Shown piece by piece: positions 1 to 48,472 of a stretch of 48,472 nucleotides of DNA (within the stretch, counting starts at the first letter, position 1; the number at the start of each line of letters is the position of its first letter). A model generated the notes under the pieces. It saw nothing but the letters and a program-made list of their open reading frames with translations, did not search any database and had not been told where the DNA came from. The DNA comes from Methanospirillum sp. GTDB taxonomy: Archaea > Halobacteriota > Methanomicrobia > Methanomicrobiales > Methanospirillaceae. A program made the position numbers and the translations under genes. Location: positions 1-48,472 of the forward strand of contig JAAYEG010000014.1 in NCBI GenBank assembly GCA_012728895.1. Direction: 5' to 3'.

Positions 1-423
1 CTGCTTCCAGTCGCCCTGCCAGAGCGTCATCGCATGCTTCCGCTCGAACCGGACCCATTTCGGTCGTGACGGTTTTCGTTTCTGAGCCGTCATGAGCCCT
101 CGTTCACGCAGAATGCGATAAACCATCGTGTGCGGGATAACACGACCGGTCCCGGTGACGATGTGCCGGGAGAGGGCACAGGGTCCAAGCTGGGAGATCC
201 GGCGATAGACCAGGACCAGGAAGACCGTGTCCCACGGCGGTGGTCGTGGCCGCCGCCCGGAACGCTGCAGGACCGGCGGGCATCCGTGGATCCGGGTGTA
301 GCGAAGGATCTGATAGACCCGTTCGCGGCTGATGTGGTAACGTGCGGCGATGGACGAGACATCCTCGCCACGACGAAAGGAAGAGACGATCTCCCCGGGA
401 TCATCAGCCCCCAACTTCTGCAT
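1..423 (-). CDS. IS481-like transposase, N-terminal part (runs off the left edge)
   Basis: An open frame of 141 codons runs from an ATG at 423 to the left edge without a stop, so the 3' part is missing. Residues 1-45 look like the helix-turn-helix of IS481/IS3-type transposases (IAARYHISRERVYQILRYT), followed by a basic proline-rich linker (RSGRRPRPPPWD) and a second helical part with TMVYRILRERGLM. The last residues (MTLWQGDWKQ) match the place where these enzymes carry the first Asp of the DDE integrase core; the rest of the core lies outside the window. Family assignment to IS481 is by recollected pattern. Whether the full element is intact cannot be seen. Confidence 0.8.
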   Translation of the reverse strand, partial: MQKLGADDPGEIVSSFRRGEDVSSIAARYHISRERVYQILRYTRIHGCPPVLQRSGRRPRPPPWDTVFLVLVYRRISQLGPCALSRHIVTGTGRVIPHTMVYRILRERGLMTAQKRKPSRPKWVRFERKHAMTLWQGDWKQ

Positions 424-466
424 ACACCCAGTCTCAACAGGTGTCAAGTAATTCGGAGACTCTACA
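1..466 (-). mobile_element. Insertion sequence end, IS481-like
   Basis: The transposase start is preceded, reading leftward, by a segment beginning TGTAGAGTCTCCGAATTACT at 466. IS481-type elements often begin with TGT at the outer end of their inverted repeat, so 466 is a plausible outer boundary. The other end is not in the window, so the inverted repeat and target duplication cannot be confirmed. Confidence 0.45.
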
Positions 467-480
467 CCCTGGCTCTTGCC

Positions 481-501
481 GAAAACCGGTCCTCGGTTTT
501 C
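481..501 (-). terminator. Perfect hairpin after the MoSto-like gene
   Basis: GAAAACCG (481-488) and CGGTTTTC (494-501) form a perfect 8-bp stem with the 5-base loop GTCCT. It lies 7 bases past the stop of the leftward gene and has a T-rich 3' arm on that strand. It probably ends that transcript and shields it from the adjacent insertion sequence. Confidence 0.55.
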
Positions 502-507
502 GCATTT

Positions 508-1329
508 CTACGCCGTGATGACGGTCCCGAGCCGTTCGCCCCGCACGGCGGTCGTGATATTGCCGGGCACGTGGCAATTCACGATCCGGAGCTCGCGGAC
601 GTGGACGGCCTCCTGCATCAGCTCGAGGATCTTCGGCTCCATGACCATGTCCTCCAGGTTCATCTCGAGCAGTTCGTCGGCCGAGATCCGGGGGATCAGC
701 TCGGCGTCGGGGTTCGTCACAGGGTCGGCAGTGAAGAGCCCGTCGACGTTCTTGCCAAGGATACAGGTGCGCGCTCCCATCACCTCGGCCATCAGGAACG
801 CCCCCGTGTCGGTCCTGTGCGGCGGGATCGCCCCGATCCGGACCGGGTGTTCGTAGAGTCCGTACGGCGGCGTCCCGTGTATGACCGGTAGCTGGCCGAG
901 CCTCAGCAACGTCGGCAGCTCGAGCAGGTCGGCCTGGTGGATCCGCGTCCCCCCCCACGGCGAGAGGAGGAGAGCGACCATGATGGCATTCTGCTCGGAG
1001 ATCTTGGCCGAGAGCTCGGCGAGCACTCCCGTGGGCATCCCGAGGTCTAGGCCGACATCCATGATGTGCCGGACCCGAGCACCGCCGCCGGTCACGACGA
1101 GGACCTCGTTCTCTTTCGAGAGGTTCCCGATCTCGGTACAGAGTGGGTGCATCACCGAACGGCCGTAGTCGATAACGCCGTGACCTCCGAGCTTGACCAC
1201 GTTCAGATCGGGCGTGATGCGGATCCGCCTGGATTCACCGATCTCCTCGAGGAGACCCCTTCGAACGAGTGTCTCTGAGGCGAGGCCGGACCTCAGTCCG
1301 AAACGTCCCTGTCGCCGGGTCATACGCAT
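508..1329 (-). CDS. Molybdenum storage protein-like amino acid kinase family protein
   Basis: A 273-residue protein of the amino acid/UMP kinase fold. It aligns along its whole length, from memory, with both subunits of the Azotobacter molybdenum/tungsten storage protein (MosA about 276, MosB about 270 residues). Visible signatures: VVKLGGHGVIDYGR near 44-57 (nucleotide loop), TGGGARVRHI near 80-89, GTPPYGLYEHP near 152-162, IPPHRTDTGAFL near 168-179, NVDGLFTADP near 194-203, and VPGNITTAVRGERLGTVIT near the C terminus. In MoSto the hetero-hexamer uses ATP to pack polyoxomolybdate or tungstate clusters. Only one gene is present here, and it mixes alpha-like (IPPHR-TDTGAFL, GLDLGMP) and beta-like (GTPPY, TP-RIS) features. 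Automated pipelines would likely call it uridylate kinase. Methanogens need Mo or W for formylmethanofuran dehydrogenase, so metal storage is plausible but inferred. A second in-frame ATG lies at 1323. Confidence 0.75.
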   Translation of the reverse strand: MRMTRRQGRFGLRSGLASETLVRRGLLEEIGESRRIRITPDLNVVKLGGHGVIDYGRSVMHPLCTEIGNLSKENEVLVVTGGGARVRHIMDVGLDLGMPTGVLAELSAKISEQNAIMVALLLSPWGGTRIHQADLLELPTLLRLGQLPVIHGTPPYGLYEHPVRIGAIPPHRTDTGAFLMAEVMGARTCILGKNVDGLFTADPVTNPDAELIPRISADELLEMNLEDMVMEPKILELMQEAVHVRELRIVNCHVPGNITTAVRGERLGTVITA

Positions 1330-1392
1330 ACTTATATGTAAGCGGAGAAGAATATTGGTTATATCAACTGGTTAATCAGTTGAGTGAGAACC
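1330..1392. promoter_or_regulatory. Divergent promoter with 20-bp palindrome
   Basis: The 63-base gap between the leftward MoSto-like gene and the rightward operon holds a TATA-like GGTTATATCA (1358-1367), readable on the other strand as TGATATAACC. Counting about 26 bases in either direction lands at or near the two start codons (1393 and 1329), so both mRNAs may be leaderless. A second TATA-like CATATAAG sits at 1332-1339 on the minus strand but is too close to the start. A perfect inverted repeat, TCAACTG (1364-1370) and CAGTTGA (1377-1383) with 6-base spacer GTTAAT, overlaps the shared element and looks like a repressor site. Confidence 0.5.
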
Positions 1393-1599
1393 ATGAAGAT
1401 CTTCGTCCGCGAGAGAACAAAGGTGGGTGAAGGCGTCCGCCAGCCCCGCTATGTCGTGCTTGCCGTCCTTGGCGGCGATTTGAGAATCTACGCGCACCAC
1501 TACCGCAAGACAGAGCTCGAGCAGCTCGCCTCCGACTGCGGCGCCGACCTCGTCTACCTCGAGCAGGTATCGGAGCCCGAGCACGGTAAAAAGAAGTAG
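1393..1599 (+). CDS. Small conserved hypothetical protein, first gene of the trm56-tfe operon
   Basis: Codes for 68 residues starting MKIFVRERTK and ending in a lysine-rich tail. The sequence alternates charged and hydrophobic residues (RYVVLAVLGGDLRIYAHHY, then KTELEQLASDCGADLVYLEQV), which suggests a small mixed alpha/beta fold. ATG 1393 was preferred to GTG 1384 because it lies about 30 bases after a TATA-like sequence, as expected for a leaderless archaeal mRNA. No function is recognised. The gene is followed within 21 bases by the next gene and probably leads the operon. Codon use matches its neighbours (strong C/G at third positions), which supports real coding. Confidence 0.75.
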   Translation: MKIFVRERTKVGEGVRQPRYVVLAVLGGDLRIYAHHYRKTELEQLASDCGADLVYLEQVSEPEHGKKK

Positions 1600-1620
1600 G
1601 TGGGCGCCCGATCTCTTTTC

Positions 1621-1980
1621 ATGCCTGCACCGACGCTCGAGTCGGTCATCGATGCCATGATCACGATCGCACTGGTCGATGACCGGGTTCTCGGGCTCGA
1701 GTTCACGCCCGACGGCGTCCTGATCCGCCTGCCGACGACACGGAAGATCGCGGAGCGTCTCGACGTTCCGCATTACTACGTCCTCCCTCTGATCGGCATG
1801 CTCGAGGCTGATGGCCTGGTCACCCGCGCCGAGCGGGTCGGGATCCGGACGACTCCAGCGGGTACCCACCGCCTCTTCGGCCGGATCGAGCAGCACTACG
1901 CCGGTGACGCGGAGTCCCTGCTGGGAACAGAACTCTTCGACCTCGTCCGGAAACGCGCCTGCCAGGGGCTCGGCCCCTGA
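1621..1980 (+). CDS. Putative winged-helix protein
   Basis: About 119 residues. Residues around 38-80 (TTRKIAERLDVPHYYVLPLIGMLEADGLVTRAE, then an RTTPAGTHRLF wing) have the pattern of a winged helix-turn-helix: helix, turn, recognition helix, then a two-strand wing. That suggests DNA binding, but no family is recognised. The N-terminal part (SVIDAMITIALVDDRVLGLEF) resembles a short alpha/beta lead-in. ATG 1621 is taken as the start; an in-frame GTG at 1600 directly abuts the previous stop and would add seven residues. It sits in the middle of the trm56-tfe operon, so a role in transcription or its control is plausible but unproven. Confidence 0.72.
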   Translation: MPAPTLESVIDAMITIALVDDRVLGLEFTPDGVLIRLPTTRKIAERLDVPHYYVLPLIGMLEADGLVTRAERVGIRTTPAGTHRLFGRIEQHYAGDAESLLGTELFDLVRKRACQGLGP

Positions 1981-1991
1981 AGTAATATGGA

Positions 1992-2297
1992 GTGAAAACC
2001 CACCTCTTTCTGATGCGTGAAGAGGACCTCGACTGGCTCTGCTACACGACTCTCTCCCGGGGAACGGGCAGCGCGACGATCCCGGAGCTCGCCCGGGCCG
2101 TCGGGGCGGACGAAGAGGCGGTGGCCGCTTCGGCGGCACGCCTCGTCCACTACCTGCTGGCCCAGCAGAACGGCGAGAGGATTCAGCTTCTCTCGGCCCA
2201 GGAATCGCTTCTCGCCTGCCAGATACGGTACTCGGGCGACCTTCCGCTTGTCCTCGAGAACGGAGTGGTCCGCGTCAAGGGGCCGGATGATCCCTGA
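1992..2297 (+). CDS. Second putative winged-helix-like small protein
   Basis: Codes for 101 residues from GTG 1992; an in-frame ATG at 2013 would give 94. Residues 30-60 ([29 protein letters not shown]) look like the helical core of a helix-turn-helix, followed by a strand-rich tail ([27 protein letters not shown]). The stop overlaps the trm56 start by 11 bases, which argues for translational coupling. The function is not recognised. It pairs with the preceding winged-helix-like protein, and the two could work together, but nothing in the sequence proves that. Confidence 0.7.
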
Positions 2298-2826
2298 AGT
2301 CGCGGTCCTCAGGCTCGGTCACCGGCCCGAACGTGACCAGCGGGTCACGACCCATGTCGGACTCGTCGCGCGGGCGTTCGGAGCACGCCGCATGCTCCTC
2401 GCGGCGCACGATCCGGGCGTGGTACGTTCCATTCGGGACGTCGTTGCACGCTGGGGCGGCGCGTTCCAGGTCGAGGGGGATGTCGGGTGGCGCAGGTGCC
2501 TGGTGGACTGGAAAGCCGCGGGAGGGACCGTGGTCCACCTCTCGATGTACGGCCTGGATCTCACCGAGGTGATCGATCGGGTGCGCGCCTGCGACCCGGT
2601 CCTGGTCGTGGTCGGGGCGGAGAAGGTCCCTGGCGAGGTCTACGGCCTCGCAGACTACAACGTCGCGGTCACCCACCAGCCCCATTCCGAGATCGCGGGA
2701 CTCGCAGTCTTCCTGGACCGTCTCTTCGAGGGGCGCGAGCTCCTGATTGAATACCCGGACGCGCAGATACATGTCCTTCCATCTGAGCGTGGCAAGGTCG
2801 CCCTGGGACCAGCGGAGGAGGAGTGA
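2287..2826 (+). CDS. trm56: tRNA (cytidine(56)-2'-O)-methyltransferase aTrm56
   Basis: A 179-residue SPOUT-class enzyme that in Archaea 2'-O-methylates C56 in the T-loop of tRNAs using S-adenosylmethionine, stabilising the D-loop/T-loop elbow. The family hallmark is at the N terminus ([20 protein letters not shown]), followed by ARAFGA. The C-terminal half carries the knot region: [20 protein letters not shown], then [17 protein letters not shown] with slight variation (here [10 protein letters not shown]). Length is normal for the family. ATG 2287 begins inside the previous gene, and the stop overlaps the next start by four bases (GTGA), so the gene is translated as part of a coupled operon with tfe. 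Confidence 0.95.
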
Positions 2827-3914
2827 CAATCGACCTGCTCGTGGCCGGGTTCTCGACGCGCCATATCGTTGGATCGGCGCACAACGCCGGTCACCGGGTC
2901 ATCGCGGTCGATCACTTCTGCGACCTCGACCTCGAGGCGTTCGCCGACGCCTGTTACCAGTTCGAGACCCTTCAGGAGCTCGCCTCGATCGCGGACCGGG
3001 TCGCGCGCGAGGAGGTGGTCGACGGGTTCCTCGCAGGCTCCGGGGCCGAGACCCTCACGCTCAAGGCTCCCCTGATCGGCACTCCCCCGGACATCGCATC
3101 CCGGTTTCTCGACAAGGCAGCGACCCAGTCGTTCCTCGAGAAACTCGGCGTGTCCGTCCCCCGCCTCGTCGCCCCCGGTCACTACCCCGCGATGGCGAAA
3201 CCCGTCCAGGGCTCGGGTGGATGGCGGAACCGGATCCTGGCCTCGGACGCTGAGATGGAGCACTTTGTCTGCCAGATGTCCGGCCAGCCATACCTTCTCC
3301 AGGAGATGATCCGGGGCGCGCCGGCATCGGTCTCGTGCCTTACCGACGGCACAGAGGCCGTGGCCGTCGGGACGAACCGTCAGCTTCTCCGGGGCACGGG
3401 CGAGATGGGGTTCGGCTTCGCCGGTTCGGTGACCCCGTGCGACCACCCGCTCGCTGACGAGATGGCCACGATCGCCGAGGAGATCGTAGGGGCGAGCGGG
3501 TGCGTGGGGACGGTCGGGGTCGACTTCGTACTCCCCGACTCACCGGGATCGACGCCGGTCGCGATCGAGGTCAACCCCCGTTTCCAGGGCACGCTCGATA
3601 CCGTCGAGGCGGCGACCGGGATGAACCTGGTCTCGCTCCACCTCGCTGCCTGCGCGGGGCGCCTTCCCCACGAAAGGCCACGCCCCCGGCACTACGCCGC
3701 ACGGCGCATCGTCTTCGCGGACCGGGATCTCGTCGCCGGGTATGGGCTTGCAGCGCGCGGGCAAACGGTCGCCGATATCCCGAGGCCCGGCACGCCCATC
3801 CCGGCGGGATCCGCGGTTGTCTCAGTCCTGGCGAGCGGTTCGAGCTCGGCCGAGGCTCTTGTCATGCTGGATAAGCATATTACCGGCGTGCGTTCATATA
3901 TCGAGCAATGGTAG
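2823..3914 (+). CDS. ATP-grasp domain protein (COG2232-like carboligase)
   Basis: A 363-residue protein starting at GTG 2823. The N terminus is a pre-ATP-grasp Rossmann-like domain ([20 protein letters not shown], then [12 protein letters not shown]). The ATP-grasp core follows: a lysine-containing loop [13 protein letters not shown] near residues 125-137, an [12 protein letters not shown] segment near 160, and the metal-binding strand [14 protein letters not shown] near 246-259. Such enzymes join a carboxylate to an amine or thiol through an acyl phosphate; the substrate here is unknown. It resembles archaeal proteins described as biotin carboxylase-related ligases of unknown role. It lies between trm56 and tfe and overlaps both, which suggests constitutive co-expression. 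It might act in cofactor or tRNA-related chemistry, but that is only context. Confidence 0.85.
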
Positions 3915-4429
3915 CCCTCACCCCGATCCAGGAACAGCCCGCCATCGCCGCGTACCTCCACCGGCTGATCGGCGACGAAGGACTCCTGCTCATCGAGCGG
4001 TTCCCGGACGAGGGGGAGTTCAGTGACGAGGACCTCGCCGAACGGACCGAGATCAACCTGAACTCGGTCCGGCACACCCTCTACACGCTGTACGAACGGC
4101 GCCTCGCCGAGTACAGGCGGATCAAGAACAACGAGACGGGGTGGCTCACGTACCTCTGGCACCTCCGTCTCGACAACGTCCCCGCCGCGCTCGCGGAGGA
4201 GATGGAGGCTGTCCTCGAGAAACTCCGGACCCGCGAACGGTTCGAGGAAGAGAACGACTTCTACCGTTGCGGCCAATGCGGACTCCTCCTGACCTTCAAC
4301 CAGGCGATGGACTCTGACTTCTGCTGCCCCGACTGCGGCGCACCCATGGCCCACTTCGACAACGATATGCTCCTCCTCGCACTCCGTCGTCGGCGCGAGG
4401 CGATCGCCGAGTCGCTCGGGCATGAGTGA
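3908..4429 (+). CDS. tfe: Transcription factor E (TFE alpha)
   Basis: A 173-residue archaeal counterpart of the N-terminal half of eukaryotic TFIIE alpha. It helps TBP/TFB-dependent initiation by stabilising the open complex with RNA polymerase. Residues 1-100 form the extended winged helix (EDLAERTEINLNSVRHTLYTLYERRLAEYRR), followed by a coiled linker (LAEEMEAVLEKLRTRERFEEEN). A zinc ribbon follows with cysteines near 121 and 124 (CGQC) and near 140 and 143 (CPDC); an extra Cys sits at 139. Length and domain order are standard. The start overlaps the ATP-grasp stop by seven bases and its stop overlaps the HD gene by eight. Confidence 0.95.
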   Translation: MVALTPIQEQPAIAAYLHRLIGDEGLLLIERFPDEGEFSDEDLAERTEINLNSVRHTLYTLYERRLAEYRRIKNNETGWLTYLWHLRLDNVPAALAEEMEAVLEKLRTRERFEEENDFYRCGQCGLLLTFNQAMDSDFCCPDCGAPMAHFDNDMLLLALRRRREAIAESLGHE

Positions 4430-4907
4430 AACCGGGGCCCTGCTCCGGGAGGCTGGCTGCGATGAGGGGGTGATCAGGCACTGCCGCGCCGTAACCGCTC
4501 TCGCCCTGGAGCTCGCCAGGGGCAACCCGCTCTACGATCCCGTCCTCCTGGAGACGGGGGGGATGCTCCACGACATCGGCCGTTCGGTGACCCACGGGAT
4601 CGGCCATGCCCAGGCAGGCGCACATCTGCTCTCGGCGCACGGCCTGCCGGAGGCTATTTGCCGCATCGTCGAGACCCACACCGGCGCCGGGCTCACGGCT
4701 GACGAGTGCTCCCTCCTCCGGCTCCTCCCGCGTGATTGCATGCCGCAGAGCCCCGAGGAGCGCCTGGTCGCGTACGCAGACAAGCGACTGAAGGGTGATC
4801 GTGTCGTCTCGATGGAGCGCGAACTCGCGCGGTCGTACGCCCTGCCCCGCAGGGTCCGCCGGCGCTTGTACCGTCTCTGGCGGGAGACCGAGCTCCTCAC
4901 AGGCTGA
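4422..4907 (+). CDS. HD-domain hydrolase (TIGR00295-type)
   Basis: A 161-residue protein with the metal-dependent HD phosphohydrolase fold. His20 lies in the first helix (VIRHCRAVT), HD is at 50-51 (GGMLHDIGRS), further His residues are near 58-62 (THGIGHAQ) and 86 (VETHTGAG), and the final Asp is in VAYADKRLKGD. It matches an archaeal family of small HDIG proteins. The substrate is unknown; phosphate ester or nucleotide hydrolysis is the usual activity of the fold. It is the last gene of the trm56-tfe operon, and its 3' end overlaps by 11 bases the 3' end of the convergent gene downstream. Confidence 0.88.
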   Translation: MSETGALLREAGCDEGVIRHCRAVTALALELARGNPLYDPVLLETGGMLHDIGRSVTHGIGHAQAGAHLLSAHGLPEAICRIVETHTGAGLTADECSLLRLLPRDCMPQSPEERLVAYADKRLKGDRVVSMERELARSYALPRRVRRRLYRLWRETELLTG

Positions 4908-5397
4908 TACGACGCACCTGGGGCAGCGATCGAAGCTCCTCAATTACGCCGGGGGGAAGCGTTCCGTCCACGATCAGCACCAGCTTTGGGTCAGCCGCGA
5001 GGTAAGGGTCGGTCACGAAGATCTGGCGGATCGCTAGGTCGTGCAGGGTCAGCACGTGGACCGCGGCCTCTACGACCCCCTTGTCCCTGGCGTCGATCGG
5101 CGCAATGGTGATCACCGAAAGGCCCAGGTGCTCCGCGACCATCGAGAGGTCAGGCGTCGCCCTCATCCGGGCGAAGATAGGGGCGAGCTGGATATCTTCG
5201 AGGATCCTCTTCGCGGTCGCATCGACCACGCGGCGGTCGACGCCGACGACCGAAGCCACCTGCGTCGCCGGAATCGCGATCTCGTTCGAAACAACGCGTC
5301 CCTGCTCGTTCACGCCGAGACCGTTCTCGAGCAGAAAGAGGGCGACCCGACTCTGGGACGGCGAGTCGGCAAACGCCCGCATGATCTCAGACCACAT
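4897..5397 (-). CDS. Predicted regulator of amino acid metabolism with ACT domain (COG2150-type)
   Basis: About 166 residues. The N-terminal half has a helix-turn-helix look (FADSPSQSRVALFLLENGLGVNE, then PATQVASVVGVDRRVVDATAKRI). The C-terminal half is ACT-like (LSVITIAPIDARDKGVVEAAV, then LVLIVDGTLPPGVIEEL). This arrangement fits archaeal predicted amino-acid-responsive regulators grouped as COG2150. ATG 5397 is preferred to GTG 5403 because the family usually begins MW and because a TATA-like AATAGTATTATCC (5424-5436 on the minus strand) lies about 30 bases upstream, so the mRNA may be leaderless. The effector amino acid and targets are unknown. The gene is convergent with the HD gene. Confidence 0.8.
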   Translation of the reverse strand: MWSEIMRAFADSPSQSRVALFLLENGLGVNEQGRVVSNEIAIPATQVASVVGVDRRVVDATAKRILEDIQLAPIFARMRATPDLSMVAEHLGLSVITIAPIDARDKGVVEAAVHVLTLHDLAIRQIFVTDPYLAADPKLVLIVDGTLPPGVIEELRSLPQVRRISL

Positions 5398-5465
5398 CTG
5401 CACACTTCTGTGCCCCTGTGACGGGGATAATACTATTGGGCTGCCGTCCCCGTTCTCCGGACGGA

Positions 5466-5475
5466 AGATATTTAC
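5466..5475 (+). promoter_or_regulatory. TATA box of the tRNA-Leu gene
   Basis: AGATATTTAC lies about 32-38 bases before the mature 5' end of the tRNA, which puts transcription start a few bases upstream of the tRNA, the usual arrangement in Archaea. Confidence 0.5.
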
Positions 5476-5505
5476 CGTGCGGGGCCGACCAGATATGGCA
5501 CACGA

Positions 5506-5590
5506 GCGAGGGTTGCCGAGCTAGGTCAAAGGCGCAAGGTTGAGGGCCTTGTCACGCAGGTGTTCGGGCGTTCAAATCGCCTCCCTCGCA
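5506..5590 (+). tRNA. tRNA-Leu (anticodon GAG)
   Basis: The acceptor stem GCGAGGG (5506-5512) pairs exactly with CCCTCGC (5583-5589), with discriminator A at 5590. The D-arm has GGTC, the anticodon arm is CAAGG-TTGAGGG-CCTTG with GAG in the loop, a long variable arm typical of class II tRNAs follows, and the T arm is GGCG-TTCAAAT-CGCC. The 85-base length and long variable arm fit leucine. CCA is not encoded. A short T-rich stretch after 5591 may end transcription. No intron is visible. Confidence 0.95.
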
Positions 5591-6876
5591 TTTTCACACT
5601 TTTCCGCATCGTACCCGTCCGCACACGTTCCCTCTGAGCGTACCTGATGGTCTGTTCCGAATACGAACGACCAGGCTGAGGGCGCTCACGGACCACTGAC
5701 AGTGCAGACTCAGGAGATGCCTGCCCCTGTCATGACCATCCACGATATCATCGGGGTCGGGAGCTCCCCTCGCGCCACGGGTACGGTTCATCCTGAAGGT
5801 GTTCGGTCGTCCCACCCGTCTCCGGGTGTTTCCACCCCGACTCGGTATCTCGGACGTGCCAGTGCACCAGCGACCGTCCGACAGTTTCGGAATAGTGCCC
5901 CGGTTTCCGGGTTCTGGGAGAACGGGAAACCGAGATCCGTGCGGATCTCGACAGTGATGCCGTCTCGGGAGCGCCCGGTCACGGTGAGCATCGCGGCTAC
6001 ATCGCTCGCAGGGGGCAGGAAGCCTCCCCGGCAGGTGACGGGCCGGGAGACCCGGGAGTGGACTCTCGCCATCTCCGTATCGCCAGGCGTCTCGATACCG
6101 ATCCACCAGATCCCGCTCTGGTGCCGATCGGTGACCGGACGTCCGAGGCCTGGGCTCCGGAACAGGTTGTCTGCCCTCCCGATCGAGGGCGTGATGATGA
6201 CGCCCGATATCGGGGTGTCACCGTTCCCGAATCACGAGACACAGGGGCCGGATGCTCCTTCGAACCGTCTCTGGCGTCGACGGCGCGCCGGGGAGTTCCG
6301 GCGGCGTTTTCGTTATCCGGCCGGCAGGGGAGGGATGTTGTATCAGCCGGGGGCTCGTCAGGTCAGCGCTTGGACGATCATCACTGCAGATGGGGGGGGG
6401 ATACCGGTGCCGCAGAGCGCAGGGACGATTCGATCCCCCGCTACTCCTCGACACCGTCTAAACACGTTCAACCGTCCTTCCGGGAACGGGTGATATCGCC
6501 CCGCCACCGGGAACCCTCCAGGAAAGAACCGCAGCGAGGATGGCAGCAGGTGCCCCACGTACCGGCCAGGGAACGGCATATCAGATACCGTTCAGTTCCG
6601 GGGGCGGAAACGGTCTCTCCATCCCCGCGCCGGCACCCTGGAGTATTCACTCTCTCGCGAGAGACGGTGCCCGGGGACCTACCTGCTCGGATCCGTATTC
6701 GCGCTCCGGCGGACGATTCAGGGGGTGGTCATCATCGGGATCGTCCTGTTCCGATGAGCGAGCAGCGCCAACCGGGTTCCCTGATTGATCTCCCCCTCCC
6801 GCGTATCACGGGTTTTTTTATGCCGGTGATACGCCCTGGCGGGCGCTCAGTGCCCGTCTCGACATCTGCCCGGGCG
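5591..6876. other. Long GC-rich spacer with one coding-like broken frame
   Basis: No intact gene is convincing in these 1.29 kb. On the minus strand an open frame from about 6232 to 5788 has protein-like content and high GC at third positions (segments such as GVIITPSIGRADNL, SGIWWIGIETPGDTEM, TVEIRTDLGFPFSQNPETG). It lacks a good start before ATG 6072 and shows no family I know. It could be the remnant of a decayed gene. The rest looks non-coding on both strands. The 3' end holds the hairpin at 6801-6834. Confidence 0.55.
6801..6834. other. Perfect 9-bp hairpin with a T7 run in its loop
   Basis: GCGTATCAC (6801-6809) and GTGATACGC (6826-6834) form a perfect stem. The 16-base loop contains seven consecutive T on the plus strand. 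It sits 42 bases beyond the stop of the leftward antiporter gene, so in that transcript the loop would carry seven A. It may mark the 3' end of that mRNA or bind a protein. Confidence 0.4.
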
Positions 6877-8079
6877 TCAGGATTCAGCCGTATCGGGCCC
6901 GGGAGGCTTCGAGGCACGAAATAGCCAGTTCTGGTAGACGATAGGGGTGATCACCGTCGTGACAAGGCTCATCATGATGACCGCGATGAAGATGTCCTGA
7001 CCGATCACCCCGGCGTTCAGGCCGATCAGCGCAACGATCATCGCCACCTCCCCGCGGGGCGCCATCCCGAACCCTATCACGGCCGAGTTGTGCCAGCTGA
7101 AACCGAAAAGACGGGCGGGAAGCCCGCAACCGATCAACTTCGTCAGCATCGCGACGATGGAGACGATGAGGACGAGCACGGCGACGGACGCCGTGAGCTC
7201 GTGGAGATCGACGATCACCCCGAGCGAGACGAAGAAGATGGCGCCGAAGATTACCTGAAGATACTCCGCGCCTTCGCGGGGGTCCTTGCTGTGGCAGAGC
7301 GACACATCGCGGCAGGAGACGCCGGCAATGAAGGCTCCCACGATGGCCGAGAGCCCGATAAGCTCGGCCAGCAGCGAGTACAGGAATGCGATCGCGAGCG
7401 CGCTGATGAAGACGAACTCGGGGTACTGCTGCGCGACCGACCGGCTATCGAGCCAGGCGAGCAGGGGCGCGATCATCTTCACCCCGACCATGAGGCCGAG
7501 GCCGATGAAGAGGACCGCCGAGACCAGGCTCGTGCCGAGGTCGGAGATCGAGACGGCCCCCTTGATGGTGTCGGTCGTCACCCCGAGGACGAGGAGCGCG
7601 AGGACGTCATCGATGACTGCAGCGCCGACGATCGCCTTCGCTGCAGGTGTGTCGAGCCGGCCGAGCTCCCTGAGCACGTTCGCCGTGATCGCGATGCTCG
7701 TGGCGGTCAGGGCCGCTCCCATGAAGAGGGCGGAGGCACCCGAGTACCCCAGGAAGTCCATCGTGAGATAGCCCCCGATCCAGGGCAGTATCACCCCCAC
7801 GGTCGCGATCCCGAGGTAACGGGGGTCGGTGAGGTCGCTCAGGCAGAACTCGAACCCGATCGTGAAGAGCAGGAATACCGCACCGAGGTGCGCGATGGAC
7901 GCGACGAAGTCCGTGTAGGTGATCAGCCCGAGAATCGACGGGCCGACCACGATCCCGACCAGGATCTCACCGACCACCGCCGACTGGTTGATCCGGGAGG
8001 CCACCAGGTAGCCCGCGAGCGCGACGAAGAGAAGCAGGCTCACCTGGAACTCGATCGAGCTGAGGATCTCGTCAACCAT
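6877..8079 (-). CDS. CPA2-family cation/proton antiporter
   Basis: A 400-residue integral membrane protein with about 12-13 hydrophobic segments, of the NapA/KefB-like monovalent cation:proton antiporter-2 family. Typical parts are the first repeat (GEILVGIVVGPSILGL), ALTATSIAITANVL in the middle, the ion-binding AAVIDDVLALLVLG with two adjacent Asp, and the second repeat with GLSAIVGAFIAGV and FGMAPRGEVAMIVA (conserved Arg-Gly-Glu). It should exchange Na+ or K+ for protons across the cell membrane; the ion is not readable from sequence. There is no C-terminal TrkA-N domain, so nucleotide gating is not expected. ATG 8079 is chosen because a near-perfect GGAGGG lies seven bases before it; an in-frame ATG at 8094 exists. 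It stands alone between long spacers. Confidence 0.93.
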   Translation of the reverse strand: MVDEILSSIEFQVSLLLFVALAGYLVASRINQSAVVGEILVGIVVGPSILGLITYTDFVASIAHLGAVFLLFTIGFEFCLSDLTDPRYLGIATVGVILPWIGGYLTMDFLGYSGASALFMGAALTATSIAITANVLRELGRLDTPAAKAIVGAAVIDDVLALLVLGVTTDTIKGAVSISDLGTSLVSAVLFIGLGLMVGVKMIAPLLAWLDSRSVAQQYPEFVFISALAIAFLYSLLAELIGLSAIVGAFIAGVSCRDVSLCHSKDPREGAEYLQVIFGAIFFVSLGVIVDLHELTASVAVLVLIVSIVAMLTKLIGCGLPARLFGFSWHNSAVIGFGMAPRGEVAMIVALIGLNAGVIGQDIFIAVIMMSLVTTVITPIVYQNWLFRASKPPGPDTAES

Positions 8080-9551
8080 GGCCCGTCCCTCCATGCCCGG
8101 CGGTCGACGGCAGGCACGGTTCGCCAGCCGCTGCCGCGCACTCCACCTTCATCAACACTCAAAATTGGCCGCATCGCGATTAATGGGTTTGCCCTTTCTT
8201 GATCCACAGACGCCCAGTACCCGCCAGGCCGAACGAGAAGCGCCCGAAGGAAGGATAACGTCTGTCCTGATCAGGTACCACGACTCTCTCCCATGGAAGA
8301 TGTGAGGCATGAGAACTGTGTAATCGCCTCCCGGCACACCCTCCTGCCTGGACGTCCAGGTTCGCCCGGCGGGACGTACGGCCCGTCGATAAAGAGCCCG
8401 CACCTCCCTCTTCGACCCCTTCACCAGTTGTTCGGCGGGGGTACTCGATCCTATCCAGTGCACTGGCCGACAACCGGTTCTGGAACGTGCGGAATGTACC
8501 TTCCGACCTGAAGGGGACCTGTCCCTCGCGCCCTATCCCCCTCCTGCTCCGGCGGCTGCCGGGGCACCAGGAGCAAGAGTTTCTTCCCGTCCGAGGAAAC
8601 AGTCGCCGATCGATCCCATCCTGCAGAGTGTCGAGCCCTGTGAGAAGCCCGTCGCCGGAGAACGAGGGGAGTGTTAACACACCTTATTGGCTCCGGGCCA
8701 TCATCCCAGGGTCAGGAGATGGGCCGAGGGCCGGCCCGTTGCGTGGGCCCGGGATGGTGCCCTGGTGACATGGGACTGCGACAGGGAAGGCGAGCGGGAC
8801 AGGGAACGGAAAGCAAGAGGGCGGCGGGTTTTCACCAACCTGAGATCGGCGACCGGATTTTCATCGCACTCCTGGTGCGGTGCTATGAACTCGGAATGCT
8901 CTGGTTCCCGATAATCCAGGGTTGCCGGTCATCATGAGGTTCGCCCTGTGGGACAGAACGTCCCGCACAGGGATGTTGGCAGCCTTCCTCCCACCGGCCC
9001 GGGCCCACGTTCTCCCCGAACTGATCGTGATAGAGACGGGGCAACCAGGCGGACAGGGGTTCGCCCCTCCTTCGACGCGGCTCCACGTGATCCGGCCACA
9101 CCTCCGGGAAAATCGCCCCGGATCGCGAACTCGAGGGAGTAACGGGTTCTTGAAACTTCCTGCTCGCGGGACGGGAATGGAAGCACTCCTGCGCACGTAA
9201 ACAGACGCCGGTCGAAACGCCCGCCAACGAGAGCGTTTCGACGAGAGGGTCGTCGACGAGCGGGGTGCTCGAAGATGGCCGGACATGATCGTCACGATAA
9301 TCGTCCCTGTCCTGCAGCCAGTGACGGGCCTTCTAGGCCTGCCGATGGAACCCGGGATAACCGATCGCCGCTGCCTGCAACAATCCAGTTACTTTGCCTC
9401 TGTTCCTGCTCCATGCAATGACCCCCTACCGACGCATCCTCTCGCTCTTCATGCCACGACGATACGTGCTGGTATTGCAAGCATCCCTCGCGGGGAGGGA
9501 GTGCCCTCTGCATCGACAGCAACCCTGCTGGACGGAAAAAGAGGGAGTTTT
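8080..9551. other. Long GC-rich spacer without a recognisable gene
   Basis: About 1.47 kb in which all longer frames are rich in Arg, Ser, Pro and Gly, as expected of non-coding GC-rich DNA. No tRNA, CRISPR repeat or insertion sequence end was seen. A short minus-strand stretch around 8160-8330 reads somewhat like protein (MPHIFHGRESWYLIRTD) but has no family match that I know. The end near the antiporter gives its promoter region; the end near 9551 gives the alba terminator. Confidence 0.5.
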
Positions 9552-9558
9552 TCAGCTC
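9536..9558 (-). terminator. Oligo-T end after alba
   Basis: On the minus strand the alba stop is followed by a short GGAG/CTCC stem and then CTCTTTTTCC (T5 at 9536-9540), a typical archaeal oligo-T termination signal. Confidence 0.4.
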
Positions 9559-9827
9559 CGTTGCGTCAGGATGATCTCGATGCTCGAGACGTTGGTCCGT
9601 CCAGCATCGGTCTCGATCTCCTCGGTCGAGGTCCGTATCTCCTTCTTCGTGATATCTTTCAGGAACCGGTTCAGCGCGATCTCGGCCGTGTCGACAGCCC
9701 GAGAGATGGCCTTCCCCCGGGCCTTGATCGCGACCTCTTCCGCGCCGTTCGAGAACTGGGTCACCACTGCGAGCACGTAGTTCATCACTGGTTTGTTGCC
9801 GACGTACACTGTGTTGTCATTGGACAA
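9552..9827 (-). CDS. albA: DNA/RNA-binding protein Alba
   Basis: A 91-residue chromatin protein that coats DNA and binds RNA as a dimer in Archaea. The family pattern is clear: [20 protein letters not shown] at the N terminus with the conserved Lys in GNKPVMNYV, then [20 protein letters not shown], and [10 protein letters not shown] at the end. The start codon appears to be TTG at 9825-9827 (TTG TCC AAT GAC), because a strong GGGGGAG lies about seven bases upstream and no in-frame ATG fits the family start. It follows asd by 16 bases, so the two are probably cotranscribed. Confidence 0.95.
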
Positions 9828-9843
9828 GGCGTGCTCCCCCGTC

Positions 9844-10860
9844 TCAGAGGTACTTCTTCTGAACGATGAGCTCGGCGTTCAGGACCGAGGCCCCAGCTGC
9901 CCCCCGGATCGTGTTGTGGCCGAGTGCGATAAACCGGAGGCCCGGGCGGATGCGCCCGACCGAGACGGTCATCCCGCGACCCCGCATCCGGTCGAGGCGT
10001 GGTTGCGGCCGGTTCGGCTCGTCGAAGACCTGGATCGCGGGATCGGGCTGGGTCGGCAGACCGGCGATCGGGGGTCGCCAGGAGCGGAACGCCTCGCGGA
10101 CCTCTTCGGGCGAGGCGGGGACGTCGCACCAGATCGCCAGTGTGTGGCCATCGACAACCGGGACGCGGTGGCACGAGGCCGAGACGGAGAAGGGGGCGGG
10201 CGTCACCCGAGCCCCGTCGAAGGTGCCCATGATCTTGAGCGTCTCGCTCTCCATCTTCTCCTCCTCGCCGCCGATGAACGGTACCACGTTGTCGTAGATC
10301 GCCATCGCGGGAACCCCAGCGAACCCCGCTCCCGAGATCGCCTGCATCGTCGCGACCCTCACGTCCGAGAAGCCGAGGTTCCGGAGTGGTGCCAGGGCCA
10401 GCGTGAAGATGATCGTCGAGCAGTTCGGGTTCGTCACGATGAAACCACCGCGCCCGGACTCGCGCTGCCGGTCGATCAGCGCCAGGTGCTCGGGGTTCAC
10501 CTCGGGTACAATGAGGGGGACGTCCGGTTCCATCCGGTGCGAGGAGGCGTTCGTGCAGACCCCCAGCCCCGCCTGCGCGCAGGAGGTCTCGACATCACCT
10601 GCAATCTCGGCCGGAAGGGCAGAGAATACCAGGTCGCAGTCCTCGAGGCTCTCGGTTCTGGTTGCTGAGACGACCAGATCGCCGATGGAATCGGGAAATG
10701 GCGCGTCGAGCCGCCAGTCCACAGCTTCGCTGTAGCGCCGCCCCTCGCTCCTGCCCGATGCGGTCAGGGTCGTGAGACGAAACCAGGGGTGATCCGCCAA
10801 AAGCTGAACGAACCGCTGCCCGACAGCGCCAGTTGCTCCGAGTACTCCGACGTTGATCAT
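9844..10860 (-). CDS. asd: Aspartate-semialdehyde dehydrogenase
   Basis: A 338-residue NADPH-dependent enzyme reducing aspartyl phosphate to aspartate semialdehyde, the branch point to lysine, threonine, methionine and isoleucine. The N-terminal nucleotide loop is [18 protein letters not shown], the catalytic Cys lies in [11 protein letters not shown] near residue 150, [12 protein letters not shown] follows, and the substrate/catalytic His region is [13 protein letters not shown]. Length fits the archaeal/fungal class of Asd. A TATA-like GATTTAATACG (about 10889-10899, minus strand) lies some 30 bases before the ATG, suggesting a nearly leaderless mRNA. Homoserine dehydrogenase, the next enzyme of the pathway, is about 7 kb away in a separate operon. 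Confidence 0.95.
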
Positions 10861-11005
10861 GGTTAATCAGATGATCGCGCGGCACGTATTAAATCGTCTG
10901 ATTCTCCTGCCGGGATCTCGGGCCTTCCGGGACAGTGTGGGGCCGACCAACGTCATTATTCGGCGTCAATCCTCTGATCCCGATGTGCGATAAAGTCCAG
11001 AAAGG

Positions 11006-11014
11006 CTATTAATG
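11006..11014 (+). promoter_or_regulatory. TATA-like box of the glycosyltransferase operon
   Basis: CTATTAATG lies about 60 bases before the first glycosyltransferase start. It would give a leader of roughly 35 bases. No other promoter-like sequence is seen in this gap. Confidence 0.35.
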
Positions 11015-11072
11015 CACGGCAGAAATAATATCGGAAGAAACCGGCCGCTTGGGGCGGAGCGGGTCAGACACG

Positions 11073-12188
11073 ATGAAGATACTGCGCGTTGCGAGCGATC
11101 TCTACCCGGCCGTCGTCGGTGGATACGGGATACATGTCCACGAGATGTCCAAGATGCAGGCCGAGAAAGGACACGACGTGACCGTCCTGACTGCGAACCC
11201 CGAGGGACGTCCCGAGGAGGAACGGGTGGATGGATATCAGGTGATCCGTTTCAACCACTCGTTCCGGATGGTGGGGAATACGATCAGCCCTACCCTCTTC
11301 TTTCGCCTGATGGAGATGCGGAACGATTTCGACGTGATCCACGCCCACTCCCACCTCTTCTTTCCGACGAACGTCTGTGCACTCGTAAAAAAGTACGGCT
11401 CGGCCCCCCTCGTGATCACGAACCACGGGATCATGTCGGCCTCTGCCCCCCGCTGGCTCAATGTTGGATACATGAATACCCTCGGGCGCTGGACGCTGAA
11501 CGCGGCCGACAGGGTGATCTGTTACACGCCGGTGGAGCGGGATCTCCTGGTCTCGGAGTTCGGCGTTCACCCCGGTGGCATCGCCGTCATCCCGAACGGT
11601 GTCAACACCGACGTCTTCACACCGGACTGGTCGAGGCGCGATGATGAGCACCGACGGCTCCTCTGGGTGGGCCGGTACGTCCGGGGCAAGGGCATCGAGT
11701 ACCTGATCCACGCGGCTGCCGGACTGGTGCGTGAATTCCCCGGTCTCATGCTGACGCTCATCGGCGAGGGGGGCGGGGAGGGCGAAATCCGCCGGCTCGT
11801 CTCCGAGCTCGACCTTGATGGACACGTCGAGTTCCTGCCGTTTATGTCCTACGCCGCGATGCCGGGCCAGTACCAGCGGGCCGAGATGCTCGTGCTCCCC
11901 AGCCTGCACGAGGGCGTCCCCCGGACGATGCTCGAGGCCATGTCCTGCGGTCGTCCGGTCGTGATATCCGAGTTCGACCACCTCCGCTCGATCGTCGACG
12001 GGAGCGGCCTGATGTTCCCGAAGGCGGACGTGCCGGCGCTGGCCGATGCGATCCGCCGGCTGCTCTCCGATCCTGATGGGGCCAATTCTCTTGGAAGGGC
12101 TGGCCGGGATACGATCATCCGGCAGAACTCCTGGAATAACACCGTTGAATCGACCCTCGACCTCTACGGACAGCTCGTCCCGGCCTGA
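11073..12188 (+). CDS. GT4-family glycosyltransferase
   Basis: A 371-residue GT-B fold glycosyltransferase of family 4. The N-terminal acceptor domain has the Gly-rich loop (PAVVGGYGIHVHEMS), INHGI-like features (VITNHGIMSA) and the linker PNGVNTDVFTP near residue 180. The C-terminal donor domain holds LLWVGRYVRGKGIEYLI and the E-x7-E retaining motif in HEGVPRTMLEAMSCGRPVVIS. It probably transfers a sugar from a nucleotide donor to a lipid-linked or surface glycan on the cytoplasmic side. It is the first of three GT4 genes in one operon ending in a large membrane protein. ATG 11073 is chosen over an upstream GTG because MKILRVASDLYP is the usual family start. Confidence 0.92.
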   Translation: MKILRVASDLYPAVVGGYGIHVHEMSKMQAEKGHDVTVLTANPEGRPEEERVDGYQVIRFNHSFRMVGNTISPTLFFRLMEMRNDFDVIHAHSHLFFPTNVCALVKKYGSAPLVITNHGIMSASAPRWLNVGYMNTLGRWTLNAADRVICYTPVERDLLVSEFGVHPGGIAVIPNGVNTDVFTPDWSRRDDEHRRLLWVGRYVRGKGIEYLIHAAAGLVREFPGLMLTLIGEGGGEGEIRRLVSELDLDGHVEFLPFMSYAAMPGQYQRAEMLVLPSLHEGVPRTMLEAMSCGRPVVISEFDHLRSIVDGSGLMFPKADVPALADAIRRLLSDPDGANSLGRAGRDTIIRQNSWNNTVESTLDLYGQLVPA

Positions 12189-12246
12189 CCGTGCACCTGC
12201 GGCAGTCCTGGCCCGATCCGGCGTGGACGGGGGACAGCACGACTCT

Positions 12247-13353
12247 ATGAAACTGCTCGTCTGCGCGTTCGAATACCCTCCTCACGGATCGGGTATCGCC
12301 AACGCCGCCCAGAGCGTGGTTGAGGAGCTGCAGAAGCTGGGCGTCGACGTGACGGTCTGTTCCCCGACGGGTCCGGACATCGTGATCGGGAACCCGCGCC
12401 TGATCCGCGATCTCCCCCTTGTCGGCCTGCTCCAGTACTGGGGGGGCGTCGAGCGTATCGACGGTACGGACGCGTACGACGCTGTCTGGTGCCACAACCC
12501 CCTGTTTCCTCTCGGTTCTCCGTTACCCCGGACAATAGGGACGATCCACTCGACCTACCGCGACAAGCTCGCCAGCGGCATGGCGCCGAATCTCTACTAC
12601 CGGCTTGCCGCCGCCATAGAACGCCGCTCTCTCCTCCGGACAGCAAGACGGGGCCGGCTCACCACGGCGTCCCAGAACGTGCTCGACGACCTGACGTCGA
12701 TAGGGATCGACCCCGGGACGGTCGCGCTCATTCCGAACGGGGTGGATACCGGGAGGTTCGCACCGGGTGGCGACCGGGATGCGCTACGCCGGGAGTTCGG
12801 CATCCCCGACGACGAGATCGTCCTCCTCTCGCTCGGCCGGCTCTCCGAGGCAAAACGACCGGAGCGGCTCGTCGAGGTCTTCGCCGGGGTCGCCGGCAGG
12901 GTCCCCCGGAGCACGCTCGTGATCGCGGGCACCGGCGAGAGATTGGGAGAGACCCGCTCGCGTGCCGTGTCGCTCGGGGTCGCCGACCGGGTCAGGTTTC
13001 TCGGGCGGGTCAGCGCAGAACAGGTCCCCCGCCTCTACAGGCTCGCGGACTGTTACGTGATGGCGAGCCGGAGCGAGGGGAGTCCGCTCTCCCTCCTCGA
13101 GGCGCTCTCGTCCGGGCTTCCCGCAGTCGTCTCCGACATTTCCCCGCTCAGGTTTGTCGGGGATTCGGGATGCGGTCTCGTCGTGGACTTCGATGACCCC
13201 GAACGGGCCGCGGACCGGATTTCCGCGTACCTGTCGGGGGACCTGAGGGTCGCCGGCGAACTCGCCAGGGCGTACGTGGAAGGGCGACTCGACTGGGCGG
13301 TGATCTCCCGGCGATACCTGGACCTGTTCGAACAGGTCGCGGAGGAACGATGA
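12247..13353 (+). CDS. GT4-family glycosyltransferase
   Basis: A 368-residue GT4 enzyme starting MKLLVCAFEYPPHGSGIANA, a typical donor/acceptor loop. It contains IPNGVDTGRFAPGG near residue 163, LLSLGRLSEAKRPERLVEVF near 195, and the retaining E-x7-E motif in SRSEGSPLSLLEALSSGLPAVVSD. The donor sugar is not predictable. It begins 58 bases after the preceding glycosyltransferase. Its stop overlaps the next start by four bases (ATGA), so translation is coupled. An upstream in-frame extension to 12046 is not supported, because it lies inside the preceding gene and is rich in Arg and Ser. Confidence 0.92.
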   Translation: MKLLVCAFEYPPHGSGIANAAQSVVEELQKLGVDVTVCSPTGPDIVIGNPRLIRDLPLVGLLQYWGGVERIDGTDAYDAVWCHNPLFPLGSPLPRTIGTIHSTYRDKLASGMAPNLYYRLAAAIERRSLLRTARRGRLTTASQNVLDDLTSIGIDPGTVALIPNGVDTGRFAPGGDRDALRREFGIPDDEIVLLSLGRLSEAKRPERLVEVFAGVAGRVPRSTLVIAGTGERLGETRSRAVSLGVADRVRFLGRVSAEQVPRLYRLADCYVMASRSEGSPLSLLEALSSGLPAVVSDISPLRFVGDSGCGLVVDFDDPERAADRISAYLSGDLRVAGELARAYVEGRLDWAVISRRYLDLFEQVAEER

Positions 13354-14435
13354 GGGTCGCACTCCTGACCCACAATGTCGACGGGGGCCTTGTGCATTAC
13401 CTGTCCCAGCTTGCCAACGCACTCGCGTCACGGGTCGAACTGGTCGTGATCGCGCCGGAGGGGCTCGACCCATCGGGGTTTCCGTTCGGACCCGGCGTCC
13501 GCATCCGTCGCCTGCCGGTGGGTAACGTCGTTCGGACCTTCGCCGTCAACACCCTCCTCTTCTGGCGGCCGTTCGCCTTCATCGCAGCGGTGCAGTCCGA
13601 GCGGCCGGATATTCTCCATTTCAACGGTGCATCTCTCTGGTACGCACTGCTGCTCCCGCTCCTCTCCCGCCGGTTCCCGGTCGTCGTGACCATCCACGAT
13701 GTGAGCCCGCATACAGGCTCGCGCGCGTGGGACCAGGAACTGGCGCGGAGGCTCTTCCTCAGGTACGCCGATGCTGCGTTCGTCCACGGCGAATGGGCGC
13801 GGCGGCAGCTCGACGCTCCCATCCCCGTCTACCCGATACCGCACGGCGACTACTCGTTCTTCACGGAAAGCGCCGTCGAGAGTCGGGGCGCGGCCGAGGA
13901 CACGGTCCTCTTCTTCGGCCGGATCGAGGAGTACAAGGGCCTGCAGTACCTGCTCGAAGCGATGCCGCTGGTCTGGGACGTCCTGCCCGGCACCCGTCTC
14001 GTCATCGCGGGGAGCGGGGACCTCGCCCCGTACCGGGATCAGCTGGGCGACGGGCGGATCGAGGTGCAGAACCGGTTCATCGATGATAAGGAGGTGCCGG
14101 ACTTCTTCGCTCGTGCGCGGCTCGTGGTGTTGCCGTACGTGGAGGGGACCCAAACGGGGATTATCCCGATCGCCTATGCGTTCCGCCTGCCGGTCGTGGT
14201 CACCGACGTGGGGTCGATCCCTGAAGTCGTCGAAGAGGGTCGAACAGGCCATATCGTGCCTCCCCGGGACCCTCGTGCCCTCGCGGACGCAATATTGAAA
14301 TTGCTACAGAATGAACCATTAAGGGCCAGCATGGGAACGGCCGCGCACGAAAAGATGACCCGGGAGCTCTCCTGGGGACCGATCTCGGAGAGAGCGGTCG
14401 CCGTGTACCGCGAGGTTCTGGAGCACGCCCGATGA
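13350..14435 (+). CDS. GT4-family glycosyltransferase with atypical E-x7-E motif
   Basis: A 361-residue GT-B glycosyltransferase. Features are VALLTHNVDGGLVHYLSQLA at the N terminus, VVVTIHDVSPHTGS near 115, VLFFGRIEEYKGLQYLLEA near 185, and VVTDVGSIPEVVEEGRTGHIV near 285. The usual E-x7-E motif appears as VEGTQTGIIPIAYAFRLP, where the second Glu is not at the expected spacing, a variant seen in some GT4 groups acting on small acceptors. Overlaps of four bases with both neighbours show tight coupling. It may act in the same surface glycan or lipid-linked sugar pathway as the other operon genes. Confidence 0.9.
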   Translation: MRVALLTHNVDGGLVHYLSQLANALASRVELVVIAPEGLDPSGFPFGPGVRIRRLPVGNVVRTFAVNTLLFWRPFAFIAAVQSERPDILHFNGASLWYALLLPLLSRRFPVVVTIHDVSPHTGSRAWDQELARRLFLRYADAAFVHGEWARRQLDAPIPVYPIPHGDYSFFTESAVESRGAAEDTVLFFGRIEEYKGLQYLLEAMPLVWDVLPGTRLVIAGSGDLAPYRDQLGDGRIEVQNRFIDDKEVPDFFARARLVVLPYVEGTQTGIIPIAYAFRLPVVVTDVGSIPEVVEEGRTGHIVPPRDPRALADAILKLLQNEPLRASMGTAAHEKMTRELSWGPISERAVAVYREVLEHAR

Positions 14436-16657
14436 GGGTTCGAAACCCGCTCCAGCTCAATGACTGGGGCATCGTCTCGTTTATCGGGGTGGTGCTCGGG
14501 ATCCAGCTCCTGCTCTGGCTCACCCTCGTTCTCGAGGAGAATGGAGCCGGCATCCCCCTACTTCGGCAGATCGTCGGGTTCGTCTATCTGACCTGGATTC
14601 CTGGCGTTATCCTGCTCCGGATACTACGTGTCCACCGACTGGGAGTGATCGAGACCCTGCTCATCTCGATCGGGCTTTCGCTCGTGATCGTGATGTTCAT
14701 CGGGTTCGGCATGAACACGATCTACCCGATGCTCGAACTCCTCAGGCCGATATCCGAGGGGCCGCTTCTGATCACGCTCACGGTCTATGTCTTCGCCGGT
14801 TCCGTCATCGCGTTCATCGTGGATCGTGATTTCAACCAGCCCGAGTACATCGACGTCGGGGAGACCTTCGGATGGCAGGTCATCGCCTTCGCGCTCCTCC
14901 CCTTTCTCGCGATCTTCGGGACGTGGCTCGTCAACAACTACCGTATTAATTCCCTCCTCCTCATCCTCCTCGCGATAATCGCGATCGTCCCTGCCCTCGT
15001 CGCATTCAGGCGAATCGTGCCGGAGCGCCACTACCCGTTCGTGATCTGGACGGTTGCGCTCGCGCTCCTCTTCCATACGTCGCTGATCTCGAACCACATC
15101 TGGGGCTGGGACATCAACCAGGAATTTTACATCGCGAACCTCGTGATCCAGAACGGTGCATGGGACTTCTCGATCTACTCGAACATCAACGCGATGCTCT
15201 CGATCGTGATGCTCGCGCCCGTATACTCCCTTCTCTGCAGCATCGACCTGGTCTGGGTCTTCAAGATCGTGTATCCGCTCATCTTCTCGCTCGCGGCACC
15301 GGGCGTCTACATGATCGCGCGGCGCCAGTCATACGACCGGATCGCGTTCTTCAGCAGCTTTCTCTTCATCACGTTCTTCGTCTTTTACCAGGAGATGCTC
15401 CAGGTCGCCCGACAGGAGATCGCCGAGTTCTTCCTGATCATGATCGCTCTCCTGATCATCAACAAGGATCTCGACAAGATCAAAAAATACATCATATTGA
15501 TCATGTTCTCGTTCTCGCTCGCGGTCTCCCACTACGGGCTGTCGTACGTCTTCATGGTCTCGCTGGTCCTCGCCTGGATGATCCTGATCGTGTCCGAGGT
15601 CGGGACGCTCAACCGTCTCCGGAGCCGCCTCTCTCCGCTCTTCGAATGGGCTAAGCGCGGTTACGGTTCGAGCTTCACCCCCCGCCACGCCGGCGAGCGG
15701 GCGATCACGCTCGACTTCGTGCTCCTCTTCTTCATCTTCGCGCTCAGCTGGTACATGTTCATCTCGTCGGCGTCCACCCTGAACTCGATCACCGGGCTCG
15801 CCCTCCAGTTCTCGGACAGCCTTGTCGACGGGTTCCTCAACCCCGAAACATCGCAGGGGCTCGCGATCATCGTCACAAGAGCGGTCACACCGCTCCACCA
15901 GATAGGGAAATACATCCAGCTCGTCGTGCAGTTCTTCATCTTTTTCGGGATCCTATCGCTCCTGTTCAAGCCCCAGAAGATGGATCTCGGCGGCGAGTAC
16001 TTCGCGATCGACCGCGAGTACTTCGCCCTCTCCCTCGTCAACTTCGCGATTGCGGCTGCAGGCGTGATCCTGCCCTTCTTCGCGAGTGCGCTGAACACGA
16101 CCCGCCTCTACCAGATCACCCTAATCTTCCTCGCCCCGTTCTTCGTTATCGGTGTGATGGAGGCGTTCGGGTTCCTGAGCCGCGCGCTTCGCCAGACGTC
16201 TCTCGACTTCTCGCGAGAGACGGCTTCACGCACGATAGCGGCGTTTCTCTGCATTTTCGTCCTCTTCAACACGGGTTTCATCTACTCGGCCCTGGGAGAC
16301 GAGGCCACCTCGATCGCGCTCGACGACCGCATCGATTACCCGCGTTTCAACACACGGGAGATCGCGGGTGCCGAGTGGCTCCACGCGGTCGGAAACCGCA
16401 CAATCAACTCCGACTCGCCGCGTGCGGTCGTGCTCGAGGGTTTTGTCGGCCGGATGGCCCGGAAGATCCCGACCGATCCGGCCCTGATCCGGAAGAATTC
16501 ATACGTCTTTCTGGGAACGTACAACGTTCTGACAGAGAAGCTCTCGCTCATGCAGGTGAACGAGGCGAACCGCGTCAACGTCTACGCCGACATCGGGGCG
16601 TTCACGGTGCGCCGCGGCGTCATCTACGACAACGGCGGGGCGCGGGTATTCGAGTGA
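14432..16657 (+). CDS. DUF2206-type polytopic membrane protein, GT-C-like
   Basis: A 741-residue membrane protein with about 14 hydrophobic segments spread over the first 640 residues and a soluble C-terminal part (EIAGAEWLHAVGNRTINSDS, then GARVFE). This arrangement matches archaeal DUF2206 proteins, which look like GT-C glycosyltransferases or glycan-processing permeases. An aspartate-containing loop WGWDINQEFYIANLVIQ near 226-242 could correspond to the extracytoplasmic acidic motif of GT-C enzymes, but that is inference. It is the last gene of the operon and overlaps the preceding glycosyltransferase by four bases (ATGA). It probably moves or attaches the glycan made by the three GT4 enzymes. 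Confidence 0.85.
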   Translation: MRVRNPLQLNDWGIVSFIGVVLGIQLLLWLTLVLEENGAGIPLLRQIVGFVYLTWIPGVILLRILRVHRLGVIETLLISIGLSLVIVMFIGFGMNTIYPMLELLRPISEGPLLITLTVYVFAGSVIAFIVDRDFNQPEYIDVGETFGWQVIAFALLPFLAIFGTWLVNNYRINSLLLILLAIIAIVPALVAFRRIVPERHYPFVIWTVALALLFHTSLISNHIWGWDINQEFYIANLVIQNGAWDFSIYSNINAMLSIVMLAPVYSLLCSIDLVWVFKIVYPLIFSLAAPGVYMIARRQSYDRIAFFSSFLFITFFVFYQEMLQVARQEIAEFFLIMIALLIINKDLDKIKKYIILIMFSFSLAVSHYGLSYVFMVSLVLAWMILIVSEVGTLNRLRSRLSPLFEWAKRGYGSSFTPRHAGERAITLDFVLLFFIFALSWYMFISSASTLNSITGLALQFSDSLVDGFLNPETSQGLAIIVTRAVTPLHQIGKYIQLVVQFFIFFGILSLLFKPQKMDLGGEYFAIDREYFALSLVNFAIAAAGVILPFFASALNTTRLYQITLIFLAPFFVIGVMEAFGFLSRALRQTSLDFSRETASRTIAAFLCIFVLFNTGFIYSALGDEATSIALDDRIDYPRFNTREIAGAEWLHAVGNRTINSDSPRAVVLEGFVGRMARKIPTDPALIRKNSYVFLGTYNVLTEKLSLMQVNEANRVNVYADIGAFTVRRGVIYDNGGARVFE

Positions 16658-16819
16658 ACGGGGGCAATCAACCGCTTCCTTCCACCGAGCGGGCCGAGGG
16701 CATTGGATCCCCGGTCCCCGTGAACGGTCCTCGCCGACCTCGCGGCATCGGGTTCTTCGTAATAGTCGCCCGCTCCGGTCCTGACGACGAGGGCTCGCGA
16801 GCCCACACGTGGGGGCAGA

Positions 16820-17923
16820 TCAAAGTGGGACGGACGGGTCGAGCTGGGCTTCGATCGAGGAGCCTGATGCCCCGACAGCCGCCAGCGCCCCGACCGTACC
16901 GCGACCTCCGTACAGGGAGATACCGGATGCCGAAGCGCTGTCAAGGGCGTCTCCGCGCGTGACGGGCCCCGTGCGTGCTCGCCCGGCGAAAGCGCGGAGG
17001 GCGTCCGGGACCCGGAAACCGCGCTTGATCGCAACGCCCCACTCGCCTGAGAACGCCTCGTCCGAGACGAACCTCACGGCATGCCGCTCGACCATCGCAA
17101 GATCGGCGGGATCGACAGCGAGCTCGAGATAGCTCGAAAAGTTCCCGGCAGTCCGCCCCTCGATCGTCGGTTCGAGCATCACAACCCGGTGGCCGATTGG
17201 GGTGACCCCCTCGAGCCGGGCGAGGTGCTGCAGCAGGGCCAGCGCGAGGGCGAAGGTCGCCCCGCCCCGCTCGTCATCGGTGTCATCGATACCGATCACG
17301 AGGTGGTCCAGCGCCCGCGTGACCACCTCTGCGCAGACCAGCGCGCCGCGCCGCTCGAGACGGACCTCGAGCACTCCGTCGGCGTGGGCGATCATCTCCG
17401 AGAGCGAGTAGGCCGGCCCGCCGATCGAACGGAGCACCTGGATCACCCGATCCCCCTCGAGTTTGAGCTCTTCGACCCCGACGGCTGCCAGCGGGGAGAG
17501 GCCGACCTGGACCGGCCGGCGGCCGAGATGTCCGGTCTCCCGGAGCAGGTCCCCTTCCCTCTCCAGTGATTCGATCACACCGCCGGCCGCCCGGTGGTGC
17601 AGGGCGCAGAAACCAGCGGTCGCTGGGGAGAGGCACTTGTGGAAGATCGTGACACTGTCACCATCGATCGTCGTGAATACCCGGCGGCAGGTCGAGCGTG
17701 GCATCGCGCTGATCGCGACGAACCGGGCACCGTGACGCCCGTGGCTCCCTCTCTGGCCTGCGACGCATCCTTCGGCCACCAGCCGCTTCACCCAGTCCTG
17801 AACGGTCGAGCGGGGAAGACCGAGACGCCCGGCGATATCGGCGATCGTGAAGGAACCGTCTTCAAGCGTCACCTGCCGCATGAGGGTCAGGAGGAGGCGG
17901 CGACGCTCGAGGACGCGGGACAT
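16820..17923 (-). CDS. Winged-helix protein fused to an IDDTD-motif (TiaS/Mmp11-like) domain
   Basis: A 367-residue protein. Residues 1-70 form a winged helix (FTIADIAGRLGLPRSTVQDW, VKRLVAEGCVAGQRGSHGRHGARFVAI). The middle has Cys/His residues (IFHKCLSPATAGFCALHHRA) that might bind metal. From about residue 205 it reads LVIGIDDTDDERGGATFALA, the nucleotide-binding motif of the TCKD domain in TiaS (agmatine-tRNA-Ile synthetase) and of methanogenesis marker protein 11, to which the flanking parts also look related. The zinc ribbon and OB parts of TiaS are absent, so it is probably not TiaS itself. It starts four bases after homoserine dehydrogenase in the ACT-hom operon, which hints at a regulator sensing a nucleotide or aminoacylation signal; function is unproven. 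Confidence 0.7.
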   Translation of the reverse strand: MSRVLERRRLLLTLMRQVTLEDGSFTIADIAGRLGLPRSTVQDWVKRLVAEGCVAGQRGSHGRHGARFVAISAMPRSTCRRVFTTIDGDSVTIFHKCLSPATAGFCALHHRAAGGVIESLEREGDLLRETGHLGRRPVQVGLSPLAAVGVEELKLEGDRVIQVLRSIGGPAYSLSEMIAHADGVLEVRLERRGALVCAEVVTRALDHLVIGIDDTDDERGGATFALALALLQHLARLEGVTPIGHRVVMLEPTIEGRTAGNFSSYLELAVDPADLAMVERHAVRFVSDEAFSGEWGVAIKRGFRVPDALRAFAGRARTGPVTRGDALDSASASGISLYGGRGTVGALAAVGASGSSIEAQLDPSVPL

Positions 17924-17927
17924 GGCC

Positions 17928-18914
17928 TCATCCGCCGGAGGACCCGCGTTCTCTGATCGCGATCAGGTCCCCGATCACCGCCGATGCCGTCTCGACCGAG
18001 CCGGCCCCCTTTCCCATCAGGGTGATCTCTCCGGCCATATCAGCCGAGAGCATCACCGCGTTGAGCGTCCCCTCGATCACGAGCGGATGGGACCGCGGGA
18101 TGACGCGGGGTGCCACCTTCAGGCCACGCGTGGGAGAGGCCTCTCCGATCAGCCGGATCGTGCAGTCCTGGCTGGCGGCAAGGCGGAGCGCGTCCGCCGT
18201 GAGCCCGTCGATACCGGTGATCGCGACGTCGTCAAGGGTGGTTGAGAGGCCCCAGCAGGTGTTCGCCAGGATCACGAGCTTGATCGCCGCGTCGATCCCG
18301 AGGACGTCGTAGGACGGGTCGGCCTCGGCGTATCCCAGCTCGCGGGCTTCGGCAAGCGCCTGTTCGTAGGTGAGCCCCTCATCATCCATCCGGGTCAGGA
18401 TGTAGTTGCAGGTCCCGTTCAGAACCCCGGTTATCTCGCCCAGGCGGTTCCCGGCCAGGCCATCGCGAATCGCGTGGATGACAGGGATTGCCCCGCCGAC
18501 CGTTGCCTCGTACCGGATGGCGACCCCCCGCTCTGCCGCGAGGGCCTCGAGACCCGCCAGGTCGGCCGCGATTGGTCCCTTGTTCGAGGTGACCACGTGG
18601 TGCCCGCGCGCGAGGGCGGTCCGGAGATGGGTGAGCGCCGGTTCTCCGGTCCTTGCGTCGGTCGGGGTCAGCTCGACCAGGACGTCGTAGACGTCGGAGG
18701 CCAGGACGTCGCCAGCGCCGAGACCCGGTTCCCCGCATCGACCGGTCAGGTTCTTTCGATCAAGGACGTCACGGGGGTCGAGGCCTGAGGGATCGATGGA
18801 GGCCGACGAGGAGTCCGAGACCGCTGTCAGCACGAGACCAAGCTCCGGCTTCTCAGCAAGCATCCGGAGGACACCCCTGCCGACGGAACCGATTCCGAGC
18901 ACCGCGACCCTCAT
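17928..18914 (-). CDS. hom: Homoserine dehydrogenase
   Basis: A 328-residue NAD(P)-dependent enzyme reducing aspartate semialdehyde to homoserine for threonine and methionine synthesis. The Rossmann motif is VAVLGIGSVGRGVLRML at the N terminus, followed by HVVTSNKGPIAADL near 110, EATVGGAIPVIHAIRDGLAG near 138, GVLNGTCNYILTRM near 164, and AEADPSYDVLGIDAAIKL near 197 with catalytic Asp and Lys. It is the short form without a C-terminal ACT domain. A separate ACT-domain gene lies directly upstream with an ATGA overlap, so allosteric control is probably supplied by that protein. Confidence 0.95.
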   Translation of the reverse strand: MRVAVLGIGSVGRGVLRMLAEKPELGLVLTAVSDSSSASIDPSGLDPRDVLDRKNLTGRCGEPGLGAGDVLASDVYDVLVELTPTDARTGEPALTHLRTALARGHHVVTSNKGPIAADLAGLEALAAERGVAIRYEATVGGAIPVIHAIRDGLAGNRLGEITGVLNGTCNYILTRMDDEGLTYEQALAEARELGYAEADPSYDVLGIDAAIKLVILANTCWGLSTTLDDVAITGIDGLTADALRLAASQDCTIRLIGEASPTRGLKVAPRVIPRSHPLVIEGTLNAVMLSADMAGEITLMGKGAGSVETASAVIGDLIAIRERGSSGG

Positions 18915-19426
18915 CGGTCCATCTCCCCGACCGGCTCGACTATCAGCAGGTCCTTCTCGGCCGCCACCTCCCGGAGGAGGGCGAGCGCCCGCTCCATCTC
19001 GGGCCGCGTCGTCGCCTTGATGGTGATCAGCGCGGTCGAGGGCTCGATGATCGAGGGCATGTGGACGTTCAGCTCCGCGACCTCGGCGGAGCCGGTGGCG
19101 TCGATCCGTGAGATCGTGTCGCCGATGTCGGTTCTGATCAGGTGACCGATCATGATCACGGACTGCCTGTGCAGGAGCCGCTCCTCGCCGAGTCGAAGTA
19201 TGCCGACACCCTGCCGCCGGATCGCGTCGACGAGGGGGTCGAGCCGTTCCTGGGCGATCTCGAGCACGATCTGGACGCCGAGGGTGTCGGAAGACGACTC
19301 GGGTTCCCGCTGGTGAATCACGGCGATGATGTTGCCGCCGAACTCGGATATTGGTGTCAGCGCGGCGACGAGCTGTCCCGGGCTATCCTTTATTTCCAGT
19401 TTCATCGAGACCTGCAGACGGACCAC
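18911..19426 (-). CDS. ACT-domain protein, predicted allosteric partner of homoserine dehydrogenase (COG2061-type)
   Basis: About 171 residues. Residues 8-80 are a clear ACT domain (MKLEIKDSPGQLVAALTPIS, EFGGNIIAVIHQRE). The second half looks like a degenerate repeat of the same fold (ISRIDATGSAEVAELNVHMP, then ALITIKATTRPEMERAL). COG2061 proteins are described as predicted allosteric regulators of homoserine dehydrogenase, and the four-base overlap with hom here agrees. The start is taken as GTG 19426; ATG 19405 is an alternative with GGAGGTGG about 14 bases upstream. Threonine is the likely ligand by analogy, not shown. Confidence 0.88.
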   Translation of the reverse strand: MVRLQVSMKLEIKDSPGQLVAALTPISEFGGNIIAVIHQREPESSSDTLGVQIVLEIAQERLDPLVDAIRRQGVGILRLGEERLLHRQSVIMIGHLIRTDIGDTISRIDATGSAEVAELNVHMPSIIEPSTALITIKATTRPEMERALALLREVAAEKDLLIVEPVGEMDR

Positions 19427-19858
19427 CTCCCCTTCGTTACGTACCTTGCACGAGGCGGTGCATAAGTCTTGTTTTCCTTCATCGGGTTACCAGTCCATGT
19501 CTACCGCTTCCTCCATCTCAGGTGTTCGAGATCGCTCGGGGACCCGGGACGATCCGTGGCTTCCTATCGCCGTGCCGGAGCACCGGCTCCCTGCTGCATA
19601 TCACGCGATGGCCTGACTCCGGGACGGTATGAAAAAAACGGTTCCCGCTCGCCCTGCTCGGTTAAACGAATAGCGAGGACTGGGGAAGGTCGCCGTCCCT
19701 GGTGATCGACGACCCCTGGTATACCGGCGTACTCTATTCTCCCGGTAACCCCGGGTCCAACAATCGAGTCACAGACGGAATCCCTGGATCGCGGCGCACC
19801 GGCGGCAGGCCGGATCCACCTCCCCTGGAGGATCTTCTCGGAGACCGCGACATGCCCG
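19427..19858. other. Spacer without a recognisable gene
   Basis: Holds the upstream region of the ACT-hom operon (TATA-like CTTATGCA near 19462-19470 on the minus strand). I see nothing else that can be named; short frames on both strands have non-coding composition. Confidence 0.4.
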
Positions 19859-20263
19859 TCAGACAGGCTCTATCTCGACGTTCACTCGATCGAAGATGCC
19901 GACGACCCTGATGTGATAATACCCACCGAAGGGAGCCTCGATGAGTTCTGTCCCGTGCTTCGCCGACCGGGTGTTGAAATTATCGACCACGTTGAAGCAG
20001 AGTGAATCGGTCCCTTCGTATCGGCAAAGATAGATCACGAATTCGGTTTCCGGCACTCCGCCGGCATCGACCACAGCCCAGTTCACGTAATAATCCCCGC
20101 CGGGCAGGAAGAATGGCTCCGATTCGGCGCCACTGGACGCACCCGAGAACCGGAATGAGGAGTCCGGGGTGACCTCGGATGTACCCGGGATCGTGGAACA
20201 GCCGGAGACGAGCGCCAGGGTACCGATGAGCGCCAGGGCAGAGATCCGGGCCAGGTACCGCAT
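19859..20263 (-). CDS. Small secreted lipoprotein of unknown function
   Basis: Codes for about 134 residues from ATG 20263. The N terminus has positive charges, then a hydrophobic stretch (ISALALIGTLALVSGC) ending in a lipobox-like LVSGC, so the mature protein would start at Cys and be lipid-anchored outside the cell. The mature part is beta-rich (SEPFFLPGGDYYVNWAVVDA, FVIYLCRYEG, GGYYHIRVVGIFDRVNVEIE) and resembles small archaeal surface proteins. Two Cys in the mature part (YLCRY, LCFNV) could form a disulfide. Function is unknown. A TATA-like CCTATG about 30 bases upstream suggests a leaderless mRNA. It is alone, between two spacers. Confidence 0.78.
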   Translation of the reverse strand: MRYLARISALALIGTLALVSGCSTIPGTSEVTPDSSFRFSGASSGAESEPFFLPGGDYYVNWAVVDAGGVPETEFVIYLCRYEGTDSLCFNVVDNFNTRSAKHGTELIEAPFGGYYHIRVVGIFDRVNVEIEPV

Positions 20264-20672
20264 GCCGGTACTGAGAAGGTGTACGTGCACATAGGTCTTT
20301 TGTCAATCCCCGGGAGAGCCCTTCTTCGGGGGCCCTTGGCGGCGCCGTGATCCTGGCAACCCCGTCACGTGGTTGCCACCCCGTGGCTCGGCGCACATCG
20401 GGGGGGGGCGGTTCTCTCCCGTTTACGTGCGGTTCCGGCCCGATCCCGGGTTGCACCACCCCGCCGGCCGGACGACCTGACCTTGCCGAACTCCGGGCGA
20501 CGGGGTCGCCACGGCAGCATCGTCTGACTGCAGCACTGGCTTCAGTTCCGGGATATCCCGGCCGGCGAGTGGAATGCGGACGCGGCTCCGGCCTCCGCGC
20601 AGCGCGAGGAGACGCCGGAACCGTTCACGAGGATCCGGTGCACTCGCCCGAGCTCACCGGCAGGGGGAGTGG
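20264..20672. other. Spacer with an 8-bp inverted repeat
   Basis: No gene seen. TGGCAACC (20354-20361) and GGTTGCCA (20371-20378) form a perfect inverted repeat with a 9-base loop, about 90 bases upstream of the lipoprotein start and nearly 300 past the cobyric acid synthase stop. It could be a transcript end or a regulator site; there is no match to a cobalamin riboswitch. Confidence 0.4.
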
Positions 20673-22133
20673 TCATCCCTGAGATCCGTCCCCGTCGAGC
20701 GCGAGAGCCAGGAGCGCGTCGAGGTCGACGCTCTCGCTCACGAGGTGTGCGAGCCTGGCATACGGGTCCTCCTCGTCCCCGATCGGCGAGTACGGTATGC
20801 CCCTGCGCTCGCAGAGGAACGAGAGGAGCCCGTCGACCGCCGTCGGGTTCTGAAAGAGGCCGTGCAGGTAGGTGCCGATCACGAGCCCGTCCTCGCTCGC
20901 TGCACCGTCCTCGCCGAAGGCCGCGAGTACTCCCTCGTCGCGCCGTGTCTCGCCCATGTGGATCTCGTACCCTGAGACGGTCCCCATCCCGGAGAGGATC
21001 GGGTCGACCGGAGCCGCGGCCCGTTCGGAGCGCCGGGTCGTCTTCTCGTACACGGAGAACCGGGTCTCGACCTCGAGAAGCCCGAGCCCGTGGAGTGTTC
21101 CGAAGCCCTCCTCGACCCCGCAGTCCTCGACGCTGCGCCCGAGCATCTGGTAGCCGCCGCAGATGCCGATAACGGGGATGCCCGACGCGCGGGCCCGGCG
21201 CACCTCGTCGGCACCGCCCGACGCGTGCAGATCCGCGAGGTCCGCCATGGTGTTCTTGGTGCCGGGGAGGATTACACAGTCGTATCCATCGAGCGGGGCG
21301 CCGGGTCGGATGTAATCGACCGAGACGCGACGCTCGAGCGCCTCGAAGTCTGTGAAGTTCGAGATACGCGGAAAACGGATGACCGCGATCCTGACCGGGT
21401 GATCCCGTCTTCGTTTGTCTTCGATCGAGAGCGAATCCTCGCTCGGGAGCTCGAGCTCCGCGAAGGGAAGGACTCCCAGCACCGGGACTCCGGAAAGGTG
21501 TTCCAGGATCGCGACTCCGTCCCGGAAGAGCTCCGGATCTCCGCGGAACTTGTTCACGATCACGCCGCGGACGAGCCTGCGAACATGCACCGGCAGGAGC
21601 GCAATCGTCCCGCAGACCTGAGCGAAGACTCCTCCGCGCTCGATGTCCGCGATCAGGACGATCGGGAGCCCGAGCCTCTCGGCCAGGCGGATGTTCGCGA
21701 TGTCCCGGGAGTACAGGTTCACCTCCGCGGCGCCGCCCGCGCCTTCCACGACGACGCAGTCGTGCTCGGCAGCGAGACGGGCATAGGCCTCGAGCGCCCG
21801 GTCGAGGAGCCGATCGGTCTCGAGATAGTAGTCGGCGATCGCGACGTCGCGGTACGGCCGGCCCATCACCACGATCTGGGACGAGCGGTCACCCTTCGGC
21901 TTGAGAAGGATCGGGTTCATCTCTGCCCTGGGCTCAACCCGCGCGGCGAAGGCCTGCATTGCCTGGGCGATCCCGATCTCGGCCCCGTCACGAGTCACGT
22001 ACGAGTTCAGGCTCATGTTCTGGGACTTGAAAGGTGCCACCGAGCACCCACGATCCGATAGAAGCCGGCAGACGGCGGCGACGACCGTGCTCTTGCCCAC
22101 GTGCGAGGCGGTTCCGAGGATCATGAGCGACAC
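20673..22133 (-). CDS. cbiP: Cobyric acid synthase
   Basis: A 486-residue glutamine-dependent amidotransferase that amidates four side chains of adenosylcobyrinic acid a,c-diamide in cobamide synthesis. The N-terminal P-loop-like domain reads [19 protein letters not shown] and [11 protein letters not shown], then [12 protein letters not shown]. The C-terminal class I glutaminase-like domain has the nucleophile in [10 protein letters not shown] and the histidine in [11 protein letters not shown]. Full length for the family. Methanogens need corrinoids for the Mtr methyltransferase. GTG 22133 has GGAG nine bases upstream; ATG 22124 is an alternative start. No cobalamin riboswitch is visible upstream. 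The gene is divergent from aIF1. Confidence 0.95.
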
Positions 22134-22197
22134 GAGAGAACGCTCCGGCGCGCGGCGGGATCCCTGTGCAGGAACAGCCTCGCCACGTTAAGCCAAC

Positions 22198-22210
22198 AAA
22201 TATATAAGCA
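22198..22210 (+). promoter_or_regulatory. Strong TATA box of the aIF1 gene
   Basis: AAATATATAAGCA is a near-consensus archaeal TATA box. Its centre lies about 26 bases before ATG 22230, so the mRNA should be leaderless. Confidence 0.7.
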
Positions 22211-22229
22211 GACCTTGAATTTAGATGTA

Positions 22230-22535
22230 ATGAGTGGAGGGATCTGTCCCACTTGCGGACTGCCGAAGGAGCTGTGTATCTGCGAAGAGGTTGCCAAGGA
22301 GCAGCAGAGGATAAACGTCATCGTGAACAGGCGTCGGTACGGAAAGGAGGTCACCGTGATCGAGGGACTCGACCCGGCCGACATCGACCTTCAGGACCTG
22401 ACCAAGTTCCTCAAGGCCCGTCTCGCCTGCGGCGGCACGGTCAAGGGCAGTTCGATCGAGCTGCAAGGCGAGCACCGGGACAGGGTCAAGGACCTTCTGG
22501 CCAAGAAGGGGTACTCCCTCGATAATATCTCCTGA
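22230..22535 (+). CDS. Translation initiation factor aIF1 (SUI1)
   Basis: A 101-residue SUI1-family factor that binds the small ribosomal subunit and controls start-codon selection. The N terminus carries a CPTC/CICE cysteine cluster ([20 protein letters not shown]) that may bind zinc, as in other archaeal members. The core is [20 protein letters not shown], then [20 protein letters not shown] and [12 protein letters not shown] 22230 matches the leaderless spacing from the TATA box, whereas the longer upstream frame is not supported. A run of seven T at 22551-22557 follows the gene. Confidence 0.95.
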
Positions 22536-22550
22536 TCCTATCTGCAGGTC

Positions 22551-22557
22551 TTTTTTT
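22551..22557 (+). terminator. T7 run after aIF1
   Basis: Seven consecutive T lie 15 bases after the aIF1 stop and before the next start, a standard archaeal termination signal. Confidence 0.45.
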
Positions 22558-22586
22558 CGTGGTATTCTGAGTGTGGAGCAGGCTCT

Positions 22587-24038
22587 ATGTCGAAGAACGA
22601 TTCCAGGTCCGGGGAGGAGAGGCTCAAGGAGGCGTACGAGGAACTGGGTGCGCTGCAGCGGACCTTCAGGATCCGACAGATTCCCGCGATCATCGTGGTC
22701 GAGGGATGGAACGCCTCGGGGATCTCCGATACCATTGCAACCCTCCTCCAGGGACTCGACCCCCGTGGGTTCGACTTCCACGCCCTCGGGCGCCCGGGCG
22801 AGGAGGACCGCGCCCACACCTTTTTGCGCCGTTTCTGGGTCAGGACCCCGGCGCACGGACGGATCGCGATCTATGCGCGGTCGTGGTACTCCCGTGCGCT
22901 GGCAGAAAAAATCAGGGGGACCGAGTGGGAGAAGCGGCTCGATCGCGCGATAACCTCCATCAAAACTTTTGAAAGGCAGCTGGCGGACGATGGGACCCTG
23001 ATCCTGAAGTTTTTTCTTCAGATCAGCAGCGAGGAGCAACGTCGGCGCCTCGTCGCGCGCGAGAAAGACCCCCTCACCTCCTGGATGATCACCAGGAACG
23101 ACTGGGACTTTCACCATCTTTACGACGAGCTGACGCCTGTCATCCGGCATATCAGGGAGGCGACCGAGGAACCGTGGGCCGCCTGGCATATAGTCGACGC
23201 CGAGGAGACAGCGGTAGCGAGTGAACGAGTGCTCTCGACCGTGATAGAGCGGTTCCGCGCCCATCTCGATACCGGTGGATCTGCCCCGCTCAGGGCACAC
23301 GCCCCCCTCCCCCCTCTTCCTTCTAGCGCTTCACCGATCGACACGGTCGACCTGTCGCTCTCGATGTCGCGCCACGACTACGACCGTGTCTCACCCGAAT
23401 GCCAGGCCCGCCTCCGCGCCTGCCAGTACTCCCTCTACCGCCGGAAGGTCCCGCTGATCATCGTCTACGAGGGGTGGGACGCGGCAGGAAAGGGGGGCTC
23501 GATCCAGCGGCTGGTCAGGTCGATGAATCCACGGGGCTACGCGGTGGTACCGGTGGGACCGCCCAGCAGCGAGGAGCTCGCGCACCATTTTCTCTGGCGC
23601 TTCTACCTCCGGTTTCCCCCCGCCGGCGACATACGGATATTCGACCGCTCCTGGTACGGTCGCGTGCTCGTGGAGAGGGTGGAAGGGCTCGCGTCCGAGC
23701 ACCAGTGGCAGAGGGCCTACCGGGAGATCTGTGAGATGGAGCGTGCGTACGTCGAATCCGGCGGCGGCCTGATCAAGTTCTGGCTCGAGATCGACGCCGA
23801 GACCCAGCTGAAGAGATTCCGCGAGCGCGAGACCGACCCGTCGAAGCAGTGGAAGATCACGGAGGAGGACTGGCGGAACCGGGAGAAGCGGGAGCAGTAC
23901 GAGCGGGCCGTGCGCGAGATGATCGCTCGGACGCACACGCCTTCAGCCCCCTGGACGGTGATCGCGTCCAACAGCAAGCATCACGCCCGAATCACCGCTC
24001 AGAGGGCCGTGATCGATTACGTCAACGATCTCATCTAG
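22587..24038 (+). CDS. Tandem PPK2-family kinase (polyphosphate:AMP phosphotransferase-like)
   Basis: A 483-residue protein made of two PPK2 domains in tandem, the layout of class II PPK2 enzymes that make ADP from AMP using polyphosphate. The C-terminal domain keeps the Walker A-like EGWDAAGKGGSIQRLVRSMN near 290, the acidic Walker B-like FDRSWYGRVLVERVEG, and the lid KFWLEIDAETQLKRFRERE. In the N-terminal domain the loop is degenerate (EGWNASGISDTIATLLQGLD, lacking the Lys), as is usual in this class. It may support nucleotide recycling or phosphate storage use in the cytoplasm. Its 3' end overlaps by four bases the end of the convergent chorismate mutase gene. Confidence 0.92.
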   Translation: MSKNDSRSGEERLKEAYEELGALQRTFRIRQIPAIIVVEGWNASGISDTIATLLQGLDPRGFDFHALGRPGEEDRAHTFLRRFWVRTPAHGRIAIYARSWYSRALAEKIRGTEWEKRLDRAITSIKTFERQLADDGTLILKFFLQISSEEQRRRLVAREKDPLTSWMITRNDWDFHHLYDELTPVIRHIREATEEPWAAWHIVDAEETAVASERVLSTVIERFRAHLDTGGSAPLRAHAPLPPLPSSASPIDTVDLSLSMSRHDYDRVSPECQARLRACQYSLYRRKVPLIIVYEGWDAAGKGGSIQRLVRSMNPRGYAVVPVGPPSSEELAHHFLWRFYLRFPPAGDIRIFDRSWYGRVLVERVEGLASEHQWQRAYREICEMERAYVESGGGLIKFWLEIDAETQLKRFRERETDPSKQWKITEEDWRNREKREQYERAVREMIARTHTPSAPWTVIASNSKHHARITAQRAVIDYVNDLI

Positions 24039-24322
24039 GGGAGGTTCCCGTCGCCCTGGCACTCGCGCTGCCGCACCTCGCTCATCTCTATCAGCAGCTC
24101 AAATACCCTCTGTACGGCCGTAGGATCGACACCGCTCTCGACCGCGCATTCGAAGACGTGGTCGAGGACCAGGCGCCGCCGAGCATCGTCGCGGATAGGT
24201 ACGCCTGCCGAGTGCTTCGCCCGGGCCATGCGGGCAGCGCAGGCCTGGCGCGATGCGATCAGGTCAACGATACCCACGTCGATGTCGTCGATCATCGCCC
24301 GGAGTTCCGCCAGTGTTGCCAT
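24035..24322 (-). CDS. Chorismate mutase (AroQ type)
   Basis: A 95-residue all-helical AroQ-type enzyme turning chorismate into prephenate for phenylalanine and tyrosine. The N-terminal helix has LAELRAMIDDIDVGIVDLIA with the conserved Arg, followed by ASRQACAARMARAKHSAG and PIRDDARRRLVLDHV. The C-terminal helix is VQRVFELLIEMSEVRQRE. Length fits monofunctional archaeal forms. It stands alone with a long spacer upstream. Confidence 0.9.
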   Translation of the reverse strand: MATLAELRAMIDDIDVGIVDLIASRQACAARMARAKHSAGVPIRDDARRRLVLDHVFECAVESGVDPTAVQRVFELLIEMSEVRQRECQGDGNLP

Positions 24323-25035
24323 GTCGGATCACGATGGGCGCAAAGCGAGATAAAAGAGACGGCAGCACAGGCGAGGGGCGTCAGGAGAGCACTCATTGAA
24401 CCGGCGGCGGCGGTCTCGATGCCGTGGAGGAACGCGCTTCGAACCTGTTGACTGACGGAATGGGTCGGCACGGCTCCTCCTTCCCCGGATCTCCGGGGGG
24501 AAGGACCGGCGGGCACTGCCTGCCCCGACACACCCCGTGAAGGAGCCGCTGGGTGGAAACGCGCAGTTCGAACCAGGCATGATCGGGCCGGAGTGTCGAG
24601 CCCTGCCGCATCAAGGACCAATAAACCACACGGTGAAAGTAATACCGGTGATCCTCGAATTTTCCGTCTTTACGAAAAACCATATCTGTATCCGGGCTGC
24701 ACAGACATTCTGGCCCCTCCCCGTCTTTCCGCCTACCTCATCCGCGCCGGTGTCGGGGATCGGGTTCCAGAGCGTGCCAGATGATCTGGCCCGGGGACTC
24801 CCATCGGCGTGCCGGCCGTCATCTCCTGGCCAATCGCGGTTCGACTTGGCGAGAGAGGATTCTCTCATCGAGATCGGGTGCCGGGGACGGCTCCGACCAC
24901 GATCAGGAGTTATCTCCTGCCAATCAAACGGGACTGGCCTGATCTTTTCAACGGGACTTCCCGGGGTGAGGTCACTGCTGGTTTTATATCTTCTCCACTG
25001 GAGATCTCCGCACAGAGATAACCAGGGGTTTCAAT
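24323..25035. other. Spacer with promoter of the MBL-rhodanese gene
   Basis: No gene seen in 713 bases. A clear TATA box, GTTTTATATC (24981-24990), lies about 50 bases before the MBL-rhodanese start and gives a leader of about 25 bases. A GC-rich imperfect hairpin is present at about 24478-24505 (CCTTCCCCGG with CCGGGGGGAAGG). The rest shows nothing I can name. Confidence 0.5.
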
Positions 25036-26397
25036 ATGTTCATCCAGCAGTTCTTCATTCCCGGGATCGCCCAGAGCTCGTACCTCCTCGGGGGCGAAAA
25101 CACGTGCGCCATCGTCGACCCGTCCCGCGACGTGGAACGGTACCTCGACGCCGCCCGTGAACAGAAATTCAAGATCACCCACGTCTTCGAGACCCACCTC
25201 CACGCCGACTTCGTCTCCGGGCACATGGAGCTCCGCGATCGCGTTGGCGCCGAGATCGTGGCACCGGCGTCGGGAGACTGCACGTTCGAGCACAGGGCCG
25301 TTGGCGACGGGTCTCGTCTCGAGATCGAGGACCTCCGGGTCGAGGTCTTCGATTCTCCGGGTCATACCCCGGACGGCGTTACGTTCGTGGTCACGGACAC
25401 TTCCCGCAGTGACGAGCCGGTCGCTGCCTTCACGGGTGATGCCCTCTTCGTCGGGGACGTCGGGCGCCCCGATCTCTTCCCGGGCCGGGCGAAGGAACTC
25501 GCCGGACACCTCTACGACAGCCTGCACGAGCGGGTGCTCACCCTCCCAGACAGTTGCCTCGTCTTTCCGTCCCACGGCGCCGGCTCGCTCTGCGGACGGG
25601 CCATGGGCGCCATGCGATTCTCGACGATCGGGTACGAGCGCCGGAACAACGGCGCCCTCCAGCACGAGAGCCGGGAGGCGTTCATCAGAGACCTGACCGA
25701 GAATATGCCCCCGGCGCCCGACCACTTCTCCCGGTGCAGCGAGATCAACCGGCGAGGGCCGGCCCTCGTCCGGACCCTGCCCGAGCTCAGGCCGATGGGC
25801 CCTGCCGAGTTCCGCGGGCGGTCATCGGCCCAGGACGCGATCGTGCTATCCATCCGCGACTATGCTGCGTTCGGAGGGGCGCACGTCCCCGGATCCTACC
25901 ACGTCGACATCGCGATGAACTTCTCGACCTACGCCGGCTGGGTGGTTCCCCCTGAGAAGGAGATCCTGCTCGTGGCAGACTCCCCGGCGCAGGCCCACGA
26001 GGCCGTCATGATGCTGCGCCGGGTCGGGCTCGACCGGGTCACCGGGTTCCTGGAAGGGGGGACCCGCGCGTGGTCCGTGGCCGGCTACCCGGTCGATCGC
26101 GTGCCCCAGCTCTCCCCCGCAGAGGTCAACGCGAAGCTCGGGGAGGGGGCACTTCTGGTCGATGTCCGGTTCCCCGACGAGTTCGCCGAGGGACACGCCT
26201 CGGGCGCTGTCAACATCCCTGCCCTCGAGCTCAGAACCCGGCACGGGGAACTCCCCCGCGACCGGCCTCTCGTGGTGATGTGCAGGACCGGGCAGCGATC
26301 GAGCCTCGCCACCAGCATCCTCAAGCGGGCCGGTTTTACCGGCGTGCACAACGCTGCCGGCGGATTCACGGGCTACACGGCTGCCGGGTTCTCCTGA
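25036..26397 (+). CDS. MBL-fold hydrolase with two C-terminal rhodanese domains (persulfide dioxygenase-like)
   Basis: A 453-residue fusion. Residues 1-240 are a glyoxalase II/persulfide dioxygenase-like metallo-beta-lactamase domain with the metal motif ETHLHADFVSGHMEL, the second ligand region DSPGHTPDGV and FTGDALFVGDVGRPDL. Two rhodanese domains follow. The first lacks a catalytic Cys (LLVADSPAQAHEAVMML), while the second has it in MCRTGQRSSLATSIL near residue 415. Related proteins oxidise glutathione or coenzyme-bound persulfides or move sulfane sulfur. A strict anaerobe would not use O2 routinely, so sulfide or persulfide detoxification or sulfur transfer seems likelier; this is inference. 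ATG 25036 follows its own TATA box. Confidence 0.92.
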   Translation: MFIQQFFIPGIAQSSYLLGGENTCAIVDPSRDVERYLDAAREQKFKITHVFETHLHADFVSGHMELRDRVGAEIVAPASGDCTFEHRAVGDGSRLEIEDLRVEVFDSPGHTPDGVTFVVTDTSRSDEPVAAFTGDALFVGDVGRPDLFPGRAKELAGHLYDSLHERVLTLPDSCLVFPSHGAGSLCGRAMGAMRFSTIGYERRNNGALQHESREAFIRDLTENMPPAPDHFSRCSEINRRGPALVRTLPELRPMGPAEFRGRSSAQDAIVLSIRDYAAFGGAHVPGSYHVDIAMNFSTYAGWVVPPEKEILLVADSPAQAHEAVMMLRRVGLDRVTGFLEGGTRAWSVAGYPVDRVPQLSPAEVNAKLGEGALLVDVRFPDEFAEGHASGAVNIPALELRTRHGELPRDRPLVVMCRTGQRSSLATSILKRAGFTGVHNAAGGFTGYTAAGFS

Positions 26398-26474
26398 GGG
26401 GATCCTGCGGGTCCGGGGTTGACCCCCGGGATTCATGTCATAGCACTTATTTCTCAGGACCGCGATCCTCCCGT

Positions 26475-28858
26475 ATGCCCATCCGGTATAAGGTTATCCT
26501 CCTCGTTGCCGTGCTCCTTCTCGCTCCCGCTGGTGGGGCCACTGGCGACACACTCGCGATCTTCCCCCATCCAGCCCTGTTCGGACACAACCTCGGGAAG
26601 GAACCGGCCGACGCGGAGGACTACGCCCGCGCGGAGCAGTTCCTCCCGCAGAGGGTCGTCCCGGAGCTCTTCGGGATGTCAGTCGTCCCCCACTGGCTCG
26701 GGGACGGTCCCACGTTCTGGTACGAGCGCGCGGGACGAAACGGCACCGTCTGGGTCCTGGTGGATCCCGTGAACGGGACACAGGGTTCCGCGTTCGACCA
26801 ACCCCGCCTCGCCGCGGCGCTCTCGGACGCGACCGGAGAGTCCGTCAACGCCTCCTGCCTCCCCGTAACGGGAGTCGAACTCGGGGGTGAATGCGGGACC
26901 GTATCGTTCTTGGCGTTCGACCGGGCCTGGACCCTCGACGGGGATGGGCTCCGGGACCGTTCGCCGGCCGTCCCTCCGGCAGACAGCGACCTCGTCTCTC
27001 CGGACGGCCGTCTCGCCCTCTTCCTCGACGGCGACAACCTCGCACTCCGTGACCTCGGGACGGGTGCGGTGCGGGCCCTGACGCGGGACGGGACGACCGA
27101 CCGCTTCTACGCGAGGATCGCCGACGTCTCGGGCGAGCCCGTGACGCTTGCGCGAAAGAACGGCACGCCGACACCCTACGCGGCCTGGTCTCCCGACTCG
27201 GAGCGTGTTCGCACCTTTCTCGTGGACCAGCGGAACGTGACCCCGCTCTCCCTCCTCCAGAGCTCTCCCGAGAACGGCACCCTCAGGCCGATCGACTATA
27301 CGTACAGGTACTCGATGCCGGGAGAGAACGTGGCCCAGTACGAACCGGTCGTGATCGACGTCACAACAGGGACCGTCGAGCGGATCGAGTGCGCCCCCTG
27401 GCCCCACACCTCGATGATGGACGGGGGTGCGTTCGTGCTCGCCTGGTGGAGCGACGACGGATCGAAGATCCATTCCCTGCACGTCGGGCGGGGCGAACAG
27501 ACCCTCCGCCTCCTCGAGGAAGACCCCGTGTCGGGGACGGTACGCGAGGTGCTCAACGAGACGGGACCGACGTACCTCGAGGCCAACCTGGACTACGGCG
27601 GGCAACCGAACGTCCGGGTGAACGAGACGAGCAGTGAGTTTCTCTGGTTCTCGGAGCGAAGCGGGTGGGCACACCTGTACCGGTACAGCGCGGACGGGAC
27701 GCTGGTGAACGCCGTCACCTCCGGCGACTGGGTCGTGCGTGAGCTCGTCGCCGCAAAGGGGGATTGGGTCTACTTCACGGCAGGCGGACGCGAGCCCGGA
27801 CGCGACCCGTATTACCGCCACCTCTACCGGGTCCACACGGACGGCACGGAACTGGCGCTCCTCACCCCCGAGGACGCCGATCACGAGGTCTCGCTCTCGC
27901 CCGACGGCAGCGCCTTCGTCGACACCTACTCCCGCGTCGATCTCCCGCCGCGGACGGTCGTCCGTCCGCCGAAGGCACGCTCCTTCTCGACCTCGCCGAA
28001 GGCGACATCGAGTACCTGGACGCGCTGGGGTGGAGACCGCCGGAGCGGTTCACGATCAGGGCATCGGACGGGGTGACCGATCTCTTCGGGCTCCTCTTCC
28101 TCCCGTCGGACTTCGACCCGCGGAAGAGGTACCCCGTCGTCGACTCGGTCTACCCCGGACCGCAGTCGATCGTCACGACGAAGGCTTTCCCGGGAGACTA
28201 CGGCTGGAATGCCAAGCTCTTCTGGAAGTGCCAGGCGCTCGCCGAGCTCGGCTTCGCCGTCGTGAACCTCGACGCCCCCGGCACGCCGTACCGCTCGAAG
28301 GCCTTCCACGACGCGGCGTACGGCCACATGGGCGACGCGGGCGGGCTCGCCGACCACGTCGCGGGCATCACCGCGCTCGCGCGGAACCGCACGTACCTGG
28401 ACCTCGAGCGCATCGGGATCTACGGCCACTCCGGCGGCGGATTCATGACGGCGCAGGCCCTGCTCACCTATCCCGGATTCTATTCCGCGGGCGTGGCCTC
28501 CGCGGGGAACCAGGACAACCGCCTGTACGGCTCCTACTGGGGCGAGAAGTACGAGGGGATGCCCGACGGCGACAACTACCTCGAGCAGGTGACGGCGCTG
28601 AAAGCGGCGAACCTCACGGGCCACCTGATGATCGTGACGGGCGACCTCGACGACAACGTGCACCCGTCCATGAGCCTCCAGCTGGCAGACGCCCTGGTGA
28701 AGGCGAACCGGAGCTTCGACATGCTGGTGCTGCCGAACCGGAACCACCACTTCAACTACGACCCCTACTTCATCCGGCGGCAGTTCGACTACTTCGTCCT
28801 CCACCTCCAGGGCGGAGTTCCGCCGGACTACGCCTTCGACGTCCCCTGGATCGCCTGA
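26475..28858 (+). pseudogene. Secreted S9 family peptidase (DPP4-like), disrupted by a frameshift
   Basis: Starts at ATG 26475 with a signal peptide (VILLVAVLLLAPAGGATGD). Residues 30-490 form the beta-propeller of dipeptidyl-peptidase IV-like enzymes. Around 27966-27970 the frame shifts: the first frame reaches RVDLPPRTVVRPP and then meaningless sequence to a stop at 28076, whereas the next frame resumes at EGTLLLDLAEGDIEYLDA (from 27971). One missing base in a CCGCCG stretch explains it. The catalytic domain is complete downstream: Ser in YGHSGGGFMTAQALL, Asp in GDLDDNVHP, His in PNRNHHFNYD. Restored, the protein would be about 794 residues. The shift may be a true mutation, a sequencing error, or less likely a programmed event. 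A TATA-like CACTTATTTC lies about 30 bases upstream. Confidence 0.85.
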
Positions 28859-29410
28859 GCGGGCAGCAGCGCAGCCATTTTTTTCGGAAGAATCCCTGCC
28901 CCGGCATCCTCCCGCCGGACGTCTACGGCGATGGTTAGCATCGTTTCTTGCGCAGGGGGAGCCGCCCGTCGACCGGCAGACAGGGATGCGGACCCTGGTG
29001 CCCGGGTACGTGGTCCACTCCCCCGCTGCTTCGTGTGCCTGGTCCATGATGAGGGGGGTTTCGACGGATCGGGCCCCGCGGTGGTCCCGATCATCGATCC
29101 CGCTCTGGTGGCTGCTGGCGGATGAGGTCCTCGCGTTCCTTCCCCGCCCCCGGATACCGGGACACCCGGGCCACCGGCCCCTCGACCGGCGCATGACCGC
29201 GTTCACTGTTATCCAGGCCCCCGGGGGAGATACCGATCGGCCTCTGCGACATCTTCCGGTGACGCCGGTCCTCATCTTCGAACCCGGGGATGCCGCAGAA
29301 GGGGGCGAGTACCCCCCGCACGGGTTTCGGTGAGGATGCTGCAGCGTTGGATTCTCGCGACACGAGTTCCACCACCCCGACAGGTACCCCGGGCGAGGGG
29401 TCCCCTATCG
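28859..29410. other. Spacer; T7 run then nothing named
   Basis: Seven T at 28878-28884 close to the peptidase stop form a probable transcript end. The remaining bases up to the MarR promoter show no gene; the frames are rich in Arg, Pro and Ser. Confidence 0.45.
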
Positions 29411-29413
29411 TCG

Positions 29414-29439
29414 CCCTTATAGTTAGGCATGACCTAACT
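29414..29439 (+). promoter_or_regulatory. TATA box with overlapping palindromic operator upstream of marR-lon
   Basis: CCCTTATAG (TATA-like, 29414-29422) runs into a perfect palindrome AGTTAGG (29421-29427) and CCTAACT (29433-29439) with 5-base spacer CATGA. The 19-base site lies between TATA box and start codon, about 16 bases before ATG 29455. A MarR dimer bound there would block polymerase, so this is very probably the autorepression operator. Confidence 0.7.
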
Positions 29440-29454
29440 AAATCGGATCGACAC

Positions 29455-29874
29455 ATGAAGGAGAGGGAGAGACACCTGCTCGAGGCGGTGGAGAACCTGC
29501 TCAGGATCAGGCACGAGTGCTCCTGCTCCATCATCTCCGAATGCGGGCTCCCGGACATGACAACAAGGCAGGTCTCGTACCTGAGACTGATCGACGAACA
29601 GGGCGAGATCTCCTTCAGCAGGCTTGCAGAGGTCACGGGCACCTCGAAGCCCACGGTCACCGAGATGATCAACCGGTGCGCCAGAATGGCGTGCGTCCGC
29701 AGGGAGCGCTCGCCCGACGACCGGAGGATCCGGTATATCCGCCTCACGGAGAAAGGCCGGACGATCGCACGGGCCGATCACGACGCCCTCCGAAGGACAA
29801 TAGAACGAATGATGACCTCGCTCGACGACCAGGAGATGGACCACCTCATCGAACTCCTCGGGAAGGTCAGGTGA
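29455..29874 (+). CDS. MarR-family transcriptional regulator
   Basis: A 139-residue winged-helix regulator. An N-terminal dimer helix holds three Cys (RIRHECSCSIISECGLP). Then come the DNA-binding part ISFSRLAEVTGTSKPTVTEMINRCARM, the wing RRERSPDDRRIRYIRLTEKG with the conserved Asp-Arg pair, and a C-terminal dimer helix. The Cys cluster could sense redox or metal, which is inference. ATG 29455 is preferred over an upstream extension, because the promoter and operator lie directly before it. The downstream lon gene starts 44 bases after the stop, so both are likely one transcription unit under the same operator. Confidence 0.9.
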   Translation: MKERERHLLEAVENLLRIRHECSCSIISECGLPDMTTRQVSYLRLIDEQGEISFSRLAEVTGTSKPTVTEMINRCARMACVRRERSPDDRRIRYIRLTEKGRTIARADHDALRRTIERMMTSLDDQEMDHLIELLGKVR

Positions 29875-29918
29875 GTGTATCTCCCCGCCTTTCGCCAAAA
29901 AAAAGTACCGAGACAACC

Positions 29919-32327
29919 ATGCAAGCTCAAACACCGGATAATCCGCAGATAACAATCGTCATACCGCTCTTTGACCTCGTCGTCTACCCCGGGAGCCGCG
30001 CTAAATTCCAGGTCGACCGGGTCACGGGCGAGGGCCTGGTCACGGCGATGCAGGACGGAGGAGCACTCCAGGCCGTCGGCCTTGCCGTGAGGAACGGCAA
30101 AACACCTGAAGACCTCGATGCCGGCGCGTTGTATTCAACTGGCGTGCTGCTTCGTGTCATCCAGATCCAGCCGTCCGAGGACGGGTACGTGGTTGCGGCG
30201 GAGGCCGGACCACGCATGCTCGCCGTCTCTGTCGACGGCGAGGACGGGCGGTTCTCCGCTGCCTGCGTGCCCGTGCCGGACGTCGACGACCTTCCCGCCG
30301 ACGAGAGGGGCCGGGCCCTCGAGGAGGTCCGGAGCGCTGTCCACCGGGTCAGCGCCCGTTTCAGCGGTGCCGAACAGTTCACCAGGCCGATCGACTCGAT
30401 GGAGTCGGTCGACCAGATCATGGGTTTCGTGATGCCGTTCATGCCCGTCGAGATCGAGGCGAAGCAGGCGTTCCTGGAGTATACGTCCGTCCGCGAGAGG
30501 TACGGGGCCTTCCTCGAGCTGATCGTGAAGATGAACGAGCAGATCGCCCTCCGCATCGAAATGGCTCAGAAGGTCTCGGAGCGCATGGGCAGGATGAACC
30601 GCGAAGCCATGCTCCGCGAGCAGCTCAGGGTCATCCTGGAGGAGCTCGGCGAGGGGAGCGGCGACGAGAACGACGACGGCGATTACCGCCAGCGGATCGA
30701 GGAGTCGAAGATGCCCGACGAGGTTCGACGGAAGGCGCTGGCCGACCTCAGGAAACTCGAGACGGGCGGCGGCCAGAACCACGAAGCCGGCATACTGCGG
30801 AGCTATCTCGATCTCCTGCTGGATCTCCCCTGGGTAACCGAGGAGAGGAAGGAGATCGACATCGCCGGGGCCCGGCGCGTCCTCGAAAGCCACCACAACG
30901 GATTGGAGAAGGTCAAGGAGCGGATCGTCCAGCACCTGGCGGTCATGAAGCTGAAGGGCGAGAAGCAGGGCTCCATCCTCCTTTTCTCGGGCCCTCCCGG
31001 AACAGGAAAGACGAGCCTCGGAAAGTCCGTCGCCGAGGCCCTCGGTCGCAAGTACGTCCGGATCAGCCTCGGCGGCATCCGCGACGAGGCCGAGATACGC
31101 GGGCACCGGCGGACCTACGTCGGGGCGCTTCCCGGCCGGATCGTCCAGGGGATCCGGCGCGCGGGCACCCGGAACCCGGTCTTCGTTCTCGACGAGATCG
31201 ACAAGCTTGCAGTCGGGTACCAGGGAGACCCGGCGAGCGCGCTCCTCGAGGTCCTCGACCCCGAGCAGAACGCAGCGTTCTCCGACCACTACCTCGAGGT
31301 CCCGTTCGACCTCTCGGACGTGCTCTTCATCGCGACGGCCAACTCGCTGCAGTCGATCCCGGCACCGCTCCTGGACCGGATGGAGCTGATCGAGATCTCT
31401 GGCTACACCGGGAAAGAAAAGTTCGCGATAGCCCGGGACCACCTCGTGCCCGAGGTGCTGCGGGAGCACGGGCTGGACGCGGAGCGGCTCCGGTTCGACG
31501 ACGATGCGCTCCGGGCGATCGTCGACCGGTACACCCGCGAGGCGGGGGTCCGGCAGCTCAAGCAGCAGCTCGCGAAGGCAGCGCGCCACGTCTCGGAGAG
31601 GGTGGTCTCCGGCGCGGTCGAGCTGCCGTTCGTGGTCACGGTCGGGAAGCTCCCCGAGGTCCTGGGAAAGGAGCCGGTGCGGGTCGAGGTCGCGAGGAAG
31701 GATCCGGTGCCCGGGGTCGCGACGGGCCTGGCCTGGACCCCGGTCGGCGGGGAGATACTCTTCATCGAGGTCTCGATCATGCCCGGGACAGGCAAGCTGA
31801 CGCTCACGGGACAGCTCGGCGACGTCATGAAGGAGTCGGCGACGATCTCGCTCTCATTGATCCGCTCACGGCTCGCGGACCCCCGGAGCGGGTTCGACTT
31901 CACGAAGTGCGACACGCACATCCACGTCCCCTCGGGCGCGACGCCCAAGGACGGGCCCTCGGCGGGCGTGACCCTGTTCACGGCCCTCGCGTCCCTCGTC
32001 ACGGGGCGGACCGTCGACTCCGGGCTCGCGATGACCGGCGAGGTCACGCTCTCGGGAGCGGTCATGCCCGTGGGCGGGATCAGGGAGAAGGTTCTCGCGG
32101 CCCACCGTGCCGGATGCACGCGCGTGATCCTTCCGAAGGAGAACGAGCGGGACCTGCTGGACGTCCCCGAGGAAGTCCGGGCAGAACTCCGGTTCGTCAC
32201 GGTCGAGACCGTCGAGGAGGTCCTCCGCGAGGCGCTGGGGATCGACCTGCCCCGGTCGGTCGTTCTCCACGCGGGCGGGGCGGTTCATCTCCTCCCGGCA
32301 CCCCCGGGGATCCCCCAGCAGGCGTGA
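29919..32327 (+). CDS. lon: ATP-dependent protease LonA (bacterial type, soluble)
   Basis: An 802-residue protease degrading misfolded and regulatory proteins. Residues 10-205 are the LON substrate-binding domain (ITIVIPLFDLVVYPGSRAKF), followed by a helical linker. The AAA+ domain has Walker A GPPGTGKTS near 356-364, LGGIRDEAEIRGHRRTY, Walker B VFVLDEIDKL near 422, and a sensor region. The C-terminal protease domain has the catalytic Ser in PKDGPSAGVT near 680 and Lys in GGIREKVLAAHRAG near 722. Most Euryarchaeota carry membrane-anchored LonB; this one has no membrane insert and looks like bacterial LonA, so ancient transfer is likely. The C terminus has a short extra tail (HAGGAVHLLPAPPGIPQQA). 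Upstream longer frames belong to the marR region and are not part of the protein. Confidence 0.95.
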   Translation: MQAQTPDNPQITIVIPLFDLVVYPGSRAKFQVDRVTGEGLVTAMQDGGALQAVGLAVRNGKTPEDLDAGALYSTGVLLRVIQIQPSEDGYVVAAEAGPRMLAVSVDGEDGRFSAACVPVPDVDDLPADERGRALEEVRSAVHRVSARFSGAEQFTRPIDSMESVDQIMGFVMPFMPVEIEAKQAFLEYTSVRERYGAFLELIVKMNEQIALRIEMAQKVSERMGRMNREAMLREQLRVILEELGEGSGDENDDGDYRQRIEESKMPDEVRRKALADLRKLETGGGQNHEAGILRSYLDLLLDLPWVTEERKEIDIAGARRVLESHHNGLEKVKERIVQHLAVMKLKGEKQGSILLFSGPPGTGKTSLGKSVAEALGRKYVRISLGGIRDEAEIRGHRRTYVGALPGRIVQGIRRAGTRNPVFVLDEIDKLAVGYQGDPASALLEVLDPEQNAAFSDHYLEVPFDLSDVLFIATANSLQSIPAPLLDRMELIEISGYTGKEKFAIARDHLVPEVLREHGLDAERLRFDDDALRAIVDRYTREAGVRQLKQQLAKAARHVSERVVSGAVELPFVVTVGKLPEVLGKEPVRVEVARKDPVPGVATGLAWTPVGGEILFIEVSIMPGTGKLTLTGQLGDVMKESATISLSLIRSRLADPRSGFDFTKCDTHIHVPSGATPKDGPSAGVTLFTALASLVTGRTVDSGLAMTGEVTLSGAVMPVGGIREKVLAAHRAGCTRVILPKENERDLLDVPEEVRAELRFVTVETVEEVLREALGIDLPRSVVLHAGGAVHLLPAPPGIPQQA

Positions 32328-32841
32328 CGCCGGAGCGCTGCGTTTGGACCGACGGAGACACCTCCATCCCGTCGTGGGCGGCGACGGATTCCGAGACGCT
32401 CCGCGCCGGTCCTGATGCCGAACCGAACCAACCCCTGCTGCCGGTCTGATTCTGAAGCACACTGGACCGCTCGAGCCGTCCGGGGCGAGGGAGAGCCCCG
32501 AGTTTCTCCCCGCCCGGAGGACGTGGATCTCGGTCAACCGGCCGTTTGAGTCGTTCAGTTGCTACGGGAACGCGGATCTGCTTCGATGACCTCCCCCGAC
32601 CCTGCAACCATCTCCGATCGGCAGGGTTCCCATTTTTTTCGTCGGGCCGGGAAGCCCTGTAGCCTCCCGAGCAAGAAGCGATGCACGGGACGCTTTACCG
32701 GTTCCGGCAGGACGAAGAAACCGATGGTGCCGGAGCATGTGCATCACCGGAAGCGCGGCAGAGTGTCATGCGCATGCCCGCAGACTCGGGCGACATGCGG
32801 GCCCATCGGCGTGCAGGTTCCGGGCACCCGAAAATTCGGCG
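32328..32841. other. Spacer without a recognisable gene
   Basis: Five hundred bases after lon. A TTTTTT run at 32634-32639 could end the lon mRNA. No coding frame is convincing on either strand. Confidence 0.4.
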
Positions 32842-33240
32842 TCATCCGCCGGTGCCCGACGGTATCGTCAGGGTGGCGAGGATCTCCGCGAGACGGTCGA
32901 TCTGTCCGTGGTAGAGAGGGGCCCCGATGACCGAGACCTCCTTCTCCCTGCCCGGGGTCCGGTACCGCACCAGGACGGCCCTGTTGGCGAGGAAATCCAC
33001 CGGTTCGACCGAGACGATCTCGCTGACGGGGATATCGAAGGCGATCTTCTCACCCCTTCCGAAGAGGCTCGTGAACGAGGGGAGACGTCTTTGCCCGTGC
33101 AGGCGCCGGTTCGTCAGGATGACCTCCGTGTTGTTCTGCTGCGTCACGACAAAGAGGCCGGGCCGGGCATTCGCTATCGAGATCCCCATCGGGCCGAACC
33201 GGTACAGCTCCTCCTCCCCACCCGAGTTCATCGCTGTCAC
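32842..33240 (-). CDS. Small PH-like/beta-rich protein of unknown function
   Basis: Codes for 132 residues from GTG 33240, which has GGAG five bases upstream; ATG 33231 is an alternative. The sequence is mostly beta strands with one C-terminal helix (PGLFVVTQQNNTEVILTNRR, IAFDIPVSEIVSVEPVDFLA, NRAVLVRYRT, HGQIDRLAEILATL). That pattern is typical of bacterial PH-like or GRAM-like domains, in which TNRR and a later final helix are common. It may bind a membrane lipid or protein, but the function is unknown. A TATA-like CGTTTAAGTAACG lies about 25-30 bases upstream. It is divergent from the DUF389 gene, with about 130 bases between them. Confidence 0.72.
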   Translation of the reverse strand: MTAMNSGGEEELYRFGPMGISIANARPGLFVVTQQNNTEVILTNRRLHGQRRLPSFTSLFGRGEKIAFDIPVSEIVSVEPVDFLANRAVLVRYRTPGREKEVSVIGAPLYHGQIDRLAEILATLTIPSGTGG

Positions 33241-33330
33241 CCTAACTCCACCCGTTACTTAAACGTTCTCATGGCACCCGGTATCGCGACACGCCGACCG
33301 GTCCACGGGGTTCTTCGGCCGAAACAATAC

Positions 33331-33340
33331 GAGTATATAC
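33331..33340 (+). promoter_or_regulatory. TATA box of the DUF389 gene
   Basis: GAGTATATAC lies about 35 bases before GTG 33372, suiting a leader of roughly ten bases. Confidence 0.55.
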
Positions 33341-33371
33341 CCGACCGACAAGAGGATGATCTGCTGAGGGG

Positions 33372-34559
33372 GTGCGGGATATCGTAAAAGAACCTTCCGA
33401 GTGGGTCACGAAGAACCGGTTCGATCCGATGTACCTCTCCGTCATGGTGGAGAAGCTCTTCTTCGAGGGAGAGAACCGCATCCGTGAGATCACGAACTAC
33501 GTTGCTCTCCTCACGCTCGCGACCATCATCGCCACCTACGGGGTGATCTCCGGCTCTGCGGCGACCGTGATCGGGGCCATGATCGTCGCCCCACTGATGA
33601 CCCCGATCATGGCCACGACCCTCGCCATCGTCCTCGGGAACGGACGCCGCATGGTCCGCTCGATCCTTATTGTCGTCCTGAGCGTCGCGTACGTTATCGG
33701 GCTCTCGGCCCTGTTGTCGTTATTCATCTCCGAACTCGTCATCGACTTCGGCTCGAACACGGAGATCCTTGGCAGGGTCTCGCCGAATATCATCGCACTC
33801 TATGCCGCGCTGGCTTCCGGTGCCGCTGGGGCCTTCGCAGTCAGCCGGGAGGAGATCGCCGAAGCACTTCCCGGAGTGGCCATCGCCGTCTCGCTCGCCC
33901 CTCCGCTCTGCGTGGTCGGGATCTGCCTGGCGCACTCCCGGTGGCTCGACGGGTTCGGAGCCCTGATCCTCTTCCTGACAAATTTTTTCGCCATCGTGCT
34001 CGCAGGTGGCGGCGTCTTCTTGCTCTCCGGCATCCACAGCCGGCTCAAGGGCTCGGAGGAGGTCCATCTCCGCCGCCAGGCCATCGCAATCACCGTTGTC
34101 GGGACGCTCGTCGTCACCGCGATTCTCGGGGTCAACGGTTACCGCACGCTCGAGATCGACCGCGGTTCCACCACCGCACTGGAGACTGCGGCAGACTGGC
34201 TATCGGAGACGGAGTACACGGTGGAAGGGGTCGTGCTGACCTACAGTCCCGGCGACCTGCTCGTGAGGGGGCCGGTTCGCGTCAGGCTTCGGATCTCGGG
34301 GAAAGGGACCATCCCGCCACTCGAGGAACTTGTCGAAGACCTCGAGGCACGCCTGGGGTACCGCGTCCTCCTCGAGGTGCGAGCGATACCCGAGGAGATA
34401 CAGTATTACCCGGCGTCCATCGTGCGTCCGCTCCTGGGAAACGAGACGGACCCGTTTGACAACATATTGGGCGGATTTCTCAACGTACCGGGAGATTTCT
34501 CGCAGGGTGTGAAAAGCGAAGCCACGAGTGTGGCGTACAGGAGGGTGGCGATCCACTAG
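33372..34559 (+). CDS. DUF389 / TIGR00341-type membrane protein
   Basis: A 395-residue protein with six to seven hydrophobic segments between residues 40 and 265. The family core is visible: VISGSAATVIGAMIVAPLMT, PIMATTLAIVLGNGRRMVRS, PNIIALYAALASGAAGAFAV and LPGVAIAVSLAPPLCVVGI. The C-terminal 120 residues are soluble with alternating strands and helices (VRVRLRISGKGTIPPLEELV). The function of DUF389 proteins is not established; transport is often proposed. The start GTG 33372 fits a TATA box at 33331-33340. An N-terminal soluble domain found in some relatives is missing, so this is the shorter form. Confidence 0.9.
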   Translation: MRDIVKEPSEWVTKNRFDPMYLSVMVEKLFFEGENRIREITNYVALLTLATIIATYGVISGSAATVIGAMIVAPLMTPIMATTLAIVLGNGRRMVRSILIVVLSVAYVIGLSALLSLFISELVIDFGSNTEILGRVSPNIIALYAALASGAAGAFAVSREEIAEALPGVAIAVSLAPPLCVVGICLAHSRWLDGFGALILFLTNFFAIVLAGGGVFLLSGIHSRLKGSEEVHLRRQAIAITVVGTLVVTAILGVNGYRTLEIDRGSTTALETAADWLSETEYTVEGVVLTYSPGDLLVRGPVRVRLRISGKGTIPPLEELVEDLEARLGYRVLLEVRAIPEEIQYYPASIVRPLLGNETDPFDNILGGFLNVPGDFSQGVKSEATSVAYRRVAIH

Positions 34560-34912
34560 AGCATCGAGTCCCGAATCATTGCGAACCGGCAGCTCGGGCT
34601 CCCCGCCGTCCCCTCTATCAGCCCCGGTTGACCCCCTACAGATCGGGGTCGGACGGGACCGGAGGCAGCCTGATACGACGGTCGTCCAGGTGTCGGGGGA
34701 GATCGACCGGTCGATCCTGAACGGCCTGACAGAGGACTCTGTCGCAAACGTGAAGAACGGGACGGCACCCCGCGCCGTTCCAGACGATACACAGGCCGTA
34801 ACTGCCCTGATCGAACGATGACCCGGAGCCCGGATCAGGAGGGGAGCGGGGAGGTGATCGTTTCGTCGAAACGGATCGAATAGCGATCCCAGGGGATTGG
34901 GGTACTGAAAGG
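34560..34912. other. Spacer with a possible gene remnant
   Basis: No intact gene. A plus-strand stretch ending at 34821 reads like the end of a protein (VVQVSGEIDRSILNGLTEDS, then a stop) but has no proper start, and could be a remnant. CGTTTCGTCGAAACG (around 34858-34872) is a perfect short inverted repeat. Confidence 0.35.
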
Positions 34913-35068
34913 ATGATAAACAATATGCATCCAGAGCTACCAACGTGGAATGAGATGAATACACCTGGACCGGGCGCCGAGATTGGGCAGGGGCCCAACG
35001 GCAACCCCTGGGGCGAAGAACCAGGTTTCCGGCCGGGTGACGCAGGAGACAACGGATGCGTTCAATGA
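34913..35068 (+). CDS. Possible 51-residue Gly/Pro-rich small protein, overlapping the dockerin-type gene
   Basis: An ATG at 34913 (or 34925, preceded by AAGGATGAT) opens 51 codons: Gly, Pro, Asn and Glu-rich with two Trp (PELPTWNEMN, NGNPWGEEPGF). The TGA at 35066-35068 forms an ATGA overlap with the second in-frame ATG of the next gene and lies 13 bases into its longer form. Such overlap is common for translationally coupled genes and here would join it to the secreted protein. There is no family match that I know, and the composition could also arise by chance. Treat as a candidate. Confidence 0.3.
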   Translation: MINNMHPELPTWNEMNTPGPGAEIGQGPNGNPWGEEPGFRPGDAGDNGCVQ

Positions 35069-36129
35069 AGAGGATAGGGAGACTCTTGCCGCTGTTTCTT
35101 GTCGTCGTTGCCTCTGTAGGCGCGACTGCAGGGGCGGACCCCGGATCGGATCTGCAGTCTGAAGGGACGTATGCCGAGGCCCTCGTCCACTACAGTGTCG
35201 GCGGTCAGGCCTGGAGCCTGGCCTGGGGCGAGACCAGGGTCTCTTCGATCAGGCACTACCTGGTCCAATCGAAAGCAGCGTATACCGCCTGTCTGAACAC
35301 AGCAGGTTCGGTCGACGACCCAACGAACGCGGCGAACCTCGCGCTTCTCAGGTCTATCTCGAACGCGTACATCAACCTGGCCGACGCTGCGTTCGGGATG
35401 TACGATGGGGCGGACATCTACGCCAGCGGTCGGATGCAGATGGCCGCCGGAGATTTCACCTCTGCCGCTTCCTCGTTCCAGACCGCCGCCGCGTCGTTCG
35501 CTGACTCGCAGACACTGTTCGACCAGGCGGTGGCACACCTCGTGAACACGGTCTACGAGGGCACCGATTTCGGTGACGGCGCGGCATACACGGGAACGAT
35601 CATCCCTGTCCTGGGTGCCAGGGCCTCCTACATGAACGAGTTCGCCACGTATGCATTGGGATGGCAGCAGACGGCGCTCGCATACCAGGCACACAGCACC
35701 GGTCGCAGGGACGCGTTCTCGGATGCGACCCGCCAGGCGATGGACTACTTCGCCTCCCTGCGTCAATCCACGAGTTTCGGTGCTGATGCGACGAGCAATT
35801 ACAAAGTCCTCGCAACGCTGATGGAGAGCGCATTCCCGACAGCCACCCCCACGGAAACGGTGACGATGACCCCGACGAAGACCCCGACGTCGGCACCAGG
35901 TTCACGGATCGTCCCGGTGTTCGGAAGCGACAGGGTCCCGATCGACCCCGACGGCGACGGCCTGTACCAGGATGTCAACGGTAACGGCCGGACCGACTTC
36001 GCGGACGCGGTGCTATTCTTCAACCAGATGGCCTGGATCGAGGAGCACGAACCCCTGTCCGCTTTCGACTTCAACCGCAACGGGAGGATCGATTTTGCCG
36101 ATGTCACACGGCTCTTCAACCAGATCTGA
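35056..36129 (+). CDS. Secreted protein with C-terminal dockerin-like calcium-binding repeats
   Basis: A 357-residue exported protein. A signal peptide (MKRIGRLLPLFLVVVASVGA, cleaved around ATAGADP) precedes an all-helical, Ala-rich domain of about 230 residues (LVQSKAAYTACLNTAG, YINLADAAFGMYDGADIYAS, FTSAASSFQTAAASFADSQ). A Thr/Pro linker (TPTETVTMTPTKTPTSAPG) follows. The C terminus holds two EF-hand-like loops, DPDGDGLYQDVNGNGRTDFA and DFNRNGRIDFADVTRLFNQ, a type I dockerin-like pair common at the ends of surface proteins of Methanomicrobiales. It probably docks a helical sensor or scaffold part to a cell-surface partner in a calcium-dependent way; no cohesin is in the window. ATG 35056 has GGAG seven bases upstream. 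Confidence 0.88.
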   Translation: MRSMKRIGRLLPLFLVVVASVGATAGADPGSDLQSEGTYAEALVHYSVGGQAWSLAWGETRVSSIRHYLVQSKAAYTACLNTAGSVDDPTNAANLALLRSISNAYINLADAAFGMYDGADIYASGRMQMAAGDFTSAASSFQTAAASFADSQTLFDQAVAHLVNTVYEGTDFGDGAAYTGTIIPVLGARASYMNEFATYALGWQQTALAYQAHSTGRRDAFSDATRQAMDYFASLRQSTSFGADATSNYKVLATLMESAFPTATPTETVTMTPTKTPTSAPGSRIVPVFGSDRVPIDPDGDGLYQDVNGNGRTDFADAVLFFNQMAWIEEHEPLSAFDFNRNGRIDFADVTRLFNQI

Positions 36130-37296
36130 CCACTTTATCCACCGGGAGGATCTACAGGATGATCCCCTGGCACTCCCCATAGGTGGATCCCGTGCCGACA
36201 CGCTGCCTCGCACCGTGAGAAGGAACGCTGTCTCGCCGGGGACGCCGGCACAGGACGGGGAGCGTCAGACGCCATCCATTGATGAAACCCGTCCCCAAAT
36301 AGCCCTTTACCCGGGAATCGACCAACAGGCGCATCGCCTCCTGCTGTCTATCGTGACCACTATTCCGTCGAGGATGTCCCGCGGGGTTCGATCGAGGGCC
36401 GGGACATGATATCCGGCCCGCACGGATCGGTTCGGATACGCGGAATGCGATCCTCGACATGCTCTGTGATCGTCACTGGAACCATCAACGGGGGGCGTTC
36501 TGATCTCGTTGTTGACCGTCTCGCTGCGAATTTTTTTTCACTGCGCTCCCCGTCCCCATGAGGGACGATCGGGAACTGATAGACCGAAATGCTTCCTTCG
36601 GGGCAGCGATTGATGGCAATGTCTCCGTCGAAGGGAACCGGTCATCAGCCGTCCTGCTGGCGTGCCATCGCTCTCTTTGTCTCGGAACGGACAGGGGGCG
36701 GTCGAGACGTTCGGCCTTTTCTGGCAGGATCGAGTCCCCGCTCGTGCGAGGGCGATCCACCGTGGTCTTTGAGACGACACTCCCGTTCCTCTCGACGATG
36801 CGTGAGAAGGCACCGGGGGAGGGAGCGCGGAAAGACCCAGTCAGACGGCCCCGATCGGAAACTGTACGTCTCATGGCGGTTCGCGCGGGAAGCGGCGGCA
36901 GGTTACCCCAACGCGAGCGCCTGCATCCGCCCGGCGAATCCGGGTATCAGGGAACAAGGAATCCGTCCCTATCCTCCCTCGGGTCAGTTCGGAACACGCG
37001 CCATCGGGGCCGTGCGTTGAATATGAGAGTATACTTCAGGCCAGGAGAACCGCCGGTTCCAGGGCACACACCTCACCTCGTGCCCGGTTATTCGGCATTC
37101 CGGCTGTCCGGCACGAAGGAGGCAGGCGTTCCGGCATCCCGTTTTCCCGTCCCAACGGGAGTAGGGCAGCGGTCGTTCGAGCGGGTTCATTCACGGGCCG
37201 GGAGCGGAAAAGCGGTTCGCCGCTCGTCCGGGGCACGATCGCCAGTCTCGCCTCCTGACACATCATTATCACGGGCGGCACCAAACCAGAGACCGC
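36130..37296. other. Long GC-rich spacer without a recognisable gene
   Basis: About 1.17 kb. A run of eight T at 36531-36538 may end a transcript. Frames on both strands have non-coding composition. Just before hisD, ATCATTATC (37262-37270) is TATA-like and would give a leaderless hisD mRNA. Confidence 0.5.
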
Positions 37297-38541
37297 ATGC
37301 TTCAGGTCATGGATATCGAGACGTGGGTGACCGGAAGGCGGTCGAACCTCGACGAGGCGAAGCGATCCGCGGCCGATATGATCGAACTCGTCCGAAGCGG
37401 GGGCGACGGCGCCCTCCTCCGGCTGGCGCAGCGATACGAGCCCGGGTGTGAGTCGGTGCGGATCTCGAGGGAGGAGATCGAGGACGCGTACGCCAAGGTG
37501 GACGAGCACCTCGTCGAACACGTCATGGAGGCCGCCAGGCGCATCGCCCGGTTCCACGAACGGCAGAAAGAGCGTGCCCTCTGGCTCGAGGAGTTCGAGC
37601 CGGGGATCACCCTCGGCGTCAAGACCACTCCCCTCGATCGCGCCGGCCTCTACGTCCCTGGCCGGCGGGCTGCGTACCCCTCGACCGCGCTCATGAACGC
37701 GATCCCCGCCAGGGTGGCCGGCGTGCCGTCGCTCTGCGCCTGCTCCCCCCCGCCGATCCTGCCGCTCACGCTCGTTGCGCTCGACTGCGTGGGCGTCGAC
37801 GAGATCTACCGTGCCGGTGGAGCGCAGGCCATCGCCGCCATGGCACTCGGGACGGAGACCATCCGTCCGTGCTGGAAGATCGTCGGCCCCGGGAACGCCT
37901 ACGTGACGGCAGCGAAGATCCTCCTCCGTGACGAGGCGGAGATCGACTTTCCGGCAGGTCCCAGCGAGATCGGGATCATCGCCGACCGATCGGCGAACCC
38001 GGCCTTCATCGCGAGCGACATCCTCGCCCAGGCCGAGCACGACCCTGATGCGGCCTGTATCCTGATCACGACCGACACGGCCCTCGCCGAGCGTGTCCGG
38101 GGGGAGATCGAACGCCAGCTCGCCAACTCCCCCCGTCGGGAGATCATGGTCCGTGCGCTCTCTCAGTCCGGGTTCATCCCGGTTGCGAACCTCGACGAGG
38201 CCATCGAAGCGATGGACAGGGTGGCCCCCGAGCACCTCTCCATCATGGTGGAGGACCCGCTTCCGGTCCTCGGCGCGGTCAAGAACGCGGGCTCGATCTT
38301 CGTCGGGTCGTATGCGCCCGTCGCCGCCGGCGACTACGCCTCCGGAACCAACCACGTCCTCCCCACCGCGGGGTATGCCGCGACCTACTCCGGGCTGAAC
38401 GTGGCCCATTTCACCAAGACGTCGAGCGTGCAGGTCATCTCCCGTGCCGGCCTCGAAGCCATCGGTGATGTCGTGGAGGCCATCGCCGACGCCGAGGGGC
38501 TGCACGCCCACGCCGCATCGGTCCGGATTCGACGGGCATGA
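37297..38541 (+). CDS. hisD: Histidinol dehydrogenase
   Basis: A 414-residue zinc enzyme that oxidises L-histidinol to L-histidine in two NAD-dependent steps, the last of the pathway. Visible family features: AGLYVPGRRAAYPSTALMNA near 110, AGGAQAIAAMALGTETI near 170, FPAGPSEIGIIADRSANPAF near 218, LAQAEHDPDAACILIT near 245 with Zn-binding residues, and VAPEHLSIMVEDPLP near 308 with catalytic Glu-His. The ending HAASVRIRRA fits other members. ATG 37297 follows a TATA-like ATCATTATC by about 30 bases; ATG 37309 is an alternative. Other his genes are not in the window. Confidence 0.96.
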   Translation: MLQVMDIETWVTGRRSNLDEAKRSAADMIELVRSGGDGALLRLAQRYEPGCESVRISREEIEDAYAKVDEHLVEHVMEAARRIARFHERQKERALWLEEFEPGITLGVKTTPLDRAGLYVPGRRAAYPSTALMNAIPARVAGVPSLCACSPPPILPLTLVALDCVGVDEIYRAGGAQAIAAMALGTETIRPCWKIVGPGNAYVTAAKILLRDEAEIDFPAGPSEIGIIADRSANPAFIASDILAQAEHDPDAACILITTDTALAERVRGEIERQLANSPRREIMVRALSQSGFIPVANLDEAIEAMDRVAPEHLSIMVEDPLPVLGAVKNAGSIFVGSYAPVAAGDYASGTNHVLPTAGYAATYSGLNVAHFTKTSSVQVISRAGLEAIGDVVEAIADAEGLHAHAASVRIRRA

Positions 38542-39766
38542 GGGGGACGGGGCCCATCGCCCGAGGGCCGGAGGCGTCCACGGCGCCGGCGTCGAGAGGC
38601 TAGGGGTCGTGGCAGGATGCCGTAGGAGAGGGCGGAACGACACGCGGTCCGCCGTCGTTCGAGGTCGACGCCGAAGTGGTTATGCGATCGCTCCGGTACC
38701 GGCAGTTCCGTGGACGTGAACACTTCTGGACGGGGACACCCTCCCAGGGGGCTCGCCCCGATGACCGCGGAAAGACGGGGGACGAGACCGTTTCCGGTTG
38801 ACGGGTCCGTGCTCTTCTCGAGCGGATCGAGACGCGCCAAGCGGCTCGGACGCTCATGGAGAGAGCACCTCCCGGACGTGCGGTCTCCCGGGAACCCATC
38901 CCTGAAAGAACTGGTGTTCAGGAGGGCCCGTGTCTCTTTTCGCAGGTACGACCGCCGGGCGATACCCGCTCTGAACGCCCACTGACACTCCCGTAGAAAG
39001 GGCGCGGTTGGCAAGAACCCGGTGACTCGACCGTTCATGCCCTGTGTCGATCCTGCCGGGACCGCTCCTCGAAGAGCGGGGCCCGGGGCGTTCGCGAGCG
39101 GGATCCGGGGGACCACGACATCGGCACCCTCGTCGACGTTCGTATCCAGCCGCTCCCGTAAAGACGACCCCCGGAGGTTGGCTCCCGCCCCAGAGAGGGA
39201 CAGCTTCTGCCCAATCCCCTGTCACGATGGGTGGGGGCGAGGTGGGAGGTCGTCCGGTGAAGAGAGCCGTACCAGGCCTCCAACCATCCCGGTACCCGGG
39301 TGTCGTCTCGACAATCGGTCCATGGGCCCATCGATCACCCGTGCGCACGGACGTCCGGGATACCCGGCGGGGTATCACGGCCCTCGATGACCCGGCAGAA
39401 CGGTGGCCTCTCTGTGCCCGGTTCGGCGACCCGCGTGTAACCGGGGACGTCGCATACCCGCTGCAATCCCGGCCCATCGTGGATCGAACCACGACACTCC
39501 TGCTCTCCGATCCATCCCTCTTCACCGATCGCGGTATGGTCACTTTCGCTCCGCGTCACTCCCATGTCATATTCCCGAAGCGTCACTCTCATCTGCCGGC
39601 CACCCCTGCCCGGTTCCGGGATCACATCGGTTTTTTCACGAGAACTAGAGACGACCATCGCTTCCCTGCTCGCGACCGCCAACGGCATCGCGGCTGAACC
39701 GGGATCCCCACCTTCCGCGAGAGACCACGCGGGTGTTCACCGGGATCTCTGTCCCTTGGCAGGCCT
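38542..39766. other. Long GC-rich spacer, possible remnants only
   Basis: About 1.2 kb. Minus-strand frames around 39335-39690 contain some protein-like stretches (QMRVTLREYDMGVTRSES, GERP-like mixes) but none match a family that I know. GTGGATCGAACCAC (39478-39491) is a short perfect inverted repeat that resembles a T-arm but is not part of a tRNA. Confidence 0.45.
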
Positions 39767-40898
39767 GTGACGAGTTTCCATGCTGAATACCGGGTCGTCC
39801 CCGGGCCCCGGTATCGCTTCCGCCATCCTCCGAACCTTGCGGACCTCTCGGCAGCGGACGTGATCAACGCCGCGCTCTGGAAGAAGGGACCGGCGGACCC
39901 CGCCTGTTTCGACGAACCGCCCGGTACCGCGGTGCTCGCCTGCCGACGGGGGGGCGCTGGAGGTGGAAGGCCGTGGGCCTGAGATCGTGCTCGAGCCTCG
40001 CCGATACGCGTTGCTCGTCGCGCCGCCGGACGCCCTGCTCGGCTCCCCGGAGGCCGGCCGTTACGCGTCGCTCTGCCTCAACGGCGCCGGCTCGCGGGTA
40101 CTTCACTGCCTCCCCCGCCGGTCGCCGCGCCTCTCGGTCCGGAGGTGCATGATCGTGTACCGGCTCCTCACGTCGCACCGGGAGGCCGACGCGACGATCG
40201 TGAATTCCGAGTACGATAACGGGGTCTTATCGGCACTCGATGCCGGGGACCGCGACGTGATCTTCGCGGTCGTACGGTCACTCCGGGAGCTCGTTCTGAC
40301 ATCGACCGTGCTGCTCCGGGCGGAGCGGTCAAACCGCGGGGTACGTTCGCTGTTCACGACGGCGGACCAGGGCGTCTTGCACGTCGAAGAACGCCGGCCA
40401 GCGCCATCGGGACGGGCGGGGCGACCCCGGAAACCCGGTGCAGCTCGCCCCGGGGGAAGCGGGATGGACAGGGTCTTCCTGAGCCCGCGGATGAGCGCCC
40501 CGGACGTGGCCGAACGGGGGCGCCGGCTGGACCGAACCGTCCGCGACCGGGACCGGGCTGTGCTGGAGCGGCTCCCAGGGGCGGCGAGGACGCAAGACCG
40601 CGCGACCTTCTACGCTTTCGCCGCCCCTCTCGAGGCGGCGGTGATCTCAGTTCTGGGGATCTGTGGGTGTCAGAGAGGGGGGAGGGGCGTGCCGGTTGCC
40701 GGCAGGCACCCCCACCCCTGTCCGGGATTCAGTTCGTCCGGCGTCGCAAGCAGCCGCCGCGCCGACCGTCCGGAGAGAGCGGTACCGGGATCTCAAGACC
40801 GCCGCTGGGCATGTGATATGCCTGTTTGTGTTGGGGGGGGATCTCTCTCTGGTCCCGCCTGTCTGAATCCTTTGAGGAGGTCTTCGCTGACCGGGTGA
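39767..40898 (+). pseudogene. Unrecognised gene broken by a frameshift
   Basis: From GTG 39767 the frame is protein-like with GC-rich third positions (FRHPPNLADLSAADVINAAL, DEPPGTAVLAC) until about 39943, where it runs into a GGGGGGG stretch and soon stops at 39982. One base less would continue in the next frame: DGGALEVEGRGPEIVLEPRR, YALLVAPPDALLGSPEAGRY, MIVYRLLTSHREADATIVNS, DRDVIFAVVRSLRELVLTST, RATFYAFAAPLEAAVISVLG. Coding character fades after about 40660, while the stop is at 40898. I recognise no family. It could be a decaying gene or a sequencing error in a real one. The G7 run is a likely slippage point. Confidence 0.5.
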
Positions 40899-41767
40899 CC
40901 CGGGTGAACGGGCACCGGGCTATCCTCCGGGGATGGCTGCTCTAAGTGAGAGACGGCACGGACCTTTCTCGCCCCATTTCCTTGGCCGGATCCTCCCCCA
41001 TCTGCGCGGTGTTGATGACCGTGAACGCTCCCCTGACAAGCCTTGCGAACGGCTCCTGAAAGCCACGTGGGTTCAGCCCGGTCGACCGCGAGGTCGCCGG
41101 GTGACGACCTCTCGAGAGGAGCCGGGAGGTGGAGCGATGCCGACCTCGCCCTCCCGCCTTCGCCCATCACTTCGACGAACTTCCCCCGACTGTTCTCGAG
41201 ATCTGAGCCGTCAGGTTATCGGAACCTCCATGTCTCCCGGACCGTCCCTCTGCCATGTCCTGTCCCGAGCTCACGACACTCCCGTATCGCGTCGAGGATA
41301 TCGTCCCGGGGCTTTCGCCGGACGGGATGCCCGGAAAAGTCGTCCGGGGGGTGGATTTCCATGCCCCGGGAATTCCACTGCGCCTCGCGGCGACCCGCAG
41401 GACTGTGACACAGAGGCTCTCCGCCGGCCGCGGAGAGATCGAGGGATCAGCCCCCGGACTCCGGCCCCCAGGCGTGGGGGTATCGACGGGAGCCGTCTCT
41501 CCCGCCTGATGCGCCTGCCGGGAGGAGCCGTCGATGAGGTCCGGGGCAGGAGAACACCGACGGTCACGTGAATGGCATGGAGCGATCACCCTCCGATGCC
41601 CGGATAGGGACGGGAGCGGGACGACCACCACAGGTTTCCCTCTCCCTGCATGAGCCACGGGGCTTCCGGCGATCGCGGACGAGATGTGTCCGTTCAGGGG
41701 TACGGGGGTCCGTGTCGATGGGGGCCGGGCTCTCTACCGTTCCTTTGAAACATCCTACTAAAATATC
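40899..41767. other. GC-rich spacer turning AT-rich at its right end
   Basis: No intact gene is convincing. A plus-strand frame at 41255-41509 has somewhat protein-like content (LPYRVEDIVPGLSPDGMPGK, VVRGVDFHAPGIPLRLA) but no known family. From about 41735 base composition shifts sharply to AT-rich and stays so to the thiC start. Confidence 0.4.
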
Positions 41768-41917
41768 ATGGATCCTGATATGTCCTTTTTTCATGTACTA
41801 GGGACGCTCGTCGCTATGCTGGCCCGAAACCCGGAATTATCCAGTATTACAGGAATTCCATCGAAAATATTCGAGATCAACCGTAATTTAGCTAACGAAA
41901 ACAAGTTTGATTGTTGA
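41768..41917 (+). CDS. Possible 49-residue protein in an AT-rich island upstream of thiC
   Basis: ATG 41768 follows an in-frame TAA and opens 49 codons with codon use quite unlike the neighbours (TTT, ATA, TTA, AAA): MDPDMSFFHVLGTLVAMLAR, then IPSKIFEINRNLANENKFDC. It could be a real small protein, the C-terminal remnant of an imported gene, or a chance frame in AT-rich DNA. It lies 71 bases before thiC and might affect that gene's expression if translated. Confidence 0.3.
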   Translation: MDPDMSFFHVLGTLVAMLARNPELSSITGIPSKIFEINRNLANENKFDC

Positions 41918-41956
41918 AGAGACAACCTGAATTTAGTCAGGGATTGCCAAAAGGAG

Positions 41957-41966
41957 CCTTTATCTC
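41957..41966 (+). promoter_or_regulatory. TATA box of thiC
   Basis: CCTTTATCTC lies with its centre about 27 bases before ATG 41989, so the thiC mRNA is probably leaderless. No TPP riboswitch can fit between them. Confidence 0.5.
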
Positions 41967-41988
41967 TTCTTTTATCCCATTCATCTCC

Positions 41989-43263
41989 ATGAGTCTTGTT
42001 ATCGATGCGAAGAAGGGAATCCTCACTCCGGAGATAAAAGAGGTCGCGAAGCAGGAGGGACTCGATCCCGAATTCATCCGGCGGGGTATCGCAGGAGGTC
42101 ACATCGTGATACCGATCTCACCGTACAGGGATGTCCGGCTCTGCGGAATCGGCGAGGGTCTGCGCACCAAGGTGAACGCCTCGATCGGTACATCGTCAGA
42201 CATCATCGATATCGATCTCGAGGTGGAAAAAGCCCGTCAGGCCGAGCTGGCAGGGGCCGATACTCTCATGGAGCTCTCGACCGGAGGGGACTTTGTCGAG
42301 ATCCGGCGCCGCGTGGTGGAGGCGACCAGCCTCTCGGTCGGCTCTGTCCCGCTCTACCAGGCGTTCATCGAGGCCGCACGCCGCGACGGCGCGGTGGTCC
42401 ACATGCAGGAAGACGACCTCTTCAGGATCACGGCCGAACAGGCAAAAGCCGGCACGAACTTCATGGCGATCCACACCGGGATCAACTATGAAACCATGAA
42501 ACGCCTCCAGAACCAGGGCCGACACGGGGGCCTGGTCTCGAGGGGCGGCGCCTTCATGACCGCCTGGATGCTCCATAACGAGAAAGAGAACCCGCTCTAC
42601 GCGGAGTTCGACTACCTCTGCGAGATCATGCTCGAGCACGAGGTGACGCTCTCGATGGGTAACGGTATGCGGGCTGGCGCAGTCCACGATGCGACCGACC
42701 GTGCCCAGGTCCAGGAGCTGCTCATAAACGCCGAGCTCGCTGACAAGGCGCATGCCCAGGGCATCCAGGTGATCGTCGAGGGACCCGGTCACATCCCCAT
42801 CGACGAGATCCAGGCGAACGTCATCCTCCAGAAGAGGGTCACCAATCGGAAGCCTTTCTACATGCTCGGCCCGCTCGTAACCGATATCGCGCCCGGTTAC
42901 GATGACCGGGTGGCGATGATCGGTGCCTCCCTCTCCTCGTCGTACGGCGCCGACTTCATCTGCTACGTCACTCCTGCCGAGCACCTGGCGCTCCCCACCC
43001 CGACAGAGGTCTACGAGGGCGTGATCTCGAGCCGGATCGCCGCGCACGTCGGCGATATGGTGAAGCTCGGAAAGCGCGACGACGACCTGGAGATGGGGCA
43101 CGCACGGCGTGATCTCGACTGGGAGCGTCAGTACTCTCTCGCCCTGAACCCCGAATACGCCCGGCACATCCGCGACTCCCGGAGACCGGCGGACACGGAT
43201 GCATGCACGATGTGCGGGGATTACTGCGCCCTCAAGATCGTCTCGAAGCACTTCTCGTTCTGA
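41989..43263 (+). CDS. thiC: Phosphomethylpyrimidine synthase ThiC
   Basis: A 424-residue radical SAM enzyme that converts aminoimidazole ribotide into hydroxymethylpyrimidine phosphate for thiamine. Typical parts are VNASIGTSSDIIDIDLEVEK near 58, AGADTLMELSTGGDFVEIRR near 85, MAIHTGINYETMKRL near 160, GLVSRGGAFMTAWM near 178, VIVEGPGHIPIDEIQANV near 258, and PFYMLGPLVTDIAPGYDD near 288. The iron-sulfur motif at the end is ACTMCGDYCALKI, i.e. CX2CX3C, one residue shorter than the CX2CX4C of bacterial ThiC. It is the short archaeal form without the N-terminal extension of E. coli ThiC. An oligo-T hairpin follows. Confidence 0.95.
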   Translation: MSLVIDAKKGILTPEIKEVAKQEGLDPEFIRRGIAGGHIVIPISPYRDVRLCGIGEGLRTKVNASIGTSSDIIDIDLEVEKARQAELAGADTLMELSTGGDFVEIRRRVVEATSLSVGSVPLYQAFIEAARRDGAVVHMQEDDLFRITAEQAKAGTNFMAIHTGINYETMKRLQNQGRHGGLVSRGGAFMTAWMLHNEKENPLYAEFDYLCEIMLEHEVTLSMGNGMRAGAVHDATDRAQVQELLINAELADKAHAQGIQVIVEGPGHIPIDEIQANVILQKRVTNRKPFYMLGPLVTDIAPGYDDRVAMIGASLSSSYGADFICYVTPAEHLALPTPTEVYEGVISSRIAAHVGDMVKLGKRDDDLEMGHARRDLDWERQYSLALNPEYARHIRDSRRPADTDACTMCGDYCALKIVSKHFSF

Positions 43264-43284
43264 ACACCTCTTTTTTGGCGGTGT
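43264..43284 (+). terminator. Hairpin with T6 loop after thiC
   Basis: ACACC (43264-43268) and GGTGT (43280-43284) pair around an 11-base loop containing TTTTTT. It begins directly after the stop codon and most likely ends the thiC transcript. Confidence 0.5.
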
Positions 43285-43616
43285 ACGTTCCGCGGGCGTC
43301 GGACGATCCACCCGGCCCGCAGGGGCCGGGCTTCTCTTCATCGCGATCTGGCAATCCTCAGGTGCGCCCACGGCGCGGGCGTGACATCCTGTCAGCCGAA
43401 CCCGCGGGATACCCGTCCCGATCTCCCGCGCTCATTCACCCCTCGCAAGGTCCGGTGATTGGAAAAAGGAGGTACCTGCCCGGGGCATTGGGTCCTGGGG
43501 CAGCGCTCTCGGATCGAAGCTGATATATGGATGCGGCACCTCAACCTGAATCGTTCGATGAGTCATCCTGAAGCCATTCACAGTCGCTTTCGCAAAAGGA
43601 AGGCGCGGGTGAGACC
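43285..43616. other. Spacer without a recognisable gene
   Basis: No gene seen. GATATATGG near 43521-43529 is TATA-like and might serve the following hypothetical gene with a long leader. Confidence 0.35.
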
Positions 43617-43973
43617 GTGACCCTGCCGCGCACCCACATGACCCTGACCAGCGGAAACCTCGCCCTCCTCGACCCGAAAAATCCGGAAGACGACCCCGTT
43701 GTGCCCCTCGTCGTTGTCAGTGGCCGACCCGTCGACCTCCCCCACGGTGTCGTGTACGTTCTCCGCGAAGACCTGCCGCTCGTGGAGGAGCTCCAGCATG
43801 TCTTCCGGGTGCCGGACGCGGACTTCAACACCTGGTACGACCTCGAGAGGGAGCTCTACGAGGCCCACGGGCTGGTCTACGGAGAGAACGACGAGCTCGA
43901 CCTGCTCGTCCGCCTCCTCGAAGAGCGGGGGCTCTGGCACTGTCGGGCCCCGCGGTACCTCTTCCTCGTCTGA
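43617..43973 (+). CDS. Small hypothetical protein
   Basis: Codes for 118 residues from GTG 43617; ATG 43638 is an alternative. The content is acidic and mixed alpha/beta (LVVVSGRPVDLPHGVVYVLR, DADFNTWYDLERELYEAHGL, ENDELDLLVRLLEERGLWH) with many Leu, Glu and Val, and codon use like the neighbouring genes, so it is probably real. No domain is recognised. It ends 50 bases before the pyruvate-kinase-C-like gene, so cotranscription is possible. Confidence 0.68.
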   Translation: MTLPRTHMTLTSGNLALLDPKNPEDDPVVPLVVVSGRPVDLPHGVVYVLREDLPLVEELQHVFRVPDADFNTWYDLERELYEAHGLVYGENDELDLLVRLLEERGLWHCRAPRYLFLV

Positions 43974-44023
43974 AGCCCGTGGCGGCGCGAGGTATAAGGG
44001 AAGAAAAGACCCACCCCTCTGCC

Positions 44024-44614
44024 ATGACGTACGCGGAGTCACGAGTCTTCTATTTCGATAAGCCCGGGCCAGACAACACCCCTGATGCGGCCCGGTTCGC
44101 AGTCGAGAGGGCGCAGGCGCTCGATCTCGATACCATCGTGGTCGCCTCGACGAGCGGCCGCACGGCCCTTCAGTTTCACGAGGCCATGATGGACACGGGC
44201 CTCCGGCTCGTCGTGGTCACGCACGTCGTGGGTTTCAGGAATCCGGGCGAGTGGGAGTTCGACCCCGAGACGGCGGCGACGCTCCGGCAGGCAGGGGCGA
44301 CGATCGTCACGGGCACCCACGCCCTCTCCGGCCTCGAGCGGGCGTTCTCTGCAGCGCCGAAGGTGGGTGGAGGCTCGCGCTCCGAGGCTGTCGCCGAGAC
44401 GCTCCGGCGCGTGATCGCGGTCGGGCTCAAGGTCGCCGTCGAGTGCGTGTTGATCGCTGCCGACCAGGGCGCGCTCCGGGTTGACCGCGAGGTCGTCGCG
44501 TGCGGCGGCACCGGGTCGGGCGCGGACACGGTCGTGGTGATCCGGCCGGGGAACACGAACCGGTTCTTCGACTGCCAGGTCCGCGAGATCGTGGCCATGC
44601 CGAGGAACCGGTAG
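44024..44614 (+). CDS. Pyruvate kinase C-terminal-like domain protein (COG1751-type)
   Basis: A 196-residue protein equal to the alpha/beta allosteric domain of pyruvate kinase standing alone. Features: VFYFDKPGPDNTPDAARFAV, ERAQALDLDTIVVASTSGRT, VVVTHVVGFRNPGEWEFDPE, TGTHALSGLERAFS and DTVVVIRPGNTNRFFDCQVR. Such proteins occur in Archaea and bacteria; the function is unknown. The stop (TAG) overlaps the next start by one base (TAGTG), so the two genes are likely coupled. Confidence 0.9.
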   Translation: MTYAESRVFYFDKPGPDNTPDAARFAVERAQALDLDTIVVASTSGRTALQFHEAMMDTGLRLVVVTHVVGFRNPGEWEFDPETAATLRQAGATIVTGTHALSGLERAFSAAPKVGGGSRSEAVAETLRRVIAVGLKVAVECVLIAADQGALRVDREVVACGGTGSGADTVVVIRPGNTNRFFDCQVREIVAMPRNR

Positions 44615-45435
44615 TGCTCGTCGAGGCCTTCCGGGAGAGCTTCGGGCACCCGGAGGTATGGCTGGCCGGAGTGATCTTCGGCGCGCTCGACGCGATCCAG
44701 TTGATGCTCTCCTTCCAGGGCGAGACGTTCATCTCTGTTCGCCTTCGCGTACTCGTGTACCTCGTCCTTCCGTTCCTGCTTGCGGGAGCCTACGGCGTGC
44801 TCGGGGCTCGGCAGTCGTCCGTGCGCCTGTTCGCAGCGGAAGGGGTTAGACACTATTTCCGGGTGCTTCTGCCAGGCCTGGTGGTCGGGTTCGGCGTGCT
44901 GCTCCTGGCCCTGGTCCTGATCCTTGCCATAGCCATCGGCGGGACTGCCGTGTCGCCCGGTCTCCTGAGCGTCGCCTCCGCGGCGGTTCTGATCCCGGTC
45001 GCTTTCGTCTTCTTTCTCTATGACACGGCAGCCGTTATCGAGAGCCTCGGTGTCTTCGCCTCGCTGCGCCGATCGGCCACTCTCGTCCTGGCCTGTCCCG
45101 GAAGGGTCGTGGCTTCCGTCATCATGATACTGTTCGCCCTCCTCTCCGCGGGCTTGCTGGTCTCCCTCGGCTGGACGCTGCTCTTCTTTGACAGGCTCGA
45201 ACCTCTCGCCTCGATCTCTGTCGAGGAGGCCGCGTCGTTCACGATCCCGGACCTGGCGGGGATGGTCGGGCCGGAGGGGGTTGCGCTTCTGATCGTGCTC
45301 TACGGCCTCTTCGTCGTCTTCGCATTCGTGCTGGTCGCGTCCTGCAAGGCCCGGCTCTTCGAGGACCTTGCGAACAAGGCGCCACCCGAGCCGGAGGGGG
45401 TCTACGATGAGAAGGGACGTTACTATAGGTACTGA
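44614..45435 (+). CDS. Polytopic membrane protein, DUF7847/DUF4013-like
   Basis: A 273-residue protein with about six hydrophobic segments (VLVYLVLPFLLAGAYGVLGA, LPGLVVGFGVLLLALVLILA, VASAAVLIPVAFVFFLYDTA, VASVIMILFALLSAGLLVSL, GVALLIVLYGLFVVFAFVLV) and a short charged C-terminal tail. It resembles the archaeal group of small glycerophosphoryl-like membrane proteins of unknown function. The start is GTG 44614, overlapping the preceding stop. A longer frame from 44500 lies inside the preceding gene and is not supported. Function is unknown. Confidence 0.82.
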   Translation: MLVEAFRESFGHPEVWLAGVIFGALDAIQLMLSFQGETFISVRLRVLVYLVLPFLLAGAYGVLGARQSSVRLFAAEGVRHYFRVLLPGLVVGFGVLLLALVLILAIAIGGTAVSPGLLSVASAAVLIPVAFVFFLYDTAAVIESLGVFASLRRSATLVLACPGRVVASVIMILFALLSAGLLVSLGWTLLFFDRLEPLASISVEEAASFTIPDLAGMVGPEGVALLIVLYGLFVVFAFVLVASCKARLFEDLANKAPPEPEGVYDEKGRYYRY

Positions 45436-45507
45436 GAGGGATCCGTCACGGGGGGGCCCCGGGAGATGGCCGGGGCGGTTCCAGCCGATGCATCATCGAT
45501 CCGGGGG

Positions 45508-46341
45508 TTACTGAAGCGAGCGGTACCAGACGTTCATGCTCTCCAGACCGTCGCAGATCCCGGTGTTATTGAGCAGGACGCCCCCGAAATCATACCCGGC
45601 TCGGGCGAAGGTCAGGTTCATCGGGAACGAAGCCGCCCTGGCGATGGTGTAGACCGTCTTCAAACCTGCCGTCCGCATCGCTCCCTCCATCTCCCGCAGC
45701 AGGTGACCGGAGAGGCCGAGTCCCCGGAACGCGGGGTGGGTGGCGAAGTCGCTCATCTCTGCGTTCTCTTCCTCCCCGTGCACCTCTGCGGAAGAGGCAG
45801 CCACGAGCGTGCCGGAAAACCGGATACCGTAATATACGACCCCCTTCACCATCGATTCGCGGATGAACGCCTCGCTGTCGATCGGGAACGGGTAGGTGGG
45901 GAAGACCTCCCTGTACAGGGCTGCAAGGGCAGGGGCGTCCTCCTGCTCGGCCCGAGAGCAGGTCGCCTCGGGCGGAAGGGGACGGGGACGACCGTTCCCC
46001 GCATGAGCAGGGTCGCCAGCCCGTGCCATGTCTTTGAGGCGGTCATCCCTGCTCCGCTCCGGGTCCCGGAACAGCGAGATGAAGTATCCGTCCTCGACCC
46101 CCTGGAATAGCCCGGGGATCCGGGCCTCCACCACGTAACCCCTGCTGAGAAAGGGATCCCGTGAGGAAGCCGGAATCCGGGCGAAGATCTTGCCGTATCC
46201 CCTCCCTGCCGCGAGTTCCTCCAGATCGTCCAGGATCCCGGGCAGATCTCTGGGAGCGAGCCGCATCAGATAGACCCGGTCGCTGGTCGATCCGTGCTGG
46301 ACGGTGCTGGACCTGACGGTGGTGATCGTGTCAGGATCCAT
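45508..46341 (-). CDS. ablB: Beta-lysine N-acetyltransferase
   Basis: A 277-residue GNAT-fold enzyme that acetylates the epsilon-amino group of beta-lysine to give the compatible solute N-epsilon-acetyl-beta-lysine. The acetyl-CoA motif is [20 protein letters not shown] near 208, following EMSDF; the end reads [20 protein letters not shown] and MNVWYRSL, as in other AblB proteins. The ATG overlaps the end of ablA by 11 bases, so the operon order ablA-ablB and coupling are as in other methanogens. Salt stress is the expected inducer. Confidence 0.95.
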
Positions 46342-47644
46342 CGCGCCGCTCGATCCGCGCCGTGTTCTCGGGAATGAGCGCGATCGTCGGGTCCTCCTCC
46401 GAGAGAAGCTGGCAGATGCCGACAGCCTGCGACTCGTCGGCGCCTTCCAGCTTCAGGAACCGGTCGCAGGTGTGACACTGCCGGTCACACCAGGCTGGCT
46501 CGTACGAGTCCGGCTCCCGGTACGAACAGATCATCCCCTCGTAGTTCCTGAGCACCACACGGTTCGTGGCCCACGAGATCAGGTAGGTCGGCATCAGCGG
46601 GATCTTTCCACCGCCTCCGGGAGCGTCGATCACGAACGTGGGGATCGAGAAGCCGCTGGTGTGCCCGATCAGGTTCTCGAGGATCTCGATCCCCTTCGAG
46701 ACCGGCGTCCGGAAGTGGGTGAGCCCCTCCGAGAGGTCGCACTGGTAGAGGTAATAGGGGCGGACCCTGTTCTGGACGAGGAGCTGGACCAGCCTCTTGA
46801 TGATCCTCGGGCAGTCGTTCACCCCTGCCAGGAGGACGGACTGGTTGCCGAGCGGGATCCCGGCGTCAGCGAGACGGCGGAGTGCCAGCTTCGACGACGT
46901 GGTCATCTCGACAGGGTGGTTGAAGTGAGTGTTCACCCAGAGCGGGTGGTGCTGCGAGAGCATGGCCGCCAGGTCTTCCGTCACCCGGTACGGGAGGGTC
47001 ACCGGAGCCCGCGTCCCGATCCGGACGACCTCGACGTGGGGGATCCCGTCGAGCTCGGTCAGGATCCAGTCCAGGTAGTCGTCGGGAAGCATGAGGGGGT
47101 CTCCTCCCGAGAGGAGGACGTCCCTGATGCCGGGCGTCCGCCGGATGTAATCCAGCCCGGCATCGATCTCCTCACGGTCCGGGATCGAGTCGACGTCCCC
47201 CACCCGCCGCTTCCGGGTGCAGTGACGGCAGTACATGGCGCAGAGGTTGCTGACAAGAAAGAGCACCCGGTCAGGATATCGGTGTGTGATGCAGGGGGCG
47301 GGGCTGTCCTTGTCTTCGGCCAGCGGGTCCGTCATGTCGCCGGGATCGGTGTAGAGCTCGGCAGGATCGGGGAAGCACTGCCGGTAGATGGGATCGTCCC
47401 CGATGTCGGAGGGGTCGATCAGCGAGAGGTAGTAGGGGGTTATCCGGAGCGGGAACTTCCGGACGGTCTCGTCGAGCCGTGCACGCTCCTCGGCATCGAA
47501 CTCGATACCGAGCAGGCGTTCGAACTCGTCGATCTCCGTCACTGCCCGGGCAACCTGCCACCGCCAGTCCTTCCAGGTGTCGGCTACCACGTCGGCCTCG
47601 ATCCGACTGGCGATAGCCTTCTGTTTCGGGGAAAAAATTACCAT
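46331..47644 (-). CDS. ablA: Lysine 2,3-aminomutase
   Basis: A 437-residue radical SAM, PLP-dependent enzyme turning L-lysine into L-beta-lysine, first step to the solute N-epsilon-acetyl-beta-lysine. The iron-sulfur motif is [16 protein letters not shown] near 137 (CX3CX2C), [19 protein letters not shown] follows, the PLP lysine lies in [18 protein letters not shown] near 343, and the Zn-binding Cys are in [20 protein letters not shown] lies seven bases before ATG 47644, and a strong TATA box about 40 bases upstream, so expression is probably high and regulated by salinity. Confidence 0.96.
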
Positions 47645-47675
47645 GCCCGGTTCCTCCGTCGGTACTTTAGTCCGA

Positions 47676-47690
47676 CCATATAAATAATTT
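47676..47690 (-). promoter_or_regulatory. TATA box of the ablAB operon
   Basis: On the minus strand AAATTATTTATATGG is a strong archaeal TATA element 32-46 bases before the ablA ATG. It gives a leader of about 10-15 bases, long enough to contain the GGAGGA ribosome site. Confidence 0.65.
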
Positions 47691-48179
47691 CTCGATTATG
47701 CAGGATCGCGATGAAAACGGAAAATCCTCCCCAATTTGAGGAATTCGAAGAGACTGTGCGACGCAAATGACCAGCGGCACAACCCGATTCTCACCCTCGG
47801 CAGTGAAAAGTCCTGCTCACGAGAAGGCACGTTTTCGCCGGGGCACCGGCGGTCTCAACCGGCACCTGGCACTCCTCGTGGACCCCCGCCGGAAGGCTCT
47901 GACCGCCATCGTCGTCACGCGGGTCCCGCCCCCTCGGGCCTCCGGGAGAGGGGGGAGTCGTCCCCTGCATCCGCCCTGCTTTCCAGGGTTTTCCTCGACA
48001 GCGGGTGCATGTCGTCAGACATCGATGGGCAGATCCTTATCGGGCCTGGTCGAGATCGCTACGTGGCATGATCACCCGCGATTCCCGGGGATGCGGAGCC
48101 GACATGCTGCCGTTGCACGGTGACTAGCTGATCGAAAAGATGGGCACGAGCCTGCCATTATCTAGGGTATAGTGGCGAT
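47691..48179. other. Spacer between ablA and the right-hand insertion sequence
   Basis: No gene seen. The last 80 bases (about 48100-48180) presumably contain the terminal inverted repeat of the IS1595-like element, but the repeat cannot be defined with only one end present. Confidence 0.4.
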
Positions 48180-48472
48180 CTAGCCACCAACCTCCTTCTC
48201 TAATAGTTCAAGGCTGCGCTTCAATTTCATTTTGTCGCTCTCATTTCTGTGATTATATCGCCAGACATACTCACCCAAATACAAGTATAATTTTGCTCGA
48301 CGAATACCACCCTTCGCCGCGAGTTTTCGTTTCAGATACCCCCAGAATCCTTCCAACCCATTGATGTGATTTCCCTTGCCATCACTACACTCCCGATCTC
48401 CATGATTTACCAGCCGATGGACAAATCCGCGCGATGCGATGCCTGTATACGCCCGCCACATGTCTGAACAGA
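48180..48472 (-). CDS. IS1595/ISXO2-like transposase, C-terminal part (runs off the right edge)
   Basis: A 97-codon open frame enters from the right edge and ends with TAG at 48180-48182. It contains CSDMWRAYTGIA (an Asp of the catalytic triad followed by W and Y), then HINGLEGFWGYLKRKLAAKG with the third catalytic residue region (Asn/Glu) and EYVWRYNHRNES, all typical for the ISXO2-like transposase domain of the IS1595 family. The codons are far more AT-rich than the surrounding genes, a sign of recent arrival. The N-terminal two thirds are outside the window. Confidence 0.9.
   Translation of the reverse strand, partial: CSDMWRAYTGIASRGFVHRLVNHGDRECSDGKGNHINGLEGFWGYLKRKLAAKGGIRRAKLYLYLGEYVWRYNHRNESDKMKLKRSLELLEKEVGG

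Follow-up and report, generated by a model that had tools for sequence, protein, structure and literature searches.

The molybdenum/tungsten storage protein (MoSto) of Azotobacter vinelandii, made from two genes (MosA and MosB; PDB 2OGX, 4F6T), is, as far as we are aware, the one protein known both to assemble polyoxometalate clusters and to store them. The UMP kinase PyrH is of a homohexameric architecture class. A cytoplasmic tungsten/molybdenum (W/Mo) storage role has also been proposed for Tub/Mop (molbindin) proteins, which are small TOBE/Mop-type domains and a different kind of protein. The Tub protein of Eubacterium limosum is one example of a tungstate-molybdate storage protein (PMC11980592). 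According to a 2019 paper, no homologs of MoSto are known (PMC6448029), and in open-access papers we found no description of an archaeal or single-gene MoSto.

Here we analyse a gene in a 48,472-nucleotide stretch of Methanospirillum sp. DNA (hereafter the window, meaning the whole stretch), for which an earlier note had proposed a single-gene MoSto-like protein. The encoded protein resembles A. vinelandii MoSto in fold, sequence (40-45% identity), nucleotide-site lysine, MoSto-specific motifs and Mo/W context. Unlike MoSto, its family is encoded by one gene, lacks the covalent MosA ligands Glu129 and His156, has a companion protein of 68 aa, and is linked to Tup/Wtp/Mod/MOT1 transporter and cofactor genes rather than to nitrogenase. 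The fold is also that of archaeal and bacterial PyrH, but the identity to PyrH is ~23-28%, PyrH profiles score far below their cut-offs and the genome carries a separate PyrH-like gene. With Tub/Mop the likeness lies in the proposed role, and no similarity to these proteins surfaced in the sequence, profile or fold searches run. The features of the locus are:

508..1329, minus strand: single-chain MoSto-like protein of the amino-acid-kinase fold (open reading frame, MosB/MosA PDB sequence matches, AlphaFold2 model, tree)
1330..1392, no strand: divergent intergenic region of 63 bp with a TATA-like stretch (cttatatgtaag) (sequence, partner orientation)
1393..1599, plus strand: conserved basic partner protein of 68 aa (MKIFVRERTKVGEGV...), of no known family (adjacency, co-occurrence)
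1621..1980, plus strand: winged-helix-like (weak GntR) protein of 119 aa (54 of 66 archaeal loci have it close to the MoSto-like gene)

Elsewhere in the window, a minus-strand transposase-like fragment (1-447) with an N-terminal helix-turn-helix (weak HTH_28) lies downstream of the MoSto-like gene at a distance of 60 bp, truncated by the contig end. Positions 2823-3914 encode an ATP-grasp protein, directly followed by a TFIIE-alpha-like transcription factor (3908-4429) and an HD-domain protein (4422-4907), all on the plus strand.

The window protein belongs to the MoSto superfamily

The open reading frame is intact, runs on the minus strand from an ATG at 1329 to a stop at 508 and encodes 273 aa. 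The Pfam AA_kinase model matched with 105 bits, while none of the NCBIfam equivalog profiles scored above its cut-off: the archaeal UMP kinase profile TIGR02076 gave 69.5 bits (cut-off 158), the PyrH profile TIGR02075 50.3 bits (cut-off 243.9) and the isopentenyl phosphate kinase (IPK) profile NF040647 42 bits (cut-off 120). When all PDB sequences were searched with phmmer, the best match was MosB (217 bits, E 2.6e-63), followed by MosA (164 bits, E 3.6e-47) and then an archaeal UMP kinase (53.6 bits, E 2.5e-13). An AlphaFold2 model built from 36 natural homologues reached a pLDDT of 80 and a pTM of 0.80. In a fold search with this model the 15 best PDB matches were all MoSto chains (E 1e-25 to 1e-21, 36-42% identity), and UMP kinases came after them (E 1e-14, 23% identity). 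The protein is thus a member of the MoSto superfamily, nearer to MosA and MosB than to other amino acid kinases in both sequence and fold, and it is homologous to MosA/MosB rather than to UMP kinase. The relationship that the earlier note had drawn from motif matches is supported by PDB matches, identities, fold search and the column counts below. The protein also falls outside PyrH and IPK, its profile scores being below cut-off and its sequence and fold nearer to MoSto; the comparison with IPK was made at the profile level.

The window protein is 45% identical to MosB and 40% to MosA (whose sequence was verified against PDB 2OGX), and MosA and MosB are 46% identical, so that it is about as distant from either subunit as these are from each other. 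Among the 51 columns that are constant in MosA and constant in MosB yet differ between the two, it has the MosA residue at 15, the MosB residue at 14 and neither at 22, and 53 of the 78 columns common to MosA and MosB are kept. By this count the proposal that a single chain carries alpha- and beta-subunit signatures holds literally. The pattern would be that of an outgroup or pre-duplication form lying outside the A/B split, not of a fusion; a fusion of MosA and MosB is ruled out by the length of 273 aa and the single domain.

MoSto motifs are kept but MosA ligands are replaced

The nucleotide-site lysine K46 and the motifs RxRH, QN, PPY and RxD are present in 96-100% of 130 family sequences, in which the charged residues H50, K109, E112, D134 and H253, peculiar to the family, are invariant or nearly so. 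MosA His140, which we take to be a W3 ligand, aligns with leucine in the 130 single-chain members. At the positions of MosA Glu129 and His156 these members have H/K and G instead. In MosA both residues are covalent Mo8 ligands (PMC4504029); for W3 the paper speaks only of ‘three histidine’ atoms. The loop aligned with the ligand-bearing loop of MosA (residues 157-171) has low confidence in the AlphaFold2 model. Lack of the cavity-lining residues, which the earlier note had named as one ground against a MoSto identity, is partly seen here, Glu129, His156 and His140 not being conserved. Because these MosA residues are replaced, the single-chain shell may bind metal in a different way from MosA.

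A small basic protein accompanies the MoSto-like gene

A new finding here is the near-obligate co-occurrence of the 68-aa basic partner with the MoSto-like gene. The partner is encoded nearby in 107 of 114 loci; it is divergent and upstream in 58 of the 65 archaeal loci that have it, and downstream in bacteria. A profile search of 232 genomes of the order found both genes in 151, the MoSto-like gene only in 2, the partner only in 4 and neither in 75 (6 of 232 discordant; Fisher p 3e-53, from counts that ignore phylogeny). One of the two MoSto-like-only genomes has a weak, partial-looking match, and the four partner-only genomes are all at most 84% complete. Among Desulfuromonadia the partner occurs in 31 of 31 genomes with the single-chain type, and one further genome has a weak partial match; the same kind of search found no partner in G720, the Desulfuromonadia genome with true MosAB. 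Tandem MoSto-like copies are accompanied by two partner copies.

Comparison of the partner with Pfam, NCBIfam and the PDB revealed no relative. Its model (pLDDT 79, pTM 0.63) has a predicted beta-beta-alpha-beta fold, for which a fold search returned nothing significant (best E 0.16). The invariant residues K2, R6, R8, H36 and R38 would suit oxyanion binding. From its position and sequence, the region 1330..1392 is likely the shared promoter region of both genes, and the 119-aa winged-helix-like protein, with a Pfam GntR match below cut-off, is likely a regulator of the locus. In the window's genome a frameshifted remnant of a second partner gene (L192; G000:C61, about 22.3 kb) adjoins a gene for a MOT1-family molybdate transporter. 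The partner domain in a long open reading frame at L169, considered as a fusion, proved to be a run-in upstream frame.

The gene neighbourhood points to tungstate and molybdate

We examined 66 distinct archaeal loci, each of at least 9 kb, for transporter genes within 6 kb, counting TupA, WtpA, ModA and MOT1 at strict E-values. A tungstate/molybdate transporter gene lies within this distance in 57 of them, in varying order and orientation (TupA 43, MOT1 43, ModA 14, WtpA 12). TupA is essentially single-copy, with about one per genome, and chance proximity would therefore be of the order of 0.6%. Curated profile cut-offs are passed by the neighbours WtpA, ModA, FdhA and MOT1, whereas TupA, TupB and TupC score well against tungstate-transporter models but below the equivalog cut-offs. 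TupC matches alone were rejected as unreliable transporter evidence, the ATPase in L039 and L042 being MacB-like. The window's own genus does not have the transporter next to the gene: the neighbours in L039 are MacB-like and TupA lies on another contig. A TupA-like domain in the window's genome (L195; G000:C32:12039-12812) sits inside a 642-aa open frame, and genus relatives have it in frames of 644-668 aa, which suggests a fusion to another part.

In some Geobacter the linkage takes the form of an operon. The Geobacter locus L102 has the order tupA-tupB-tupC-moeA-moaC-mogA-mos, with the MoSto-like gene last, and L090 and L142 have parts of this operon. True MosAB loci (L119, L120, L145) show no such transporter, cofactor or partner linkage among their neighbours. 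Gene context in two domains of life thus lends good support to a W/Mo role of the single-chain protein, and the tungstate/molybdate function proposed earlier is supported in archaea and Geobacter alike. The more specific proposal of a store for formylmethanofuran dehydrogenase found no support: the W/Mo enzyme gene linked to these loci is that of formate dehydrogenase alpha (11 loci), and the MoSto-like gene is missing from about a third of Methanomicrobiales genomes. A protein of ~245 aa, weakly similar to the TiaS N-terminal domain and to methanogenesis marker 11, is encoded close to the MoSto-like gene in some 42 loci from archaea and bacteria (for example L161:6928-7656, L099:5224-5970 and L173:2720-3454) and is possibly part of the same system.

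Genomes with nifD carry the MoSto-like gene in 20 of 38 cases and the others in 133 of 194 (p 0.06), with no positive association. As the gene is not commoner in nifD genomes and the window's own genome is without nifD, nitrogenase is not the main customer of the single-chain protein.

Distribution and phylogeny

The window's own genome (95% complete) holds a single copy of the MoSto-like gene, 0.5 kb from a contig end, and single-contig relatives with the same family likewise have one copy only, in agreement with the single-gene nature claimed at the outset. Among the order relatives the gene occurs in 153 of 232 genomes, mostly once and without a MosA/MosB pair; in genus g31 it lies as two tandem copies, each encoding a single-chain protein. 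A phylum-wide sample gave a match in 68 of 393 genomes, and named archaeal relatives include Methanoregula, Methanoculleus and Methanospirillum. Bacterial relatives ~60-66% identical were found in Geobacter, Geomonas, Citrifermentans, Pelobacter, one Anaeromyxobacter MAG and one Acidobacteriaceae MAG. The gene is indeed that of a methanogen, but describing it as such understates the range of a family that is also bacterial. Of the 195 Desulfuromonadia genomes 32 have matches, 31 of them of the single-chain type; the remaining one, G720, instead has an adjacent MosB and MosA pair 85% and 74% identical to those of Azotobacter. MosB-MosA pairs also occur on Azospirillum plasmids.

In the tree, read as unrooted because the UMP kinases are too remote to serve as outgroup (branch 10), a branch with support 100/99 parts MosA, MosB and the acidobacterial L144 protein from the single-chain proteins, and the window protein groups with its own genus. 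One-clade AU tests gave p 0.14-0.34. The L144/L173 protein (G759, of the same phylum as the Acidobacteriaceae MAG) is a lone protein intermediate between the single-chain family and MosB, 49% identical to the window protein and 54% to MosB. Genes for the small partner and the TiaS-like protein lie close by, and the 9 kb read contained no MosA.

Discussion

We propose, with a probability of about 0.58, that the gene encodes a homo-oligomeric ATP-binding protein that handles W/Mo, probably for storage, together with a small partner of its own. The keeping of the metal as oxide clusters, the need for ATP, the oligomeric state and what the partner does are inferred. This one-gene MoSto superfamily member would handle tungstate and/or molybdate in the cytoplasm. 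A UMP-kinase-like, probably hexameric homo-oligomeric shell would bind ATP, take up the oxyanions imported by Tup/Wtp/Mod/MOT1 transporters and act as a W/Mo buffer or store from which formate dehydrogenase and other W/Mo enzymes are supplied. The 68-aa basic protein may act with the shell as an oxyanion carrier, a gate or a supplier of positive cluster ligands, namely those present in MosA but missing from the shell. A wider reading, which we offer tentatively and with some doubt, is that archaea and bacteria share a two-component W/Mo storage or delivery system, in which a homo-oligomeric, ATP-binding MoSto-type shell and an obligate 68-aa basic protein supplying or gating oxyanion clusters would serve W/Mo cofactor enzymes rather than nitrogenase, and which would be the form that gave rise to two-gene MosAB by duplication.

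It is unlikely, though a serious competitor, that the protein and its 68-aa partner process W/Mo without storing it, binding ATP and oxyanion to present or activate the metal for cofactor insertion, or sensing it. Three points speak for this: in Geobacter relatives the gene shares an operon with moeA, moaC and mogA, the MosA cluster ligands are lost, and the near-obligate small partner is missing at MosAB loci. However, RxRH, QN, PPY and IPPxRxD, which are specific to MoSto among proteins of this fold, are kept, and linkage to uptake genes is also what a store would be expected to show.

The remaining explanations are far less probable. A small-molecule kinase from the amino acid kinase family, whether ordinary or novel, acting on UMP, isopentenyl phosphate or another substrate, would share the fold, the catalytic lysine and the weak sub-cut-off matches to the archaeal UMP kinase and IPK profiles; we regard it as very improbable, as a separate UMP kinase-like protein is encoded on contig C42 of the same genome, MoSto is far closer in sequence and fold, and the W/Mo neighbourhood recurs in archaea and bacteria. 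There is even less to be said for the view that the protein is one of two MoSto subunits, with the gene for the other lost at the contig end or located elsewhere. The position near that end beside a transposase-like fragment and the two tandem copies in g31 would fit this view, but single-contig relatives have one copy, a search of the window's own genome found no second one, and both g31 copies are of the single-chain type rather than MosA plus MosB.

If the storage reading is true, polyoxometalate chemistry would move from a nitrogen-fixation curiosity to general W/Mo supply in anaerobes. The wide occurrence of a one-gene form among methanogens and metal-reducing bacteria such as iron reducers makes the origin of two-subunit MoSto testable, and the linkage to uptake genes, together with an undescribed partner, suggests that the rare metals tungsten and molybdenum are handled in a way not yet studied.
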